Positions 1 through 64,000 of a stretch of DNA of 64,000 nucleotides are shown here, piece after piece. Where the stretch lies: contig NZ_FWZU01000003.1 of NCBI RefSeq assembly GCF_900177375.1, positions 124,001 through 188,000 of the forward strand, written 5' to 3'. The notes beneath the pieces are model-generated. The model did no database searches, was not told the DNA's origin, and worked only from the letters and a program-made list of their open reading frames with translations. The translations under genes and the position numbers were made by a program. This DNA is from Desulfovibrio gilichinskyi (GTDB taxonomy: Bacteria; Desulfobacterota; Desulfovibrionia; Desulfovibrionales; Desulfovibrionaceae). The stretch's first letter is position 1. Each line of letters opens with the position of its first letter.

Positions 1-442
1 TTTTTCTGAGCAGACAAGTCTGAATGTTCGAAGATTGTTTGTCATAATATATAATTAGAAAAATGAAGGTAAGCTTTTTTGGCGGAATCAGCTTGGTATG
101 ATAAATTTTACTTTACAGGTTGCTTAAAAGCATTCCAAATACATGTCGCATAATAATCAGGGCTGAACGAGATTTACTGCGTACGGCTCTTTAAAGCGAA
201 GCAAAACAGATAAAACAGGGCAGGACATTTGACAAGTAGCCTTTTGGGCTGTTTCCATGTTTAGCTTTGCGTCTCAGTCCGTAAGCTGTTACAAGTTTTT
301 TACCCGTTTTGCTTATATGGAAAGTCAAATAGCCAAACCTTTTTCAGGGATATTCTGAATGTGGTGCGGCATTACATTAGTAATTTAAAATATATAACGT
401 ATATTTCCGAAAGCAGTCTGCTTTTTGGGGAGGATTCAGTAC
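1..442. other. Non-coding stretch at window start
   Basis: No open frame of convincing coding character lies here on either strand. The sequence is AT-rich, with one TTGACA at 229-234 but no good -10 box at the usual distance. It probably carries the leader and promoter of the gene starting at 443, and I see nothing else in it. Confidence 0.5.
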
Positions 443-2083
443 ATGTCATTAAGACGTTTTACAGTTTTTCTTATTGTAGCCATTTCTATTTTCACAGCAG
501 GTTCAGCTTTTGCTGAAGCCCGCACATACGCAGTGTATCCTTTTGAAGTTAATGGGCCGGCTCAATATAAATATCTTAGCCGCGGCGTTCAGACTATGCT
601 CATTTCCCGTTTAAACTGGACAGGACATTTTGAGCCGCTTGCAGCCTCAAAGGAGCTGTCTGAGGCTGACCGTCCTACTTCAAAAATTACGGAAATTAAA
701 AGCGCGCAAAAACTCGGAGTAGATTATCTTGCTCTCGGCGGGCTTACAATTGTCGGCACAGACGTAGCTATCGACCTGCGCATGGTTGATAAAGACGGAA
801 AGTTTTGGACAAAGAGTGCTAAAACAACAATGGAAGGACTTATCCCCGCTCTGGACACCATTGCTACAGAGGTTAAAGGGCAGTTGTTTGAAAAGCCCGG
901 CAGCAAGGTTGCAAGTGATGAAGAAAAAGCTCGTGAAGATGCCCGTCCTAAAGAAGCTTTAAATCCTGAATTTATTTCTGCATCTTCCGCATCTGTTGCT
1001 ATGCAAAGCACTGTTAACCCTCAATTCAGATACGAAGGCGGAACAGAGACTCCAGGTCGCTGGCGCAGCCAAAGCATTGATTTTGTGAATCGCGGTGGAT
1101 TTGTTGCGGATGTAACAGGTGATGGTAAGCAAAATCTCGTAATGCTGTCCGATGCTGATGTTAAAGTTTTTGATGTAGACGAACAACGTTTGAAAGAGGT
1201 TGCTTCATATCAATACCCATCAAGATCTAACGGTATCAGAATCAGTGGTATTGATATCGGTAAAGACGGAGTAACAGAAGTAGTTCTTTGCGTTATAATG
1301 GAAGATAGACCGTATTCGTATATTATTTCTTTTAAGAACAAGACTCCTAAGGTTCTCATAGATCGTTTCAGTAATTTTTTAAATGCAGTCCGTCTTCCTC
1401 CAAACTTTTCAGAAAGCTTGCTTGGGCAGAAGTATGACTCCAGCCGTACCTTTTATTCTAAAAGCGTGACGGAATATATGTATTCAAATGGTGAACTTGT
1501 TCCTATCAGACATTTGGCTGTTCCTGAATTTGCCAATGTTTTCAACACTTCATTTCTTCCTGGAAAGGATGATTACAAGGTGCTCGTTCTTAATAAATAT
1601 GGTAGAATTTCTGTTTACAATAAAGCTCTTGAACCTTTGTATGAAAGTCAGGATTCTTATAACTCAGCTGACGTAAAATTTGAGACACCTACTAAGCTGG
1701 TTGGATTCGGATCTGAGAACAAGAAGAATAAAATGGAGCATTATTACTTTGTTCCTATGCCTATAACGGTCACTTCTATTTCTGACCCTACTAAGCTTGA
1801 GGTTCTTTTGAATAAAGATATCTCGGTTGCTTCACAGGTTTTTTCTAATTATAAAAGTTTCTCACAGGGCGAAATCCATTCTGAATACTGGGATGGAGTG
1901 GGCCTAAGCCTTGCATGGAAAACACGTCGCATCAAAGGAACTGTAACTTCATATGGAGTCGCCGATATTGATAATGACGGCGAGAATGAATTGTATTGCA
2001 TTTTGAATACGTACCCCGGGGCGCTTGGGGTAAAATTCAGAAAAACTTTAATTATTGCTTATGAGCTTACTCTCGGGAAGTAA
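443..2083 (+). CDS. Exported FG-GAP/VCBS repeat protein with TolB/FlgO-like N-terminal domain
   Basis: The protein has 546 residues and begins with a Sec-type signal peptide ending SAFAEA (about residues 1-25). Residues 30-150 (AVYPFEVNG, SRGVQTMLISRL, LGVDYLALGGL) resemble the TolB N-terminal/FlgO/CsgG-type periplasmic fold. The remainder is beta-rich with FG-GAP-like calcium-loop motifs, VADVTGDGKQNLV near the middle and VADIDNDGENELY near the end, suggesting an integrin-like propeller. The ATG at 443 is chosen because GGGGAGG lies just upstream at 427-433; an upstream TTG at 425 is in frame but sits on that ribosome site. It is monocistronic, with a strong terminator after it. A periplasmic or outer-membrane-associated role is likely; the exact function is unknown. 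Confidence 0.8.
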   Translation: MSLRRFTVFLIVAISIFTAGSAFAEARTYAVYPFEVNGPAQYKYLSRGVQTMLISRLNWTGHFEPLAASKELSEADRPTSKITEIKSAQKLGVDYLALGGLTIVGTDVAIDLRMVDKDGKFWTKSAKTTMEGLIPALDTIATEVKGQLFEKPGSKVASDEEKAREDARPKEALNPEFISASSASVAMQSTVNPQFRYEGGTETPGRWRSQSIDFVNRGGFVADVTGDGKQNLVMLSDADVKVFDVDEQRLKEVASYQYPSRSNGIRISGIDIGKDGVTEVVLCVIMEDRPYSYIISFKNKTPKVLIDRFSNFLNAVRLPPNFSESLLGQKYDSSRTFYSKSVTEYMYSNGELVPIRHLAVPEFANVFNTSFLPGKDDYKVLVLNKYGRISVYNKALEPLYESQDSYNSADVKFETPTKLVGFGSENKKNKMEHYYFVPMPITVTSISDPTKLEVLLNKDISVASQVFSNYKSFSQGEIHSEYWDGVGLSLAWKTRRIKGTVTSYGVADIDNDGENELYCILNTYPGALGVKFRKTLIIAYELTLGK

Positions 2084-2095
2084 TAGCTAAAATTT

Positions 2096-2128
2096 GGCCC
2101 CCTGTTTTTGCCGGGGGCCTTTTTTTTA
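2096..2128 (+). terminator. Rho-independent terminator
   Basis: GGCCCCC and GGGGGCC arms flank a short loop, followed by a run of eight T. It ends the FG-GAP gene before the TRAP operon. Confidence 0.85.
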
Positions 2129-2160
2129 TTGAAAAATCAGCTTTATTGGAGGGAATTTTC

Positions 2161-3189
2161 ATGATTAAAGGGAAAAGATTCGGTAGCCTGTTTCTGTTTT
2201 TACTGGGCTTTGCTGTGCTGTTTTGTTCAGTTCCTTCTCTGCATGCTGCGGAAGTCAACTTGAGTTATGCAAATTTTCCGCCTGCCAAGACATTTCCATG
2301 TGTACAGATGGAACGTTGGAAGCAGGAAGTTGAAAAAAGAACTTCCGGTAAAGTTCAGATTCAGACTTATCCCGGATCGACATTGCTGGGAGCTAAGAAT
2401 ACTTTGCGCGGAGTTATGCAGGGGCAGGCGGATATCGGTTGCATCAGCATTGCTTATCACCCGGGAGTCTTCCCGTTGTGCTCTGTCTTTGAACTTCCCT
2501 TGGGATTTACAACATCCACTTCTGCAAGTCTTGCGTTATGGGATCTTTTCCAGAAGCATCAGCCTCAGGAATTTAAGAAATTTAAAGTGCTGACTATGTT
2601 TACTTCTGCTCCTTCAAACCTGATGACGAAAACCCCCGTCCGTTCTCTCGGTGATTTAAAAGGCATTGAACTGCGTGCGTCAGGTATCCTTTCTAAAATT
2701 CTGGATTCAATCGGGGCAACTCCTGTTTCCATGCCGATGTCTGAAACTCCTGAAGCATTACAGAAGGGCGTGGTTAAAGGGCTGTTTTCTTCTTTTGATG
2801 TTTTAAAAGATATGAATTTCGCTGAAATATGCCGCTATGAAACTGTAACCAATACAGCTGTTTATCCCTTTGCCGTCATCATGAATAAGAGTTCCTGGGA
2901 CGGACTCCCTGATGATGTGAAAAAAGTTATGACCGACCTCGGCCGTGAACAGGCTGAGTGGACCGGAAAGTACATGGACCAGCATGTGGAGGATTCCCTT
3001 GCATGGTCTAAAGAAAAGTACGGTATCGAGCTGATTACTATGCCCGAAGCGGATATGCAGACAATTAAAGAAAATACTATGCCGCTCATCAACGATTGGA
3101 AAACAAAAGCAGCTGAGACTTCTATTGACGGAGATGCAGTTTTATCTGAAATAGAAACGTCTCGCGTTAAATACGATCCTGCAAAGTAA
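2161..3189 (+). CDS. dctP: TRAP transporter solute-binding protein, DctP family
   Basis: This is a 342-residue periplasmic binding protein with a signal peptide (residues 1-30, ending SLHAAE). It has the TRAP-DctP fold: LSYANFPPAKTF at the mature N terminus, GVMQGQADIGCIS in the ligand domain, and the conserved region around LGDLKGIELRASG, where the Arg of LRASG is the usual carboxylate-binding residue. It should capture an organic acid for the DctQM permease encoded immediately downstream. The ligand cannot be read from sequence. The ATG at 2161 has GGAGGG eight bases upstream; a TTG at 2146 overlaps that site and is rejected. Confidence 0.93.
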   Translation: MIKGKRFGSLFLFLLGFAVLFCSVPSLHAAEVNLSYANFPPAKTFPCVQMERWKQEVEKRTSGKVQIQTYPGSTLLGAKNTLRGVMQGQADIGCISIAYHPGVFPLCSVFELPLGFTTSTSASLALWDLFQKHQPQEFKKFKVLTMFTSAPSNLMTKTPVRSLGDLKGIELRASGILSKILDSIGATPVSMPMSETPEALQKGVVKGLFSSFDVLKDMNFAEICRYETVTNTAVYPFAVIMNKSSWDGLPDDVKKVMTDLGREQAEWTGKYMDQHVEDSLAWSKEKYGIELITMPEADMQTIKENTMPLINDWKTKAAETSIDGDAVLSEIETSRVKYDPAK

Positions 3190-3206
3190 TTAAAGTATTG
3201 AAAAAT

Positions 3207-3231
3207 CTCCCCGCCGCTAAATGGCGGGGAG
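3207..3231 (+). terminator. Hairpin between binding protein and permease genes (attenuator-like)
   Basis: Nine-base perfect arms CTCCCCGCC and GGCGGGGAG flank a seven-base loop and have no proper T-run (TCCTTAAAA follows). It most likely stabilises the dctP message or partly stops transcription, so that binding protein exceeds permease. That role is inferred from similar operons. Confidence 0.55.
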
Positions 3232-3247
3232 TCCTTAAAATAAGCCT

Positions 3248-3745
3248 ATGATCGATAAGTTAGAAAAATTCACTGTCATTTTATGCCGTATTTTATCATG
3301 GATTGCGGGCATATCCCTTACCTTAATGGTTGTGCTGGCCTGTACTAATATGGTTTTTCGTGCAACATGGGTTCCTGTGAAAGGGACTTTTGAGTTGATG
3401 GGGTTTTTCGGAGCCATAGTTGCAGGTTTCTCACTTGCCTTTTCTCAGCTGTACAGGAGTCATATTTCGGTAGGATTATTATTTAATAAATTTCCTAGAC
3501 CGGTACAGATTTTTCTGGACGCTCTGAGCGCGTTTGCCTCCTGCTTATTCTTCGCATTTTGCGCGAAAGAATCCGCTAAGTGGGGAATGTTTTTATTTGA
3601 TCTGGGCGAAGTTTCGGAAACACTCGGAATTGAATTTTATCCTTTTGTCTTCGCGCTGGCTTTCGGATGTGCAATGATGTCCTTTGTTTTATTGCTTGAT
3701 CTTGTCAGAATCCTTTCCGGAAAAGAACCTCTTAAGCTAGTTTAA
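3248..3745 (+). CDS. dctQ: TRAP transporter small permease, DctQ family
   Basis: A 165-residue protein with four predicted membrane helices (about residues 15-40, 50-72, 90-110 and 130-152), as usual for DctQ. The MxFRxT-like segment NMVFRATWVPVKGTFELMGFFGA around residues 31-53 is the family hallmark. It pairs with DctM in the inner membrane to form the ion-driven permease. The gene lies 58 bases after dctP and 18 bases before dctM. Start codon ATG at 3248; no strong ribosome site is visible because the intergenic hairpin is immediately upstream. Confidence 0.92.
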   Translation: MIDKLEKFTVILCRILSWIAGISLTLMVVLACTNMVFRATWVPVKGTFELMGFFGAIVAGFSLAFSQLYRSHISVGLLFNKFPRPVQIFLDALSAFASCLFFAFCAKESAKWGMFLFDLGEVSETLGIEFYPFVFALAFGCAMMSFVLLLDLVRILSGKEPLKLV

Positions 3746-3763
3746 GCGCGCGGTTGTACTCAT

Positions 3764-5068
3764 ATGGAACCAATTACTATAGGCTTTGTCGGCATTATAT
3801 GCCTGTTGCTGTTGATTTTTATAATGCGTATTCCCGTAGGTTTTGCCATGGGGATCATAGGCTTTATCGGGTTTGCAAAAGTACTCAATCTTAAAGCCGC
3901 TTACGGCATGCTCGGTACTGAAGTCTGGAATGTGTTTTCTTCTTACGGTCTGACAGTAATCCCGCTTTTTATTCTTATGGGGCAGATTTGTTTTTACTCC
4001 GGCGTTAATGAACGGCTGTATAAATCTGCTTATGCATGGATGGGGCATATTCGCGGCGGTATTGCTATGGCAACTGTGCTAGCGTGTGCCGGATTTGCTG
4101 CAATCTGCGGTTCCAATACCGCTACAGCTGCCACTATGAGTACTGTCGCTCTGCCGGAAATGAAAAAATTTCGCTATAATCCTATTTTAAGCACCGGTTC
4201 GGTTGCTGCCGGAGCAACTCTCGGGGTTGTTATTCCGCCGAGTGTGGTTCTTATTATCATCGGTCTGCAAACCGGAGAGTCTATAGGACATCTTTTCTTA
4301 GGCGGCGTCATTCCCGGTATTCTTTTATGCGGTTTGTTTTTGGTGACAGTCTTCGGCATGTGCGTGCTCCACCCGGAATGGGGGCCGGCCGGACCGGAAG
4401 TCAGCTTTAAAGAAAAGCTCAGATCGCTTCCGGGGTCTATTGAAATGATAGTTCTTTTTCTACTTGTCATGGGCGGATTATTCGCAGGTTGGTTTACACC
4501 GACTGAGGCCGGAGCAGCCGGATCTGCTTTTGCTTTGCTGATAAGTATTGTTTCGCGAAAAATGACCTTTAAACTCTTTGTAGCGGCGGTGACCGATACT
4601 TTGAAGGTCTCATGCATGATTATGGTGGTTATCGTCGGAGCGATCATTTTCGGGCGTTTTCTCGCTATAACAAGGCTGCCTTTCGAAGCTGCGGGTATGG
4701 TCGCCGGATTAGCTATTCCGCCTACTGTTATTATTTTATTGATATGTGTGATTTATGTCATCGGCGGAATGATTATGGACGCCCTTGCTCTTTTACTGAT
4801 TACTATTCCGATTTTCTTTCCTATGGTTGTCGCCATGGGATATGATCCCATCTGGTTCGGCGTGCTTATCACTATTGTAACGACCATGGGGGCTATAACT
4901 CCGCCTGTCGGAGTTACTACCTTTATTGTTGCTTCAATGGCGGAAGATGTCGCCATTGATAGAGTTTTTTTAGGAGTCAGTTATTTTATGTTTGCTTATG
5001 TAGGACTCATAGCTCTTCTTTTAGTCGCGCCTGAAATAGTAACTTTTCTGCCCAGATTGATGGGTTAG
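3764..5068 (+). CDS. dctM: TRAP transporter large permease, DctM family
   Basis: A 434-residue polytopic membrane protein with about twelve hydrophobic helices, the standard DctM length. Family features visible are RIPVGFAMG near the N terminus, GGIAMATVLACAGFAAICGSN in the first half and GGxxxDxxALLLxxxPIFFP (GGMIMDALALLLITIPIFFP) in the second half. It is the translocation subunit, working with DctQ and the DctP binding protein, and should couple uptake to a sodium or proton gradient. The next gene starts 12 bases later, so the pseudouridine synthase may be co-transcribed although it is functionally unrelated. Confidence 0.95.
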   Translation: MEPITIGFVGIICLLLLIFIMRIPVGFAMGIIGFIGFAKVLNLKAAYGMLGTEVWNVFSSYGLTVIPLFILMGQICFYSGVNERLYKSAYAWMGHIRGGIAMATVLACAGFAAICGSNTATAATMSTVALPEMKKFRYNPILSTGSVAAGATLGVVIPPSVVLIIIGLQTGESIGHLFLGGVIPGILLCGLFLVTVFGMCVLHPEWGPAGPEVSFKEKLRSLPGSIEMIVLFLLVMGGLFAGWFTPTEAGAAGSAFALLISIVSRKMTFKLFVAAVTDTLKVSCMIMVVIVGAIIFGRFLAITRLPFEAAGMVAGLAIPPTVIILLICVIYVIGGMIMDALALLLITIPIFFPMVVAMGYDPIWFGVLITIVTTMGAITPPVGVTTFIVASMAEDVAIDRVFLGVSYFMFAYVGLIALLLVAPEIVTFLPRLMG

Positions 5069-5080
5069 TTTTTAATAGCT

Positions 5081-5977
5081 ATGTCTGCTGAATTTATTAC
5101 AGTTACAAGTGCAGAAGACGGTCAAAAACTGGTGCGTTTTCTTGAGCGGAGAGTGGGGAGTAAAATACCGCGTTCTGCTGTTATGCGCTGGATCCGCAAA
5201 GGTAATGTGCGTATTGATAAGGGACGCTGTAAGCCGTTTGATCTTGTTAAAGCAGGCCAAGTTGTACGCATTCCGCCATATCAGGTTGCTGAATCCGCTG
5301 GTATGCTTATACGTGAGCCGCTGGAAATACTCTACGAAGATGATAATTATCTTGCAATTAACAAACCTGCCGGATTGCCTTCTCAAGGCGGCACAGGGCA
5401 TGATGACAGCGTAGTTGATCATCTCTTGTCCATGTATGCAGACTCTCCGTTTAAACCGGCTCCGGCACATCGGCTTGATCGAGATACTTCCGGGGTTCTG
5501 CTCGCCGGTAAAAGCCACCACGGACAAAAGGAACTTTCTGACATGTTTGCAAGTCATGAGGGTGGTAAATACTATCTTGCGCTGGTCAGAGGGGAGTGGA
5601 AAGATGGAAGCTGTGACGATGGATGGACTGAGATGCATGACCGGCTTGAAAAGAAAGAAGTGCACGGAAGCGAGCGAGTCGTTACAGGGGCAGGTAAAGA
5701 TGCCCGTGCATCGGTTTTGCCTTTATCGATAACTGACGGTTGTAGTTTGCTTTTAGTTCAGCTGCATACAGGTTTTACTCATCAGATTAGAGTACAGCTT
5801 TCGTCGCGTGGATTTCCTATTGCAGGTGATGCAAAGTACGGCGGCGGAAACGGAGCAATGAAGCTTCATTGCTGGCGAATTGAAACACCGTGGTTTACTG
5901 CGCAGTGTTTGCCTGCATGGAATGATGAACTGTTAATTCAAAATTACATAGGATCAGCTGAAAAATATTTAAGCTGA
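5081..5977 (+). CDS. RluA/RluD-family pseudouridine synthase
   Basis: A 298-residue enzyme with an N-terminal S4-like RNA-binding domain (residues 1-75, including SAVMRWIRKGNVRID) and a catalytic domain with the signature HRLDRDTSGVLL, whose Asp is the nucleophile. It should convert uridine to pseudouridine in rRNA (RluC/RluD class); the exact target cannot be assigned. The motif HTGFTHQIRVQ near residue 230 is the second conserved block (canonically HQIRVH/Q). It starts 12 bases after dctM and ends at a strong terminator. Confidence 0.93.
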   Translation: MSAEFITVTSAEDGQKLVRFLERRVGSKIPRSAVMRWIRKGNVRIDKGRCKPFDLVKAGQVVRIPPYQVAESAGMLIREPLEILYEDDNYLAINKPAGLPSQGGTGHDDSVVDHLLSMYADSPFKPAPAHRLDRDTSGVLLAGKSHHGQKELSDMFASHEGGKYYLALVRGEWKDGSCDDGWTEMHDRLEKKEVHGSERVVTGAGKDARASVLPLSITDGCSLLLVQLHTGFTHQIRVQLSSRGFPIAGDAKYGGGNGAMKLHCWRIETPWFTAQCLPAWNDELLIQNYIGSAEKYLS

Positions 5978-6000
5978 TTTTTAGTCATAGTTTCAAATTA

Positions 6001-6035
6001 AAATCCCCAGTCACGGCGTGACTGGGGATTTTTTA
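6001..6035 (+). terminator. Rho-independent terminator
   Basis: AATCCCCAGTCAC and GTGACTGGGGATT form a 13-base perfect stem with a three-base loop, followed by T6. It ends the TRAP/pseudouridine synthase unit. Confidence 0.9.
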
Positions 6036-6058
6036 TGATTCTTTGTTTGTAATAAACA

Positions 6059-6091
6059 GTAATTAATTATTGACAGACAATAACTAATTAC
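6059..6091 (+). promoter_or_regulatory. Promoter with overlapping 14-base inverted repeat (probable operator)
   Basis: Arms GTAATTAATTATTG (6059-6072) and CAATAACTAATTAC (6078-6091) match at 13 of 14 positions across a five-base spacer. A TTGACA -35 box (6070-6075) sits in the repeat, with a CATAAA -10 candidate at 6092-6097. The position suggests repression of the following two genes, probably by the Xre regulator at 6695. Confidence 0.65.
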
Positions 6092-6143
6092 CATAAATCA
6101 AGTATTAGAATAACAAATAATTAATTTTTGGGAGAATGAAGAC

Positions 6144-6686
6144 ATGGAAAAAATAAAACGTATGAGCCTTTTTTTAAAGTATGTGTTTTGGCTGATTCTA
6201 ATTTTGATCCCGATAACTGATTTCTTCGGCTGGATGTATCTGAATGGAGTAGGTGATTTTTTTATTCGCCCAGAAGGTCTTGGAAGCTTCTATATGGCTC
6301 CAGAGATTGTAGGAATTCAGCTTTCAGGTAAAATGCTCGGTTTTGCAGCATCATTGCCATTGGTTCTGCTTGAAATATTCAGCATGTGGCAGATGATTAA
6401 ACTTTTTACTCTGTATTCTGAGGGAAAGATCTTCACTGTTGATAATATTAATTGTTTTAGTCGCGCAGCTTGGGCTTTTTTATTAAGTGAACTTGTTTCT
6501 CCTATTGTTCAGATCGGCACCACCTATGCTGCTACAATGCATAATATTATTGGGCACCGCGTGATCTCTGTAAGTATAGACGATACCAATTTAGGAGGAA
6601 TTTTACTGGCAGGTGTTGTCCTTGCGATCTCTTGGGTTATGGACGAAGGACGTAAGCTTAATGAAGACGCCGAGTTAACAGTCTAG
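6144..6686 (+). CDS. DUF2975 family membrane protein
   Basis: A 180-residue inner-membrane protein with four hydrophobic helices (about residues 11-35, 60-85, 107-128 and 145-165). Its layout and its pairing with a small Cro/CI-type regulator immediately downstream match DUF2975 proteins, which are commonly encoded with a YozG-like regulator. Molecular function is unknown for the family. ATG at 6144 has GGGAG upstream. The gene is separated from the regulator by eight bases, so the two are co-transcribed from the promoter at 6070-6097. Confidence 0.8.
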   Translation: MEKIKRMSLFLKYVFWLILILIPITDFFGWMYLNGVGDFFIRPEGLGSFYMAPEIVGIQLSGKMLGFAASLPLVLLEIFSMWQMIKLFTLYSEGKIFTVDNINCFSRAAWAFLLSELVSPIVQIGTTYAATMHNIIGHRVISVSIDDTNLGGILLAGVVLAISWVMDEGRKLNEDAELTV

Positions 6687-6694
6687 GAGAGGGT

Positions 6695-6919
6695 ATGGCT
6701 ATATTAATAAATTTAGACGTAATGTTAGCAAAGCGGAAGGTTTCATCAAAGGATCTGGCTGAGGCCGTAGGTATAACTCCTCAGAATTTATCTGTACTCA
6801 AAACAGGAAGAGCAAAGGCTATACGGTTTTCAACTTTAAACGCAATTTGCGGTTTCTTGGACTGCCAGCCCGGAGATATTTTGGAGTATTTGAGTGGTCA
6901 TGATAATCTTGAGAAATAA
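6695..6919 (+). CDS. Small Xre/YozG-like helix-turn-helix regulator
   Basis: A 74-residue protein that is almost entirely a Cro/CI-type HTH: KDLAEAVGITPQNLSVLKTGRAKAIRFSTL contains the two helices and the recognition helix, followed by the typical LNAICGFLDCQPGDILEY tail of YozG-like regulators. It is the last gene of a two-gene unit with the DUF2975 protein and probably autoregulates it through the inverted repeat at 6059-6091. Ribosome site AGGAGAGGG directly precedes ATG 6695. It ends before a terminator shared with the converging ech operon. Confidence 0.9.
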   Translation: MAILINLDVMLAKRKVSSKDLAEAVGITPQNLSVLKTGRAKAIRFSTLNAICGFLDCQPGDILEYLSGHDNLEK

Positions 6920-6975
6920 TAGTTAGTTAGCGTGTCGTCGATAATTGTAATTTTTGAATTTCTTTCTCCTAAAAA

Positions 6976-7011
6976 AATCCCCTGCAGTCTTACGACAGAA
7001 GGGGATTTTTC
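6976..7011. terminator. Bidirectional terminator between converging units
   Basis: Arms AATCCCCT (6977-6984) and AGGGGATT (7000-7007) are flanked by A-run and T-run on the two sides, so the hairpin can stop both the Xre unit (plus) and the ech operon (minus). Confidence 0.75.
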
Positions 7012-7047
7012 AGTTCTGATCAAGCAGATAAAATTCTGGCAGCTATG

Positions 7048-7434
7048 CTAATCAGTTTTTTTAGGTGCTTCTTTCTTTTTAGGAACTTTCACTTTACCTG
7101 TCATGTTAATCATCTCACGGGTTGCGGATGGTTTACGGTGATTAGGTTTCATGTGCAGACTCTTGGTAGGACAAACCTCAACACAGACGCCGCAGTAAAC
7201 GCAGGCAAATGGGTCGCATGTCCAGATTCCGGTTCCGTTATCTTTGTTTTTTGAAACAGTAATACATTGTGATGGGCATTTAATTTCGCACTTTTTACAG
7301 AATATACACGTGTCGATGTCGTTAAACAATTCACCTCTATAAAGAGGAAACGGCTCACGAACTTCGAAAGGGTACATTCTGGTAGAACTTTTTGAAAAAA
7401 GGTTCTTCAGTACGGTTGAAGTCATTTTAAGCAT
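7048..7434 (-). CDS. echF: Ech hydrogenase subunit F, two-cluster ferredoxin (NuoI-like)
   Basis: A 128-residue polyferredoxin subunit with two 4Fe-4S motifs, CIFCKKCEIKCP and CVYCGVCVEVCP, equivalent to NuoI of complex I. It carries electrons between ferredoxin and the EchC/EchE core on the cytoplasmic side. The start at 7434 has AGGAGGT eight bases upstream; a longer frame to 7470 would overlap echE and lacks such a site. The C terminus is a Lys-rich tail (KKKEAPKKTD). It is the last gene of the operon, ending at the shared terminator. Confidence 0.93.
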   Translation of the reverse strand: MLKMTSTVLKNLFSKSSTRMYPFEVREPFPLYRGELFNDIDTCIFCKKCEIKCPSQCITVSKNKDNGTGIWTCDPFACVYCGVCVEVCPTKSLHMKPNHRKPSATREMINMTGKVKVPKKKEAPKKTD

Positions 7435-7445
7435 GTCCCGACCTC

Positions 7446-8522
7446 CTAGCGTTCCGTGCAGCTTATGCACGGGTCTATTGACAAAACTACAACAGGAACG
7501 TCCGCCAGCTCAATACCGGGCAGCATAGCAAGAAGTGGAGGGATGTTAGCGAACGTAGGCGTTCTGATACGTACTCTTTCGAGGAATTTAGTTCCGTTTC
7601 CTTTCATATAGTACATACATTCACCGCGAGGCTGTTCCACGCGGGTAATGATCTCACCTTCTGGATTACCTTTGAACGGAGCAGCAAGTTCACCCTGAGG
7701 CAATCCTGCAATCGCTGCACGAACGAGGTCAATCGATTGCACGGCTTCTCTGAAGCGTACTTTTGATCTGGCGTAACTGTCACCAGATGTTTCTACTACA
7801 GGTTCGAAGTCTATTTTGTCAAAGGCTGCATATTTAAGCTGACGCATATCCTGAGCAACTCCGCTACCGCGAAGTGTAGGACCGGCTGCGCCTAATTCGT
7901 ATGCCTGTTCCTTGGTAAGAACACCGATTCCCTGTGTGCGTTTGCAGACAGTGTAGTCGTTAAGAATCGTGGACTGAATAGATTTAATTTCTTTTTCAGC
8001 CTGAGCAAGTTCTGTAAGAATCCATGAACACTGTTCCGGTGTAAGGTCCTGACGGACACCGCCGACAACGTTGACGGAAACAATTACGCGACTGCCTGTG
8101 GTTGCTTCGTTGATATCCATGATGCGTTCACGGATACGCCAGAACTGCATGAACAGACTTTCAAACCCGAAGGCATCGGCAAAAAGGCCGAGCCAAAGCA
8201 GATGACTGTGCATACGGTGCAATTCGGACCATATTGTGCGGAGATATTTGGCTCTTTCAGGAACTTCTATTCCCATCATTTCTTCAATACCCTGACAGTA
8301 GCAAAGAGAATGAATCATGGAGCATATGCCGCAAACTCGTTCAACGATCTGGATCATCTGATGGAAGTCACGAATCTCAGCAAGCTTTTCAAGACCTCTG
8401 TGAACGTATCCCAGTGCAGGAATGGCTTCCCTAACTATCTCGTCTTCCACGACAAGTTTTAAGTGCAGCGGTTCCGGTAGGACAGGATGCTGCGGACCGA
8501 AAGGTATGATGGTACGTGCCAT
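7446..8522 (-). CDS. echE: Ech hydrogenase large catalytic subunit ([NiFe], NuoD-like)
   Basis: A 358-residue [NiFe] hydrogenase large subunit. Both nickel-ligand motifs are present: RVCGICSMIH in the N-terminal half and DPCISCTER at the very C terminus. The latter distinguishes it from the NuoD subunit of complex I, which lacks these cysteines. It catalyses reversible H2 oxidation/evolution in the Ech complex. The protein stops right after the last motif, so there is no C-terminal extension for a maturation protease to remove, as reported for some group 4 enzymes. It is flanked by echD and echF on the same strand. Confidence 0.95.
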   Translation of the reverse strand: MARTIIPFGPQHPVLPEPLHLKLVVEDEIVREAIPALGYVHRGLEKLAEIRDFHQMIQIVERVCGICSMIHSLCYCQGIEEMMGIEVPERAKYLRTIWSELHRMHSHLLWLGLFADAFGFESLFMQFWRIRERIMDINEATTGSRVIVSVNVVGGVRQDLTPEQCSWILTELAQAEKEIKSIQSTILNDYTVCKRTQGIGVLTKEQAYELGAAGPTLRGSGVAQDMRQLKYAAFDKIDFEPVVETSGDSYARSKVRFREAVQSIDLVRAAIAGLPQGELAAPFKGNPEGEIITRVEQPRGECMYYMKGNGTKFLERVRIRTPTFANIPPLLAMLPGIELADVPVVVLSIDPCISCTER

Positions 8523-8570
8523 AATTTACCCTATAGTTGTTATCGTCTTGGTGTCATCCGGGAAGACGAA

Positions 8571-8942
8571 TTATTTTTTAACAGTCATCGCCTTTGTGTT
8601 GTTGCACAACGGGATGATGGTGATTTCCTCATCCAAGTAGAGAGTACGTCCAAAGTCGAGAATAAGACCGTCGAACAAGAGCCCGAACTGGTCTTGAATT
8701 TCGTTTTCTACCAGCAGCGCAGTAAAGTACACACCGCTTATAGAAGGACAATTTGTCCCTTTGGGAATAGTTACTCTCAGGTGAGTGAGAACTAATTCTT
8801 TGTCGAAGGTATAAATAATGTCAAAGTTGTCTGCATCCAGTTCGGTGCAGCTCAAAGTGACAAGACGCTGTCCGTCACTCTTCAACTTGGAAACTTCTCC
8901 GACAATAGTTTCCATTGTGATTTCTTTCATATTTTCTATCAC
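8571..8942 (-). CDS. echD: Ech hydrogenase subunit D (NuoC-like)
   Basis: A 123-residue soluble subunit in the NuoC/30-kDa position of the operon, with the weakly conserved pattern typical of EchD (ELVLTHLRVTIPKGTNCPSISGVY, then LVENEIQDQFGLLFDGLILDFGRTLY). EIQDQFGLxFDG corresponds to the conserved NuoC E-R-E/D-x-FG-x-x-F-x-G region. A GTG at 8942 with GAGGG eight bases upstream is the favoured start; the in-frame ATG at 8930 is the alternative. A longer frame upstream would run deep into echC and is not credible. Confidence 0.88.
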   Translation of the reverse strand: MIENMKEITMETIVGEVSKLKSDGQRLVTLSCTELDADNFDIIYTFDKELVLTHLRVTIPKGTNCPSISGVYFTALLVENEIQDQFGLLFDGLILDFGRTLYLDEEITIIPLCNNTKAMTVKK

Positions 8943-8961
8943 GTTGTTTCCCTCGTAATGT

Positions 8962-9396
8962 TTAGCCTTTGAGGCCTTCAAACTTGGCAAGGGCAGTGAC
9001 CACGCCGTCGATGATAGCTTCAGGTTTAGCCGGGCACCCGGGGACGTAAACGTCAACGGGAATGACCTTGTCGATTCCGCCGATTACGTTGTAGCACTCA
9101 CGGAAAATACCACCTGAAAGACCGCATGCACCGATGGCGATTACGCCCTTAGGATCAGGCATTTGATCGTAAATGTTCCGTAATACTTTGGCGTTGCGTG
9201 GGTTAACCGTGCCGGTGACAAGGAGGACATCAGCATGCTTAGGATTACCGACGTTGATTACGCCGAAGCGTTCAACATCATACATCGGTGTAAGGCATGC
9301 CAGAACTTCAATATCGCAGCCGTTACAGCTTCCGCAGTCAAAATGCATGATCCACGGAGACTTGGCGCGTGAATTATCAATGAATTTCTTGAACAT
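8962..9396 (-). CDS. echC: Ech hydrogenase small subunit (NuoB-like)
   Basis: A 144-residue small subunit with the NuoB-type [4Fe-4S] (N2-like) ligands: CGSCNGCDIEVLA near residue 20, then TGTVNPRNAKVL, GACGLSGGIF and VPGCPAKPEAIIDGV. It holds the cluster proximal to the [NiFe] site of EchE and receives electrons from EchF. The gene begins four bases after echB ends and lies 20 bases before the GTG of echD, so the operon is tightly packed. Confidence 0.94.
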   Translation of the reverse strand: MFKKFIDNSRAKSPWIMHFDCGSCNGCDIEVLACLTPMYDVERFGVINVGNPKHADVLLVTGTVNPRNAKVLRNIYDQMPDPKGVIAIGACGLSGGIFRECYNVIGGIDKVIPVDVYVPGCPAKPEAIIDGVVTALAKFEGLKG

Positions 9397-9400
9397 AATC

Positions 9401-10249
9401 TTAACCTACGTGCAGCCAGATGAGGTTGACAAAAGACATGACCAGACCAACGCTCCAAACATATTTGAGCATCCAGCGCCAAGTCATACGGGCCATGGTA
9501 TTATCAATCAGTATTTCTGCCAGATAGGTAGAAACAAGAAGGAATACTACGCCGACAAAGCTGGTGTGCCAGAAGAGTGCGCAAATTCCGAGAATGAGTA
9601 CGGTTTCATACCAGTGAGCAATTTCAATAATGCCGAGGTACGGACCGGAAAACTCGGTGAGCACCCCTTTGACCAGTTCCTGATGCGCGTGATGCGATGT
9701 GGAGAAGTCAAAAGGTGATTTTCTGAGCTTGATAGTCAGCACGTAGCCAAGCACAACGAATATGAGTGGCAGTTTAATCAGAAGAGGTTCTTTATAAGTA
9801 AGAATTTCATCAATTCTGAAAGTTCCGGTTACCATAAAGATGGCAGCGAAAACCAAAATGATGAGTGGTTCATAAGTAAGAACCTGAATCAGTTCACGAT
9901 GCGCTCCAACCTGACTGTAAGGAGAAGGACTGGCAAGACCTCCCATTACAAGGAAGACTGCGCCGATTGCCTGAACAAAAAAGATCAGGAGCAGATCGGA
10001 CTGAGCGAAGAATAAACCGACAGAGAGTGCTGCGGCGATGAGATAAACCCATGCACAGAAAACCTGCCAGAAGTTGTTGATGACTTTAACCTTACCGAAT
10101 AATTTAGCAACATCGTAGAAAGGCTGCAAAATCGGAGGGCCGAAGCGAGACTGAAAACGCGCAGTTATTTTTCTGTCAACACCCGAAATCAGACCGCCGA
10201 GTAAGGGGGCTGCGATTATTCCGAAGATGATAAGAATAAATGTTTCCAT
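9401..10249 (-). CDS. echB: Ech hydrogenase membrane subunit B (NuoH-like)
   Basis: A 282-residue integral membrane protein homologous to NuoH/HycD. Visible hallmarks are GLISGVDRKITARFQSRFGPPILQPFYDVAKL near the N terminus, which is the NuoH quinone-site/loop region retained in energy-converting hydrogenases, and the loop RKSPFDFSTSHHAHQELVKG. It anchors the hydrophilic arm and links it to the antiporter-like subunit. The start codon overlaps the stop codon of echA by one base, implying translational coupling. Confidence 0.94.
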   Translation of the reverse strand: METFILIIFGIIAAPLLGGLISGVDRKITARFQSRFGPPILQPFYDVAKLFGKVKVINNFWQVFCAWVYLIAAALSVGLFFAQSDLLLIFFVQAIGAVFLVMGGLASPSPYSQVGAHRELIQVLTYEPLIILVFAAIFMVTGTFRIDEILTYKEPLLIKLPLIFVVLGYVLTIKLRKSPFDFSTSHHAHQELVKGVLTEFSGPYLGIIEIAHWYETVLILGICALFWHTSFVGVVFLLVSTYLAEILIDNTMARMTWRWMLKYVWSVGLVMSFVNLIWLHVG

Positions 10250-12153
10250 TAAACAGCTCCTCCCAACATGAGAACGATGAGAGCCAGAGCAACAAAGTTG
10301 ATCCAGAGAGTCAGCTTCTCTTCTCCGAATAAAGCTTCAAGGTAATAGTTGCTGGACGTGAGTCCTACCGGCTTATTCATAGGCCCTATAAATGCCTGAA
10401 CTCCTGGTTCTTTAACGTTGGCTCCGCAAAGATATGACTGCGAATTCTGAATATTTCCAGATTTTTTAGTTTCTAGCCATGCGTATACAAACGCAACAGC
10501 AAGCACAAAGAAGATCGGATAGACAGCGTAAGTACCGACAGGGGAAGTAAATACCCCGGCGGAAATATCATATGTTTTGCCGATCATCGGTTCAATTAAT
10601 CTTGTGTAAATTGCTGGAGAGAATAAGGACAGAACCACAGTGGCTCCGGCAAGGGTTTTAAGTGTGAATCTGGTCAGTATATCCTGAGATTCAGCAGGGA
10701 CTTTCTTGCGGATCGGAGCAGTAAGCAGGATTCCTGCCCAGCGAGCCCAGAATACGACAGAAAGAGCACTTCCAAGAGCGAGCATGACAATAACGAACAT
10801 GTTGCTTGATGCTGCTTCAATTGCCATCCACTTTCCGAGCAGAACACCGAACGGAGGCAGGATCATTGTTAAGATACCTATGATCGTGATGATCGCAGTA
10901 CGGGGCATCTTAAGATAGAGACCATGCATATCTTCGATGTTGCGACTGCCTATGCCCTGCTCAATTGTGCCTACGCACAGGAAGAGTAAAGCTTTGGAAA
11001 TTGCGTGGAAGATAATCAGGATTATTGCTGCTGAAGTGGCCCAAGGAGTATTGAGGCCGGCACAACAGATGATCAGACCAAGGTTACTGATGGTGGAGTA
11101 AGCGAGAATTTTTTTACCGTTACTCTGGCTGACTGCAATTGCTGCACAGGAAAGGAACGTGAAGGCCCCGCAAAGAGCTATTCCCTGACTGAAGAATGTT
11201 CCTGCATATGCAGGAGCAAGTCTGAGCACAATGTACACACCGGCTTTAACCATAGTACTTGAATGGAGCAGAGCTGAAACCGGAGTAGGAGCAACCATAG
11301 CTCCGAGCAACCAGCTCTGGAAAGGAACCTGTGCTGCTTTGGTAAAACCTGCTATGCAAAGCAATCCGACAGGTACAATCATCAGTCCGCCCATAGGGCC
11401 GGCGTTAATGATGGTTTGAAGGCTGAGAGAGCCTACTTCTGTGTACGCCCAGATCATTCCGAAAACAAAAGCAACACCGCCTAGAGAGTTCATCCACAAA
11501 GCGCGGATTGCATTTTTAACTGCGATTTCTGTTTCGTCATGTGCAATAAGCATGAAAGAACAGAAGGTAGTTACTTCGAAGAAGAAATAGAGCCAAAGAA
11601 TGTTATTAGAAAGCACCAATCCGTTCATGGCTCCGAGGAACAGAACAAGATAAAAGAAAAATCTCGGCTGGCGAGAGTTTACAAGGTGCAGGTGCTCTTC
11701 GTGTTCTTTCATATAAGGGATCGCAAAGAAGCAGATAAGCGAACCGATAATTGAAATAACCGCGACCATGATCAGCGCAAGGCTGTCAGCATAAAATGCC
11801 GGAACCTCTACTGCGTGGTCAACGAAGAATAATTCAAACACAGCTAAAGGAATAATCTGCAATACTGCAAATATCTTGATAAGCTGATTTTTAAGTTTGA
11901 ATGCGTAATAAAGTATTACGAAGAGCAGGGAAAAGTCCGCCAGAGTGACGAGAAAATCCCAACTTACTCCAAGCAATGTGCCTGGAGAATAGGTAAATGA
12001 TCCCCCGCCGAGCAGGACAAGGGATGTAGCTGCAATGCAAATTCCTGTGATAAGAACGATCAGACTTCTGATCGCGCTTACTCGCAAAAAGTAGCAGCCT
12101 AGAGCAGCCATCAAGGGCAACAAGATGACTAATGCTAGCATCATGGGCAACAT
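10249..12153 (-). CDS. echA: Ech hydrogenase antiporter-like membrane subunit A (NuoL/HyfB-like)
   Basis: A 634-residue protein with about 14-16 membrane helices, related to NuoL/NuoM/NuoN and Mrp antiporters. Family motifs include WLYFFFEVTTFCSFMLIAHDE (the Glu of TM5), GFTKAAQVPFQSWLLGAMVAPTPVSALLHSSTMVKAGVY (the core Lys and HSSTMVKAG) and FHAISKALLFL. It should carry the ion-translocating step that makes Ech energy-conserving. The ATG at 12153 has TGAGGT immediately upstream and is preferred over the in-frame TTG at 12174. It is the first gene of the operon. Confidence 0.93.
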   Translation of the reverse strand: MLPMMLALVILLPLMAALGCYFLRVSAIRSLIVLITGICIAATSLVLLGGGSFTYSPGTLLGVSWDFLVTLADFSLLFVILYYAFKLKNQLIKIFAVLQIIPLAVFELFFVDHAVEVPAFYADSLALIMVAVISIIGSLICFFAIPYMKEHEEHLHLVNSRQPRFFFYLVLFLGAMNGLVLSNNILWLYFFFEVTTFCSFMLIAHDETEIAVKNAIRALWMNSLGGVAFVFGMIWAYTEVGSLSLQTIINAGPMGGLMIVPVGLLCIAGFTKAAQVPFQSWLLGAMVAPTPVSALLHSSTMVKAGVYIVLRLAPAYAGTFFSQGIALCGAFTFLSCAAIAVSQSNGKKILAYSTISNLGLIICCAGLNTPWATSAAIILIIFHAISKALLFLCVGTIEQGIGSRNIEDMHGLYLKMPRTAIITIIGILTMILPPFGVLLGKWMAIEAASSNMFVIVMLALGSALSVVFWARWAGILLTAPIRKKVPAESQDILTRFTLKTLAGATVVLSLFSPAIYTRLIEPMIGKTYDISAGVFTSPVGTYAVYPIFFVLAVAFVYAWLETKKSGNIQNSQSYLCGANVKEPGVQAFIGPMNKPVGLTSSNYYLEALFGEEKLTLWINFVALALIVLMLGGAV

Positions 12154-12240
12154 ACGGACCTCACTGTAACGCAATGTTGTGCCAGATTTAGAAAAACGTA
12201 CCTCAGTCGTGTTATCGTTTTAGATTTAGTGTAACTCATC

Positions 12241-12284
12241 GAAATGTTTCACATTTATCACCTAAAGTGTAGACGTTTGTCGTC
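12241..12284. promoter_or_regulatory. Inverted repeats upstream of the ech operon
   Basis: Two palindromes lie in the divergent ech/NlpC intergenic region: AAATGT-TTC-ACATTT (12242-12256, perfect six-base arms) and GACG-TTTGT-CGTC (12272-12284). On the minus strand the first reads TGTGAAACATTTC, which partly resembles Rex-type NADH-responsive sites. No convincing -35/-10 pair was identified, so the role is a suggestion. Confidence 0.35.
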
Positions 12285-12447
12285 AAATACAGCGTAAAAG
12301 TCAATAGATAATTGGTGTAATTTGGTTTAAGAAACTCATCAGATATGTCTATAATTAAACAGAACTTGGCTTAAACAAATGGTTTGAGGGGGTGGTAGTG
12401 GGAAAATCTATTGTAAAAGATAGTAATTCAGGATAAAATCTATCACT

Positions 12448-12966
12448 ATGATTAATCTGTGGAATAGCATGATAAAAGTTGCGAAAATTACCATTTTTTT
12501 AATATTAATTGTTTTTTTGGCAGGATGCGGCAAAAAAACTGTTTCTATTCCCAGTAGCGGAAGAATTCTAAATTCAGCAGCTTATTCTGTAACTGAACGT
12601 TCAGTTGTTAATGTCGCGCGTGCTCAGATAGGTAAACCTTACAAATGGGGCGGTGATTCTCCGTTAAAAGGTTTTGACTGTTCCGGGCTGGTCTGGTGGG
12701 TTTATAAAAAACACGGCATTCTGCTCCCAAGAGTTTCATGGCAGCAGATCCATGTAGGAAAACCGGTTCATCGTAATAAAATGAGGGCTGGAGATATTGT
12801 TTTTTTCAGAATTCCCGGCGGAGGTAAAAGTCTTCATGCCGGTATTTATATTGGTGACGGTGAGCTTTTTGTGCATAGCCCTAAATCTGGCCATTACGTT
12901 CGTGAAGAGTCAATAAACAAGGGGTACTGGCAAAAATATTTTATCGGTGCGCGCAGGGTTTTCTGA
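12448..12966 (+). CDS. NlpC/P60 family peptidoglycan hydrolase, lipoprotein
   Basis: A 172-residue predicted lipoprotein with lipobox LAGC (Cys near residue 27). The C-terminal NlpC/P60 domain has the catalytic Cys in FDCSGLVWWVY, His in HAGIYIGDG and a third polar residue in VHSPKSG. The family cleaves D-glutamyl-meso-diaminopimelate bonds in stem peptides (Spr/MepS-like). It is expected on the periplasmic face of a membrane. ATG at 12448 is used; the in-frame ATG at 12469 would still leave a complete signal peptide. It is monocistronic with its own terminator, divergent from ech. Confidence 0.92.
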   Translation: MINLWNSMIKVAKITIFLILIVFLAGCGKKTVSIPSSGRILNSAAYSVTERSVVNVARAQIGKPYKWGGDSPLKGFDCSGLVWWVYKKHGILLPRVSWQQIHVGKPVHRNKMRAGDIVFFRIPGGGKSLHAGIYIGDGELFVHSPKSGHYVREESINKGYWQKYFIGARRVF

Positions 12967-12979
12967 TATTGAGCAATAA

Positions 12980-13010
12980 AAAAGGAGCCCCCGATTGAGA
13001 GACTCCTTTT
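12980..13010. terminator. Terminator hairpin between converging genes
   Basis: AAAAGGAG (12980-12987) and CTCCTTTT (13003-13010) form an eight-base stem downstream of the NlpC/P60 gene. The flanking A and T runs let it act in either direction. Confidence 0.7.
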
Positions 13011-13034
13011 AGGTTGATTCTTAAATATAATAAA

Positions 13035-13541
13035 TTACTGTACAGTTGTGCAGGTCGGAGGCTGAATTACAGCGCCGCTTCCGGCGTTACTGAGCCTTGA
13101 AATATAATGTTTAACTTCATCCATGTTTTTCCACTGCGCATAAAGTTCTTTCCATTCAGCAAAAGTCATAACTTCAGATTCCAGATGTGATTCATGTCCT
13201 TTAATCCAGAGATTAAACAGATAGGTTTCAATCTTAAATTCTTTAGAGTCGAAAACTTTGGGGATAATTTTGTCGGAATATTTAGTGCCGTCAAAGCGGG
13301 CTCCGATGAAAGAGCAGACGTTCTGAGTTGATTTTTGCTGATCAATTTCTTCGTTATTAGTGAGTTCTACCAGTCCGTGCAGGGTTGGAAACTCTTTTTC
13401 AATCTGACTGGCAACTTCCTTAGGAACTCTGACGACCAGCTTTTTGTCTTCTTCAAAGATGAAGTAAAATCGCATCCAGTGATCAAACATGAATACTTCG
13501 GAAACATCTTCTACAGCTTTATCAAACGCTCTATTTTTCAT
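13035..13541 (-). CDS. Conserved hypothetical protein
   Basis: A 168-residue soluble protein that I do not recognise. It has no signal peptide or membrane segment, is rich in charged and aromatic residues (FDHWMRFYFIFEEDKKLVVRV near the N terminus) and ends in a Cys-containing tail (PPTCTTVQ). Ribosome site AAGGAG lies six bases before ATG 13541, so translation is well supported. It stands alone, converging with the NlpC/P60 gene and divergent from the small genes at 13.6-13.9 kb. No function is proposed. Confidence 0.75.
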   Translation of the reverse strand: MKNRAFDKAVEDVSEVFMFDHWMRFYFIFEEDKKLVVRVPKEVASQIEKEFPTLHGLVELTNNEEIDQQKSTQNVCSFIGARFDGTKYSDKIIPKVFDSKEFKIETYLFNLWIKGHESHLESEVMTFAEWKELYAQWKNMDEVKHYISRLSNAGSGAVIQPPTCTTVQ

Positions 13542-13641
13542 GGCGGCTCCTTGCAGTCTTTATTTGCTGGACCATATTTATTGGCAGCGAAGTGAACTGT
13601 ATATGTTCATGATAGGGGGAGTAGTCAAGGGGGAAAGTCCT

Positions 13642-13821
13642 GTGAAAAATAAATTTGCAGTATCTTTTATGACTATTTTATTTAAAAATGTATTTATTTT
13701 AATATGTTGTGTTATGCATATGTGTTTTATTCAAACGCTTTACAATCTCGATGTTTTTGATGTAATACCACATTCTTTGCAGCATACTAATCGTGCGGCA
13801 AGTGCGAAATCTTATATTTAG
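13642..13821 (+). CDS. Possible small membrane protein (GTG start)
   Basis: A 59-codon frame starts with GTG seven bases after AGGGGGA and contains one hydrophobic segment (about residues 9-30, FMTILFKNVFILICCVMHMC). Its stop codon TAG merges with the ribosome site of the next small gene. Nothing about the sequence is recognisable, so the frame may be fortuitous. The rest of 13542-13833 holds nothing else clear. Confidence 0.25.
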   Translation: MKNKFAVSFMTILFKNVFILICCVMHMCFIQTLYNLDVFDVIPHSLQHTNRAASAKSYI

Positions 13822-13833
13822 GAGGAATGCCAA

Positions 13834-13944
13834 ATGGGTAGACATAAAAAGATCGAACGGAAGAAAGAACTTGAGCGTAAGCGTCACCGCAGAGCTAAAA
13901 GAGTTAAAGCTCGCGTAGCTGAAGCAAAAGCAGCAAAAAAATAA
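13834..13944 (+). CDS. 36-residue basic protein (DUF6800-like)
   Basis: A very small, highly basic protein beginning MGRHKKIERKKELERKRHRR and ending in an Ala/Lys tail. It is read from ATG 13834 with a perfect GGAGG eight bases upstream. The composition and MGR...ERKxELxRxRHR pattern resemble the DUF6800 family of short proteins; that assignment is from memory of the pattern. It looks like one charged helix that could bind nucleic acid or ribosome. It is followed by a likely terminator and the zinc-ribbon gene. Confidence 0.75.
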   Translation: MGRHKKIERKKELERKRHRRAKRVKARVAEAKAAKK

Positions 13945-14032
13945 ACATTTAAGTAGAACTTTCTTTTTTCGGCTTCCGCTGTAAGCATGAAGCCGGAATG
14001 GTTAGTAATGCCCTCATTTTTTCAGGGGATGG

Positions 14033-14072
14033 GTCCGCCTGCCTTTCGAGGTATGGCGGGTGCCTTTTTTTT
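14033..14072 (+). terminator. Possible terminator after the 36-residue gene
   Basis: CCGCC (14035-14039) and GGCGG (14055-14059) can pair, followed shortly by T8 at 14064-14072. The stem is only five bases, so this is tentative. Confidence 0.4.
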
Positions 14073-14087
14073 AGATGGAGGGAGCCT

Positions 14088-14378
14088 ATGCCGATTTATG
14101 AATATCAATGCCATGAGTGTCAGCAAATTTTTGAAGAGTGGCAGACAAGCTTTGAAGATAAAGAGTTAGAATGTCCCGTATGTGGTGGTTTAGCTACTAA
14201 GGTTCTTTCAAATTCCTCTTTTATCCTTAAAGGCGGAGGGTGGTATTCTTCTGGATATTGCAAAACAGATTCGACTGCCGGAAGTTCCGGTAAACCTAAA
14301 TCTGCCAGCAGTGATACAGGTGCATCTACCTCTTCAGTCTCTACTTCCGCTAGTTCTGACAGTTCAGCAAAAAGCTGA
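14088..14378 (+). CDS. FmdB-like zinc-ribbon protein
   Basis: A 96-residue protein whose first 45 residues form the FmdB/CxxC_CxxC_SSSS zinc ribbon: MPIYEYQCHECQQIFEEWQ followed by LECPVCGG, giving two CxxC pairs. The C-terminal half is a low-complexity Ser/Ala/Thr-rich tail, as is common in this family. The family is annotated as putative regulatory; its true function is unknown. Start ATG 14088 with GGAGGGAG directly upstream; a longer in-frame reading from 13998 crosses the preceding terminator and is rejected. It ends at a strong terminator. Confidence 0.88.
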   Translation: MPIYEYQCHECQQIFEEWQTSFEDKELECPVCGGLATKVLSNSSFILKGGGWYSSGYCKTDSTAGSSGKPKSASSDTGASTSSVSTSASSDSSAKS

Positions 14379-14388
14379 TTACGGCCTG

Positions 14389-14422
14389 ACGGCCCGGTAT
14401 ACACCGGGCCGTTTGTTTTTTT
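14389..14422 (+). terminator. Rho-independent terminator
   Basis: ACGGCCCGGT (14389-14398) pairs with ACCGGGCCGT (14403-14412) across a four-base loop, followed by a T-rich tail. A second short hairpin with T7 (14491-14507) lies just before purB. Confidence 0.9.
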
Positions 14423-14549
14423 GTTATGCTGCACATTAAGTCTGATTAATTCTTCAGCCATTGTCTAAATCTGCTGGTTATAATATAGTCAGGGCCTGTC
14501 GGCCTTTTTTTAAATATAGTTTTAAAACAAAAAAACGGAATTAAAAAAA

Positions 14550-15845
14550 ATGATCGAAAGATATTCTCGTCCCGCTATGAGTGCTATATGGACTCTGGAA
14601 AACCGTTTCAGAGTATGGCTTGAAGTTGAGGTTGCTGTTTGTGAAGCTTGGCATAGGCTTGGACGCATCCCTGCTGAGGATATGAAAAATATCCGTGAAA
14701 AAGCTGATTTTGAACTTGATCGCGTTCTTGAGATTGAAGAAAAAACAAAACATGATGTAATTGCTTTTCTTACAGCTGTAGAAGAAAAAGTCGGACCTTC
14801 TTCGCGCTTTATCCACTTGGGCTGCACATCGTCTGATATTGTTGATACTGCTAACGGTGTTCTTCTGCATCGTGCAGGTAAGATGATTTTGAAAGCTCTT
14901 GATGAATTTTTAGCTACTCTCAAAGATATGGCATTTAAATATAAAGGTAGAATCTGCATGGGCCGTACACACGGTATTCATGCTGAGCCTACCAGCTTCG
15001 GTCTTAAGATGACCGGTTTTTATGCAGAATTCACACGTCATCGTGAACGTATTGAAAAAGCACTGGAAGGCGTGAGTGTCGGTAAGATTTCCGGAGCAGT
15101 CGGAACCTACGCAATGCTTGATCCTGAAGTTGAGCGCATTACCTGTGAATTACTTGATTTGAGTGTAGACCCTATTTCCACTCAGATTATTCAGCGCGAC
15201 CGCCATGCAGCATTTTTTACCTCTTTAGGTTTGCTCGGCGGTGGTATTGAACGTCTCGGCGTAGAACTTAGACATTTGCAGCGTACTGAAGTTCTTGAAG
15301 TAGAAGAAGGATTCAGCGCAGGTCAGAAAGGTTCTTCCGCTATGCCGCACAAGAAGAATCCTATTTCTGCTGAAAATCTCAGTGGCCTTTCCCGTCTTTT
15401 GCGTACTAACGGGCTGGTTTCAATGGAAAATATGCCTTTATGGCATGAACGCGATATCAGTCATTCTTCAGTTGAACGTGTAATTATGCCTGATTCAACT
15501 ATCCTTGCAGATTATATTTTAGGCCGCATGACCGGAGTTCTCAAAAACCTTAAAGTCAACGGTGACAATATGGATCGTAACCTGATGGCTTCGTACGGTC
15601 TTTTCTATTCACAGCGAGTTTTGCTTGCTCTGGTAGATGCAGGTCTTGAAAGGCAGAAGGCTTATGAAATGGTGCAGAAGGTTGCCATGTATTGCTGGGA
15701 GAATAAAGTTTTCTTCCCTGATGAAATCCGTAAGGATGCTGCAATTAAATCCATTCTTGCTGAAAGTGTACTCGATGATGCTTTCGATTTAAACTATTAT
15801 ACTAGATATGAAGAATTCATCCTTAAACGCGTTTTCGGTGAATAA
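14550..15845 (+). CDS. purB: Adenylosuccinate lyase
   Basis: A 431-residue member of the fumarase/aspartase superfamily. The signature SSAMPHKKNPI is present near residue 265, along with GRTHGIHAEPTSFGLK (catalytic His region) and LGCTSSDIVDTANG. It catalyses two steps of purine synthesis: SAICAR to AICAR plus fumarate, and adenylosuccinate to AMP plus fumarate. Length is typical. It is monocistronic, with a TATAAT at 14479-14484 upstream and a terminator at 15874. The ribosome site before ATG 14550 is weak (A-rich). Confidence 0.96.
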   Translation: MIERYSRPAMSAIWTLENRFRVWLEVEVAVCEAWHRLGRIPAEDMKNIREKADFELDRVLEIEEKTKHDVIAFLTAVEEKVGPSSRFIHLGCTSSDIVDTANGVLLHRAGKMILKALDEFLATLKDMAFKYKGRICMGRTHGIHAEPTSFGLKMTGFYAEFTRHRERIEKALEGVSVGKISGAVGTYAMLDPEVERITCELLDLSVDPISTQIIQRDRHAAFFTSLGLLGGGIERLGVELRHLQRTEVLEVEEGFSAGQKGSSAMPHKKNPISAENLSGLSRLLRTNGLVSMENMPLWHERDISHSSVERVIMPDSTILADYILGRMTGVLKNLKVNGDNMDRNLMASYGLFYSQRVLLALVDAGLERQKAYEMVQKVAMYCWENKVFFPDEIRKDAAIKSILAESVLDDAFDLNYYTRYEEFILKRVFGE

Positions 15846-15873
15846 TTTGAATATGCTTAATTAGAATTATAAT

Positions 15874-15915
15874 TCACCCGGCTTTGATCATAGTGCAAAG
15901 TCGGGTGATCTTATT
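15874..15915 (+). terminator. Rho-independent terminator
   Basis: TCACCCGGCTTTG and CAAAGTCGGGTGA form a 13-base stem with one G-U pair and a nine-base loop, followed by a T-rich stretch. The rest of the purB-16137 gap (to 16136) is AT-rich with no gene. Confidence 0.85.
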
Positions 15916-16136
15916 TTGCAGAATTGTAATTTTTGTGTTATCTTTAAAAAAAAGATTTACAGTTTCTTCAAGTTATGAACCAATGGGATTTATCACTGTG
16001 TAAAAACTTTGGATCGAAAAGATTATTGATTAGTGGGTTTATTTTTTTTAAGATTATCAGTTTGTAAGTTTCGATAAATGTCAATGGTGCGTTTTCCCAC
16101 TCCAGTTATCTCGAATCATGGAGCCTTATCTTTTGT

Positions 16137-17405
16137 ATGACGTATTTTTTAAGAATATTATTTGTCTCTATTATAGTATACGCAAGTCTGCTCTCTAATT
16201 GTTTCGCCGGAGGATGGGCTCCGGTTGTGGAAAGTACATCGCTTATTCCCGGATTGATCGTAGCTGTTGATAAAGGGAATCAAAAACTTCATCTTCTTGT
16301 GCATAAAAGTCCACTTCATGTCGAAGCGACTCTTACCTGTGCTACGGGTAAAACTGCCGGAGATAAAGAGTTTGAAGGGGATAAGAGAACTCCGGAGGGT
16401 GTATATTTTACTAAGAACAAACGCACTGATCTTGATGATTTTGAGCTATATGGGGATATGGCCTTTCCTCTTGATTTTCCTAATCCTGTTGACCGGATTA
16501 ACGGTAAAACAGGGTATGGAATCTGGATACACGGACGCGGTAAGCAATTAGTTGCAATGGATACGCAAGGCTGTATAGCTCTTAATAATTCGGATATAAA
16601 TTTTATTGATTCCAAAATACATCCTGGCACACCTGTCCTTATCGGCGAGTCCGTTTCATGGGAAAATGCAACAGGGACGCAGGTCGCCGAATCTGTAGAG
16701 CTGAAGAGTCTTGTCAATAAATGGGCTGCAGATTGGTCAAATAAAGATGCCGGATTTTTTAATGCTTATTCAGATAAATTGTTCAGCAAAAGTGAAGGTA
16801 GATCTTTCAAGTTTTTTAAGGATCGCAAAAAGAAAATTTTTTCTAAAACATCATGGATTGATGTTTCCGTTTTTAATCTTAACGCTTTACCAGGTCCTGA
16901 TTATTGGGTTACTTGGTTTGATCAGTACTATAGATCCGGACGGCTTTCTTCGTCTACAGCAAAACGTTTGTACTGGCAGAAGATTAATGGAACATGGAAA
17001 ATTGTCGGGCGCGAGTACGGCCCTGCCGGCAGGTCGTTTACAGATGAATATCTTGAGTCAAAAAAGGAAAGTGTTTTAGCTTTTCTTGATAAATGGCGAT
17101 TGCTATGGCTTTCAGCTGATTTAGAACAATACTCAAAAATGTATGATTCTAATGCCAGACAAGGGAAAATGAGCGGGATCGGCAATATTAAAGAATATAA
17201 GAAATCTGTCTGGAAAGAACGGACTCCTTCAGTCATAGAATTTTCGAAAATCAAACTCATCGAGCATCCTGATGGGTTGGAAGTTGATTTTGATCAATCA
17301 TATTCCGATGTATCCGGTTACAGCGACTTTGGTAGAAAAAAATTAGTCATCCGCCCAGTCAACGGGGAATGGCGTATCGTTGATGAACAATGGAGCGGGA
17401 GCTGA
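16137..17405 (+). CDS. Csd6/Pgp2-like L,D-transpeptidase-fold protein with two NTF2-like domains
   Basis: A 422-residue exported protein (signal peptide to about residue 25). Residues 38-170 form a YkuD domain with the catalytic pair IHGRG (His132) and DTQGCIALN (Cys146). The rest is two NTF2/SnoaL-like modules (about 180-295 and 305-420), each with the WAADWSNKD / WRLLWLSAD-type first helix and a final WKIVGREY / WRIVDEQW strand. This architecture matches H. pylori Csd6 and C. jejuni Pgp2, which act as L,D-carboxypeptidases that trim tetrapeptide stems and set helical shape. The stop overlaps the next ATG (TGATG). The partner gene two places downstream is Csd4-like, strengthening the call. 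Confidence 0.88.
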   Translation: MTYFLRILFVSIIVYASLLSNCFAGGWAPVVESTSLIPGLIVAVDKGNQKLHLLVHKSPLHVEATLTCATGKTAGDKEFEGDKRTPEGVYFTKNKRTDLDDFELYGDMAFPLDFPNPVDRINGKTGYGIWIHGRGKQLVAMDTQGCIALNNSDINFIDSKIHPGTPVLIGESVSWENATGTQVAESVELKSLVNKWAADWSNKDAGFFNAYSDKLFSKSEGRSFKFFKDRKKKIFSKTSWIDVSVFNLNALPGPDYWVTWFDQYYRSGRLSSSTAKRLYWQKINGTWKIVGREYGPAGRSFTDEYLESKKESVLAFLDKWRLLWLSADLEQYSKMYDSNARQGKMSGIGNIKEYKKSVWKERTPSVIEFSKIKLIEHPDGLEVDFDQSYSDVSGYSDFGRKKLVIRPVNGEWRIVDEQWSGS

Positions 17406-18109
17406 TGGGCAACACCAAGTACAATGTTCTTTTTATGCGAGATGATGATACCGTTAAACGGTATAGGTTAAGTCCTTTTTGGTTGGGAGTGTTTTTCTGG
17501 TTTATAGTTATCTTGGTAACATGCGCAGGTGTAGGGGCATGGTCAGGTTATAAATTTTGGAATCAAAATGCGGAACTGCGTCAGGATAAACATGAACTGC
17601 AGAAGAATCTCAATGAAGCATCTGTTCAGCTTGAACGGCTGGAAAATGTAAATAAAATTTTAGATTCGTACGATCCCACCGAAGTTCAATCTCTTTTAAC
17701 TTCCGTTCCTGTTGAAGAAAAAAAAGTAGAATCGTCTCCTCATATTGATCTGAGAAAATTGCTTTTTTATAAAGATCTTATGAGATCCGGAATTGAGAAT
17801 GTGAAACTCAGTTTATCCGGAGGAAGTCTTGCTTTAAGTTTTGACCTGAATAATTTGCAGACAGCCTCCTCGCTTAGCGGAGATGCAAGGGTTGAGCTTA
17901 TCGGAAATAACGGCAGTGAAGTCTTTATCAAAGCAAATCCTGATGATATGTCTTTTCATATACAAAGATTTAAAGTTGTAAGAACCAGATTCGCTGTGCC
18001 CGCTAAAATGGCTCTAAAAGATATCTACGGGCTTCGTTTGATGATAACCACTACCAATAATGAGTTAATATTCAGTGAAGTATACCCTCTGTCGCGCATT
18101 TTTAATTAG
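17405..18109 (+). CDS. Unknown membrane-anchored coiled-coil protein in the cell-shape operon
   Basis: A 234-residue protein with a short basic cytoplasmic N terminus, one membrane helix (about residues 30-52) and a probable periplasmic coiled coil (about 55-95, ELRQDKHELQKNLNEASVQLERLENVNKILD). A beta-rich C-terminal domain (about 120-234) follows. I do not recognise the family. It sits between a Csd6/Pgp2-like and a Csd4/Pgp1-like gene, overlapping the first by one base and the second by 35, so the three are almost certainly translated together. A scaffold or regulator of the two hydrolases is inferred. ATG 17405 has GGGAG upstream. Confidence 0.85.
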   Translation: MGNTKYNVLFMRDDDTVKRYRLSPFWLGVFFWFIVILVTCAGVGAWSGYKFWNQNAELRQDKHELQKNLNEASVQLERLENVNKILDSYDPTEVQSLLTSVPVEEKKVESSPHIDLRKLLFYKDLMRSGIENVKLSLSGGSLALSFDLNNLQTASSLSGDARVELIGNNGSEVFIKANPDDMSFHIQRFKVVRTRFAVPAKMALKDIYGLRLMITTTNNELIFSEVYPLSRIFN

Positions 18110-19817
18110 TTTTATTGCGCTGCTTTTTGCAGTGTCTCCAGTGCATGCTCAGACTGTGCGGAATTTTACTTTTTTTGAAGGAACACAGTATCCTTTGCGC
18201 GTCACCTGGGTCTTCGGCGATGAACCTGGGCCGACTATCATGGTGCAGGGCGGAGTTCAGGGCGATGAACTGTCCGGCTTTTTTACAGGGCAGCTGCTGA
18301 CCCGCTGCAAACTTCACAAAGGTAATCTGATTATCATCCCGCGGGCAAATGAACCTTCGATTCTGCGCCGTGCCCGTCAGATAAATGTAGACCTCAACAG
18401 AAGATTTGATAAAGAATATAATAGTTTTTATGAAGACCGTCTCGCTAAAGCTATCCGTTTTTTGCTAGATGATGCTGACGGTTTTATCCATTTGCACGAG
18501 GGTAGCGGGTTTTACAGCCCTCACTTCGTAAATAATTTAAGAAACCCAAATCGCTATGGTCAGTCAATGATCATAGACGCTACCGTATACAAAAACATTC
18601 CTCTTGCTGAATTGTGCCAACGCGCAATAGATAACCTGAATTCAAAAATATCTAATAAATCTTACTGGTTCACTCTTTTTAATACAGACACTTTTGATAA
18701 AGCCACTCACTACCCTGAGATGCTGAAATCTTTGACTTGCTACGCTCTTGTTGAACGCGGAATTCCTGCTATGGCGGTGGAAGTCAGTAAAGATATAATG
18801 GATCTTGAATGGAAGGTGCGTCACCAGTTGCAAGCAACAGTTCTTTTACTTGAAGAATTCGGATTAAAGGTTGAAATACCGGAATTTTCATTTCCTACCG
18901 AAGGAAAAACTTCGGGGCTTAAAATATTAATTAACGGCAGTCCGCTTTCAGGCCAGCGCGTGAACCTTGTGCGTGGAGGTCCTGTTTCGACTTCCGGTCA
19001 AAGCGATGTTGTGGCTGACTCTATTCTTGAACCGGCTGTTGCTGTATACGCAAGTGACCGTCCTAATCTCAATCTTTTGACAGCTCCGCGCATGGCTTTA
19101 TCATCGTTTCCTGTCCTTGAAATAAGTCTTGATGGTGATACGACTACGACCGCAAAGATCAGTTGGAGCGGACAGCAGGAAAATTCTCCAGAACCGCACG
19201 GTCCGGTATTTTTGTGCTGGCTGAACGGCAACCCTCATTTCGTACCGGCTTCCGGAGTATTAAAGGTTCTGGAAGGTGATCAGTTCATTATTGAAGGGGT
19301 TCTCGGTAGTAACAGAGATGAAATACTTAATCTGAAAGGTTTTGTCGCCTCGGTTACGGTTAACAGCGGGCAGGATGTCGGGTATGAAATTATCATGGAT
19401 CCGTCCAATTTTATGGACAAGTATAAGCTTGAAAGCGACGACGGCGGGGCCCGTTATAGAATAGCCAGAGAGACTCCCGGTAAGCGTGGAGCAGAGTTTT
19501 ATCTTTCAGTTTTTCCGCGTATTGTAAAAGCTCTTAGAGTGAGCCGCGCGCATGGATCTGACATACTTATTAAATGGAAGCGTGATACTGCTCTTGAACT
19601 GCCGGCTGACAGATATGTTCTTTCTGAAGCGTGGAGTAACGGAAAACTTGATAAAATTCAGCCATTTATTAATCGTCTTCCTGTTGCATGGGGCGAATCT
19701 TTTGATGTTGAACCCGGTAAAGATGTTACAGTAACACTTCGTCATTCCACAACATTCGAACTTGTAGGCGGTATGACATTCAAAGGCTCAACGCAGATGC
19801 AAACTTCGCTTGATTAA
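18075..19817 (+). CDS. Csd4/Pgp1-like M99 family D,L-carboxypeptidase
   Basis: A 580-residue exported metallopeptidase (signal peptide to SPVHAQ, residue 26). The N-terminal M14-type domain has the metal-site motif GGVQGDELSG, where Gln62 replaces the usual His of HxxE (Glu65), and a downstream His in FIHLHEGSG (His139). The VDLNRRF motif supplies the substrate Asn-Arg. A Gln zinc ligand is the hallmark of peptidase family M99 (H. pylori Csd4, C. jejuni Pgp1), which removes D-residues from tripeptide stems to control helical shape. About 300 C-terminal residues form beta modules, as in Csd4. A GTG start overlaps the preceding gene by 35 bases. Confidence 0.87.
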   Translation: MKYTLCRAFLISFIALLFAVSPVHAQTVRNFTFFEGTQYPLRVTWVFGDEPGPTIMVQGGVQGDELSGFFTGQLLTRCKLHKGNLIIIPRANEPSILRRARQINVDLNRRFDKEYNSFYEDRLAKAIRFLLDDADGFIHLHEGSGFYSPHFVNNLRNPNRYGQSMIIDATVYKNIPLAELCQRAIDNLNSKISNKSYWFTLFNTDTFDKATHYPEMLKSLTCYALVERGIPAMAVEVSKDIMDLEWKVRHQLQATVLLLEEFGLKVEIPEFSFPTEGKTSGLKILINGSPLSGQRVNLVRGGPVSTSGQSDVVADSILEPAVAVYASDRPNLNLLTAPRMALSSFPVLEISLDGDTTTTAKISWSGQQENSPEPHGPVFLCWLNGNPHFVPASGVLKVLEGDQFIIEGVLGSNRDEILNLKGFVASVTVNSGQDVGYEIIMDPSNFMDKYKLESDDGGARYRIARETPGKRGAEFYLSVFPRIVKALRVSRAHGSDILIKWKRDTALELPADRYVLSEAWSNGKLDKIQPFINRLPVAWGESFDVEPGKDVTVTLRHSTTFELVGGMTFKGSTQMQTSLD

Positions 19818-19838
19818 TCGGTAAGCATGAGGAGTATT

Positions 19839-20648
19839 ATGAAAGCCGTAACTGAAAATTGCTATGTTAATCTCCCTCTTAGATATATTTATAATACTCC
19901 TGAGTATCTGGATTTGTTTATTGAAAATTCAATTCAGCCTGAACTGGGACTGGATTGTTTAGGAAGTGAATGTCTCAGCAAAGACTGGCTGCTTACGATC
20001 AGAGATCGTCTCGCTGCTGCGGGACTTAAATGTACAACACATCTTCCTTTTCTGGATTTAAAACCCTCCAGCCTTAATCCTGCGATTCGTCAAGCCTCTA
20101 TTGACACCCTCTGCGGGGCATTTGAGCTTGCAAAAATATTTTCGCCTGAAAGGATGGTAATGCATCCTTCCTTTACATCCTGGCTTGAGCCTCCTCTTTT
20201 TGAGGAAGCTTATGAAAATTGTCTGGATGGAATCCGCAGTTTAAGTGATTCATGGCCAGACCATCCAATGCTTTGCCTAGAAAATACGTATGAATATGAT
20301 CCCGGGCCGCTTTTGCAGCTTGTAGAGGATCTGGATCGCGAAAATATCGGCATTTGTTTTGATGTGGGACACTGGCATTCTTTTTCTAAGGGATCGGAAA
20401 AAAATGATTTCGATTTCTGGTTTGATTCACTTGCTCCGTATATTCGCCATATGCATCTGCATGATAATATGGGACGTAAAGACGATCATCTTGCTTTAGG
20501 AGAAGGATGTATAAAATGGGAGCATATTATCCAGCGTGTTAAGGAGCTTAATCCTTTGCCTTCAATTACCCTTGAACCGCATACTCGAGATGATTTTGAA
20601 TCTAGTTTGAGATATTTCAGGGAAAAGATCGCACCGAAATTATTTTAG
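19839..20648 (+). CDS. Sugar phosphate isomerase/epimerase-like TIM-barrel protein
   Basis: A 269-residue protein of the xylose isomerase-like/AP endonuclease family 2 fold. Metal-binding motifs expected for the family are visible: MVMHPSF, LCLENTYEYD (Glu), NIGICFDVGHWHSF (Asp/His), IRHMHLHDNMG (His) and SITLEPHTRDDF (Glu). Substrate is unknown; members isomerise sugars or cleave abasic DNA, and this short form is more likely a carbohydrate enzyme. Start ATG 19839 is chosen because the upstream ATG 19827 is part of the ribosome site GAGGAG. It lies 21 bases after the shape operon and may be its last gene. Confidence 0.85.
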   Translation: MKAVTENCYVNLPLRYIYNTPEYLDLFIENSIQPELGLDCLGSECLSKDWLLTIRDRLAAAGLKCTTHLPFLDLKPSSLNPAIRQASIDTLCGAFELAKIFSPERMVMHPSFTSWLEPPLFEEAYENCLDGIRSLSDSWPDHPMLCLENTYEYDPGPLLQLVEDLDRENIGICFDVGHWHSFSKGSEKNDFDFWFDSLAPYIRHMHLHDNMGRKDDHLALGEGCIKWEHIIQRVKELNPLPSITLEPHTRDDFESSLRYFREKIAPKLF

Positions 20649-20705
20649 TATTTACAGTTAATATTTTAAATAATAAAATGGTCATATATTTCAGAGTGTT
20701 TTTCT

Positions 20706-20753
20706 AAATTTTAGCGGGTTAACTTTGTAATATAAGTTAACCCGCTAAAATTT
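20706..20753 (+). terminator. Very long perfect terminator hairpin
   Basis: Twenty-base arms (20706-20725 and 20734-20753) pair perfectly across an eight-base loop, with GCGGGTTAACTT as the GC core and A/T-rich outer ends. It closes the 16.1-20.6 kb unit. Confidence 0.8.
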
Positions 20754-20880
20754 GCGCAATAAATTCAGCAGCATTTTTTATTGCTGATAAAGCTTAAAGT
20801 TAATTTTATTAAATAATAAAAATATGATGGTTGCGAGAATTTCCATTAAAATGATCTCGTTGACCCAGAGGCGTTAAAAA

Positions 20881-21666
20881 ATGAGCAATATATTCACAAA
20901 GGCAATAGTCAGAACTCCGGCAGATAGTTTGGGAGACGGGCTGACTGAGGCAGGACTGGGTTGCCCTGATATGGAGCTGGCTAATGTGCAGCACCGTAAT
21001 TATATAAAATATTTTGAGAATAAAGGAATTGATGTGACGGTTCTTGATGCCGATCCGCAGTACCCTGATTCTGTATTTGTTGAAGATACCGCTGTGATGA
21101 TACCCGTTGCCGGCGGTGTTGCCGCATTTCTTACCTGCCCCGGGGCGCAGTCTCGGCGCGGAGAAGTGGTACGTATCAAGGAAGCAATCTCCACGGTTGC
21201 GGATGAAGTATTTCAGATGGAAGGGGACGGACTCATGGAGGGCGGTGATGTTCTGCTCATGGGTAAGACTTTTTTTGTTGGTATAGATTCGCGTACGAAT
21301 TCGGCAGGGTTTGATCAGTTCGCAAAGGTCGTCTGCAAATTAGGGTATGAATGCATAGCTGTTCCTTTTAAAAATGGAATGCCGCACCTCAAGACTGAAT
21401 TATCCGCTTTGGATGATGAAACCCTGATTATGAGTAGCCGTTTTTCCACCCGTGATGAATTTTCCAGCTTTAAAAAGCTGATTGCTCCCACCGGTGAAGA
21501 ATATGCTACCAACTGCTTGTATACAGGCAATGCGTTGCTAGTTCCGGCAGGGTTTCCGGCCACCGCTGAGCTGCTGGATAAAAACGGATTCAGTCCTGAT
21601 TTTATCGATATGTCTGAGTTCAGAAAAATGGACGGAGGACTGACCTGCCTGTCACTGCGCTGGTAA
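20881..21666 (+). CDS. Dimethylarginine dimethylaminohydrolase-like guanidino hydrolase
   Basis: A 261-residue member of the amidinotransferase/deiminase fold (DDAH type). Visible motifs are PDSVFVEDTAVMI (substrate Asp/Glu), MEGGDVLLMG, the His in GMPHLKTELSAL and the catalytic Cys in the extreme C-terminal GGLTCLSLRW. The family hydrolyses (methyl)arginine or related guanidino compounds to citrulline-like products. The N-terminal AIVRTPADSLGDGL matches bacterial DDAH. It is transcribed alone and converges with the minus-strand gene that follows. Confidence 0.9.
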   Translation: MSNIFTKAIVRTPADSLGDGLTEAGLGCPDMELANVQHRNYIKYFENKGIDVTVLDADPQYPDSVFVEDTAVMIPVAGGVAAFLTCPGAQSRRGEVVRIKEAISTVADEVFQMEGDGLMEGGDVLLMGKTFFVGIDSRTNSAGFDQFAKVVCKLGYECIAVPFKNGMPHLKTELSALDDETLIMSSRFSTRDEFSSFKKLIAPTGEEYATNCLYTGNALLVPAGFPATAELLDKNGFSPDFIDMSEFRKMDGGLTCLSLRW

Positions 21667-21676
21667 TAGTTCGAGA

Positions 21677-22198
21677 TCAGAGGGCTATTTTTTCAAGCGC
21701 GTCCTGTAAAATTTCTTCATAACTTTGGTCGGAACGGACAATAAGATGCGCGGCGTTCATGAAGCTCGGTTCAAATCTGTTGAGCAGGAGTGATATTTGT
21801 TCGCGCGCGTCTTCTGATCTGTCTGAAGCATTCAGCAGAGTCACGAAATCTGACATGATGTAGAGTACTTTGCCGTTATCTTTCAGAAGAGTGCGGTTTT
21901 TTTCTGAAAGAGCGGCTCCTCTGGGAAGGCTTACAATCTGATTATCTTTAGCTGTGGTTTCTATGATGGCGGGGTTTCCGTCAGCTCTTCTAACAATAAC
22001 AACTTCTCTACCCAGTTTTTTTGCAATATCTGCGGCGATTGATTTTCGCAGGTCATCGTTAAGCGAAAAAATGAAGACATTTCCAGAATCCCTTCCGCCT
22101 ATGACGATATCTTTATCCTTGTTGGAAGTGCGGATAGTTCTCTTCTCAGGCTCAGCTACTTGGTATTTAATATCAGTCATTTCAATTGTCGTTTTCAC
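21677..22198 (-). CDS. Degenerate shikimate-kinase-like protein without a P-loop
   Basis: A 173-residue protein. Residues 88-173 read like the C-terminal half of shikimate kinase: QIVSLPRGAALSEKNRTLL (versus the GGGA...ENR block), VLYIMSDFVTLLNAS, then a lid-like segment and HLIVRSDQSYEEILQDALEKI. Upstream, VFIFSLNDDLRKSIAADIAKKLG sits where LxGxxGxGKSxxxxxLAxxLG should be, but the Walker A glycines are gone. Kinase activity is therefore unlikely. The call is by eye and moderately secure. A GTG start at 22198 has GGAG seven bases upstream. The neighbours give no pathway. Confidence 0.55.
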   Translation of the reverse strand: MKTTIEMTDIKYQVAEPEKRTIRTSNKDKDIVIGGRDSGNVFIFSLNDDLRKSIAADIAKKLGREVVIVRRADGNPAIIETTAKDNQIVSLPRGAALSEKNRTLLKDNGKVLYIMSDFVTLLNASDRSEDAREQISLLLNRFEPSFMNAAHLIVRSDQSYEEILQDALEKIAL

Positions 22199-22257
22199 AG
22201 TAATTCTCCTGATGCAGATTATATAATTTGCGTGTTGTTGTTTGATAATTTCAATTA

Positions 22258-22938
22258 CTACTTTCTGGCGAAATGAACAGTGCGTTTGTATTGCGAGTCA
22301 TCAGGAAGTTCTTTTGAAAGATAGGTGACCGTCCACTTTTCGGAAAAAAGGTTTTGTGTAAAATCAAGCAGATTGAAAAAACCGTTTTTGATATCAGCCT
22401 GCGGGTATAGTTTAAGAAAATCTCTTTCAGACATTCCGAAATGTCTTTCTACCAGATAGATCGGACGGAATGTTAAGAGCATTTCAGATTTGCTTCTGCT
22501 CTCAAGACCTTTAAGTATGGGAATTAAAAAGCCGCTTGAAATATTAATTTTGCCGAGAATGTCTATCAGCATGCCCATATCAAAGGTTTGGGTAGCTGGT
22601 TCAGATGCAAAGTTGCATGTTTCAAACTCTACACCTTTAATGTCATAGAGGGCGGCTAGTTTTCTTGCTCCTTTGATGACCTTGGGTTCCATATCGTAAC
22701 CGACAACTTTCTTTGCTCCGCGTTCGTGAGCATAAAAAGTGAAGTGTCCAAGGTTGCAGCCCAGATCACAGACAGTTTTACCTTTGAAATCAAGATCGGT
22801 AAATTCGGGATCAATTCCGTCAATATCGTGCCCGACTCCGCTGCTCAGTTTGTTTCTTTCAAAGTCATATAGCGGACGCCAAATTATATCCTGTCCAACT
22901 TCTTCAACAATTTTACTGATTTCGGCATTTGGAGTCAT
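22258..22938 (-). CDS. SAM-dependent methyltransferase
   Basis: A 226-residue class I methyltransferase. Motif I is VCDLGCNLGHFT (about residue 57), followed by KVVGYDMEPKVIKGARKLA (acidic loop binding the SAM ribose) and VEFETCNFASEPATQTFDMGMLID. A long C-terminal part (LVERHFGMSERDFLKLYPQ...) is not diagnostic. It belongs to the Methyltransf_23/UbiG-like group; the substrate is unknown. It lies 59 bases from the P-loop-less kinase-like gene on the same strand. The ribosome site is weak. Confidence 0.83.
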   Translation of the reverse strand: MTPNAEISKIVEEVGQDIIWRPLYDFERNKLSSGVGHDIDGIDPEFTDLDFKGKTVCDLGCNLGHFTFYAHERGAKKVVGYDMEPKVIKGARKLAALYDIKGVEFETCNFASEPATQTFDMGMLIDILGKINISSGFLIPILKGLESRSKSEMLLTFRPIYLVERHFGMSERDFLKLYPQADIKNGFFNLLDFTQNLFSEKWTVTYLSKELPDDSQYKRTVHFARK

Positions 22939-23082
22939 ATTTACTCTTTGTATAATAACTGGTGATTTTTTTAATAATTAATTTAAAGCCATTTTTTTCA
23001 TGCTTAATTCAATTTCCGATTTCGGGTATAGCTGTATTACAATCGTAACTCAAGAACCTGATTCGGATTGCATGGTTTTTTA

Positions 23083-23895
23083 ATGCATGCTACTCAAAAT
23101 TCCCTAATCAGGAGATATTTCTTGCAGCATATCAGCGAACCGTTTGCTTCCGGTGAATCCTTCATTCATGGCTCTCATCCCGGTTTCCGGGTTATTTGTG
23201 CATTCCTTTTTTCCCTTGTCGGGGCATTGGTTATGTCGCTTCCCGCTGCGATAATGATTTTTATCTCCGGTATTCTTTTCGCCTTTTGCGCGCGTCTTCC
23301 CATGCTGAGCCTAATGAAACGGCTGCTTTACGTTAATGGATTTATTTTTTTTCTATGGCTTTTTTTACCGTTTTCCAGGCCCGGTGAACCGCTTTTTACA
23401 GTCGGACCTTTTACCGCATCAGCTGAGGGCGTTTTATACGCCGCGATTATCACCTTAAAATCGAACGGAATTGTTCTGGCTGCTACCGCGCTTATTTCAA
23501 CTATGCCAGTGCAGTTGATGGGCGCTGGAATGCAGTCGCTTAAACTGCCTGATAAACTTTGCAGACTGTTTCTGTTCACATGGCGCTATGTGCACGTCAT
23601 GGGTGAAGAGTATGAGAAGATGAAGCGCGCGGCCGTTATGCGCGGCTTTGTTCCGCGTAATAGTATGAGGACGTACCGCACTTATGCATGGCTGCTCGGG
23701 ATGCTTTTGGTGCGAAGTTGGGACAGGGCGCAAGTTGTGTGGCAGGCAATGCTTTGCCGTGGCTTTACCGGTAAATTTTATACTTTGAATGTATTTAAAG
23801 TCAGGCGGTCTGATTGGCTTCTTTTTGGAATGACGGTTCTGCTTGCAACCGCTGCTATTGTTTTCCAGTTGCATAAAATAGAGGTGTTTTGGTGA
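23083..23895 (+). CDS. ECF transporter transmembrane component (CbiQ/EcfT-like)
   Basis: A 270-residue membrane protein with about five to six helices (hydrophobic stretches around residues 45-75, 85-105 and 115-140, and near the C terminus). It carries the EcfT coupling motif MKRAAVMRGF (A-R-G type) and a second ARG-like WQAMLCRGF, which contact the ATPase. It should assemble with the ATPase encoded next and an S component for vitamin or metal uptake. No S component or CbiM/CbiN is in the window. The stop overlaps the GTG of the ATPase gene. ATG 23083 is the first good start, without a clear ribosome site. Confidence 0.85.
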   Translation: MHATQNSLIRRYFLQHISEPFASGESFIHGSHPGFRVICAFLFSLVGALVMSLPAAIMIFISGILFAFCARLPMLSLMKRLLYVNGFIFFLWLFLPFSRPGEPLFTVGPFTASAEGVLYAAIITLKSNGIVLAATALISTMPVQLMGAGMQSLKLPDKLCRLFLFTWRYVHVMGEEYEKMKRAAVMRGFVPRNSMRTYRTYAWLLGMLLVRSWDRAQVVWQAMLCRGFTGKFYTLNVFKVRRSDWLLFGMTVLLATAAIVFQLHKIEVFW

Positions 23896-24593
23896 GTTAT
23901 CCGATTTTTTCCTTGCGTGATATAAATTTTGTTTATCCCGGTGGTAACGAGGTTTTAAAATCCGTTAATTTTGATTTGCGATGCGGCGAAAAAATCGCGT
24001 TTACCGGACATAACGGCAGTGGCAAAACTACCATGCTCCATATTATTATGGGACTTTTGACGCCGACATCCGGGCAGGTCCTTTTTAAAAACAGCGAGAT
24101 GAAAACCGAGAAAGATTTCAGGGAACTTCGTAAAGGTGTAGGGCTTCTTTTCCAGCAGGCGGATGATCAGCTTTTTTGTCCCACCGTTATCGAAGATGTT
24201 GCCTTCGGACCTTTGAATCTGGGAAAAAATCCGGATGAGGCCCGCGAAATTTCAAAATATATACTTTGCCTGCTCGGCCTTTCAGGTTATGAAGAAAGAG
24301 TAACTTACCGTTTGTCCGGCGGTGAAAAAAAACTGGTATCGCTTGCTACAGTGCTCGCGATGCAGCCGGAAGCTCTGGTTCTTGATGAGCCTACTAATGA
24401 CTTAGATCCTTCAATGAGGGACAGACTTGCTGATATCTTATGTTCACTGGATGTCGCAATGCTTGTCGTTTCGCATGACTTGAATTTTTTAAAGAAAGTC
24501 ACGGATGTTGAATACTCCTGCTGTAACGGTACTGTACAAAAGGGTGCATCAGTTTTTACTGCCGACAATAGCTATATGAATTGCAAACTGTAG
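23892..24593 (+). CDS. ECF transporter ATPase (CbiO/EcfA-like)
   Basis: A 233-residue ABC ATPase with Walker A GHNGSGKTT, the Q-loop GLLFQQADDQLF typical of ECF ATPases, signature LSGGEKK, Walker B ALVLDEPTNDLD and switch His in VVSHDLNFL. It energises the EcfT component encoded upstream. The GTG start overlaps the preceding stop (GTGA). It is followed after 31 bases by a 3D-domain lipoprotein that may be in the same transcript. Confidence 0.92.
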   Translation: MSYPIFSLRDINFVYPGGNEVLKSVNFDLRCGEKIAFTGHNGSGKTTMLHIIMGLLTPTSGQVLFKNSEMKTEKDFRELRKGVGLLFQQADDQLFCPTVIEDVAFGPLNLGKNPDEAREISKYILCLLGLSGYEERVTYRLSGGEKKLVSLATVLAMQPEALVLDEPTNDLDPSMRDRLADILCSLDVAMLVVSHDLNFLKKVTDVEYSCCNGTVQKGASVFTADNSYMNCKL

Positions 24594-24624
24594 GTTTGTG
24601 AATTTTAATTTAAAGGAGGACCGT

Positions 24625-25017
24625 ATGCCCAAGTTTAAATTTTTATTGCTGTTAGCAGTTATTCTCTTGTTTGTTTCCAGTTGTTCAGATGAAAAGAAAG
24701 TAACCATGAAAGTAACGGCTACGGCTTATAATTCATATAAAGATCAAACCTCCGCGACTCCTTTTGTCGGCGCGTGGGGTGACAAATTAAAACCGGGGAT
24801 GAAGGTTATTGCCGTTTCGCGCGATCTTCTTAAAAAGGGTCTTACCCGTGATACTGTTGTCAGAATTGAAGGTCTTGAAGGCAAGTATCTGGTTAAAGAT
24901 AAAATGAATAAACGTTGGACTGACAGGATTGATATCTACATGGGGCTTAATACCGACGCCGCAGACGAATGGGGTGAACGTAAAGTTGTTATTGCATGGG
25001 AAGAAGCCGAAAACTGA
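24625..25017 (+). CDS. 3D-domain lipoprotein
   Basis: A 130-residue predicted lipoprotein with lipobox VSSC (Cys about residue 20). The mature part is a 3D (Asp-Asp-Asp) double-psi barrel domain: VTATAYNSYKDQT, IAVSRDLLKKGLTRDTVVRIEG, DKMNKRWTDRIDIYMGLNTDAADEWGERKVVIAW. Such domains occur in MltA and resuscitation-type cell-wall enzymes; this stand-alone version lacks a separate catalytic module. Start ATG 24625 with AAGGAGGA eight bases upstream; a GTG at 24598 would include that site and is rejected. A terminator follows at 25052. Confidence 0.85.
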   Translation: MPKFKFLLLLAVILLFVSSCSDEKKVTMKVTATAYNSYKDQTSATPFVGAWGDKLKPGMKVIAVSRDLLKKGLTRDTVVRIEGLEGKYLVKDKMNKRWTDRIDIYMGLNTDAADEWGERKVVIAWEEAEN

Positions 25018-25051
25018 CGATATTAAATTTGGGCTCAGTGTAAAAGATAAG

Positions 25052-25084
25052 GCGTGCTTCGATTGGCGGAGCACGCTTTTTATA
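25052..25084 (+). terminator. Rho-independent terminator
   Basis: GCGTGCT and AGCACGC arms with an extended loop, followed by T5. It ends the ECF/3D lipoprotein unit. Confidence 0.75.
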
Positions 25085-25224
25085 TGGGAAAAGAATGACA
25101 GCTGCATTAATCAAAAAATACTTTTTGAATCCTCGCTCAACCTCTTTATCTTTTCAGATGATTTACGTAAGGATGAGCTTCGCGGCAGTTTTTGATTTGT
25201 TTCACATTAGTAAAAGCAAGATTT

Positions 25225-25572
25225 ATGGAGCGTTATTTGAGCGAGCGTAAAAGAAATCCTCAGCAGAGCATTCGGGCACACTGCTTGTGGTGCATGGGTG
25301 GAAGTTCTCAGCTTGTCAGAGAATGTCTGGACGAGAATTGCTCACTTTTTCAGCTTAGAGGGCCTAATTCCGATGAAGCTGAGCGTGTTTGCATACGTGC
25401 AATACGAAGATATTGTCTCGCATGCACGGTAGGTGACAGGCAGGCTATCAGGGCATGCCCTGAGAAAGAATGTGTTTTGCGACCTTACAGATTCGGAGTT
25501 CACCCTAGAACCATTAAGAGAAGAAAAAAAAGGCAGATTGAAAAAAGCCATTTGATGCTGCCGGGAATGTAG
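25225..25572 (+). CDS. Protein with two tandem Cys4 (CxxC...CxxxxC) repeats
   Basis: A 115-residue basic protein containing two copies of one motif: AHCLWCMGGSSQLVRECLDENCSLFQLR and YCLACTVGDRQAIRACPEKECVLRPYRFG. Each has four cysteines in a C-x2-C-x(10)-C-x4-C pattern suited to zinc or an Fe-S cluster. Single-copy relatives (IRAxCLxCxGG...C...DCxLWxYR) are common in phage and mobile regions, from memory. The C terminus is strongly basic (RTIKRRKKRQ). Function is unknown; nucleic-acid binding is plausible. ATG 25225 is used although its ribosome site is weak. An in-frame TTG at 25192 is the alternative. Confidence 0.7.
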   Translation: MERYLSERKRNPQQSIRAHCLWCMGGSSQLVRECLDENCSLFQLRGPNSDEAERVCIRAIRRYCLACTVGDRQAIRACPEKECVLRPYRFGVHPRTIKRRKKRQIEKSHLMLPGM

Positions 25573-25581
25573 GGTGCGGAC

Positions 25582-25600
25582 TTATTCCATTATGGAATAA
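25582..25600. terminator. Short inverted repeat between converging genes
   Basis: TTATTCCA and TGGAATAA pair across three bases. It overlaps the end of the minus-strand receiver gene and has no clear T-run, so its role in stopping either transcript is uncertain. Confidence 0.3.
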
Positions 25601-25985
25601 TCCCGAATAGAGTCAGCTCTGCCACAATTTTATCTTTAGTAAGAGGCTTGAGAATAAAGGTCGTTGAGTTTCCACGCAGGTATGTTTCAGATATCTGCTC
25701 TTCATCGTCCATAGCGGTCATGATGATCGGTATTTCTTTATTTAATTCAAGACCGTTTTCTTGTTCTATCTCCCTTATTTTCCGCAGAGCATGCGATCCA
25801 TCCTGTGAGCATATTTTTGATTTTATGAAAATAGCGCTGAATGAATCTTTTTTATCTAAAGAATCAGTAAAAGCTTTAACAGCTTCATCGCCATCACTGA
25901 CGAGATAATACTCACCGTGATCTTTAACTGTATCGGTTATGAGTTCACGGTGGAGTTCATTGTCGTCAGCGATGAGAAATTTCAT
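25590..25985 (-). CDS. Stand-alone receiver-domain protein with Lys at the phospho-Asp position
   Basis: A 131-residue CheY-like protein. The acidic pair is present (IADDNELHR, Asp7/Asp8), as are the conserved Thr (PIIMTAMDDEEQ) and Lys (FILKPLTKDKI). The segment that should read (I/M)D-x-x-M-P reads FIKSKICSQDG, so Lys55 occupies the phospho-acceptor position. The codon is AAA on the coding strand, so no frameshift is involved. It is therefore probably a pseudo-receiver working by protein contact rather than phosphorylation. AGGAGG precedes ATG 25985. No kinase gene is adjacent. Confidence 0.85.
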   Translation of the reverse strand: MKFLIADDNELHRELITDTVKDHGEYYLVSDGDEAVKAFTDSLDKKDSFSAIFIKSKICSQDGSHALRKIREIEQENGLELNKEIPIIMTAMDDEEQISETYLRGNSTTFILKPLTKDKIVAELTLFGIIP

Positions 25986-26095
25986 GCACAGCCTCCTGAT
26001 GCGAGCAGATTATAAGCACTTACTGGTAAACAGGGTTGATGGTATTCGTGTTATAGTCTTGTAATGTGGCAGGTCTGACTGTGATTCCTTTTAGC

Positions 26096-28246
26096 TTATC
26101 TGTCTGATTCTTTCATGGACAGGGCAATTCTTTTGCGTGCAAGGTCCACTTCCATCACTTTAACAAGAACGGCCTGCCCAGGGTATACTACATCGGACGG
26201 GTTGCGCACAAAGTCGTCTGTCAGTCTGCTGATGTGGACCAGTCCGTCCTGATGGACTCCAATATCTACAAATGCTCCGAAATTGGTTACATTAGTGATA
26301 ATTCCGTTCAGCATCATGCCTTCTTTAAGGTCTTCAACCTCTTTTACATCATCATCAAACTGGACAAGTTCGAACTCCTTGCGCGGGTCGCGGCCCGGTT
26401 TTTCGAGTTCTTTCATAATATCTTCAAGGGTAGGCAACCCAAGATCGTCTGAAATATATTTTTCAAGTTCGATTTTTTTTCTGAGTTCCGCTGAGTTAAT
26501 AAGGTCAGAAACGCTGGCATTAAGATCTTTAGCCATTAGGGCGACCGTATCATACCGTTCCGGGTGAACGGCTGTTTCATCAAGCGGATTTTTAGCGTTT
26601 CGGATGCGCAGGAATCCGGCGCATTGTTCATATGCTTTAGGTCCGAGCCTCGGGACTTTTATCAGAGCTTTGCGTGATGCAAACGGTCCGTTTTCATTTC
26701 TCCAATTGATAATGTTGGCAGCAATTGCTGAACTAAGACCGGAAACTGATTCTAAAAGCTTTGCGCTGGCAGTGTTAAGCTCAACTCCCACCATATTTAC
26801 GCAGGATTCCACAACTCTGGTGAGGCTTTCAGCCAGTTTTTTCTGATCAACATCATGCTGATATTGTCCGACTCCGATAGATTTAGGGTCGATTTTAACA
26901 AGTTCGGCCAGCGGGTCCATAAGTCTGCGCCCGATTGAAACAGCTCCGCGAACGGTGATATCATAATCGGGAAATTCTTCTCTGGCGATAGGGGAGGCTG
27001 AATATACGGATGCACCGGATTCGTTGACCATTATGATCGGTAGAGACTCTGGCAGATCAAGACCTTTGATGAACTGTTCTGTCTCGCGTCCTGCGGTTCC
27101 GTTACCGATGGCAATTGCCTCAATGGAGTATTTTTTAACCAGAGCTACAACCTTTTCTCCAGCTTCTTTCTTTTTGCCGTCGGAAGTAACCGGGTAGATG
27201 GTATCGTTGTGTTTCAGCCCGCCCTGTGCATCCAGACAGACGAGTTTTGCGCCGGTTCTGAATCCGGGGTCAAGAGCAAGAATGTTCTTGCTGCCAAGGG
27301 GTGGAGCGATCAATATTTCTCTAAGATTAGAGGCAAAAACTTTGATGGCTTCGGTTTCAGCTTTTTCAAGAAGATTGGAGCGGAGCTCTGTTTCCATCTG
27401 CGGGGCAAGTAATCTTTTATAGCTGTCTGCGGAAGCTTTTTCCACCTGCTTAGATGCTGCAGAAGTGGACTTAACAATATTGCGGCTTAAGGTATCAAGA
27501 CCTTCCTCTTCCGGTGGGCGGAAGGATACTTTAAGGAATTTATCTCTTTCACCGCGAAGCATGGCAAGAATTCTATGACCCGCAGCTTTTCGCGCAGGTT
27601 CGCGCCAGTTGAACCAGTCTCTGAATTTGGACGCTTTGTCTTCAGCTTCAGGTGAAAGGGCGGTTTTAGTTGCGTGTGATTCAAGGGTTGCCTTGCTTTC
27701 AAAAAGTGAGCGCACGGCCTGACGCAAAGCCTGATTTTCTGCTATCCTTTCCGCAATTATATCGCGTGCTCCGGCTAATGCGTCTTCTATGGTTTCAACC
27801 CCTTTCTCCGCGGAGATATAACTTTCTGCTTCTTTCTCAGGATCACATTTCTGGGCGAAAATTTTAACTGCAAGCGGTTCAAGTCCTTTTTCAATTGCGG
27901 CTTGTCCCTTTGTTTTACGTTTGGGCTTGTACGGCAGATATAAATCTTCCAACTGCCGCATATTCTGAGCAGCATTTATTTTACTGCGCAGTGAGTCCGT
28001 TAGTTTCCCCTGTTCTTCAATTGAATTAAGGACGGTTTCACGTCTTTTATCAAGCTCATTAAGTTTACCTAAAAGGTCGCTGACAGCTTCCACTGCGACT
28101 TCATCCATGCTTCCTGTAGCTTCCTTACGGTAGCGGGAAATAAAAGGAATGGTTGCACCTTCCTCAAGAAGAGAAATAGCAGCTTGTACATTTTTAACAG
28201 GTAGATTCAGTTCGGAAGCGATGCGGGATATATTATCAGTGGTCAT
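26096..28246 (-). CDS. tex: Tex family RNA-binding protein
   Basis: A 716-residue protein with the full Tex layout: N-terminal helical Tex_N (SRYRKEATGSMDEVAV), YqgF-like RNase H fold (ILALDPGFRTGAKLVCLD, IGNGTAGRETEQFI), helix-hairpin-helix pair (SGLSSAIAANIINWRNENGPFASRKALIKVPRLGPKAYEQCAGFLRI, about residues 490-540) and a C-terminal S1 domain (GMMLNGIITNVTNFGAFVDIGVHQDGLVHIS). Tex binds RNA and influences transcription and termination. Length is standard (about 720-780). It is monocistronic; the ribosome site before ATG 28246 is weak. Confidence 0.95.
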   Translation of the reverse strand: MTTDNISRIASELNLPVKNVQAAISLLEEGATIPFISRYRKEATGSMDEVAVEAVSDLLGKLNELDKRRETVLNSIEEQGKLTDSLRSKINAAQNMRQLEDLYLPYKPKRKTKGQAAIEKGLEPLAVKIFAQKCDPEKEAESYISAEKGVETIEDALAGARDIIAERIAENQALRQAVRSLFESKATLESHATKTALSPEAEDKASKFRDWFNWREPARKAAGHRILAMLRGERDKFLKVSFRPPEEEGLDTLSRNIVKSTSAASKQVEKASADSYKRLLAPQMETELRSNLLEKAETEAIKVFASNLREILIAPPLGSKNILALDPGFRTGAKLVCLDAQGGLKHNDTIYPVTSDGKKKEAGEKVVALVKKYSIEAIAIGNGTAGRETEQFIKGLDLPESLPIIMVNESGASVYSASPIAREEFPDYDITVRGAVSIGRRLMDPLAELVKIDPKSIGVGQYQHDVDQKKLAESLTRVVESCVNMVGVELNTASAKLLESVSGLSSAIAANIINWRNENGPFASRKALIKVPRLGPKAYEQCAGFLRIRNAKNPLDETAVHPERYDTVALMAKDLNASVSDLINSAELRKKIELEKYISDDLGLPTLEDIMKELEKPGRDPRKEFELVQFDDDVKEVEDLKEGMMLNGIITNVTNFGAFVDIGVHQDGLVHISRLTDDFVRNPSDVVYPGQAVLVKVMEVDLARKRIALSMKESDR

Positions 28247-28357
28247 TTATTCAGCCGTTTTTAGGTGTTTATTGAGTAATGATACTTAATCAGTCGGAAC
28301 AGTCACTTTCGCTTGTTAACTGTTTTCAGTCAATGTTGTTTATTATGGGGGCCTATT

Positions 28358-28690
28358 TTACTTTTGGCTGATTCCAGCATTTCGTGACGCCTCAATCACC
28401 GCACGTACCACGCCTGGAAATCGTGCTTCCAGATCATCCATACGTAAAGAATTGAATAATTCTTTCCCTTCACGCCGGGTAGTCACTACCCCCGATTCGC
28501 GGAGCACTTTAAAGTGATGAGATAGCGATGATTTGGGTATGTCTAAGCCGAAACAACCGCATTGAATTTCAGATTCGTTTGCGAGTTTCAGTACAATTTG
28601 CAGTCGTACCTGATCACTTAGAGCCTGCAATACCTTCGCTAGATTTATCTCATCCCGTGATGGCTGTTTTTGTTGATTAGTATTTGTCAC
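28358..28690 (-). CDS. ArsR-family transcriptional regulator
   Basis: A 110-residue winged-helix protein: VLQALSDQVRLQIVLKLA (start of the ArsR fold), DIPKSSLSHHFKVLRESGVVTTRREGKELFNSLR (recognition helix and wing). A lone CGCFG before the recognition helix could bind metal, but the canonical ELCVCDL motif is not intact. It is divergent from an iron-sulfur flavoprotein gene, with palindromic sites between them, so it very likely represses that gene and itself. The inducer is unknown. Confidence 0.9.
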   Translation of the reverse strand: MTNTNQQKQPSRDEINLAKVLQALSDQVRLQIVLKLANESEIQCGCFGLDIPKSSLSHHFKVLRESGVVTTRREGKELFNSLRMDDLEARFPGVVRAVIEASRNAGISQK

Positions 28691-28749
28691 AAAAGTTTTC
28701 CTTATTTTTCAGTAGATCTTATAGAAATTTTGTTGACCTGACAACTTAG

Positions 28750-28790
28750 TTCGAATAGTTTCGAATTAACTTAGTTCGATAATTATCGAA
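28750..28790. promoter_or_regulatory. Operator pair between ArsR and flavoprotein genes
   Basis: Two related palindromes lie in the divergent intergenic region: TTCGAATAGTTTCGAA (28750-28765) and the perfect 16-mer TTCGATAATTATCGAA (28775-28790). Both share TTCGA half-sites of the ArsR-family type. A TTGACC at 28733-28738 may be the -35 box of the flavoprotein promoter, which would put the first operator over its -10. Confidence 0.75.
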
Positions 28791-28835
28791 TTGAAATTTT
28801 AAATAGATCCACAATTAAACAAGTGAGGATTAATT

Positions 28836-29492
28836 ATGAAAGCTATTGCTGTTAACGGGAGTCCTAGAAAGAAGGGAAATACCGCAACTTTGCTTGAGCA
28901 TGCACTAAATGGTGCAGAATCAAAAGGTGCAGATATAGAAATGGTGAATCTTTACGGGCTGAACTTTAAAGGTTGCATCAGCTGTTTTGAATGTAAAAAA
29001 TTAGGCGGCAAAAGTTATGGAAAGTGCGCTTTTAAAGATGAGCTGACTCCTCTCTTAGAAAAAATCAGTGAAGCAGATGTTCTCATAATGGGTACGCCAA
29101 TTTATTTTTCTTCCGAGACAGGTGCGATAAGATCCTTTTTAGAACGTCTTCTGTTTCAGTCTCTTACCTATACACCCGGTTATGTATCTATCTTTCCCGG
29201 TAAAATACAGGCTGGGCTGATCTATACAATGAACGTTACTGAAGAAAACATGGTCACTTATCATTACGATAAATCAATTGCCGGAACGCGAGGAGCTATA
29301 AGCAGGAATTTCGGGAATTGTGATCTACTTATTTGTTCAGATACTTATCAGTTCAAAGATTATTCTAAGTATGAGTCCTCTGTATGGGACGCAGAAGCAA
29401 AATTAAAGCGGCATAAAGAAATTTTCCCGCTGGATTGTAAGAAAGCTTACGAGATGGGCGTGAAACTGACTTCTGATGTGGCAAACGGTTAG
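28836..29492 (+). CDS. NADPH-dependent FMN reductase / iron-sulfur flavoprotein family
   Basis: A 218-residue flavodoxin-fold protein with the FMN phosphate loop GSPRKKGNTATLL at the N terminus and the Cys motif GCISCFECKK (about residues 47-56), typical of iron-sulfur flavoproteins or their Cys-reduced relatives. PIYFSSETGAIRSFLERL is the conserved second flavin region. Such proteins reduce quinones, metals or other oxidants at the expense of NAD(P)H or ferredoxin. GAGG precedes ATG 28836. Divergent from and probably controlled by the ArsR protein, so a stress or metal-response role is inferred. Confidence 0.88.
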   Translation: MKAIAVNGSPRKKGNTATLLEHALNGAESKGADIEMVNLYGLNFKGCISCFECKKLGGKSYGKCAFKDELTPLLEKISEADVLIMGTPIYFSSETGAIRSFLERLLFQSLTYTPGYVSIFPGKIQAGLIYTMNVTEENMVTYHYDKSIAGTRGAISRNFGNCDLLICSDTYQFKDYSKYESSVWDAEAKLKRHKEIFPLDCKKAYEMGVKLTSDVANG

Positions 29493-29540
29493 CAGCAGAT
29501 ATTTGTTGTTAACGGGATTGATCAGTCCATTTTTTCACGA

Positions 29541-29580
29541 AAAATTAGTCCCCTGCGCCTGAGTGCAGGGGACTAATTTT
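29541..29580. terminator. Bidirectional terminator
   Basis: Perfect 16-base arms AAAATTAGTCCCCTGC and GCAGGGGACTAATTTT across an eight-base loop. It serves the flavoprotein gene (plus) and the exported protein gene (minus). Confidence 0.9.
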
Positions 29581-29586
29581 TAATTA

Positions 29587-30075
29587 TTATTCAATGTCAG
29601 CTTCTTCTTTTTCCCGTTCAGCTGGTGAAAGAGACCAGAAAGGAACTCCGTCCTTTGTCAGACGGAACTTATATTTGCGTTCTTCTCCGGCTTTGACCTT
29701 TGCAGCCATATATTCAAATTTACCGTTGATATCAACTAAGACTCCGTAAACTTTAACGATTACTCCGGGTCTCAGGTCTTTTATTCTAGGCTCAACAAAG
29801 TCTTTCGGTCCAAGGTGGACAAGAACTTCTTCTCCGTCTTCTTTGTCTCGGACCACAATGCCGACGCCTTCAGCCATTCCTTCTAACGGAGTAATATCCA
29901 CTATTTTAATCAGTGTTCCTTTGAAAACATCACGGTCGGTATTGTCGTAAAGTTTGTCATATTTTCCGCCTTTCTCCCATCCTTTGATGTTCATATCCGC
30001 AGCACATGCCGCAGTGGCTGTGAGGACGCAGAGACATAGAAGAGGGACTAATTTCAAATTGACTTTTTTAAACAC
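29587..30075 (-). CDS. Exported protein of unknown function, OB-like
   Basis: A 162-residue protein with a signal peptide ending AACAAD (about residue 26). The mature part has a beta-barrel-like pattern (FKGTLIKIVDITP, VGIVVRDKEDGEEVLVHLGP, LRPGVIVKVYGVLVDINGKFEYMAAKV) resembling small periplasmic OB-fold proteins, and ends with a Glu/Lys-rich tail. GTG start at 30075 with AAGGAG seven bases upstream. It is 20 bases after the lipoprotein gene on the same strand, so the two form a unit. No function can be assigned. Confidence 0.75.
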   Translation of the reverse strand: MFKKVNLKLVPLLCLCVLTATAACAADMNIKGWEKGGKYDKLYDNTDRDVFKGTLIKIVDITPLEGMAEGVGIVVRDKEDGEEVLVHLGPKDFVEPRIKDLRPGVIVKVYGVLVDINGKFEYMAAKVKAGEERKYKFRLTKDGVPFWSLSPAEREKEEADIE

Positions 30076-30095
30076 TTGGAAACTCCTTTTTCTGT

Positions 30096-30680
30096 CTATT
30101 TATTGCCAGATAACCAACTGCTGAATGCAAGCAGGTCTATTTTTTTCGCATCTGTAAAAGCCATCCCACGCTGAAAATCTGTCTTGATGAATTGAACTGT
30201 CACTTGTTTTGTTTTTATGTCTATTAAAAAAGCCCTGATATAATCCGCTCTGGCATACATAGAACCTTCATTGTCAGTTGTCCCGTTGTCTGCGCTGATA
30301 TCATAGAGCAGTGCAAGGTCTGCATCTGTACCGGATAGGGCTTTTAAAACTGCATCTACATTCGGTGTATACTTATTGTACTTTCCTTTTACCCACAGTC
30401 CTTGTCCGTCAATGTTTTCAAGAACAGGTATGTTGCCCCCGTTAACAGGATAGGCTGACCACGCATAAACAAAAGAACCGGATTGTTTACAAGCGTCCTT
30501 CAAAGCCTGTGTCATTGTCCAGCGATATTTCAAATTAAAATCCATGGTGGATGCGCGCCATGGAAGCATTGCAACCTTATATGCTTTACCTCCTGTAGCA
30601 AACGGTGTGTCATACCCCGGGGCGGCCGCGCAGGAGACAAGTAACATTGACGTTAAAAGCATAATTATTAATTTTTTCAT
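30096..30680 (-). CDS. Lipoprotein of unknown function
   Basis: A 194-residue predicted lipoprotein (LLVSCAAAPG, Cys about residue 17). The mature sequence starts with AYKVAMLPWRAS, reminiscent of TolB-N/CsgG/GNA1162-type periplasmic proteins, and includes TDADLALLYDISAD and YIRAFLIDIKTKQVTVQF, consistent with that alpha/beta fold. It is the first gene of a two-gene unit with the exported OB-like protein. Ribosome site AAGGA. Function is unknown; envelope-associated. Confidence 0.75.
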   Translation of the reverse strand: MKKLIIMLLTSMLLVSCAAAPGYDTPFATGGKAYKVAMLPWRASTMDFNLKYRWTMTQALKDACKQSGSFVYAWSAYPVNGGNIPVLENIDGQGLWVKGKYNKYTPNVDAVLKALSGTDADLALLYDISADNGTTDNEGSMYARADYIRAFLIDIKTKQVTVQFIKTDFQRGMAFTDAKKIDLLAFSSWLSGNK

Positions 30681-30821
30681 GGATAATCCTTTATGTAGAT
30701 TGTGATAGTTACAATTTACATCGCAGCTTAAAGGATGTCCACTGCTGACAACAATATTAGGCTTGGCCCCGAGTCGATTTGCCGCTACACTCCGATTTGT
30801 TTTAAATTTGGAGGTACTTAG

Positions 30822-31361
30822 ATGTCAGATGCTAAAAAGCCACAGAAATTATCCAGAAGAGGATTTCTTTTCGGCGGATTCAGACGAAAAGATGACAAGG
30901 AGCAGGCTAATAGTGCGGCAAAACCTATTGCCGCAGCCGAAGTTGATCTTGATGTTCTTGCTGCGGCGAATGTTGCCTATGAGAATAAAAGGTACGCTGA
31001 GGCTTCAGAAAAATATAAAGATTTTATAAAATCAGAGCCGCATAATACAAATGCCAGAAAACGGCATGGACACAGTTTATATATGTGCGGAAAGTTCGTT
31101 CAGGCAAAAGTTGAATTTGAGCGGACTATTAAAATTCTTGGTGAAGATAATTTTGCGTCATTATATTTAGGATTGATTTTCTGCCGTATCGGGAACGTTG
31201 AAAAAGCTCTATCCGCATGGAAAGGATATTTCGATCCTAAAAAAATTGAGGTGCAGCGTGAAATAAACTTACAGATGGCACTTATTGAAAGTGATCCTGA
31301 ATTTTCACTTGCTGAAGCCGCAGACATGGTTGAAAAAGTTTTAAACGAAAGTGCCGGATAG
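30822..31361 (+). CDS. TPR-repeat protein with Tat-like N terminus
   Basis: A 179-residue protein with about two to three tetratricopeptide repeats between residues 45 and 125 (AANVAYENKRYAEASEKYKDFIKSEPHN, ARKRHGHSLYMCGKFVQAKVEFERTI). The N terminus has SRRGFLFGGFRRKD, which resembles a twin-arginine (S/T-RRxFL) motif but lacks the following hydrophobic helix, so export is doubtful. GGAGG nine bases before ATG 30822. It converges with the MocR gene, with only four bases between the two stops. A protein-interaction role is likely. Confidence 0.8.
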   Translation: MSDAKKPQKLSRRGFLFGGFRRKDDKEQANSAAKPIAAAEVDLDVLAAANVAYENKRYAEASEKYKDFIKSEPHNTNARKRHGHSLYMCGKFVQAKVEFERTIKILGEDNFASLYLGLIFCRIGNVEKALSAWKGYFDPKKIEVQREINLQMALIESDPEFSLAEAADMVEKVLNESAG

Positions 31362-31365
31362 CCGC

Positions 31366-32796
31366 TTACATTAGAGCAAGTTCACCGAGCCGTTTAATAC
31401 CGTTTTGAATCGCATCACTCCATGGAGATCCGCTGCTGAGCCTTATGTAATTTGAAAAAGCATCACGGGTTGAAAATACCGATCCCGGTACTATTCCTAT
31501 CCCTTCCTCTTTAGCTCTGAAGAAAAGTTTTACCCCGTCTGTTCCGGCAGGGAGTTCCACCCACAGAACAGAACCGCCTTTCGGGTCGGTCACTTTTGTT
31601 CCTTTCGGGAATGACAAGGCTATCTCGGTTCGCATTTTAGTCATTTGTTCTTTCATGGCTAAGCGCAATTTTTTGAGATGGCGATCAAAGTGAGCGTCTT
31701 TCAGGTATCTGGCTGTGGCCATCTGAGTCGGGGATGCGCAGGATACATTTGTGGTGGCCTTTATTTCCATGGCTTTATCAAGAAAACGTCCCGGAGCCAG
31801 CCACCCTATACGGTAGCCCGGTGAGATTGTTTTTGAAAAAGACGAGCAGAGCAGAACTCCGCCTTTACGATCGAAAGATTTGAATGTCCGCGGCCGCGTG
31901 TCTCCGAAGTATATATCTCCGTAAACATCGTCTTCAACAAGTGGAATGTCTTTTTCTGCCAGCAGTTTAACTATTTCTTTTTTTGCATCATCAGGAGTAA
32001 GGCCGCCATCAGGATTATTAAAGTTGGGCGAGAGAATGCATGCTTTAATATCGAATTTTTTTACCGCAGCGGCCAGTTCTTCAGTATTGATTCCGTTTTT
32101 AGGGCAGGACGGTATTTCCAGTGCCCGAAGTCCAAGGCTTTCCACTAATTGCAGGAAACAATAATAGGTCGGCGATTGAATCAGAACCAGATCTCCGGCG
32201 CGGGTAAGTGAGCGCAGGGAGATATACAGAGCTTCCATTGCACCGATAGTGATCATCAGCTCATCAGCAGTGATATTGGAACCGCAATCTACCGAGCGGA
32301 AGGCAATCTGTCTGCGTAATTGCAAGTTTCCGGCAATAGATTCGTATTCCATGGAAAGGGCAGGATTTTCTTTGACCACTGCGGTCATTATCTTAGCCAG
32401 ATGTTTTGTCGGCAACAGTTCACTGCCGGGGCAGACAACTCCGAGCGGCAGTAATTTTTTATTTCCTACAGTTTCAAGAGCTGTCTGTATCAATTTGTTT
32501 TTGGTCACAGTATGCGGTTCAAGCATCGTGGCCGGTTTTACTATGGGCGTTGGAATCTTGCGGAATTCACTGCGTACAAAATATCCCGATCTGGGGCGGG
32601 ATTCAATTAAACCTCTTTTCTCCAGCTCCTCATAAGCATGACTGACGGTAGAAATAGATACTTTTAAATTTGAACTCATCTGGCGCAACGAGGGGAGCTT
32701 GTCGCCGGGTGTCAAATCTCCTGCGTGGATATGCTTTGATATTTCCTGTTCAACTTTTTTATATCTGTATTCGTCATCATCACGCTGAATATTCAT
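31366..32796 (-). CDS. MocR-type (GntR-HTH plus aminotransferase) regulator
   Basis: A 476-residue fusion of a GntR winged helix (residues 12-80: LTPGDKLPSLRQMSSNLKVSISTVSHAYEELEKRGLIESRPRSGYFV) with a class I aminotransferase-fold domain (about 110-470). The PLP Lys lies in LLCSSFSKTISPGYRIGW and the conserved Asn/Asp in SPNFNNPDGG and PLVEDDVYGD. Such proteins sense PLP-amino acid adducts. It is divergent from azlCD, so it probably controls that amino-acid exporter. Confidence 0.92.
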   Translation of the reverse strand: MNIQRDDDEYRYKKVEQEISKHIHAGDLTPGDKLPSLRQMSSNLKVSISTVSHAYEELEKRGLIESRPRSGYFVRSEFRKIPTPIVKPATMLEPHTVTKNKLIQTALETVGNKKLLPLGVVCPGSELLPTKHLAKIMTAVVKENPALSMEYESIAGNLQLRRQIAFRSVDCGSNITADELMITIGAMEALYISLRSLTRAGDLVLIQSPTYYCFLQLVESLGLRALEIPSCPKNGINTEELAAAVKKFDIKACILSPNFNNPDGGLTPDDAKKEIVKLLAEKDIPLVEDDVYGDIYFGDTRPRTFKSFDRKGGVLLCSSFSKTISPGYRIGWLAPGRFLDKAMEIKATTNVSCASPTQMATARYLKDAHFDRHLKKLRLAMKEQMTKMRTEIALSFPKGTKVTDPKGGSVLWVELPAGTDGVKLFFRAKEEGIGIVPGSVFSTRDAFSNYIRLSSGSPWSDAIQNGIKRLGELALM

Positions 32797-32815
32797 AATT
32801 TAACCCTGTATTATT

Positions 32816-32875
32816 AAATCTGTTATGATTCAGATTTGTATAAACTGTATCTGTACTGGTTGCAGATTGTATGAT
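32816..32875. promoter_or_regulatory. Repeat-rich region between MocR regulator and azlC
   Basis: AAATCTG (32816-32822) and CAGATTT (32831-32837) form an inverted repeat, followed by repeated CTGTA elements and a TGCAGATTGTATG block. MocR proteins usually bind direct repeats near their own promoter, so this is the likely operator for both genes. Confidence 0.45.
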
Positions 32876-32945
32876 CTTTTATCCTCAGCTTCAAGGAAAT
32901 TTTTTAGAATGGATTTGTTGAGTATTAATGTCGCAGGAGGTAAGT

Positions 32946-33656
32946 GTGGAATCCATAATGAGTTCCAAGAAAATTAGATTTAATAGCGTATTGATGTCAG
33001 CTGTAAAACAAGCGTTGCCTATTGTGCTTGGTTTTTTGCCTGTCGGGTTTGCGTATGGAGTTTTAGCCCGCAAGACCGGAATTTCTATTGATAACACTAT
33101 ATTAATGTCTCTGCTTGTTTTTGCAGGGTCGGCGCAGTTTATAGCCGTGGGGCTGCTTGCGTCCGGAGCCTCGGCTGTATCCATAATTATAACTACCTTT
33201 ATCGTTAACCTGCGCCACTTGCTCATGTCTGCGGCTTTGTCCCCGCATTTGCGCAAGTGGGGCAAACTGGAGCTTGCAGCTTTCAGTTTTCAACTTACCG
33301 ATGAAACTTTTGCAGTGCATTCAACCAGATTCAGCAATGGTGATAACTGTAAAAGTGAAACTTATTTAATCAACTGTATTGCCCAGCTGGCATGGGTCTG
33401 CGGGACTGTTCTGGGAGTTATTTCAAGTTCTCTTATTACAGACATTAGACCGATGGGTCTCGATTACGCTCTTCCGGCAATGTTTATCGCTCTGCTCATA
33501 TTTCAGATAAAAGATAGAAGTCATATCATAGTCGGGGTAATAACCGGACTGCTTTCCACCGCACTTGCTCTTGGCGGAGCCGGACAGTGGAATGTAATAA
33601 TCGCAACACTTATCGGCGCAAGTCTTGGAGTTGTATTGTCATGGATCAAAAATTAA
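32946..33656 (+). CDS. azlC: AzlC-family amino-acid exporter large subunit
   Basis: A 236-residue membrane protein of the AzlC/YgaZ family, with ALPIVLGFLPVGFAYGVLARKTG at the first helix and FAGSAQFIAVGLLASGAS plus FIVNLRHLLMSAALSPHLRKW as family blocks. With AzlD it exports branched-chain or related amino acids. The GTG at 32946 has AGGAGG five bases upstream and is preferred; an in-frame ATG at 32928 lies before that site. It overlaps azlD by 16 bases. Regulation by the divergent MocR protein is inferred. Confidence 0.9.
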   Translation: MESIMSSKKIRFNSVLMSAVKQALPIVLGFLPVGFAYGVLARKTGISIDNTILMSLLVFAGSAQFIAVGLLASGASAVSIIITTFIVNLRHLLMSAALSPHLRKWGKLELAAFSFQLTDETFAVHSTRFSNGDNCKSETYLINCIAQLAWVCGTVLGVISSSLITDIRPMGLDYALPAMFIALLIFQIKDRSHIIVGVITGLLSTALALGGAGQWNVIIATLIGASLGVVLSWIKN

Positions 33657-33964
33657 TTTTTCTTATAATCGTAGGGATGATGGCGGTCACTTACGGTCCG
33701 CGTCTTCTTCCTGCGCTGACTTTAAGTTCAAGAGATCTTCCGCCCGTAGTGGTGCGCTGGCTGGGATATGTACCGACTGCGGTACTGTCTGCATTGCTGG
33801 TACCTTCGCTTTTAGCCCCCGAAGGCGTAATAAATTTGGGTTTTGATAATATTTATTTCTGGGTCGCGGTCCCGACTTTCGGCGTGGCCATGTTTACGCG
33901 TAATTTTTTCGGAACAGTTGCTTTCGGAATGGGGATGGTCGCTGCGGTCCGGTATTTTATTTAG
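33641..33964 (+). CDS. azlD: AzlD-family amino-acid exporter small subunit
   Basis: A 107-residue membrane protein with three to four helices: ILxxGxxxxxPRxLP-type signature (IIVGMMAVTYGPRLLPALTLSSRDLPPVVVRWLGYVPTAVLSALL), as in AzlD/YgaH. It is the obligate partner of AzlC. The ATG at 33641 lies inside the end of azlC (16-base overlap), implying translational coupling. It ends before a bidirectional terminator. Confidence 0.9.
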   Translation: MDQKLIFLIIVGMMAVTYGPRLLPALTLSSRDLPPVVVRWLGYVPTAVLSALLVPSLLAPEGVINLGFDNIYFWVAVPTFGVAMFTRNFFGTVAFGMGMVAAVRYFI

Positions 33965-33992
33965 ATGTAATTCCGATAGATTATTAGAATAT

Positions 33993-34036
33993 AAAAAATA
34001 GCAGTCCGTGAAATACTCACAGACTGCTATTTTTTA
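33993..34036. terminator. Bidirectional terminator
   Basis: AAAAATAGCAGTC and GACTGCTATTTTT arms across a 16-base loop, between azlD (plus) and the hypothetical gene at 34075 (minus). Confidence 0.85.
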
Positions 34037-34074
34037 ATTACGATATAATATGGCTGGAAAATTTTAGTTTCCGG

Positions 34075-34539
34075 CTATTGAATCGGTCCTTCTGCTTTAC
34101 CCTGTTCCTGCTCGGCCGCAATCTGCGAAAGTTTTGCGCGGATATATTCGCCGGCAATGTTTCCCTGTTCGTCCTTTTGAGTTGGCGCGTAGGCTGAGAT
34201 GTCTTCTGCAATCTGTTTTTCCATCCGCTCGGACTCCATGAACATAATATATACTAAGACGAGCGCGGAATCGTTTTCAGGTGTTCCGCTGCAAAGTTCT
34301 TCAATTTGATTTTTAGGGACAGTTTCAAGCAGTCTGTCAATGAACATGACGGCCCATTTCTCATATAGTTCGGCAATGGTCGGGATCATTGATTTTATAT
34401 TATTGACTGATCTTTCATCAATGTTGGGCATGGTCATAGTTATGAACTCTCCAATGGCGTTTTGGCGCGCTGATTCATCGTGAGTACATTTTTTCATTAT
34501 GACCGCGTGAATATATTCTCTGATTTTTGCTTCTTCCAT
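34075..34539 (-). CDS. Conserved hypothetical protein
   Basis: A 154-residue, mainly helical, acidic soluble protein that I do not recognise (IREYIHAVIMKKCTHDESARQNAIGEF at the N terminus; low-complexity EQEQGKAEG at the end). No signal peptide, membrane segment or catalytic motif is visible. GAGG precedes ATG 34539 at a somewhat long distance. It is transcribed alone. The 275-base gap upstream (34540-34814) contains no gene and presumably holds its promoter and that of the permease at 34815. Confidence 0.7.
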   Translation of the reverse strand: MEEAKIREYIHAVIMKKCTHDESARQNAIGEFITMTMPNIDERSVNNIKSMIPTIAELYEKWAVMFIDRLLETVPKNQIEELCSGTPENDSALVLVYIMFMESERMEKQIAEDISAYAPTQKDEQGNIAGEYIRAKLSQIAAEQEQGKAEGPIQ

Positions 34540-34814
34540 TTCCCTGATACCTCACTCTGCAAAATTTAAATTGCTTACCTGCATTTGTCCTGCAAACTGA
34601 TTACTAGAAAGATTCTTTGCAGGCAACCGCGCTTATAAATGAGTTAAAAAAAATGAGGCCTATTTAAGTCGTTTATTGACTTTTATGCGCATTACGTATC
34701 TGCTTTTCAACCGAACAGCTGCGCAGGCTGCTTGCCAGCAAATCTGTCACAGTCTGTTATATTCACTTAGATGATTGCTGTTATTGTTTATATGCTTTTT
34801 ATTGGAGAATTTTC

Positions 34815-36098
34815 ATGGATTTTATTTTTAACATGCTACCTTTATTTAAAATTATGTTTGTTTTTATCTGTATGCTGATAGGCATAAGATTTAAACTTGG
34901 GGTAGGATTATCGGTTTTGGTGGGCGGACTTGTTCTGGCTCTGATAACCGGTATGAAAATGGACTTGTTGCTTGAGACTACTACGTCTGCAATTATAGAT
35001 AGTGAAACTATTTATCTGGTATTAATTGTCGCTTTGATCATGTTTTTGAGCGGACTGCTTGAATGTACAGGGCAAGCCTCACGAATTATGGAATCTCTTA
35101 CCGGATATCTAAGAAGTCCGAGACTGCGTCTTGTTTTTTTCCCGGCCTTGATAGGGCTGCTTCCTATGCCGGGCGGGGCTATTTTTTCTGCCCCGATGAT
35201 CCGCGAAGCCGCTGAAGGTCTCGATGTCAGTGATAGTAATAAAGTAGTAATCAATTACTGGTTCAGGCATTTGTGGGAACTTGCATGGCCGCTGTATCCG
35301 GGGATGATTCTCGGTGCAGCACTCAGTGGCATGTCCGTGTTTAAATTTATCAGCTATACGTTCCCCGGACCTATTGTTGTATTTTTACTAGGGTACTTCT
35401 TTTTCTTACGCTCTTCAGTTCTGCCTCTTAAAAAAGGTGTGCACGATAATATTGAAGTTAAATCAGGTAACGCTTTAAGAGCAGTGAAAGAGAGTTTGCC
35501 ACTGCTTGTCGCTATCGCCGGTTCCTTGGTCTTTGAAGGTCTTTTTTCTTTTATATCGCCGAATATTCCATTTGAAGCTGCGATCATTACAGCATTGTTT
35601 CTTGCTGTACTTTGTGCGGCATTTGCTAATACTGGATCAATCGCAATTATTCGCTCTTTGTTGGTGCAGAAAAGATTTATCAGTATGGTCTTTATGATAT
35701 TTTGTGTGTTTATATTTAAAGACGTTCTCGGCTCTTGCGGCCTTATTACAGAGCTTTCGCGCCTTGCCGGCGGTGAAACAGCTTTAATTGCCGCGGCTGT
35801 TTTAGTTCCGTTTGTAGTCGGTTTTATTGCAGGCATTACTATGGCTTTTGTAGGGGCCGCAATGCCGCTGGTTGTGGGACTTGTTCATTCAATGGGGCTG
35901 ACGCCGCAGCTTCCTGCATGGGCCATGCTGTGTATGTTTTCCGGTTTTGCAGGTATAATGGCGTCACCGCTTCATATATGTTTTCTTTTGACCTGCGAGT
36001 ATTTTAATGTAGATTTATATTCAGCGTGGAAAAGGATTTTGATCCCCAGTCTTGTCCTGCTATGTCTGGGAGTAGCGTACTTTTTTGTTTTGGTGTAG
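34815..36098 (+). CDS. DUF401 family membrane protein (putative permease)
   Basis: A 427-residue protein with about ten to twelve membrane helices. The family hallmark LIGLLPMPGGAIFSAPMIREAAEG lies around residues 113-136, followed by NYWFRHLWELAWPLYPG. These match DUF401/TIGR00529 proteins, presumed transporters related to the ArsB/NhaD-type ion-transporter superfamily. Substrate is unknown. Start ATG 34815 with GGAG upstream. It may be followed by read-through into the cyclophilin gene 51 bases downstream, but that gene has its own strong ribosome site. Confidence 0.85.
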   Translation: MDFIFNMLPLFKIMFVFICMLIGIRFKLGVGLSVLVGGLVLALITGMKMDLLLETTTSAIIDSETIYLVLIVALIMFLSGLLECTGQASRIMESLTGYLRSPRLRLVFFPALIGLLPMPGGAIFSAPMIREAAEGLDVSDSNKVVINYWFRHLWELAWPLYPGMILGAALSGMSVFKFISYTFPGPIVVFLLGYFFFLRSSVLPLKKGVHDNIEVKSGNALRAVKESLPLLVAIAGSLVFEGLFSFISPNIPFEAAIITALFLAVLCAAFANTGSIAIIRSLLVQKRFISMVFMIFCVFIFKDVLGSCGLITELSRLAGGETALIAAAVLVPFVVGFIAGITMAFVGAAMPLVVGLVHSMGLTPQLPAWAMLCMFSGFAGIMASPLHICFLLTCEYFNVDLYSAWKRILIPSLVLLCLGVAYFFVLV

Positions 36099-36149
36099 TA
36101 CCCTCAGACCTTACGAGGTCAAGAAATAAAAAAATTGGAGGAATACGAT

Positions 36150-36659
36150 ATGGCGAATCCTATGGTAATGATGGAAACTCCTGAAGGTGAAGTTTTAATT
36201 GAACTTTACGAAGACAAGGCTCCCAAGACTGTTGCAAACTTTTTGCAGTACGTTGACGAAGAATTTTACGCTGGAACAATTTTTCATAGAGTTATCAACA
36301 ACTTCATGATTCAGGGTGGCGGTTTTGATTTTTCCATGAAAGAAAAAGCAACTCATGCTCCTGTTGAAAATGAAGCTGATAACGGTCTTAAAAATGAAGT
36401 AGGAACTCTTGCCATGGCTCGTACTATGGACCCTCATTCCGCTTCATCACAGTTTTTCATTAACGTAAAAGATAACGGATTCCTTGATCACACCGCAAAA
36501 AATCCTCAGGGTTGGGGCTATTGTGTATTCGGTAAAGTCATCGACGGAATGGAAGCTATCGACAAAATAAAAAAAGTGCGTACCCGCAGTCATGGTCCTA
36601 TGGACGATGTTCCGGTTGATCCTATCAGCATCATTTCTATGATTCGCTTTGAAGATTAA
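36150..36659 (+). CDS. ppiB: Cyclophilin-type peptidyl-prolyl cis-trans isomerase
   Basis: A 169-residue cytoplasmic cyclophilin. Active-site residues are present: FHRVINNFMIQGGGF (Arg, Phe, Gln), HSASSQFFINVKDN (Gln/Phe) and GWGYCVFGKV (the Trp position). It isomerises X-Pro bonds in folding proteins. There is no signal peptide, so this is the PpiB rather than PpiA form. Start ATG 36150 has GGAGG eight bases upstream; an in-frame TTG at 36135 overlaps that site. Ends at a strong terminator. Confidence 0.94.
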   Translation: MANPMVMMETPEGEVLIELYEDKAPKTVANFLQYVDEEFYAGTIFHRVINNFMIQGGGFDFSMKEKATHAPVENEADNGLKNEVGTLAMARTMDPHSASSQFFINVKDNGFLDHTAKNPQGWGYCVFGKVIDGMEAIDKIKKVRTRSHGPMDDVPVDPISIISMIRFED

Positions 36660-36686
36660 TGTGTAAGTACTGAAAAAATCAATTTT

Positions 36687-36726
36687 AACGCCGAAAAAGG
36701 AATATCCTTTTCGGCGTTTTTTTTTT
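36687..36726 (+). terminator. Rho-independent terminator
   Basis: AACGCCGAAAAAGGA and TCCTTTTCGGCGTT arms (one bulge) followed by T10. Confidence 0.92.
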
Positions 36727-36838
36727 ACGCTGAGGCAAAGTGTTGTAATCGGTTCTTATTTGGATGATTTTATTTTGGTAATGGCTCTGAAGTGTCACAA
36801 TAGGTGTCGTTAAGTATTATAAGGCGCAGAGGTAGAAG

Positions 36839-37945
36839 TTGAATAATTCTGAATTAACAATCCTGGTTATTGATGATGAAACTTTTGTGCGCGAAACAAT
36901 CAGTGATTATCTTAGCGATTCCGGTTTTAATATATTAAATGCCGGTGACGGCGCGGAAGGGCTTGATGTTCTCAGAGCAAATAAGCCTGATGCTGTTCTT
37001 GTTGATTTAAATATGCCGCATGTTGACGGGTTTGAAGTCCTTAAGGTCGTACGTGAGGAACAGCCTGATCTGCCGATCCTTGTTGTTTCAGGTGCGGGAT
37101 TGATTGAGGATGCTATTAAAGCTGTACGTCTCGGGGCGTGGGATTTTGTCACCAAGCCTATCATGGATATGGGTATTCTTGAGCATGCCTTAAGTCAGGG
37201 GCTGGAACGAGCCGCCTTGATTAAGGAAAATAAAAAATACAAAGAGCATCTTGAAGCGGAGGTCCACAAAAGAACGGAGGCTCTGCGCAACGAAATCAGG
37301 ATGAGAAAGAAAACTCAAGACGCTTTAATGGTTTTACAGGCAGAAGTTATTGAGACTCAGAAAGAAATTATCATGACTCTCGGCGAAGTGGTTGAAACCC
37401 GTTCCAACGAAACTGCTAAACATGTTCGCAGAGTTGCAGAGTATACAGCTATTCTGGGGCTGCGGGCCGGGCTTGATCCGGAAGAGGCTAATTTATTAAG
37501 ACTTGCTTCTCCTATGCATGATGTCGGTAAAATAGGTATTCCTGATACCGTGTTGAATAAGCCGGGAAAACTTACCCCTGAAGAATTTGATCTGGTTAAA
37601 ACACACACCACCATCGGACATGAAATTTTGAAACATTCCGAAAGACCGATTATCAAGGCTGCTGCAATAGTGGCCTATGAACATCATGAACGGTGGGATG
37701 GCAAAGGGTATCCTCGCGGACTTGTCGGTGAAGAAATTAATATTTACGGACGGATCACCTGTATTGCGGATGTTTTTGATGCTTTGGGTAGTGAACGTGT
37801 TTACAAAAAAGCATGGTCACTTGAAAAGATTAAAGGTTATTTTGAACAGGAAAAGGGTAAGCAGTTTGATCCTGCTTTAACTGATCTTTTTTTTGATAAT
37901 ATTGATGAAATCCTTGAACTGCGAAAACTGTATCCAGACGGGTGA
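36839..37945 (+). CDS. Response regulator with HD-GYP c-di-GMP phosphodiesterase domain
   Basis: A 368-residue protein: receiver domain (residues 6-120) with phospho-acceptor Asp56 in AVLVDLNMPHVDG and the Lys in FVTKPI, a coiled linker (about 125-175, ENKKYKEHLEAEVHKRTEALRNEIR), then an intact HD-GYP domain with SPMHDVGKIGIPD, THTTIGHEIL, YEHHERWDGKGYPRGL. It should hydrolyse cyclic di-GMP when phosphorylated. The TTG start at 36839 is chosen because GAGG lies six bases upstream and the receiver begins immediately. No partner kinase is adjacent. Confidence 0.93.
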   Translation: MNNSELTILVIDDETFVRETISDYLSDSGFNILNAGDGAEGLDVLRANKPDAVLVDLNMPHVDGFEVLKVVREEQPDLPILVVSGAGLIEDAIKAVRLGAWDFVTKPIMDMGILEHALSQGLERAALIKENKKYKEHLEAEVHKRTEALRNEIRMRKKTQDALMVLQAEVIETQKEIIMTLGEVVETRSNETAKHVRRVAEYTAILGLRAGLDPEEANLLRLASPMHDVGKIGIPDTVLNKPGKLTPEEFDLVKTHTTIGHEILKHSERPIIKAAAIVAYEHHERWDGKGYPRGLVGEEINIYGRITCIADVFDALGSERVYKKAWSLEKIKGYFEQEKGKQFDPALTDLFFDNIDEILELRKLYPDG

Positions 37946-37966
37946 TTATTATTTTAAAATATATTT

Positions 37967-37999
37967 AAAAGGGTATTGAAAATTTCAATACCTTTTTTT
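37967..37999 (+). terminator. Rho-independent terminator
   Basis: AAGGGTATTGAAA and TTTCAATACCTT arms with a minimal loop, followed by T9. Confidence 0.85.
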
Positions 38000-38014
38000 T
38001 TGAATTAAAAATAA

Positions 38015-38941
38015 CTACGAATATTTGAGCAGTTTTTCTACTTTAAAAGGTTCAGGGTGTTTTTTATTGCGCGCGAGACGCAGTGATCCTTTTCGGCACT
38101 TGTTAATGCATACGCCGCACCCCATGCATTTAGCGGGATCTATGCGCATACGCTTGTCACGAATCTTCATAGCTCCGAATGGACAGTATTCCATACACTG
38201 TCCGCACCCGATGCATTTGTTAGGATCGACTATGGATATATACCCCGAAGGAGCCAGCATCGGAATGCTGTTTTTCATTGCTTCCATAGCGCCGCAGCAG
38301 CATGGACAGCAGTTGCAAATTGAATAAAATCTGCCGAGCATCACATCTTTGAAAAATGCGTTATGTACATGTCCTCTGGCATTTTCAGCCTCAAGTATCC
38401 TTGCCGCTTCATCTATGGTTATGCGCCGTGCTTTGTCAGGATGATTTTCAACAACGAATGAAGCAAATGGTTCTCCGATAATTAAGCATACATTCAGAGG
38501 AAGGCACGGCTTTTTTTGTGTAGCGCGGCAAGGGCATTCAAGTGCTGCGATATGATCGGGCTCGCTGAGTACAATATCTCTGGCTTTGTTGTAGGGCAAA
38601 ACCCGCTCGGGGATAGTTGCTGAAACTTCACGGCTTATATGTATAAGCTTAAGAGCCTCTTCAGTTATAATAATTTTGCCGTGATATGTGTCTGCAAAAT
38701 CTTTTTTAAGTTGTTCCAATTTTTCTTTATCATCAGGATCGGCGATAAGACTTGTAATAAAGCCGGCAATCGGAGCAAGGTTGCTTTCACTCAAGGATGC
38801 TCCGATATGAGCATTAGGCCAGCGTATATACATAAAATTGTGAAGAACGTCTTTGATGGTCATGTTCTTATTTTCAAGAGCTTTCTTGAGTAATTTCCCG
38901 GTCTCGGTGTCCGGAATTGACTTATCAATAACTTTCTTCAT
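38015..38941 (-). CDS. 4Fe-4S ferredoxin-type protein with Cys-rich central motif
   Basis: A 308-residue protein. The C terminus holds two 4Fe-4S motifs, CIGCGQCMEYCP and CMGCGVCINKCRKGS. The middle has unusual Cys clusters, ECPCRATQKKPCLPLNVC and ICNCCPCCCGAMEA, a pattern I associate with a family found in sulfate reducers and other anaerobes. The N-terminal third resembles a helical domain. There is no signal peptide, so it should act in the cytoplasm, perhaps linking ferredoxin to a redox enzyme; the partner is unknown. GAGGG precedes ATG 38941. It is transcribed alone, divergent from the STAS gene. Confidence 0.85.
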   Translation of the reverse strand: MKKVIDKSIPDTETGKLLKKALENKNMTIKDVLHNFMYIRWPNAHIGASLSESNLAPIAGFITSLIADPDDKEKLEQLKKDFADTYHGKIIITEEALKLIHISREVSATIPERVLPYNKARDIVLSEPDHIAALECPCRATQKKPCLPLNVCLIIGEPFASFVVENHPDKARRITIDEAARILEAENARGHVHNAFFKDVMLGRFYSICNCCPCCCGAMEAMKNSIPMLAPSGYISIVDPNKCIGCGQCMEYCPFGAMKIRDKRMRIDPAKCMGCGVCINKCRKGSLRLARNKKHPEPFKVEKLLKYS

Positions 38942-39089
38942 GTATGGCCCTCTTGCTATATTAATTAGCAGAGCTGGAAAAAATAGTACAGGTTTTCTGA
39001 AAGTAACTTCACAAGATGAACGGGTTATGCCTATGTTGCATTTGTGCCTGATATCATAAGAAATAAGGTGATTATGCGGGAGTAGTTAA

Positions 39090-40568
39090 ATGGAAATTAC
39101 AGTTCGCAGACACGGTGAAAGTGTTGTTGTTTGCATTGGTGAAAGAATTGATGCTTACGGCGCCGTAGAGCTTGATAAAGTGCTTGAAGATCTTCTGGCT
39201 GAGCAATCGCTGGCATGCGTGGCATTCGATATGAGTGATGTATGCTATTTGAGCAGTGCCGGAATACGCAGTATTGTGAAAACTCTTAAGATTTTACGCT
39301 CTCGGCAAGGGGCATTGGCTCTTTGCGGTCTGCGTTCATATTGTAAGAATGTACTTGATACGGCCGGTATGACACGGACTTTAAATATTTTTGTTTCAAG
39401 AAATGAAGCCATGACTTTTTTGCAGTCCGTGCAATGGGAACGGCAAGCTCTTGAAAACTGGGATGACCTTGAAAATATGGATTCGCCCATCGGCGGTTTC
39501 AGATTTATTCCGGGTGAGAACAGTCAGGCTGAAATTAAAGTCATCGGTTCTGTCGCGGACGTTCTGCATTCAAGAGTAACTGAAAGCCGAATGTTTTCAC
39601 GCAGATTTTCGCAGACAGAATATTCTATCGGAGTCGGCGGGCTTGGCAATGTTCCTGCAGATTATATGAAAGTTCTCGGTGCGATGATCACCATCGGCGG
39701 GACTATGGCATGGGTTCCTACCGACGGACATGACCTTGCGGATTTTCTGGTCCCGCAAAATGATACAGGTGCGGTGCTTATAAGAACTCCGTTTAATTTG
39801 ACGATTGACGGAGGTTTTAATGAATATGTGATGTTTAATTCCACAGAGGAAGGCGGCACAACTCTGGATAAACTTTACAGGGGGCTTTTTCTGCTTGCAA
39901 GACGGCGGCGCAGAGATTTTAAAGGGGTTATAGGGGTAGCGGCGTGGACGCAAGTAAGCGAATTGATGGCGGGTACTTTGATGTGTTCTCCCATAAGTGA
40001 ATTTGCTCCTGCAAACGGCAAAACTATCATTGATCCGGTTAACAGCGGAGAATGGTGGACGCGGGACAGCCTTCCGAGACATAGAAATGTCACCTGTCTT
40101 ACATGCGGATTCGGAGTTGATCTTTCATGTGACCTTTCGGCTTATGAGCAGGCCGGTCTTTATGCCGGATTTTATATTGATCCTGCTACAGCCGGAGATA
40201 AAGGGCATATTTTAAATAATCATGGAGCTGTTTTCGAGCGTCTTCAAATGCCTGAGAGAATGGTTTCACTGGATAAATCCATTAGACAGGTAACTGCAAA
40301 AGCTGAGTTTAAAGATATGCGCAAATTGCGCGATAACAGTAAAATCACACGTGCTTTTATGGGAATAAGTTATATACAGAAAATTTCTCAGGACAGTTCG
40401 GGCTGGCAGGGCGGAGGGACTGAAGCTCTGATCAGCCGGGGGCTTGCTGATAAAAGGTACCGGATGGAAGCAGATGGGCCGGCCGTTCCTGAAAAGCGTG
40501 ACGAGGAAATCAGTAAATTTCAACGGTTTTTAGAAACTCAGCAAGCCAAATTAGGAACCAAGGACTAA
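39090..40568 (+). CDS. STAS-domain fusion protein with a large unknown C-terminal domain
   Basis: A 492-residue soluble protein. Residues 1-115 are an anti-anti-sigma-type STAS domain (VVCIGERIDAYGAVELDKVL, VAFDMSDVCYLSSAGIRSIVKTLKIL), with Ser55/Ser56 at the usual phosphorylation site. The remaining 370 residues (VGGLGNVPADYMKVLGAMITIGGTMAW, LVPQNDTGAVLIRTPFNLTIDGGFNEYVMF, WTQVSELMAGTLMCSP, VTCLTCGFGVDLSCD) do not match a domain I know. No membrane segment. It is followed by an amino-acid-type periplasmic binding protein. A regulatory output is inferred from the STAS part only. Confidence 0.8.
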   Translation: MEITVRRHGESVVVCIGERIDAYGAVELDKVLEDLLAEQSLACVAFDMSDVCYLSSAGIRSIVKTLKILRSRQGALALCGLRSYCKNVLDTAGMTRTLNIFVSRNEAMTFLQSVQWERQALENWDDLENMDSPIGGFRFIPGENSQAEIKVIGSVADVLHSRVTESRMFSRRFSQTEYSIGVGGLGNVPADYMKVLGAMITIGGTMAWVPTDGHDLADFLVPQNDTGAVLIRTPFNLTIDGGFNEYVMFNSTEEGGTTLDKLYRGLFLLARRRRRDFKGVIGVAAWTQVSELMAGTLMCSPISEFAPANGKTIIDPVNSGEWWTRDSLPRHRNVTCLTCGFGVDLSCDLSAYEQAGLYAGFYIDPATAGDKGHILNNHGAVFERLQMPERMVSLDKSIRQVTAKAEFKDMRKLRDNSKITRAFMGISYIQKISQDSSGWQGGGTEALISRGLADKRYRMEADGPAVPEKRDEEISKFQRFLETQQAKLGTKD

Positions 40569-40701
40569 CTTTTGCGGTTAAATTTGGTGCATAATTTATT
40601 GAATTTGTAATAGAGTAGCAGTGCAAAATATCAGGTACCTGTCTGCTTTTGATGTGCGTGGTAAGAAAATAGATTCTCGCATTGTAATATTTGGAGGTAA
40701 T

Positions 40702-41829
40702 ATGAAAAGAATAGTAATTTTGTGTCTTATTGCGATCGGAGTTTGCGCCGGCAGTGCGGTTGCGGCTGAAAATACGATTAAAATAGGTGTACTTTATAAT
40801 TTAACAGGTCCGATGGCAGTAATTGATCAGCCCGGTTTTCATGGTATGGAGCTTGCCCAGGACGTGATAAACAGCGAAGGCGGAGTGCTTGGTAAAAAAA
40901 TAAGTTTGATAGTTTCCGATTGCCGCTCAAATCTTGACGCTACGGCGGATGCCGCTTCAACTCTGGCCGGTGAAAAAGGCATTGTCGCTGTGTCGGGGCT
41001 TAACGATACAGACTACGCTATAGCTGCGGCCCCTGCTGTAACGACTAAGAATATGGTGTTCTTAACATCTGGGGCAACGATGCAGAATCTGCCTTATATG
41101 TATGGTAAATATTTTTTTATGACTGCTTTTGGGGATAATATGCAGGCACGCGCTGTGGCGAAGTTTGCAAAGCGCAGACTAAACACAACTCGTTGTTTTG
41201 TCGGGACAAATATTTCCAGTGAGTTTGCTAAAACTCTTTCTAAATATTTTAAGCGCAGGTATCAAAAATATGGCGGAAAAGTGGTCAAAGAGGATTGGTT
41301 TAATACCGGAGATGCCACGTATCCGCTGCCGAAAGAAGGTGATAATCCTGATTTGTTTTTCCTTTCAACCATTCCACCGGATGTGGCTAAATATGTGACA
41401 GAAGTCCGCGCAGCAGGATTTGAACAGCCGATTGCTTCAGGTGACGGATTTGATACTCCGGGATTATTAAATATTCCTCAAGAGTATGCCCATTCTATTT
41501 ATTTTGCGACTCATGTAGCATTTGATAACCCTGCTCCGGAAGTGCAGGACTTTGTGGAACGGTATGAAAAAATGTTCGGGGTTACTCCGGAGAGCGGTTT
41601 TGCAGCACTTGGGTATGATTCAGTAATGCTGCTTGCCAAGGCCATTACAAAGGCCGGTTCAACAGATCCTGAAGCAATCAGAGCCTCTTTGGCGGAAACT
41701 AAAGAATTTAGAGGTGTTACCGGAGAGATCAGCTATCCTGAAGGTGTAAGGGTTCCGGATAAAAGTGTAGATATTGTCCGCTTTAGTAATGGAACTGTTT
41801 CATTTGTTGAACAGATTGCTCCTAATTAA
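40702..41829 (+). CDS. Periplasmic branched-chain amino-acid-type binding protein (LivK-like)
   Basis: A 375-residue type I periplasmic binding protein with signal peptide ending AVAAEN (about residue 23). Motifs include IKIGVLYNLTGPMAVIDQPGFHGMELAQDVINSEGG, VSGLNDTDYAIAAAPAV and ATHVAFDNPAPEVQDFVERYEKMFG. No ABC permease or ATPase genes accompany it, so it is an orphan that may serve a distant transporter or a sensor. Start ATG 40702 with GGAGGT directly upstream; a longer frame from 40621 has no ribosome site. It lies 133 bases after the STAS gene. Confidence 0.9.
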   Translation: MKRIVILCLIAIGVCAGSAVAAENTIKIGVLYNLTGPMAVIDQPGFHGMELAQDVINSEGGVLGKKISLIVSDCRSNLDATADAASTLAGEKGIVAVSGLNDTDYAIAAAPAVTTKNMVFLTSGATMQNLPYMYGKYFFMTAFGDNMQARAVAKFAKRRLNTTRCFVGTNISSEFAKTLSKYFKRRYQKYGGKVVKEDWFNTGDATYPLPKEGDNPDLFFLSTIPPDVAKYVTEVRAAGFEQPIASGDGFDTPGLLNIPQEYAHSIYFATHVAFDNPAPEVQDFVERYEKMFGVTPESGFAALGYDSVMLLAKAITKAGSTDPEAIRASLAETKEFRGVTGEISYPEGVRVPDKSVDIVRFSNGTVSFVEQIAPN

Positions 41830-41864
41830 AATGTTTTCACTCACTAATCAAAATGGAGAGGGAA

Positions 41865-43370
41865 ATGGAATTTAATATTGTTGTAGAGCCTGCATCCACA
41901 TGGTCTTCCGATGCGGTTATTTTTTTCGCGTTTAAGGATGCAGAGGATTTTCTGCCGGGATTTTCCCGCTGGATGGCAACAGAAGCAGACTGGGTTGCCG
42001 GTTCTCCGGGCCTTCAGGATTTCACGGGAGCACTTGGCAGTACAACGGTTATTTACGGTTCTTCCACTTCAATCCCGCGGGTTGTGCTTGTAGGACTTGG
42101 AGATAAGAATGAATTTGGAGTTGAGCAGTTCTGTCAGGCTGTTTCCTCAGTATTCTGCAAATGCCGTGAGCTGAAATTTCGAATTGTCGGAGCTCCGCTG
42201 GTAGCATTTGAAGGCATTGTCCTTGAGGATATGCATGAACATTTCGTAGTTGCGGCAATGAGCGGTCTTTATGCGTATGACGAGTTTAAAAGTAAAAAAG
42301 AAGAAAATGGAACACTTCCTAAAACAGTCAGGCTGCTGACAGACGTTGAGCCTCTTGATACGTTTGTTGAAACTATTCATAAAGGTCAGGCTGTCGGAGC
42401 GGCTGTTTCCTATGCCCGCGATTTAGTAAATTCTCCTCCTAATATTGCAAATCCGGTGTTTCTGGCCGAAGAAGCAAAGAAACTTGCAAAAAAATACGAT
42501 TTTAAATTCAAGGCACTGAAACGCAAAGAGATTATTGATAAAGGAATGGGGGCATATGCTTCTGTATTTAAGGGAAGCGTAGACGAACCGCGGCTTATTA
42601 CTCTTGAGTATTGTCCTAAAGGCCGAGAAGGGGACAAGCCTTTGGTCTTGATAGGTAAAGGCGTTACTTTTGATACCGGAGGGATTTCTCTTAAGCCTAC
42701 AGGGCATATTGAGGATATGAAGTGTGATATGGCAGGCGCTGCGGCAATACTCGGATTTTTCAAAGCACTTGGAGAACTCAATCCTGATTTGCCTGTAGTC
42801 GGCATACTTCCTTGCGCTGATAATATGCCTGATGGCTTGGCAACCCGTCCCGGTGAGGTTGTGACTTCGCTTTCCGGTAAGACTATCGAAATTTTAAATA
42901 CTGATGCCGAGGGCCGTCTTTTGCTTTGTGATGCCTTGGCGTATTCAAAACAGTTCGAGCCGGCGGCTATAATTGATCTCGCCACTCTCACAGGCGGGTG
43001 CATAGTTGCTTTCGGCTGGAGCGTTGCTGCTGTGATGGATAATTCTCCTAAACTTGAAAATCTTATTATTGAATCAGGCATGAGAGTCGGTGAAAGATTC
43101 TGGCCTATGCCGCTTTGGGATATTTATAAAGAAGAGCTTAAGAGTGATGTGGCAGATCTTAAAAATGTCGGATCACGCGAAGGAATGACTATTCATGCCG
43201 GAATGTTTTTGAAAGAGTTTGTGCCTGAAAATGTACCTTGGGCCCATCTTGATATTGCCGGACCTGCTTGGCGGCAGAAAAAAACAGCAACACTGACTGC
43301 CGGCGGAACAGGATTCGGAGTTAGAACTTTAATCGAACTTCTTTCTCAAATAGATTTGGAAGATATTTAA
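41865..43370 (+). CDS. pepA: Leucyl aminopeptidase (M17 family)
   Basis: A 501-residue cytosolic aminopeptidase. The M17 metal and catalytic blocks are complete: LIGKGVTFDTGGISLKP (Lys/Asp), MKCDMAGAAAILG (Asp) and the signature NTDAEGRLLL, with ATLTGG and GMTIHAGMFLKEFV following. It releases N-terminal residues from peptides using two metal ions. ATG 41865 is chosen because the upstream ATG 41853 lies within the ribosome site GGAGAGGG. It ends at a perfect terminator. Confidence 0.95.
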   Translation: MEFNIVVEPASTWSSDAVIFFAFKDAEDFLPGFSRWMATEADWVAGSPGLQDFTGALGSTTVIYGSSTSIPRVVLVGLGDKNEFGVEQFCQAVSSVFCKCRELKFRIVGAPLVAFEGIVLEDMHEHFVVAAMSGLYAYDEFKSKKEENGTLPKTVRLLTDVEPLDTFVETIHKGQAVGAAVSYARDLVNSPPNIANPVFLAEEAKKLAKKYDFKFKALKRKEIIDKGMGAYASVFKGSVDEPRLITLEYCPKGREGDKPLVLIGKGVTFDTGGISLKPTGHIEDMKCDMAGAAAILGFFKALGELNPDLPVVGILPCADNMPDGLATRPGEVVTSLSGKTIEILNTDAEGRLLLCDALAYSKQFEPAAIIDLATLTGGCIVAFGWSVAAVMDNSPKLENLIIESGMRVGERFWPMPLWDIYKEELKSDVADLKNVGSREGMTIHAGMFLKEFVPENVPWAHLDIAGPAWRQKKTATLTAGGTGFGVRTLIELLSQIDLEDI

Positions 43371-43373
43371 CAA

Positions 43374-43408
43374 AAAAAGCTCCTCAAGTTTACTTGAGGA
43401 GCTTTTTA
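43374..43408. terminator. Bidirectional terminator
   Basis: AAAAAGCTCCTCAAGT and ACTTGAGGAGCTTTTT form a perfect 16-base stem with a two-base loop between pepA (plus) and the asparaginase gene (minus). Confidence 0.92.
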
Positions 43409-43430
43409 ATATTTTATGCATAGGTTACAG

Positions 43431-44441
43431 CTAAACGCTTTCTTCAGCAAAAATTGTTTTAATCTGTTCTAACGGGCGATTGCTTCCGATCAAAAATTGC
43501 AACAGCAGAGTGGCCTTAAGCGCAGAAAGTCCTCCGGCTGTAATCACTCCTTTCTGTTTTAAATACGCAGCTCCGCCGGGGTATGCATAGATGGGCCATA
43601 CTCCGCCTTCAACACATCTTGTACAGAGAACTACGATAACTCCGGCCGCAATGCATTTTTCAACGCCTGAGACCAGTCCCGGAGGAGTGTTGCCTGCCCC
43701 GAATCCTTCAAGCACGATTCCTTTTACACCTGTTTCCAATAATTTTTCCAAAATTATTGAATTCATCCCCGGATGACAGCCGACCAGATGAACATTTGAA
43801 TTCACACCTGTGATCGGGAAAGAGAAACGCGGCCTTCTGTGGGAGTCTGCTCTTGTCAGAATAACTGATTCTCCGGATATAAACCCTATTCTGCCTGTAT
43901 TTTGACCTATAAACGGGTCAACATTCAGGGAACTGGATTTGATGGCGTTCTTGGCTGCAAAAAGTTTGTCGGCCATTTGAAGGATAACGTCTGCTCCTTT
44001 CGGCGGTGGCAGCAGGCATACTCTGACTGCGTCCATCAGATTGCGTATCCCGTCATACCCTGATTCGTTGAAGTAGCGCATGGCTCCGGTCAGAATTACC
44101 GGTTTCGGGGAGTTCACGGATATGTCGAGCGCGTATGCTGTTTCAGCCATAAGGTCTGTACCATGCAGAATAACTGCGCCGAGAACCTGATCTTCAGCAA
44201 GATATGAATCAACGTCGTGAGCCAGTTTAAGCATCATTTCAGGGGACATGTGCGGGCTTGGAACATCCGACCAAAGCACCGGACGGATCGTGATGTCTTT
44301 ATCGTCAGGAGTAATTTCTGAAATCAGTTTGGTGAAGTTTCCACCCGGAACAACCCCTCCGGCCTCAGGTTCTTCACTCATTCCGATTGTGCCGCCGGTG
44401 AATATGAGGACAACTTCGCCTGAAATATTATTTTTGGACAT
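43431..44441 (-). CDS. L-asparaginase family protein
   Basis: A 336-residue member of the bacterial type asparaginase/glutaminase family. The two catalytic blocks are visible: VVLIFTGGTIGMS (first Thr) and AVILHGTDLMAETAYALD (second Thr-Asp pair, reading GTD), with PVILTGAMRYF. No signal peptide, so the cytoplasmic type I form. It hydrolyses asparagine to aspartate and ammonia. Start ATG 44441 has GGAGC upstream; an in-frame TTG at 44453 is less likely. Confidence 0.92.
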   Translation of the reverse strand: MSKNNISGEVVLIFTGGTIGMSEEPEAGGVVPGGNFTKLISEITPDDKDITIRPVLWSDVPSPHMSPEMMLKLAHDVDSYLAEDQVLGAVILHGTDLMAETAYALDISVNSPKPVILTGAMRYFNESGYDGIRNLMDAVRVCLLPPPKGADVILQMADKLFAAKNAIKSSSLNVDPFIGQNTGRIGFISGESVILTRADSHRRPRFSFPITGVNSNVHLVGCHPGMNSIILEKLLETGVKGIVLEGFGAGNTPPGLVSGVEKCIAAGVIVVLCTRCVEGGVWPIYAYPGGAAYLKQKGVITAGGLSALKATLLLQFLIGSNRPLEQIKTIFAEESV

Positions 44442-44530
44442 TTTTAGCTCCAAAGAAAGGATTGTTATCTATTTAAGCAAGTCAGGTAGCGCAGGATGTC
44501 TCGCTTGGCAATAGATGCTTATTTCATATA

Positions 44531-44567
44531 AAAAAACCTCTCAGACCGATTGCCTGAGAGGTTTTTT
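44531..44567. terminator. Rho-independent terminator
   Basis: AAAAAACCTCTCAG and CTGAGAGGTTTTTT arms. Placed just after typA on the minus strand, and able to act in both directions. Confidence 0.88.
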
Positions 44568-44588
44568 AAAGATTCAATTTTAAGCTGA

Positions 44589-46424
44589 CTATTTCTTTTT
44601 AAGCTCTTTACCGCGTGCCATGTGGCGTTTAGCGATGGAAAGCTCAGATTTGCGCAGTCTGATTGACTCAGGTGTGACTTCTACCAATTCATCATCGGTG
44701 ATGAAATGCATAGCTCTTTCAAGAGTCATAGGTCTGCATGGTGTAAGAGTTACAGCTTCATCTTTACCGGATGCGCGCATGTTGGAGAGCTTCTTTTCTT
44801 TGGTAGGATTGATATTAATATCAGTATCCTTGTTGTGCTCACCTACAATCATTCCTTCGTATACTGGATCACCAGGTCTAACGAACATTTCACCGCGAGG
44901 TTCAAGGTTGAAGATTGCGTAAGCAACAGCTTTACCGGCGCGGTCAGAAACAAGAGAACCTGTGTAACGTGAAGGGAAATCACCTCTGTAGTCGGAGTAT
45001 CCGGCGAACAGAGTGTTCATGATTCCAGTTCCCTTGGTGTCGGTCAGGAACTCATCACGGTAACCGATGAGTGAGCGTGATGGTGCTGAAAATTCCATGC
45101 GGACACGACCTTTACCGTTGTTAACGAGATTGGCCATTTGTGCTTTTCTGGAAGAAAGTTTTTCAGTAACTACGCCCATGAATGCATCTTCACAGTCGAT
45201 GAAAACCTGTTCCATAGGTTCAAGTTTCTTGCCGTTTTCTGTTTTGAAGATAACTTCAGGTCTTCCAACGGTAAGCTCAAAACCTTCACGGCGCATAGTT
45301 TCAATAAGGATAGCTAACTGGAATTCTCCGCGTCCTTTAACTATGAAACTGTCTCTGTATTCGCTTTCTTCAATTTTGACAGCAACGTTCAGCAGTGTTT
45401 CTTTTTCGAGTCTTTCACGAATTTTAGAAGACTGAACGAGTTTGCCTTCGAGTCCGGCCATTGGAGAAGTGTTGATTCCGAAGCGCATGGATACAGTCGG
45501 TTCATCAACTGTGATTCTTGGAAGAGCTTTAGGAGCTTCTCTGGTACAGATAGTGTCACCGATAGTAATCGCTTCAATACCTGAAACAACAACAATATCA
45601 CCGGGATGGGCAATATCTGTTTCAGCGAAAGTAAGTCCGACGTATGTCTGTACTTTGGTAAGTTTCAGCGGAACGGTCTGGCCATGCTCGTTCATGCAGG
45701 CAAGTGGTACGTTTTGCTCAGTGGAACCATGGATTACTTTACCGATTGCAAGACGTCCGAGGTAGTCTGAGTAACCGAGGTCGGAGACAAGCATCTGGAA
45801 AGGTTCGTCTTCATCGTAGGAAGGTCCGGGGATATGCGATACAACCATGTCCATGAGAGGATGAAGGTTTTCACCTTTTTCTTCAAGAGTATGCTGAGCG
45901 ATACCGTCTCTGCCGATTGCGTACATAACAGGAAATTCAAGTTGTTCTTCGTTAGCGTCAAGGTCGATGAACAGGTCGTATACTTCGTCAAGAACTTCAG
46001 TAGGGCGAGCATCACCGCGGTCAATTTTGTTGACAACAACGATGACTTTAAGGCCGGCTTCTAGAGCTTTTTTCAATACGAATCTTGTCTGCGGAAGCGG
46101 TCCTTCGGAAGCATCAACTAAAAGGATTGCTCCGTCAGCCATGCTCAAAGAACGTTCAACTTCACCGCCGAAGTCGGCATGGCCGGGGGTATCGATGATG
46201 TTGATTTTTGTTCCTTTCCAGTTAACAGCACAGTTTTTAGCTGCGATGGTAATCCCGCGTTCACGTTCAAGGTCCATGCTGTCCATGACTCTGTCATCAA
46301 CAAGCTGGCCTTCGCGGAAAAGTCCGCTCTGCTTGAACATTCCGTCAACCAAGGTTGTTTTACCATGGTCAACGTGGGCTATAATAGCGATATTTCTAAT
46401 ATGATCGTTAGTAGTTTTTTTCAC
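44589..46424 (-). CDS. typA: Translational GTPase TypA/BipA
   Basis: A 611-residue GTPase. G motifs are IIAHVDHGKTTLVD (G1), RGITIAAKN (G2), DTPGHADFGGEV (G3), VVNKIDRGDARP (G4), followed by EF-G-like domains and the TypA C-terminal domain (ETMRREGFELTVGRPEV). It binds ribosomes and assists assembly or stress responses. The GTG at 46424 has GGAGG directly upstream; another GTG at 46439 would include that site and is rejected. Divergent from thyX. Confidence 0.96.
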   Translation of the reverse strand: MKKTTNDHIRNIAIIAHVDHGKTTLVDGMFKQSGLFREGQLVDDRVMDSMDLERERGITIAAKNCAVNWKGTKINIIDTPGHADFGGEVERSLSMADGAILLVDASEGPLPQTRFVLKKALEAGLKVIVVVNKIDRGDARPTEVLDEVYDLFIDLDANEEQLEFPVMYAIGRDGIAQHTLEEKGENLHPLMDMVVSHIPGPSYDEDEPFQMLVSDLGYSDYLGRLAIGKVIHGSTEQNVPLACMNEHGQTVPLKLTKVQTYVGLTFAETDIAHPGDIVVVSGIEAITIGDTICTREAPKALPRITVDEPTVSMRFGINTSPMAGLEGKLVQSSKIRERLEKETLLNVAVKIEESEYRDSFIVKGRGEFQLAILIETMRREGFELTVGRPEVIFKTENGKKLEPMEQVFIDCEDAFMGVVTEKLSSRKAQMANLVNNGKGRVRMEFSAPSRSLIGYRDEFLTDTKGTGIMNTLFAGYSDYRGDFPSRYTGSLVSDRAGKAVAYAIFNLEPRGEMFVRPGDPVYEGMIVGEHNKDTDININPTKEKKLSNMRASGKDEAVTLTPCRPMTLERAMHFITDDELVEVTPESIRLRKSELSIAKRHMARGKELKKK

Positions 46425-46557
46425 GGATTCCTCCGGCACATTACTGCCGCAAGCTTAGTTACCCGGAGCGGGTTACAATGCTAAAAAAGGATGCGGAAGG
46501 TCTGTTGTCGGTTTTTTTATAGAGTTGGTTAGATAAGGGATGGTTAGTTAGAGTATA

Positions 46558-46573
46558 TTGCCACGCGTGGCAA
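46558..46573. promoter_or_regulatory. Perfect 16-base palindrome in the typA-thyX divergent region
   Basis: TTGCCACGCGTGGCAA is perfectly self-complementary, GC-rich within an AT-rich region, and has no T-run on either side appropriate for a terminator. It is a candidate regulator site. The regulator is unknown. Confidence 0.45.
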
Positions 46574-46737
46574 GCAAAAAAAAGGCTAAATTTGTGACAT
46601 ATGTGTAACATCTTGATTTTATGTTTAATTAAACGCAAAGTATTGAGTATAAAATTGAAGAAATTTAGATTCTGTATTGCTTTCTTGCACCCGTAGAGCT
46701 TTTACTTTATGAAGACCCTTAAATTGAAGGAGCTCTT

Positions 46738-47481
46738 ATGCCTGAGAAAGATTTACGAGTTGAATTGTTAACTATGACCCCTAATGCCCTTGAACTTATC
46801 TATGCTTCGTTCAGGCAGTGCTATTATGCCGGTTTTACAGCGGACATGTGGCCGCGGCTTATAAGCGGAGATATAGAAAAGGAAAAGCAGGATGCCTTTG
46901 TTTCCAAAATTCTTGAATCAGGACACGACAGCCCCATTGAGCATGTCAGCTTTACGTTTGCTGTAGAGGGGATTTCCAGAGCCTGTTCTCATCAGATCGT
47001 ACGGCATCGCATTGCGTCCTATTCGCAGCAGAGCCAGCGTTATGTTGCTGAGAATGATATGGATTACATCATCCCTCCGGCAATTAAAAAGATTCCTGAA
47101 GCACGTGAACGTTTTGAAAAATTTATGGAAGAAGTGGGATCAGCATACAAAGATTTGCGCGAAATTCTTGTTGCTGCCGGGCGCGAGAGTAAAGCGAACG
47201 AGGATGCCAGATTTGTGCTGCCGCAGGCCGCGGAAACAAAGATAGTGATAACTATGAACTGTCGCTCGCTCATGCACTTTTTCAACTTGCGTTGCTGTCA
47301 ACGCGCACAATGGGAAGTCCGCATCCTGGCAGATAAAATGCTGAAGCTTTGTAAGGAAAGTCTGCCGGCAATTTTCCGCAACGGCGGGGCCAGATGTGAG
47401 CAGCTGGGGTATTGCCCTGAAGCTGAAAGATTTGCATGCGGTAAATATCCCACCTTGAAAGAGCTGACTGAAAGGAAGTAG
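46738..47481 (+). CDS. thyX: FAD-dependent thymidylate synthase
   Basis: A 247-residue ThyX protein with the signature RHRIASYSQQSQRYV (RHRxxSxxxxSxR) and a C-terminal NCRSLMHFFNLRCCQRAQWEVR block. It makes dTMP from dUMP with methylene-tetrahydrofolate, reduced flavin and NADPH, replacing ThyA. Ribosome site AAGGAG six bases before ATG 46738. The C-terminal Cys cluster (GARCEQLGYCPEAERFACG) is a feature of several ThyX proteins. Monocistronic. Confidence 0.95.
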   Translation: MPEKDLRVELLTMTPNALELIYASFRQCYYAGFTADMWPRLISGDIEKEKQDAFVSKILESGHDSPIEHVSFTFAVEGISRACSHQIVRHRIASYSQQSQRYVAENDMDYIIPPAIKKIPEARERFEKFMEEVGSAYKDLREILVAAGRESKANEDARFVLPQAAETKIVITMNCRSLMHFFNLRCCQRAQWEVRILADKMLKLCKESLPAIFRNGGARCEQLGYCPEAERFACGKYPTLKELTERK

Positions 47482-47533
47482 TTACTACATTATATATAGC
47501 ATGCCCAAAAAATGGGTCTTATCGCTCATAATT

Positions 47534-47565
47534 AAACCTGTCCGGATTTCCTGGCAGGTTTTTTG
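47534..47565 (+). terminator. Rho-independent terminator
   Basis: AAACCTG (47534-47540) and CAGGTTT (47555-47561), with an additional inner TCC/GGA pairing, followed by T-rich sequence. Ends thyX. Confidence 0.75.
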
Positions 47566-47566
47566 T

Positions 47567-48451
47567 TTTTTTATGCGGCAAACGTGACCGAAATTGGTTT
47601 CAAAATATTTTAACTTTAATCTCGGGCAAAATATTCTAGCCTCAACAGGGTTATTTTCTTAAATGCGAATTATTTTTATTAATTTTTAATTTTAAATTTA
47701 AAATTCTTTATTATGATACGTTATAAGTAATAAAACGTGTTTTAGGAGTTTTTTTAGCAATTTTGTTATATAAAGTTGCAATTTTGTAGTTTCTAATCCC
47801 ACCTTATTAGTCTGTATTTTTAGCATAATTTTTATTAAAAATAATTATGATGTGGATAGAATTTTCTTTAGAGTTCGTTTTTGAAAATAAATAGCAGTAT
47901 TATCCGTTGGTTTATACGCCCTAAGCGATGTCAAGTATATATTAATCCAATTAAATTGGTATATTATTAAATGTTCTAAATTTAAAAGACTGCAAGCCCT
48001 TTGTTTTACTGGGCTCAGCTAAGTGTTATTTAAACTGTATTTTTTATAAGATGTTACGTTTTTGGATATTATTTTTTAATAATTAAGTTATATTAGTATG
48101 TTAAATAGGTTGTTTTTGTTTTTTGTGCTAAAGTACAAATTTATTATAATGAGTAGAAATTTTACTGACAGCGAGAGAAAGTGCGAAATTTTATGAAAAA
48201 TAGAGATAATTTTAAATTAATCTGTGGAAAAAGTTTTCCACAGATGTTTAAAAAAATGATATTGACACTCGTCAGGCCAAGAAACATGCAGGTTTATACG
48301 GTTGCAAAGATCTGGCTATAAATGCTTGTAAAGTAAAAAATCTTTTATAAATTAATACGTTAAGTTGTAGAAAAAGATAGGATCAACATCGGGAGCTCAG
48401 TGGTATATTACGAGTTGATGTAATGTTGTCCTTTGACTTAGTTATCGCTCC
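47567..48451. other. Candidate chromosomal origin region (AT-rich, upstream of dnaA)
   Basis: Nearly 900 bases with no credible gene, extremely AT-rich from about 47640 to 48220 (possible unwinding element). It contains a near-consensus DnaA box TGTGGATAG at 47851-47859 and an inverted box pair at 48221-48244. A TTGACA at 48262-48267 may belong to the dnaA promoter, with a poor -10. The location directly before dnaA supports an origin or at least DnaA autoregulation. The small number of clear boxes and absence of dnaN next to dnaA are reasons for caution. Confidence 0.5.
48221..48244. promoter_or_regulatory. Inverted pair of DnaA boxes
   Basis: TGTGGAAAA (48223-48231) and TTTTCCACA (48234-48242) are two head-to-head DnaA-box variants (TTTTCCACA against TTATCCACA), within a perfect inverted repeat with 11-base arms. 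About 210 bases upstream of dnaA. Confidence 0.65.
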
Positions 48452-49801
48452 ATGATGACAGACAGCTGGAACAAAATTTTAAAATTTCTTGAGAAAGGGC
48501 TTAACCCCGGTCTATTCAAAGTTTGGATCAAACCTTTGAAGGCTGAAGTTAGCAATAACTCCATTAAGCTATATGCTCCTAATGAGTTTGTTGCTGCGTG
48601 GGTTAGAGACCGACTTTTAGACAATATTACCGAGGCAGGGACCCAGGTTCTTGGCGCTCGTCCAAAGGTTGAAGTTGGTGTTAACAAGGTTGCTGATAAG
48701 CCTGCCGGTTTAGTGCGCCCTAAAAGCCCGCAACAGGTGCAAACAAGCATGGGGCTTCCCATGATGCGCCCGTCGATAACTGCGAGAGTTCCGCGCTGGC
48801 GTTTTTCGTTCGATGACTTTGTCGTTGGAGATTCAAACCAGCTGGCATGTGCCGCATCGAAAAGCCTTTGCGATAATTCTCTGCCTGGAGATCAGCTGTT
48901 CCTGAGCTCAACTCCCGGGCTTGGAAAAACTCATTTACTGCACTCGATCGGTCAGGGGCTATGTGCTACCAGTAATAAGCAGCATGTTTCCATTGCCTGC
49001 CTTACAGCTGAAGAATTTGCCAATAGAATGGTCATGGCTCTAAAGGCCGGCGAAATATCAAGGTTCAAATCCGAATTCAGAGATAATGTTGATTGTCTTC
49101 TTCTTGAGGATGTTCATTTTTTTCAAGGCAAGCACAAGATGCAGGATGAGATTCTTGAAACTTTGAAATGCTTGCAGCTCCGCGGCTCAAAAGTTGTTAT
49201 GACAAGTTCTTTTCTACCTCGCGAACTTGAAAAAGTTGATCCGCAGTTGGTATCCAGATTTTGCTCAGGCCTTTTAGCTGTTATCGCTACTCCTGATTTT
49301 GAGACTAGAAAACGCATTGTGCAGAGCAAAGCTATCCGGCTTGGTACTCAGGTGCCTGATTCTATATCAGAACTGCTGGCAGACCGTATTACAACGGATG
49401 TGAGACAGCTTGAAAGTTGTCTGCAGAACCTTGTTCTCAAAGCAAGATTGCTCAATAGAAATCTGACACAGGAATTAGCTTGGCAGGTCCTTGAGAATTA
49501 TTCCGTGGAAAATAAGAATCCAAGCTATGACTCAATTGTTGAGCATATCTGTCGTTCTTACGATATTTCCACTGATCAGCTTCGTTCCAAAAGCCGGAAA
49601 CGTCAGGTTGTTCTGGCCAGGAATACAGCTTTCTTTCTTGCTCGCAAATATACCGAACTATCTTTGAAAGATATTGGCGAAAGGCTCGGCCGCAGACATT
49701 CAACCGTGATTAAAGGGATTACTAATGTTGAACGGGAAATTTCTTTGCAAACACCTCTTGGCAGGCAGTTGCAGGATACCGTTGCCCGCTTAACTCCATA
49801 G
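48452..49801 (+). CDS. dnaA: Chromosomal replication initiator DnaA
   Basis: A 449-residue DnaA. Domain I (1-75) contains WNKILKFLEKGLNPGLFKVWIKPL and APNEFVAAWVRDRLLDNI. Domain II is short (about 76-115). Domain III (about 116-345) has DDFVVGDSNQLACAA, Walker A TPGLGKTHLLHS (about 154-165), Walker B DCLLLEDVHFF (about 214-222) and sensor 2 TTDVRQLESCLQNL. Domain IV has YTELSLKDIGERLGRRHSTVIKGI. Divergent points are Walker B ED instead of the usual DD, and RRHSTV instead of RDHSTV. It binds DnaA boxes and opens the origin. No strong ribosome site. Followed by a truncated paralogue, not dnaN. Confidence 0.94.
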   Translation: MMTDSWNKILKFLEKGLNPGLFKVWIKPLKAEVSNNSIKLYAPNEFVAAWVRDRLLDNITEAGTQVLGARPKVEVGVNKVADKPAGLVRPKSPQQVQTSMGLPMMRPSITARVPRWRFSFDDFVVGDSNQLACAASKSLCDNSLPGDQLFLSSTPGLGKTHLLHSIGQGLCATSNKQHVSIACLTAEEFANRMVMALKAGEISRFKSEFRDNVDCLLLEDVHFFQGKHKMQDEILETLKCLQLRGSKVVMTSSFLPRELEKVDPQLVSRFCSGLLAVIATPDFETRKRIVQSKAIRLGTQVPDSISELLADRITTDVRQLESCLQNLVLKARLLNRNLTQELAWQVLENYSVENKNPSYDSIVEHICRSYDISTDQLRSKSRKRQVVLARNTAFFLARKYTELSLKDIGERLGRRHSTVIKGITNVEREISLQTPLGRQLQDTVARLTP

Positions 49802-49910
49802 TCATACTTGCCCGTTTTTTATTTTAAGGATATTCATTGCATCCGGAGTTGATTTGTCGTAAGACCAGCCCCCTTGTTTTAAACTGAAACGAAACTTTCA
49901 GGGGTAGGAA

Positions 49911-50615
49911 ATGAATTCCGATTTGTGGCATTCGATTAAGAAAAAATTAAAGGTCCGCATTAATCCCGTTCTGGTTAAGGTTTGGGTTGATCCCCTTTCC
50001 GCCAGATATGAAGATGGTGTAGTCCAAATCACTGCGCCTAATGAATTTGTAATGAATTGGGTACAAGAACATCTTTTAGGAACTATAAAAGATGCGGCTC
50101 AGGAAGTGCTTTCCACCGAAGTGGGGGTGACTATAGCTCTTCAGGATAATGCGCTAGGTGAGCTGAAAGATTCTGAATTCATTACGGATGTTACAGCATA
50201 TTACGCTGTGGAAGATATCTTGAAAAGTATCAATCGAATGAAAGATATTGTTCATACTCGGTACGGAATAAGTCCTATTGAATTTTCCGGTCTGACTGAG
50301 AAAAAATCTTTACCTGAGATTAAACTTGAAGATCAATCATTTGATTCTATTCTTGACGCTGTTTTGGAAGCTTTTGCAGTAAATTTCAGAGAGATAATGG
50401 AGCAGGAAACTGACCATGCAACTCTTGCCAGACGGGCTTTGTACTATCTTTGTTTCAGATATGGCATTCCGCCTGAAGAAGTAGCTTTGAATATGGATTG
50501 TACTGTTTCAGATGTTAAATTCGGCGCAGCTGAACTTGAAGAAGAAATAGAGTTTGCAATTGATAACGGTGATAATTTGGATGAGCTTCTGTTGAGGCTT
50601 TTCAAAAAAGATTAA
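49911..50615 (+). CDS. DnaA-like paralogue lacking the AAA+ domain
   Basis: A 234-residue protein. Residues 1-75 are a clear DnaA domain I, near-parallel to its neighbour (LWHSIKKKLKVRINPVLVKVWVDPL and APNEFVMNWVQEHLLGTI against the same segments of DnaA). No Walker motifs occur. Residues 143-213 align without difficulty to DnaA domain IV (SFDSILDAVLEAFAV..., LARRALYYLCFRYGIPPEEVA..., AAELEEEI) but the DNA-binding signature is replaced by MDCTVSDVKFG. It therefore looks like domain I joined through a helical linker to a degenerate domain IV. Modulation of DnaA through domain I contacts is inferred. It lies 109 bases after dnaA on the same strand and ends at a strong terminator. Confidence 0.85.
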   Translation: MNSDLWHSIKKKLKVRINPVLVKVWVDPLSARYEDGVVQITAPNEFVMNWVQEHLLGTIKDAAQEVLSTEVGVTIALQDNALGELKDSEFITDVTAYYAVEDILKSINRMKDIVHTRYGISPIEFSGLTEKKSLPEIKLEDQSFDSILDAVLEAFAVNFREIMEQETDHATLARRALYYLCFRYGIPPEEVALNMDCTVSDVKFGAAELEEEIEFAIDNGDNLDELLLRLFKKD

Positions 50616-50642
50616 TATTTTATGCATGTTGAAATGACATTT

Positions 50643-50676
50643 AAAAGGTCTGACTATTTTTAGTCAGACCTTTTTT
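50643..50676. terminator. Bidirectional terminator
   Basis: AAAAGGTCTGACTA and TAGTCAGACCTTTT form a perfect 14-base stem with a T6 tail, between the DnaA-like gene (plus) and the PhoH gene (minus). Confidence 0.92.
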
Positions 50677-50693
50677 CGTTTTAGGTAAGGAGC

Positions 50694-51884
50694 TTAAAGG
50701 CCGCTTTTGATAACCATATCCGTAATCGGACCTCGTGATTTTTCACCTTTAAGAACCATATGCGCGTATTCTTTATTGTTTTTAAGTTTTTTAACCACCC
50801 AGTTAAGTCCGTTATTGCTCTCATTTAGGTAGGGATTATCAACCTGCCGGGTATCGCCGAGGCACAAACATTTAACACCTTCCCCCATACGCGTAAGCAT
50901 GGCGCGTACTTCTGCACGGGACATATTCTGCATTTCATCGATTATTACAACACAGTTGTCCAGATTCATGCCCCTAATATAGGCTATGGGCAGAATTTCA
51001 AATTTCTTCTGATTAAAGCGGTACTGATCAGAATCGTTATCTATGAAAATTCTGTTTGCCGGTCGCTGTTCGTGCAATTTTACCGCTAAATCTTTTATGT
51101 ATCGTGTGTAAGGTTGCATTTTTTCTTCAACATTACCGGGCAGGAATCCCATTTTCGAACCGATTTCCCAGATGGGTTTCACCAGATAAACTTTTTCATA
51201 TGGGTTATCTTTTTTTTCAAGAGCTAAGTATAAAGCGGAGGCCAGAGCCAGAAACGTTTTTCCGTATCCGGCTTCTGACTGAATAGAGACAAGATTTATG
51301 TCATTGTTAAGCATCAGTTCAAGAGCAAGGTTTTGATAAATATTTCTAGGTTTAACCCCCCAGACATTGTGAGTGTATGAGATCTGCTTACTTCCGCCTG
51401 CTCCATAGAAAACAGGTGTACCGTGCTCCCAGCGAAAGCAGTTGGCAATGGGGTCTTCACCTTCTTCAATAAATCCGGTGTAAAGTTGAGAGTCAGAACG
51501 GAAGGGATTGGAATCTTTGTATCCTTCACATTTCAGGTTGTATAAACCGGCTTTGATTTGAAGGATGCGATCATTCGTTACAAGAATAGGCTCTTCAATT
51601 TCACTGTGGAATGTTTCTTTGAGTATGCGGTCATCAGCTGTGGCATCTGTGAGCGTTTCCGCAAATTCGGGCCTGAAGATTGTGAGAAGCTCGTCGTTTA
51701 GAATTAATTGAATTGCCTGCGTTACAATGTGTCCGACACGCTGGTCCCGTTTAAGTTTGTCCAGTTCAGTCAGTACGGTGTACGGGATGTGGATTTTGTT
51801 TTCCACGCCGTTCCTGAGAGTTGCAATACATTTAGGATTTTCAATAAGCACATTTGTGTCTAATACAAAGTTCTTCTGTCCCAT
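50694..51884 (-). CDS. PIN-PhoH fusion ATPase
   Basis: A 396-residue protein. The N-terminal PIN domain (1-130) keeps its acidic residues (FVLDTNVLIENP, VLTELDKLK, TADDRILKE, ILVTNDRIL). The C-terminal PhoH ATPase has Walker A SEAGYGKTFLALASALYL, Walker B CVVIIDEMQNMSRAEVRAML and CLGDTRQVDNPY. PIN-PhoH proteins act as RNA helicase/RNase in RNA decay or toxin-antitoxin-like settings. Slightly shorter than the usual 430-450 residues, but all blocks are present. Its promoter must lie within about 35 bases before the upstream terminator, or in the terminator region itself. Confidence 0.9.
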   Translation of the reverse strand: MGQKNFVLDTNVLIENPKCIATLRNGVENKIHIPYTVLTELDKLKRDQRVGHIVTQAIQLILNDELLTIFRPEFAETLTDATADDRILKETFHSEIEEPILVTNDRILQIKAGLYNLKCEGYKDSNPFRSDSQLYTGFIEEGEDPIANCFRWEHGTPVFYGAGGSKQISYTHNVWGVKPRNIYQNLALELMLNNDINLVSIQSEAGYGKTFLALASALYLALEKKDNPYEKVYLVKPIWEIGSKMGFLPGNVEEKMQPYTRYIKDLAVKLHEQRPANRIFIDNDSDQYRFNQKKFEILPIAYIRGMNLDNCVVIIDEMQNMSRAEVRAMLTRMGEGVKCLCLGDTRQVDNPYLNESNNGLNWVVKKLKNNKEYAHMVLKGEKSRGPITDMVIKSGL

Positions 51885-51918
51885 AAGACCTCAACTCGGT
51901 TGTAGTTTTTTCAAATAA

Positions 51919-51950
51919 AAAAAGGCGATTCTAAAGAATCGCCCAAAAAA
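51919..51950 (-). terminator. Rho-independent terminator
   Basis: On the minus strand GGCGATTC and GAATCGCC flank a four-base loop and are followed by T7. It stops transcripts entering from moeA or from the short unit at 51957-52019. Confidence 0.88.
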
Positions 51951-51956
51951 ATAACT

Positions 51957-52019
51957 TCAATGTGATCCGTGAAGTACAACTGGAAGTGCTGCATAATTCC
52001 ACTGCTGTTTTGCTTTCAT
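51957..52019 (-). CDS. Possible 20-residue peptide between moeA and phoH
   Basis: A 21-codon frame MKAKQQWNYAALPVVLHGSH ends seven bases before the terminator at 51919-51950. No ribosome site is visible. The surrounding 51951-52156 is otherwise non-coding and contains short inverted repeats (GTAATATTAC at 52035-52044; GTAAC/GTTAC at 52064-52079). It may instead be a small RNA or simply the 3' leader of phoH. Confidence 0.25.
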   Translation of the reverse strand: MKAKQQWNYAALPVVLHGSH

Positions 52020-52156
52020 GATGCAAGAGTACAGGTAATATTACTTAAAGTAGCTCCGATAATGTAACAAACTGGTTACTGTTATGATAACAAATCCGGC
52101 TGCAGGATGGAAGGATTGATAAGTACCGTGCCGGATAAAATATAACGATTAATCGG

Positions 52157-53398
52157 TCAGGACGTTCTGATAATTTCAACAAGCTCGCCGGCTTCGAGTA
52201 TTTCTGAATCCGGTGGAATTGTTATGATGCCGTTTGCACAGCACATTAGTTTCCTTGTTGATATTGTGCGGCTGTCCAGCGGGCTGGCTTTAATGAGTCC
52301 TTTTTTTTCGGTAATCCGGCAGGGAATAAACTTTTCGCGCCCTTTGGCTCCTTTTACAGGAATTTCCAGTATGGCAAAAGTTGTGTCGATGATACCCGGT
52401 AATCCTAAAAGGATATTGAGGGTAGGCTTTACAATAGTATGGAAAGCTAATTGAACAGCAGTTGGCGGGCCCGGAAGCCCTAGAACAGTAGTATTTCCCA
52501 GCTTAAATGCAAATATTGATTTAGCCGGATGCATCGAAAGTCCTTTGAAGAGCGGGGTTCCTCCAGCATTTTTTATTGAACTAAATACAAAATCTCTATT
52601 CCCCGGTCCTGTTCCGCCTGTGGTGATGATCAGGTCGGAGTCGCAGTTTTTTTCGACAGCTTTAGCAATGGCTTCAGGTGAATTTTCACAGGTAGAGATG
52701 GCAACCTCTGCTGTGCCGCAGCCTTCGCATAGTCCTTTCATTAAAAGCAGGTTGTCGGCAGGTATCAAACCTTCGGGGCCTGTTTCTGACGGGCTGCAAA
52801 GCTCATTGCCTACTGCTAATACGGAGGCTTCAGGGACTTTGCGAACGCGGATATGATGTTTTCCTGCGTAGGCAAGAAGGGCCGCAGTGCAGGCTGAAAT
52901 CTTTGTATTTTCAGTTACGATATTTTCTCCACGCAAAATGTCGGAACCTGCGGGGCGAATGAAAGATCCTATCTGGATTGGCGAAGGCAGTGAAATTGTA
53001 TTATCTAAAATTTTAACCTGTTCAAATGGAATAACGCAGTCACATCCTTTAGGAATTATTCCTCCGGTCAGTATTTTAATCGCGCTGTTTTTTTGATTTT
53101 TTTCAGATCTGGCTGATGACGGTCTTATTTCACCTGAAACTGTGAAAACGGTAGGATTTTTCACTGTTGCTGAAGATGTCTCGGCCGCTGTGAGTGCGAA
53201 GCCGTCCATGGCAGATCTGTCCTGTTCAGGGATAGATGTTTCGGAGTAAATGGTTTGAGTCGCAACGCGTCCGCAACAATTTGCCACAGGGATAGTTTCT
53301 TCGGCAACTTGCGCGATCTCTCTCTGTAAAATTTTTAAACATTCCATCCGGGTGATATTCTGAGGAAATGTTGTTTCTTTTTCTAAATCATGTCGCAT
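52157..53398 (-). CDS. moeA: Molybdopterin molybdenumtransferase MoeA
   Basis: A 413-residue MoeA protein: ETSIPEQDRSAMDGFAL (N-terminal motif), ILTGGIIPKGCDCVIPFEQV, DLIITTGGTGPGNRDFV (MoCF-binding fold; canonical TGGVSxGxxD) and TVLGLPGPPTAVQLAFH. It inserts molybdate into adenylylated molybdopterin. In place of the usual GGVSVGDYD it reads GGTGPGNRD, a variation seen among diverse MoeA proteins. It overlaps mobA by 16 bases, forming a cofactor unit. Confidence 0.93.
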   Translation of the reverse strand: MRHDLEKETTFPQNITRMECLKILQREIAQVAEETIPVANCCGRVATQTIYSETSIPEQDRSAMDGFALTAAETSSATVKNPTVFTVSGEIRPSSARSEKNQKNSAIKILTGGIIPKGCDCVIPFEQVKILDNTISLPSPIQIGSFIRPAGSDILRGENIVTENTKISACTAALLAYAGKHHIRVRKVPEASVLAVGNELCSPSETGPEGLIPADNLLLMKGLCEGCGTAEVAISTCENSPEAIAKAVEKNCDSDLIITTGGTGPGNRDFVFSSIKNAGGTPLFKGLSMHPAKSIFAFKLGNTTVLGLPGPPTAVQLAFHTIVKPTLNILLGLPGIIDTTFAILEIPVKGAKGREKFIPCRITEKKGLIKASPLDSRTISTRKLMCCANGIITIPPDSEILEAGELVEIIRTS

Positions 53399-54018
53399 TT
53401 AACTGCTCTCTCACATGCTTTGCTGAGTTCTTCCGGCGTGTTTATATTGATAAATGATTCGAGATCTTGATCGTGCTGCTGGAGAATTTCGACGTTTACA
53501 GCATGAACTTTTACTTCCGGGAAGAATCTTATGATTTGCAAAATTCCGTTATCAAGATTTCTTTCAATAAATGGCAGACAACGCTTAGAATATACTGCAC
53601 AAAGCGGTTCGTAGCGCTTGTTTTTGCGTATGGGGATCAGTACGTCATCAGATGGAGACAGCAGTGAAATCAGTTTTGTTACGAGGCCTTTATTCACGAA
53701 AGGTGAGTCACAGGCCGTAATGAAAACGTGCTCCGTTTCAGCGTGGCTTAATGCTGCATGCACTCCGGTGAGAGAACTGCGCTGCTGATAAATATCGCCG
53801 ACTAGTCTGGCATTTAAATTCGGATGATTTTCAGGAGTTCTGGTAATGACAAAAATTTCGCTGAAAACTCCCGATAACTGGCGGATGATTCTGCTGACTA
53901 TTTTTTCACCGGAAATTTCAAGGCATGATTTGTCAGTGTGCCCCATGCGGCTTCCTTCGCCGCCGGCTAAAATAGCTGCGCTTATTTTATTCTCTGTAGG
54001 TAACTTTTTCGAGGGCAT
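53383..54018 (-). CDS. mobA: Molybdenum cofactor guanylyltransferase MobA
   Basis: A 211-residue nucleotidyltransferase: AAILAGGEGSRMGHTDKSCLEISG (GTP-binding LAGGxSxRMGxDK), ITACDSPFVNKGLV (canonical ACDxPF metal site), YEPLCAVYSKRCLP. It attaches GMP to molybdopterin to give the bis-MGD used by DMSO-reductase-type enzymes such as formate dehydrogenases. ATG 54018 is chosen as the nearest to the domain start; a further in-frame ATG at 54036 exists. The start lies within the end of the preceding HD-GYP gene (32-base overlap). Confidence 0.92.
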   Translation of the reverse strand: MPSKKLPTENKISAAILAGGEGSRMGHTDKSCLEISGEKIVSRIIRQLSGVFSEIFVITRTPENHPNLNARLVGDIYQQRSSLTGVHAALSHAETEHVFITACDSPFVNKGLVTKLISLLSPSDDVLIPIRKNKRYEPLCAVYSKRCLPFIERNLDNGILQIIRFFPEVKVHAVNVEILQQHDQDLESFININTPEELSKACERAVKCDMI

Positions 54019-54979
54019 AAATAATATTGGGGTCATATAAGTATGACTCTTTGTATAGGGCTTTCAATGCATCGACTGTTGTCATGCACTTTTTTCCGGG
54101 CCGGATCATTGTCATTGCCACAAAAGAGTCTACAGCACCACACAGTTTTCCAAGCCATGAAATATTTTCGCTGGTAACTCCGCGCGGGTAGCCTGATCCG
54201 TCCATTCGTTCATGATGTTCAAGGATCGCTCTGAGTGATGTATTCGTGAGAGATTGAGTAATACTGAGAACTTCAACAGAGCTGACAGGGTGATTACGTA
54301 TGCGTTTTTGTTCGTCTACGCTAAGTGAAAATTCTTTACCAAGTACGAAGTCAGGTAGACAGCACATTCCTACATCACATAGAAACAAAGCTATGAGTGA
54401 TTCCATGAAAGAATTAAAGTCCGGTTTACCTTCTCTGCCATGCAGACATATTCCAGCACCTATGATTCCATTTGAAATTGATTTGTTGGTAAGTGAGTGC
54501 TGTTTATCTAAAAGCGGGATCATGTACCAGATAATATCGGGATTGTTGTGTACCAGTTCACCTGCAGCGTGCAGAGTTGAATAAAAATGTTGAAAGTTCT
54601 TTTTGAGGGAGTCTTTGAATAATTTATTGGAAGCCTCTTTGAGTGCTTCAACAATAATCATTGCCATGTCTTCATCCGGAATAGAATGAGCCATGTCGGA
54701 AATTACTGTTTCTAAATTGGCACAAAAATAAGGGCGGCAATCAGCAATATCGGAGCTTTTTATGAAAATAAGATCTTTGTCGCACTCTTTAAATATTATT
54801 TTTTTATCTGTACTTACAATTGTTTTTCCCGGAGTTGTTGCCGCAGAAAATGTTCCTGTTTGCGGATTCATCCTGTACAAGCAAAAGGGAAGTCCTGATT
54901 TAGGTAGGAATTTGAAAATGTCACTTGATATTGAACAGTAGCATTCTTCTACCATCTGGTCTTTTTTCGCCATATCCAT
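53987..54979 (-). CDS. Degenerate HD-GYP domain protein
   Basis: A 330-residue cytoplasmic protein. Residues 130-330 form an HD-GYP domain whose second half is intact (RNHPVSSVEVL with His230, EHHERMDGSGYPRG with His255/256 and Asp260). The defining HD of the first metal site is changed: FLCDVGMCCLPD (Cys201, Met205) where HDxGK is expected. The N-terminal 120 residues are an unknown alpha/beta region. Phosphodiesterase activity may be lost or altered, leaving a c-di-GMP-binding role. It heads an overlapping chain with mobA and moeA. Confidence 0.8.
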   Translation of the reverse strand: MDMAKKDQMVEECYCSISSDIFKFLPKSGLPFCLYRMNPQTGTFSAATTPGKTIVSTDKKIIFKECDKDLIFIKSSDIADCRPYFCANLETVISDMAHSIPDEDMAMIIVEALKEASNKLFKDSLKKNFQHFYSTLHAAGELVHNNPDIIWYMIPLLDKQHSLTNKSISNGIIGAGICLHGREGKPDFNSFMESLIALFLCDVGMCCLPDFVLGKEFSLSVDEQKRIRNHPVSSVEVLSITQSLTNTSLRAILEHHERMDGSGYPRGVTSENISWLGKLCGAVDSFVAMTMIRPGKKCMTTVDALKALYKESYLYDPNIIYALEKVTYRE

Positions 54980-55430
54980 AATGCGGGCTCACTTTGATTG
55001 AATACAGATTGCTAAGGAATATTTTGTCTGTTTCCCAGCTTTATAATTATTAAATCTATTATCATCAAAAATGAGTCAAGAGCAATGGCTCATATTCGGC
55101 AATAAAAATCAAGTAATTATTTGTTTATCGTGTTATTATATTTTCCGAAGTTCGCTATCTATCCCAATTAAGAACTTGAAAACGGGTTTAATTATGTCAT
55201 TTGAGTGAAAAAAAGTTACAGTTGAATAGCTGAGAACCTTATTTGGGAAATATATTATCATATGCAGCTTGCGAATTTATCGGTTATGGGGTTAATTTTT
55301 AAAATATGTCGATCATAAATGTATTTTAAAGTTTTTTTTTAATTTTTCCACTATTCTAGCAGCAAAGCGTGCGTTCAATTCTTGCAATGACCACCGTACT
55401 CTGACTATATTCATTTTCTGCAAGGATTAA
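54980..55430. other. AT-rich intergenic region between divergent units
   Basis: About 450 bases without a convincing gene, very AT-rich. It presumably contains promoters for the HD-GYP/mobA/moeA chain (minus) and the acyl-CoA synthetase unit (plus). No clear -35/-10 pair or RNA structure was found by eye. Confidence 0.45.
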
Positions 55431-55526
55431 ATGATCAATTTTAAACAGGATGAGTTAAAACTTCAGCAGAAACAAGTTTTGCCACCGTATCATTTTCCTC
55501 AGGAAACGCACATCCCTCCTTATTAA
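55431..55526 (+). CDS. Possible 31-residue leader peptide
   Basis: A 31-codon frame beginning MINFKQDELKLQQKQVLPPY, with AAGGA four bases before ATG 55431, ends 25 bases before the start of the acyl-CoA synthetase gene. The peptide is Gln/Pro-rich. It could be a small protein, a translated leader, or chance. No comparison could be made. Confidence 0.35.
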   Translation: MINFKQDELKLQQKQVLPPYHFPQETHIPPY

Positions 55527-55551
55527 ATTTAAAGGGGGTTCGGGAGAAAGT

Positions 55552-57699
55552 TTGGATAGTCTTTTCACTCCATCATCAATTGCCGTTGTGGGCGCTTCGG
55601 CTGTTTCCGGTAAAATCGGAAATACGATTCTTACTAATCTTCAAAGTGCAGGGTACAAGGGTGAGCTGTTTCCGGTGAACTCCCGCGGGGGGACAATAGG
55701 CGGCCTGAAAGTCTATAAAAGTATATCCGAAATTGATCACCCTGTAGATTTAGCCGTAATAGCTGTTCCACGCGACGCTGTACTGTGCGCATTAAATGAT
55801 CTGATTAAAATAGGAGTCCGCTCGGTTGCGGTTCTTTCAGCCGGGTTTCGTGAAGTAGGTCGCGACGGGTGGCTGCTTGAAAAACAAATTTCAGAACTTG
55901 CAGAAAAAAACAGTATTTATTTGCTTGGACCGAATTGTCTGGGATTTATTAATACTTCAGCAGGCATAAATGCTTCCTTTGCCTCCGGTACTCCGTTGAC
56001 AGGAACAACCGCGTTTTTTTCGCAATCCGGCGCATTATGTGTAGCTGTTATTGATTGGGCTTTGGCGAACGGAGTCGGTTTTTCAAAATTTGTGAGTCTT
56101 GGTAACAAGTCTGTTATAAATGAATCCTCAATGATTGAATATCTGGGCAATGATCCTGAAACCAAAGTAATTCTGGGCTACGTGGAAAACATTACTGACG
56201 GGCGTAATTTCATGGCGCAAGCCGTTAAGGTTTCCATGAAAAAGCCTATCATTATGATGAAATCAGGAACAACCGCTGCCGGAGCCAGAGCCGCATCGTC
56301 ACACACCGGAGCTATTTCCGGTTCGGATCAGGCATGCGACGCGGCATTTCATCAGGCAGGGATTATCAGAGTTGATAGACTGGAAGAGCTGTTTAAGCTG
56401 GCTAACGCGTTTTCGTGTCAGGAGTTACCACTGGGGCCGAATTTAGGTATAATCACAAATGCAGGCGGCCCCGGAATTCTCGCAGCTGATGCGTGCGGAG
56501 AATCCAGTCTGCGCATGCCTTCTTTTTCTTTATCTACCATTGCGGAATTGCAACCCATGCTGCCCGGGTACGCTTCAATTTATAATCCGGTTGATTTGTT
56601 ACGGGAAGCTGATGCGGCGCGCTATTGCAAAGCTATAAAACTTATCGGTCTTGATCCTCTTATTAACAGTGTGCTGGTCATTGTTTCGCCTTCAGATAAG
56701 ATGAATTTAACCGAAGTCGCTGAAACTATTGCGGCTTGTGCTTCTGAAATAAGTAAGCCTGTTTTTTGCTGCCTAATGGGCCGCAAGAACAGTGAAGCGG
56801 CAAGAAGTATTTTTTCCGAAGCAGGGGTCCCTGTTTACGACTTTCCGAAGCAGGCTGTCAGGGCTATGGACAGCATGTATAAATATGCGATCTGGAAAGG
56901 GCGGGCTTCACGTACTTTTGAAACACCTGACCGCGATTATGACGCAGCAAAAGAGATTATTGATTCAGCATTACGTTCAGGCCGTTCGGAACTTGTGGAA
57001 TTTCAGGCTCGTGACATTGTTACGGCTTATGGATTGCCGAGTCCTGACTCTGACCTGGCCCGTTCAGGAGATGAAGCTGCAACCCTCGCTAAAAGATTGG
57101 GATTTCCGGTAGTTCTCAAGATTGCCTCTCCGGACATTCCATATAAGTCTGATGTAAACGGAGTCTGGCTTAATCTCAATACCGAGGAAGAAGTCCGTAA
57201 TGCTTTCTGGAAGATAACGGCTGAAGCTCAGCGTCTTAAGCCGGATGCGTACATTGCGGGGTGTCTGGTTCAGCAGATGGCCTCAAAAGATGCCCGTGAA
57301 ATAATAATAGGTTTTCGCAGAGATGACCAGTTCGGACCGCTGTTGATGTTTGGACTTGGTGGTGTTTACGTTGAGGTTTTAAAAGATATTTCGTACCGCC
57401 TCGCACCTCTTTCTGTTGAAGATGCAGCTGAAATGGTACGGGAAATCCGTTCTTATATGTTGCTTAAAGGCGTCAGAGGCGGCGAGCCGGCCGACTTTGA
57501 TGCTATAACAGATGTTTTGATAAGAATGTCTTGTCTGGCTGATGATTTTCCTGAAATATATGAAGCTGAATTTAATCCTGTACTTGTAAGTTCTGACGAA
57601 GCGTTGGTTGCGGATGCTCACATGACAATAGTCAAACTTTCATCCGGCAGTAAAGAATCAGGTTTGAATATAGATGACGACCTTTCAAAGGAGGCATAA
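55552..57699 (+). CDS. Acyl/acetyl-CoA synthetase (ADP-forming), single-chain alpha-beta fusion
   Basis: A 715-residue protein: CoA-binding domain (1-125; IAVVGASAVSGKIGNTIL), succinyl-CoA ligase-like domains (about 130-465) with the catalytic-His loop SSHTGAISGSDQACDAAFHQAGIIRV, and a C-terminal ATP-grasp domain (about 490-700; GFPVVLKIASPDIPYKSDVNGVWL, REIIIGFRRDDQFGPLLMFGLGGVYVEVLKDISYRLAPL). It converts acyl-CoA, ADP and phosphate to acid, ATP and CoA. The TTG start at 55552 has GGGAG five bases upstream and begins exactly at the domain. It is followed immediately by the DRTGG gene. Confidence 0.93.
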   Translation: MDSLFTPSSIAVVGASAVSGKIGNTILTNLQSAGYKGELFPVNSRGGTIGGLKVYKSISEIDHPVDLAVIAVPRDAVLCALNDLIKIGVRSVAVLSAGFREVGRDGWLLEKQISELAEKNSIYLLGPNCLGFINTSAGINASFASGTPLTGTTAFFSQSGALCVAVIDWALANGVGFSKFVSLGNKSVINESSMIEYLGNDPETKVILGYVENITDGRNFMAQAVKVSMKKPIIMMKSGTTAAGARAASSHTGAISGSDQACDAAFHQAGIIRVDRLEELFKLANAFSCQELPLGPNLGIITNAGGPGILAADACGESSLRMPSFSLSTIAELQPMLPGYASIYNPVDLLREADAARYCKAIKLIGLDPLINSVLVIVSPSDKMNLTEVAETIAACASEISKPVFCCLMGRKNSEAARSIFSEAGVPVYDFPKQAVRAMDSMYKYAIWKGRASRTFETPDRDYDAAKEIIDSALRSGRSELVEFQARDIVTAYGLPSPDSDLARSGDEAATLAKRLGFPVVLKIASPDIPYKSDVNGVWLNLNTEEEVRNAFWKITAEAQRLKPDAYIAGCLVQQMASKDAREIIIGFRRDDQFGPLLMFGLGGVYVEVLKDISYRLAPLSVEDAAEMVREIRSYMLLKGVRGGEPADFDAITDVLIRMSCLADDFPEIYEAEFNPVLVSSDEALVADAHMTIVKLSSGSKESGLNIDDDLSKEA

Positions 57700-58764
57700 A
57701 TGGTAGGTATTTATATAGGTTCTACAACCGGATACTCGGGTAAGAATCTTTTGGCCATGTCTTTAGGATTGAAGTTCCGCAGCAGTGGCTTCAATGTTGG
57801 CTATATGAAGCCTGTAGGGGCTGTTCCGCATATGGACGGAAACAGGCCGGGAGATGCCGATGCCGCCTTTATTCAGGAAGTGCTTGGACTTGAGCAGGAC
57901 CCTGAAAAAGTTACACCTGTACTGGTTACAAGAGATTTTACAATAAAAGCTTTTACTGAAGATCTTGGAGATTTGAAGCCTGCAATTGTAGAGTCATACA
58001 AGGAGCTCAGTCAGGGCAAAGATGTAATGATTATCGGCGGATCAGGAAGCTTTTTAAGTTCCGGAAATTATTGCGGAGTAAGCGGTCCTGATGTGGCCGG
58101 ATCTCTCGGTGTAAAAACAATTCTGGTTGATCGCTATTCAAAGGAACTTAAGTACGACTATGTACTTCGTGTTCAAAGGGATCTCGGCGATGATTTTCTC
58201 GGTGTTGTCTTTAATGATGTGCCTGACCATTATATGGATGAACTTAAATCTCTGCTTATTCCTTTTCTTGAGAAAAAAGGAGTTAAGGTTCTGGGTATAA
58301 TTCCGCGCGATCCTCTTATGGGAGCGATCAAAGTCAGCGATCTTGCAGAGCGTCTGTTCGGAAAAATTATTTCTGCGCATGCAAAAGCTGACAGAGTTGT
58401 TGAGAATTTTCTGATCGGAACCATGCAGGTCGAAAATTTCATTACTCATTTCAGACGGCATAAAAATTCAGCCGTAATTGTCGGTGGAGACAGGGCTGAT
58501 GTGCAGCTTGTCGCTCTTGAAGGGAACTGTCCGTGCCTTATTCTAACTGGTAATCTTTATCCTAATGATATAATTTTAACCCGTTCTGAAGTTCTTGAAA
58601 TTCCTGTTATTGTAGTGCGTGATGACACTTATTCGGTGGCAAAGAAAATGGAAGCAATTCAGGAAAGTTATAAGTTAAGGGACATGATTAAGATTAATCA
58701 CGGAGCCAGCCTTGTTAATTCAGAACTGGATTACGACTATATTTTCGAAAAATTGGAATTATAA
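57700..58764 (+). CDS. DRTGG-domain P-loop-like protein (Pta N-terminal-like)
   Basis: A 354-residue protein. The N-terminal half resembles the AAA_26/BioD-like domain found at the front of long phosphotransacetylases, with the phosphate loop GSTTGYSGKNLLAMSLG. The C-terminal half contains a DRTGG-type domain (VLGIIPRDPLMGAIKVSDLAERLFGKI, VIVGGDRADVQLVAL). There is no catalytic phosphotransacetylase domain. Genes of this type often sit next to ADP-forming acyl-CoA synthetases, and a regulatory role in acyl-CoA metabolism is inferred. ATG 57700 follows the preceding stop directly, with AAGGAGG six bases upstream. Confidence 0.85.
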   Translation: MVGIYIGSTTGYSGKNLLAMSLGLKFRSSGFNVGYMKPVGAVPHMDGNRPGDADAAFIQEVLGLEQDPEKVTPVLVTRDFTIKAFTEDLGDLKPAIVESYKELSQGKDVMIIGGSGSFLSSGNYCGVSGPDVAGSLGVKTILVDRYSKELKYDYVLRVQRDLGDDFLGVVFNDVPDHYMDELKSLLIPFLEKKGVKVLGIIPRDPLMGAIKVSDLAERLFGKIISAHAKADRVVENFLIGTMQVENFITHFRRHKNSAVIVGGDRADVQLVALEGNCPCLILTGNLYPNDIILTRSEVLEIPVIVVRDDTYSVAKKMEAIQESYKLRDMIKINHGASLVNSELDYDYIFEKLEL

Positions 58765-59155
58765 AAGCCTACCATTATAGTAGGAATAAAAATATATACC
58801 CTCTTAGTTAATGGTTGTAATTAGGTGTTTATCGGTCGGATAATGGTATGTAAATTGTTGTTTTATAAAGATTTATATGAAGGATAATTGTAGTGCTTAA
58901 CTATGGTTATCCTTTTTTATTGTGAATAATTAGACAAACAATCCTCATAGTTACTATTGTCCTGATCTATAAAATATGCGATTTAACCACCAGTTATAAG
59001 TTCAGAAAGGTCTTTGAGCTTATGTGGTGAGTTAGTTAAAACCAAGAGATGTGACTAGATTTGGTTAGAAAACAGGGTGCGGGGCACCCGAAAAACCGAG
59101 CGTGATTTGGAAGTGTTGGCGGACACACCAGATTTTCGGAATGAGGAGGCAGAAG
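58765..59155. other. Intergenic region upstream of tmcD
   Basis: About 390 AT-rich bases without a gene. A short CCTAC/GTAGG hairpin lies near 58770-58790. The site at 58920-58937 is listed separately. The tmc promoter is expected here. Confidence 0.5.
58920..58937 (+). promoter_or_regulatory. Rex-like imperfect palindrome upstream of tmc
   Basis: TTGTGAATAATTAGACAA matches a TTGTGAA-N4-TTCACAA type palindrome at 12 of 14 informative positions. Rex is an NADH/NAD+ sensor known in Desulfovibrio. The assignment is by eye, and the consensus is recalled rather than computed. Confidence 0.35.
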
Positions 59156-60409
59156 ATGCCTAATGCGTCCACGTGGGATTGGAATCCCGGTAGGCGAGAG
59201 GTCCAGGACATTAGCTCTTGGTCCACCAAATTTGAGTGGGTGGAAGAATTCCACGCTAGTGCCGATGGTGAGAAGGTCGGGGCAGTCGTAAAGACAAGCG
59301 ATGGGGATTTTACTGCTTGCGTTAACGGTCAAGAGTGGGAAGAGAGATATGAAAGGGTTTTTTACCTTAAATTTTCTCCTGACGGCAGACTGACCGGTAT
59401 TACTCAGCAGGATGGTGAATGGACTTTAGCAGTTGACGGCGAACATTGGCCGGAAACATATGGCTATATCTGGAGCACTATGTTCGGTTCCAACGGTTCT
59501 ATTGTCTGTGCTGTTCAGCAGGACGGAGAATACGGCATGGGAATTGACGGTGTTCTCTGGGAAAATCTGTTTGCTAATGCTAACAATTTTACACTTGGAA
59601 GCGACGGCAAGAGTACTGCCGCTGTTGTTCAAGTTACACCTTTAGCTCAGGCTGATATCGAAACCTTTCAAAAAGGTATCTACTCCATTGCTGTGAATGG
59701 CGAAGCTTGGGACAAGGTTTTCATGAACTGTTACACTCCCGTGTTCGACGCAAAGTGTGAGAAAGTGGCTTGTCAGGTTAGAAAGTCACTTTATGATTAC
59801 ACTATCGCTGTAGATGGAAAAATCTGGCAGCGAGAATTTCAATGCGTTTGGGATCCTTGTTTCAACCCTGTTAGCGGAGCAGTCGCTGCTCCTGTCCGTC
59901 TCGGCGGAAAATGGGGTATGGCTCAGGACGGAGAAATTATCTGGCCGGCTGAGTTCGCTCAGTGTTGGCACCAGCAGTTCAGCGCGGACGGCAGTAAGCT
60001 TTGGGCTATTGTTGCAACTTCACTTGGTAAGTTCACTGTAGCTGTAAATGGAACTCCTTGGAACGTTACTGTTCCTGTTGTTATTGATCTGGCTGTCAGT
60101 CCTGACGGAAACCGCGGAGCAGCTCTCGGAAAAACGGACTATGCCTACACTGTGATGTGTGACGGAAAAGTCTGGAACGATTCTTATGCTATGGCCTGGA
60201 AGCCTGTTTTCAGTCCTGATAGTACCAAAGTTGCTGCTAAGGTTGAAAAGAACGGTCGTTTTACTGTCGTTCTTGATGGAAAACCTTACGGACAGGATTT
60301 TGAACAATGCTGGGAACCGATTTTCAGCCCATGTTCAACAAAGGTGCTTATCCGTGCGATAGATGGCGGAAAGTTTGTCCGCATCGTAGCTGATGTAAGT
60401 GATTTCTAA
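59156..60409 (+). CDS. tmcD: TmcD, Trp-rich repeat protein of the transmembrane redox complex
   Basis: A 417-residue soluble protein with no signal peptide, made of about nine repeats of 40-50 residues. Each centres on a (V/I)(D/N)G-x-x-W turn (VNGQEW, VDGEHW, IDGVLW, VNGEAW, VDGKIW, VNGTPW, CDGKVW, LDGKPY) followed by a FSPDG-type strand, which gives a WD40-like propeller. It is rich in Trp, as described for TmcD, and lies directly before tmcC, tmcB and tmcA. It is probably a cytoplasmic structural subunit of Tmc. ATG 59156 has GAGGAGG upstream; an earlier GTG at 59102 is not supported. Confidence 0.88.
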   Translation: MPNASTWDWNPGRREVQDISSWSTKFEWVEEFHASADGEKVGAVVKTSDGDFTACVNGQEWEERYERVFYLKFSPDGRLTGITQQDGEWTLAVDGEHWPETYGYIWSTMFGSNGSIVCAVQQDGEYGMGIDGVLWENLFANANNFTLGSDGKSTAAVVQVTPLAQADIETFQKGIYSIAVNGEAWDKVFMNCYTPVFDAKCEKVACQVRKSLYDYTIAVDGKIWQREFQCVWDPCFNPVSGAVAAPVRLGGKWGMAQDGEIIWPAEFAQCWHQQFSADGSKLWAIVATSLGKFTVAVNGTPWNVTVPVVIDLAVSPDGNRGAALGKTDYAYTVMCDGKVWNDSYAMAWKPVFSPDSTKVAAKVEKNGRFTVVLDGKPYGQDFEQCWEPIFSPCSTKVLIRAIDGGKFVRIVADVSDF

Positions 60410-60427
60410 CAGCCGGAGGCAATACGC

Positions 60428-61087
60428 ATGAACTCTTTTTATGCATTCGTAGTAGGCCCTCTGGCGTGGATCGCTTGGGGCGTGTTTATTCTAGGTTCCA
60501 TATACAAGATGGTTTCAATGTACCAGCTTGCTAAAAAGAAGGACGGTTCGTCCTTGCACTATATGAGTTTCAAGTTCGGAATGCGTTCTATTCTGCACTG
60601 GCTCAATCCTGTAGGAACCCTCGGTTGGCAGAGCAATCCTTATACCACTCTGGTAACTTTTGTTTTTCATATCTGTCTTGTCGTTGTTCCATTGTTCCTT
60701 CTGGGACACGTGGTTCTCTGGGATCAGTTCTTCGGCATTAGCTGGCCGACTCTCCCGGATACTGTTGCCGACATCATGGCCATTTTGCTCGTAGCTTGCT
60801 GCGTTTATTTTGGACTGCGCCGCTTTTTGCAGCGTGATGTACGTTTCCTGACTACCGGTAAGGACTGGGTAGCTTTGACTATTCCAGCTTTAACTTTCCT
60901 TTTCGGTATTCTGGCATACCACCAGATCGGAAGCCCCAAGGCAATGCTTATACTGCATATCCTTTGCGGAGAAATTATGCTGATAAGCATTCCTTTCTCC
61001 AGACTCAGTCACATGTTGTTCGGAGTATTTACCAGAGCTTACATGGGGTCCGAGTTCGGCGGAGTACGCCACACAAAGGATTGGTAA
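60428..61087 (+). CDS. tmcC: TmcC, integral membrane cytochrome b subunit
   Basis: A 219-residue protein with about five to six membrane helices (NarI/HdrE-like): hydrophobic stretches near residues 8-28, 75-97, 118-135, 150-168 and 175-195, with His residues positioned in helices (TFVFHICLVVVPLFLLGH, AYHQIG, ILHILCGE, RLSHML) as probable haem b ligands. It should pass electrons across the membrane between periplasmic TmcA and cytoplasmic TmcB. It is 18 bases after tmcD and 25 bases before tmcB. Confidence 0.93.
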   Translation: MNSFYAFVVGPLAWIAWGVFILGSIYKMVSMYQLAKKKDGSSLHYMSFKFGMRSILHWLNPVGTLGWQSNPYTTLVTFVFHICLVVVPLFLLGHVVLWDQFFGISWPTLPDTVADIMAILLVACCVYFGLRRFLQRDVRFLTTGKDWVALTIPALTFLFGILAYHQIGSPKAMLILHILCGEIMLISIPFSRLSHMLFGVFTRAYMGSEFGGVRHTKDW

Positions 61088-61112
61088 CCACATCCCCACA
61101 AGGAGTATTGAA

Positions 61113-62429
61113 ATGACATTCGATAGGAAAATTGAGGATGCCGGGCTCGAGCGGGGCGTGTCCCGTCTGACGCCTGAGCGCATCGAAACAGTTCTTAAGC
61201 AGGTTCTCGAAGGAGAAACCGGAACAAAGCTGAAGCTGTATGCAGAAACCTGCATGCGCTGCGGTATGTGCTCCGAAGCCTGCCATTACTATATGTCCCA
61301 TGACGGTGACCCTTCCTACTCTCCCGCAGGTAAGGTTCATCAGACAATGGGCGAGATATTGCGCAATAATTGTAAAGTAACTCCTGAGTTCGTTTATCAG
61401 ATGGCTCAGATTTCATATACAGAGTGTAACCTCTGTCGCCGCTGTGTTCATTATTGTCCTCTGGGAATTGATACAGGCTACATCATGAGTGTTGTGAGAC
61501 GTATGTGTCACAAATTAGGTGTAACCCCTCAGTATATTCAGGATACTGCGCACAGTCATTCTGCTACAATGAACCAGATGTGGCTTAAAGATGACGAGTG
61601 GATTGATACCCTGCAATGGCAGGAAGATGAAGCAAGAGATGAAATGCCGGAACTTCGCATTCCTTTAGACAAGGAAGGCGCAGAGATATACTATTCCGTT
61701 ATCGCTCCGGAACCTAAATTCCGTACTCAGCTGATTTATCAGGCCGCATTCATTATGAACGCTGCCGGTGTTGATTTCACTATGCCGACTTCGCCGGGCT
61801 GGGACAACTCAGATATGTGTATGTTCACCGGTGATTATGAAATGATGGGTCGTTTAAAGAAAAGCCACTTTGAATCTGCTCTAGATCTTAAGGTTAAACG
61901 TATCGTCATGGGTGAGTGCGGTCACGCATTCCGCTCCGTTTACGATCAGGGTAACCGCTGGGATGGATGGGAAATGTATCCCATTGAAGTAGTTCATTCA
62001 GTAGAGTTTTTCTGGGAACTCATCAGTTCTGGTAAAATTAAAATTCGTGAAAAGTTCCATGAGCCTATCACCATACACGATCCTTGTAACATCATTCGCG
62101 GACGCGGTTTGATGGAAGAGTCCCGCAAACTTGCTCACGCACTTTGCGATAATGTTGTTGAAATGCATCCTAACCTTGAGCACAACTATTGCTGTGCTGC
62201 AGGCGGAGGCGTTATCAACTGTGGACCTCCGTTTAAGAATGTCCGCATGAAAGGTAACAGGATTAAGGCTGAGCAGTTAAAAGCCACCGGCGTAAAGACT
62301 ATCCTTGCGCCTTGTCATAACTGCCACGGTGGGCTTGAGGATTTAGTCCATTACTATGAACTTGGCATGGATATAAAATTCTTCGGCGATCTGATCTTTG
62401 ATCTGATGGAAAAGCCTGAAGTGGAATAG
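61113..62429 (+). CDS. tmcB: TmcB, HdrD-like iron-sulfur protein
   Basis: A 438-residue cytoplasmic protein. Two 4Fe-4S motifs appear at residues 47-110 ([14 protein letters not shown] and [14 protein letters not shown]). One canonical CCG (Cys-rich) domain lies near the C terminus: [26 protein letters not shown] and APCHNCHGG. An earlier candidate region (GECGHAF) is only partial. CCG domains bind the noncubane cluster of heterodisulfide reductases. It should exchange electrons with a cytoplasmic partner via TmcC, possibly a thiol-disulfide or other acceptor, which is not known here. Confidence 0.94.
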
Positions 62430-62442
62430 GGGGAAGATTACA

Positions 62443-62847
62443 ATGTTAAAAAGAGTATTAACTGTCGCGGCGGTTGTCGCATGTGTCTTTCTCTATATGA
62501 TTCCAGCATTCTCTCAGGATGAAATCACTTTCCTGAAGGATCCGGCTTTTGTTCATCCGGAAAGACCTGCGGCTCCATTTATGCATGATATGCATAATGA
62601 AAAAGCCGTAATTGATGACTGTGCAACCTGTCACCATGTATGGAAAGACGGAAAGGTTGTTGAAGGTGAAAGCTCCGAAGACCAGAAATGTTCATCCTGT
62701 CATCAGGTTAAAGCTGAAGCAGGCAAAACAAGTCTTCGTAACGCTTATCACAAGCTTTGCATTAACTGTCATATCAAAAAAGACAAAGGACCTGTAACTT
62801 GCGCCGGATGTCATCCAGACGGCGGAGCTGCTCCTGCCGGGCATTAG
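62443..62847 (+). CDS. tmcA: TmcA, type II tetraheme cytochrome c3
   Basis: A 134-residue periplasmic cytochrome with a signal peptide (residues 1-25, ending PAFSQD) and four CxxCH haem-binding motifs: CATCHH, CSSCHQ, CINCHI and CAGCHP. Extra His residues ([15 protein letters not shown]) provide axial ligands. The acidic type II cytochrome c3 accepts electrons from the type I c3 pool and hydrogenases and hands them to the Tmc membrane complex. It is 13 bases after tmcB and ends at a strong terminator. Confidence 0.95.
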
Positions 62848-62876
62848 TCTGGGATTGACTCATTAATTGATTAAAG

Positions 62877-62911
62877 AAAGCCGCCTTTCCATATGGAAAG
62901 GCGGCTTTTAA
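62877..62911 (+). terminator. Rho-independent terminator
   Basis: AAAGCCGCCTTTCC and GGAAAGGCGGCTTT form a perfect 14-base stem with a four-base loop. It closes the tmc operon. Confidence 0.93.
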
Positions 62912-62942
62912 GTTAATGTGCTTTGGAGTATAGAAATAATAT

Positions 62943-64000
62943 ATGAAGAAGTTGTTTTTAATAAATTGCCGCAAGCCTATGGTTGATGCGTTCAAAGCTG
63001 CGGGACATGACGTTCGCTGTATTTATACTACGGTCCGCGAAGTGGATGTTTTATATGAACTGGAGAAACTTGAGTTTGCACCGGATATACTTTTGCAACA
63101 GGAATCTCTTGGCTGCCGAGTTTTTTTAAACGGGCTGGCGTCAATTGACTGTGTCCGTTTGTTCTGGTCCGTTGATACTCATATGAATATGCATTGGCAT
63201 GGTTTGTATGGATCAATGTTCGACGGGGTGCTGACGACTCAGAAAAGATATGTTTCAGCTCTTGAAAAAGTTTGTACTGCTGAAATTTGCTGGGTTCCTT
63301 GGATGGGTGGCAGGCTTGGGCCGGAAACCGGAACTGAACCGGGACTCATTCCATATACTAAACGTAAACATGATATGACTTTTGTAGGTAGAGTTTCCCC
63401 GCAGAGACCCTCCAGGAAGTTGTTTGTCGATTTTTTGAAAGGCAACTACAATTTGAATCTTGTGGATGGACTTAATTATTCTGAGATGATGTCTCTTTAT
63501 AAGCAAACCAAAATTGTTCCTAACGAAGCTCTTTTCGGTGAAGTAAATTTCAGACTGTTTGAAGCGTGCTCCTGCGGATGCGCCGTGGTAACTCCCTTTG
63601 TAGGTGATGAACTTGGCGAACTTTTTGAAATAGGTAAAGAAATAGCCGTTTATAATGATGTACTGGAGCTGAAAGATATACTTGATAGATTTCGCAATAA
63701 CCCTAAGCTGGCCGCAGAAATGGGGCTTGCTGCTTATGAACGGGTTTTGCGTGACCATATGCCTGCTGACAGGGGGAATAGAATTTTGGATTTTGCGTAT
63801 GGATTAACCCCTCGCAGTATTGATGAATCAGATAATACTTTTTTACTTACACAGATTAAGGCTGTGCTTGCAGAAGCCGGGGATACTACTGTTACCTGGA
63901 GAAATGTGGTTGAACTTTTAATGGTTTCAAGCCCCGGCGTACCCAGAGATACTATTCTGTTTCGGATTTTAGCGAAAGAAAGTATGACAAGTGAATTTTT
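62943..64000 (+). CDS. CgeB-like glycosyltransferase, cut by the window end
   Basis: The frame from ATG 62943 runs open to the last base (about 352 codons), so the gene is truncated by the window. The N-terminal part (MKKLFLINCRKPMVDAFKAAG, PDILLQQES, RLFWSVDTHMNMHW) and the later block EVNFRLFEACSCGCAVVTPFVGDELGELFEIGKEI resemble the DUF3880/Glyco_trans_1_2 family (CgeB-like), with the typical glycosyltransferase group 1 E-A-x-x-CGxAVVT motif. A sugar-transfer role, perhaps flagellin or surface modification, is possible. No strong ribosome site is near the start. Confidence 0.82.
   Translation, partial: MKKLFLINCRKPMVDAFKAAGHDVRCIYTTVREVDVLYELEKLEFAPDILLQQESLGCRVFLNGLASIDCVRLFWSVDTHMNMHWHGLYGSMFDGVLTTQKRYVSALEKVCTAEICWVPWMGGRLGPETGTEPGLIPYTKRKHDMTFVGRVSPQRPSRKLFVDFLKGNYNLNLVDGLNYSEMMSLYKQTKIVPNEALFGEVNFRLFEACSCGCAVVTPFVGDELGELFEIGKEIAVYNDVLELKDILDRFRNNPKLAAEMGLAAYERVLRDHMPADRGNRILDFAYGLTPRSIDESDNTFLLTQIKAVLAEAGDTTVTWRNVVELLMVSSPGVPRDTILFRILAKESMTSEF

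Follow-up and report, generated by a model that had tools for sequence, protein, structure and literature searches.

Domain I is a hub of DnaA control, and to our knowledge the proteins that bind it are mostly not built from it, DiaA, YfdR, HobA and SirA being cases in point. Hda, a paralogue of DnaA, acts on DnaA and inactivates it; it retains AAA+ but has neither domain I nor domain IV. Escherichia coli DiaA and YfdR, Helicobacter pylori HobA and Bacillus subtilis SirA are described as binding DnaA domain I (PMC5448010, PMC5742627), and the Rickettsia protein DALP is described as a variable plasmid protein with DnaA_N at its C terminus (PMC4316617). Proteins with DnaA_N and no AAA domain are already known, in other architectures, from DALP and from the NCBIfam family NF005206 (PRK06672, hypothetical protein), in which the DnaA_N-like stretch occupies positions 194-283 of a 341-position model.

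The window, the whole stretch of 64,000 nucleotides that was analysed, contains a gene for a 234-residue protein, here named MLD (motorless DnaA-like protein), that is a DnaA paralogue and not a DnaA. With DnaA (TIGR00362; DnaA_N, Bac_DnaA, Bac_DnaA_C) it shares domain I, the order of the remaining domains and the fold of domain IV, but the AAA+ domain and the DnaA-box signature are absent, domain IV is acidic, and the TIGR00362 score of 33.8 bits does not reach the cut-off of 343.9. The proposed site of action of MLD, domain I, is also that of DiaA, YfdR, HobA and SirA; in contrast to these proteins, MLD carries DnaA's own domain I. Its domain content is the reverse of that of Hda. Whereas DALP has a C-terminal DnaA_N, that of MLD is N-terminal (residues 4-65) and is followed by domain IV, and the gene is chromosomal. 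MLD residues 5-95 match the stretch of NF005206 with 25 bits, the cut-off of that family being 416. A description of an MLD-like protein was not found in the titles and abstract starts of the papers listed by searches of the open-licence PMC literature. MLD would be a natural separation-of-function experiment, with domain I in the cell without the motor; it raises the questions of how motor and motorless paralogues share an orisome and how a DNA-binding fold is kept under charge reversal, and it draws attention to a bacterial lineage in which two different full-length DnaAs coexist.

Gene pair, distribution and origin

48452..49801, + strand: D2, adjacent full-length DnaA, the genome's second dnaA (Pfam, TIGR00362 scoring, genome comparison)
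49911..50615, + strand: MLD gene, 234-residue motorless DnaA paralogue (open reading frame list: ATG at 49911, stop at 50615)
L070:6940-8241: D1, the dnaN-linked DnaA

The coordinates, strand and length of the MLD frame are exactly those given in the first-pass annotation, and the gene starts 109 nt past the D2 stop. In all 17 genomes of the genus MLD lies on the same strand as D2, 109-348 nt downstream of it. The genome carries two full DnaAs, namely D2 in the window and D1 on another contig, in a dnaA-dnaN-gyrB-gyrA cluster whose dnaN, gyrB and gyrA we take to be such from reading their sequences. D2 has a full DnaA_N score and reaches 340.6 bits on TIGR00362, just under the cut-off of 343.9; its P-loop fails the Walker A pattern (0/17 in the genus, 0/12 outside) and its Walker B reads E-D instead of D-D. 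D1 displays a standard P-loop in 17/17 genomes, with a DnaA_N score of 21.6 bits, below the cut-off. In one genome (G004:C1:2641940-2643237) D1 is split over two frames and is therefore either broken or misread there. A D1 query against 58 relatives gave a single match in 14, two of them strong (G019, G026) and 12 weak, as expected of D2, so that D2 is the commoner type in this sample.

Sampled stretches of two complete genomes place the change of sign of the GC skew at D1, between 4.230 and 4.240 Mb in G016 (D1 at 4.234 Mb) and between 0.865 and 0.885 Mb in G001 (D1 at 0.872 Mb), one 20-kb sample in the positive half of G016 being near zero (-0.002). An origin of G016 near position 1, proposed from parAB, was overruled by the 5-kb skew pointing to D1. 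Since it is D1 that sits at the skew origin in the two complete genomes sampled, about 690 kb (G016) and 660 kb (G001) away from MLD, MLD is not an oriC-side gene by this measure. The earlier statement that MLD adjoins dnaA is thus correct as to adjacency, which extends to 17/17 genomes, but the neighbour is the second dnaA and not the one at the skew origin.

Full-length MLD occurs in 17/17 genomes of the genus, presumably Maridesulfovibrio, its own included, and in 0/41 of the others among the 58 relatives searched; 39 of these 41 gave partial matches, mostly to domain I of full DnaAs with a few weak ones elsewhere, and two gave none. A profile search of 288 genomes of the family returned matches in 199. 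The full-length ones number 17, with E 7e-98 or better; they all belong to the genus and lie downstream of D2, no full-length copy being seen elsewhere in the family set. The next best match has E 2.5e-21, and the other matches among those listed (down to E 3.6e-13) cover profile positions 1-92 in frames nearly all longer than 440 residues, the short-frame exceptions among the matches listed being 155 residues in G466 and 293 residues in G465. A search with the C-terminal domain over 395 genomes of the phylum found only MLD's own genome, no other member of the genus showing a match in that draw. Two loci turned up in a scan of named genome contigs, and since their contigs agree in length with those of G007 and G010, both among the 17, they add no member. 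A phage or plasmid origin was rejected, as plasmid, phage and viral-contig collections gave zero MLD matches and neither PHROGs nor PADLOC families matched at E<=1.

A tree of domain I (51 rows, 77 columns) groups the MLDs in one clade (100/98) and the genus D2s in a second (98/92). MLD sits on a long branch (1.59) and is not placed as sister to D2, nor does the tree resolve another sister position; the bootstrap did not converge, and the program gave a long-branch attraction warning. The simplest account is that MLD would have arisen from a second copy of D2, made ahead of the divergence of the genus, that shed its AAA+ part, because MLD stands beside D2 in 17/17 genomes and its profile matches D2 better than D1.

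Domain architecture of MLD

49911..50141, + strand: domain I, residues 1-77 (Pfam DnaA_N 2.8e-15; modelled fold)
50142..50336, + strand: linker, residues 78-142, replacing the AAA+ motor (alignment, model, dN/dS)
50337..50597, + strand: domain IV-like region, residues 143-229 (hhalign, shuffles, Foldseek, charge)
50403..50417, + strand: acidic/polar loop at the place of the basic loop of DnaA, residues 165-169, shorter by one residue than that of D2 (alignment)
50496..50513, + strand: DCTVS(D/E), residues 196-201, opposite (G/C)RRHST of D2 (alignment)

Pfam DnaA_N matches MLD over residues 4-65 with E 2.8e-15 and 56.2 bits (cut-off 24.6), and all 17 MLD orthologues match it at E<=1, in agreement with the N-terminal domain I announced in the first pass. 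Residues 1-77 are 43% identical to D2 (BLASTP), and phmmer against PDB sequences gave three matches, each to domain I of a DnaA chain (2e0g, 4tps, 8btg). Because the full-length AlphaFold model is poor over residues 1-80 (pLDDT 30-50 in 10-residue blocks), this part was modelled separately with five other domain I rows, two from orthologues and three from D2s. The resulting model averages pLDDT 89.5, and in Foldseek its top five matches all come from DnaA domain I, led by 4tps (E 4.4e-6); having been built with D2 rows, the model confirms the fold and is not independent proof of homology. Trp-6, Trp-25, Phe-46 and Trp-50 are present in 17/17 MLDs and Asn-44 in 16/17, and the same five positions are likewise kept in 17/17 D2s of the genus. 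Trp6 is described as the self-contact of E. coli DnaA domain I, Trp25, Asn44, Phe46 and Trp50 as contacts with DiaA, DnaB or Hda, and Glu21 as used for DnaB (PMC5448010, PMC5742627). Position 21 is Leu in MLD and D2 alike, while the dimer face of MLD differs from that of D2 at position 8 (Ser versus Lys/Glu) and position 10 (Lys versus Leu).

The AAA+ motor is absent, as originally annotated: the Walker A pattern occurs in 0/17 MLDs, a pattern that fails also on D2, which has a Pfam AAA+ domain with a variant P-loop, and no AAA family is found among the Pfam matches of the 17 MLDs. The linker that stands in its place evolves faster than both flanking domains, with dN/dS of 0.12-1.12 compared with 0-0.09 for domain I and 0-0.10 for domain IV, values that come from seven chosen, partly non-independent pairs of 136 possible, with dS near saturation in one pair and few synonymous linker changes in two. 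A conserved helix spans linker residues 93-114 (50187-50252), with Asp-93, Ile-103, Ile-107 and Arg-109 present in 17/17, and is possibly a docking helix.

The C-terminal domain of MLD is homologous to DnaA domain IV, a real relationship that is sub-threshold in Pfam: Bac_DnaA_C scores 15.5 bits, under the cut-off of 31.5, and reaches E<=1 in 14/17 orthologues (best 1.9e-4). BLASTP of MLD against D2 leaves domain IV unaligned and whole-protein hhalign returns domain I and not domain IV. At the level of the domain, hhalign of the 17-row MLD alignment against 29 rows of D2 domain IV (17 from the genus, 12 from outside) reaches a probability of 95 and an E value of 3.6e-8; the alignment runs collinearly through 87 columns, interrupted by two gaps of one residue each, and bears out the line-up with domain IV proposed in the first pass. 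The score of 45.8 is matched by 0/300 column shuffles (maximum 22.4) and compares with 15.9 for the reversed profile; a single-sequence alignment of MLD with D2 domain IV scores 60 against a maximum of 47 over 2000 shuffles. An HMM of the C-terminal domain was run on the 929 reading frames of 15 loci from other genera, 14 of which had been chosen for holding D2. Its top eight matches are D2s (E 3e-7 to 3e-4), rank nine is a chance match that resembles NusB (E 7e-4) and the six remaining D2s rank lower (E 0.003-0.9). A 156-residue frame in G023 (E 0.007) was rejected as a domain IV relative, its sequence being one that we take to be NusB, and E values near 1e-3 are consequently noise in that search. 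On the hhalign, the shuffles and the HMM ranking of the D2s, chance similarity was rejected.

The predicted structure agrees with this kinship. AlphaFold of MLD, with three orthologous rows and zero DnaA rows, gives pLDDT 70-80 over residues 141-220, and the DNA-binding domain of M. tuberculosis DnaA (3pvp) occupies ranks 1 and 2 of the 165 Foldseek matches of this C-terminal model (probability 1.00, TMt 0.74, rmsd 5.6-6.1, E 6.6e-3 and 8.8e-3), none of the 165 reaching E 0.001. The domain is missed by the D1 profile (16 rows; hhalign probability 0.6); as the D2 profile finds it, the kinship of MLD domain IV is with D2.

The residues that contact the DnaA box, the loop Arg399 and the recognition-helix motif, are absent from MLD on a residue matching that is partly presumptive. 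RRHST of D2 aligns with CTVS(D/E) in 17/17 MLDs (CTVSD in the window), so the replaced recognition motif reported in the first pass is confirmed, and DCTVS is itself invariant in all 17. The MLD loop position that we presume to match Arg399 is Thr in nine MLDs, Asn in seven and Leu in one, and the residue after it is acidic in 15/17. Another residue, Arg in 17/17 D2s of the genus, is deleted in MLD. Arg399 of E. coli DnaA is described as the minor-groove arginine, the recognition helix also reading the box (PMC5742627). Five arginines of the MLD domain, Arg-160, Arg-174, Arg-175, Arg-183 and Arg-229, are invariant in 17/17. Arg-174 aligns with an invariant Arg of D2, presumably the equivalent of Arg407 of E. 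coli. From residue 142 to their C terminus the 17 MLDs carry a net charge (K+R-D-E) of -7 to -13, whereas the corresponding region of D2 has +6 to +9 within the genus (17 sequences) and +5 to +12 outside it (12 sequences). The first-pass annotation called this domain degenerate, and the box signature is indeed lost; the domain is, however, under strong purifying selection, with inverted charge and an invariant DCTVS. Likewise MLD is, as had been proposed, a dnaA derivative that kept domain I and lost the motor and the box signature, but its domain IV is not merely degenerate. Since it is conserved, charge-inverted and marked by an invariant motif, the domain IV-like region very likely has a job of its own; it is the least explained and most interesting part of MLD.

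Possible modes of action

Our preferred reading, to which we give a probability of roughly 0.5, is that MLD is an accessory regulator of initiation, derived from dnaA and kept throughout the genus, that would act through domain I. Domain I of MLD would pair with domain I of DnaA through the Trp6 face, or alternatively compete for, or carry, the binders of domain I through the Trp25/Asn44/Phe46/Trp50 face, and in either case would act without binding ATP or DnaA boxes. Having no ATP-binding motor, MLD cannot join an AAA+ filament, and the retention of Trp6 and Phe46 makes a tuning of initiation through domain I plausible. Against this reading, domain I might bind other partners alone, Glu21 is replaced by Leu, the dimer-face residues differ between MLD and D2, and in two genomes MLD lies away from the skew origin. 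We lean towards a negative, damping role, in which MLD would be a natural 'blank' subunit, because DnaA should be diluted by a subunit that has neither motor nor box binding; the facts fit a positive adaptor almost as well. A more specific form, a self-derived antagonist that would join DnaA assemblies through domain I and block or titrate them with the charge-inverted domain IV, is rather less probable.

That MLD is such a positive adaptor, binding DciA, the DnaB helicase or some other partner and delivering it to the orisome like DiaA or DnaD in other bacteria, seems rather unlikely to us as a specific proposal: domain I has mostly kept its partner face and the linker helix could dock a partner, but Glu21 is missing and DciA is found in 40/40 genomes searched, 17 with MLD and 23 without it, which also excludes MLD as a substitute for that loader. 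The shift of charge from +6 to +9 in D2 to -7 to -13 in MLD under purifying selection, together with DCTVS and the other invariant residues, would suit an acidic domain IV that does the work itself, as a DNA mimic or decoy in the shape of DnaA domain IV that binds DnaA or some other replication protein, domain I serving as address label; acidic composition is by itself no proof of mimicry, and the five invariant arginines speak against it, so we consider it unlikely. The same domain could instead have kept its helix-turn-helix and read another site, for example at its own locus. The predicted fold of a DnaA DNA-binding domain and the invariant Arg-174 would fit such a regulator of altered specificity, which the strongly negative charge and the loss of the basic loop and recognition motif render distinctly improbable. 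The low score that Pfam gives the C-terminal domain is what a decaying, functionless duplicate of dnaA might leave, a reading that is extremely improbable and was rejected in view of frames open in 17/17 genomes, invariant motifs and dN/dS of at most 0.10 in both domains over the seven pairs.

Flanking sequences

49828..49910, + strand: leader before MLD, containing the conserved promoter-like block GGATATTCATTGCA and a ribosome-binding site (leader alignment)
50643..50674, + strand: terminator-like hairpin after the MLD gene (14 pairs)

The block at 49828-49841, which ends 69 nt before MLD in the window, is GGATATTCATTGCA or a near copy of it in most of the 17 leaders and is a putative promoter. 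In G013 and G007 the corresponding position reads TATAAT, and an apparent hairpin, seen by eye, precedes the block in one subclade. A structured RNA leader was rejected, since RNAalifold gave four pairs, none of them with changes on both sides and hence no conserved fold, and no Rfam family exceeded its gathering score over the window. The 3' end of MLD is 27 nt short of the terminator-like hairpin, whose statistics are weak (two such sites in the region against 2.8 expected in shuffles), and the gene that follows on the opposite strand is one that we take to be phoH-like.

The gap ahead of D2 (47482-48451) has a GC content of 27.5% and contains an inverted pair of DnaA-box-like sites at 48223-48242, 229 bp before the D2 ATG. 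The first arm of the pair is found at -229/-230 in 14 of 15 genomes of the genus (G005 and G006 left out) and the full palindrome in eight of the 15, a pattern that would fit autoregulation or a relic origin. More conserved blocks lie between the pair and the start of D2.
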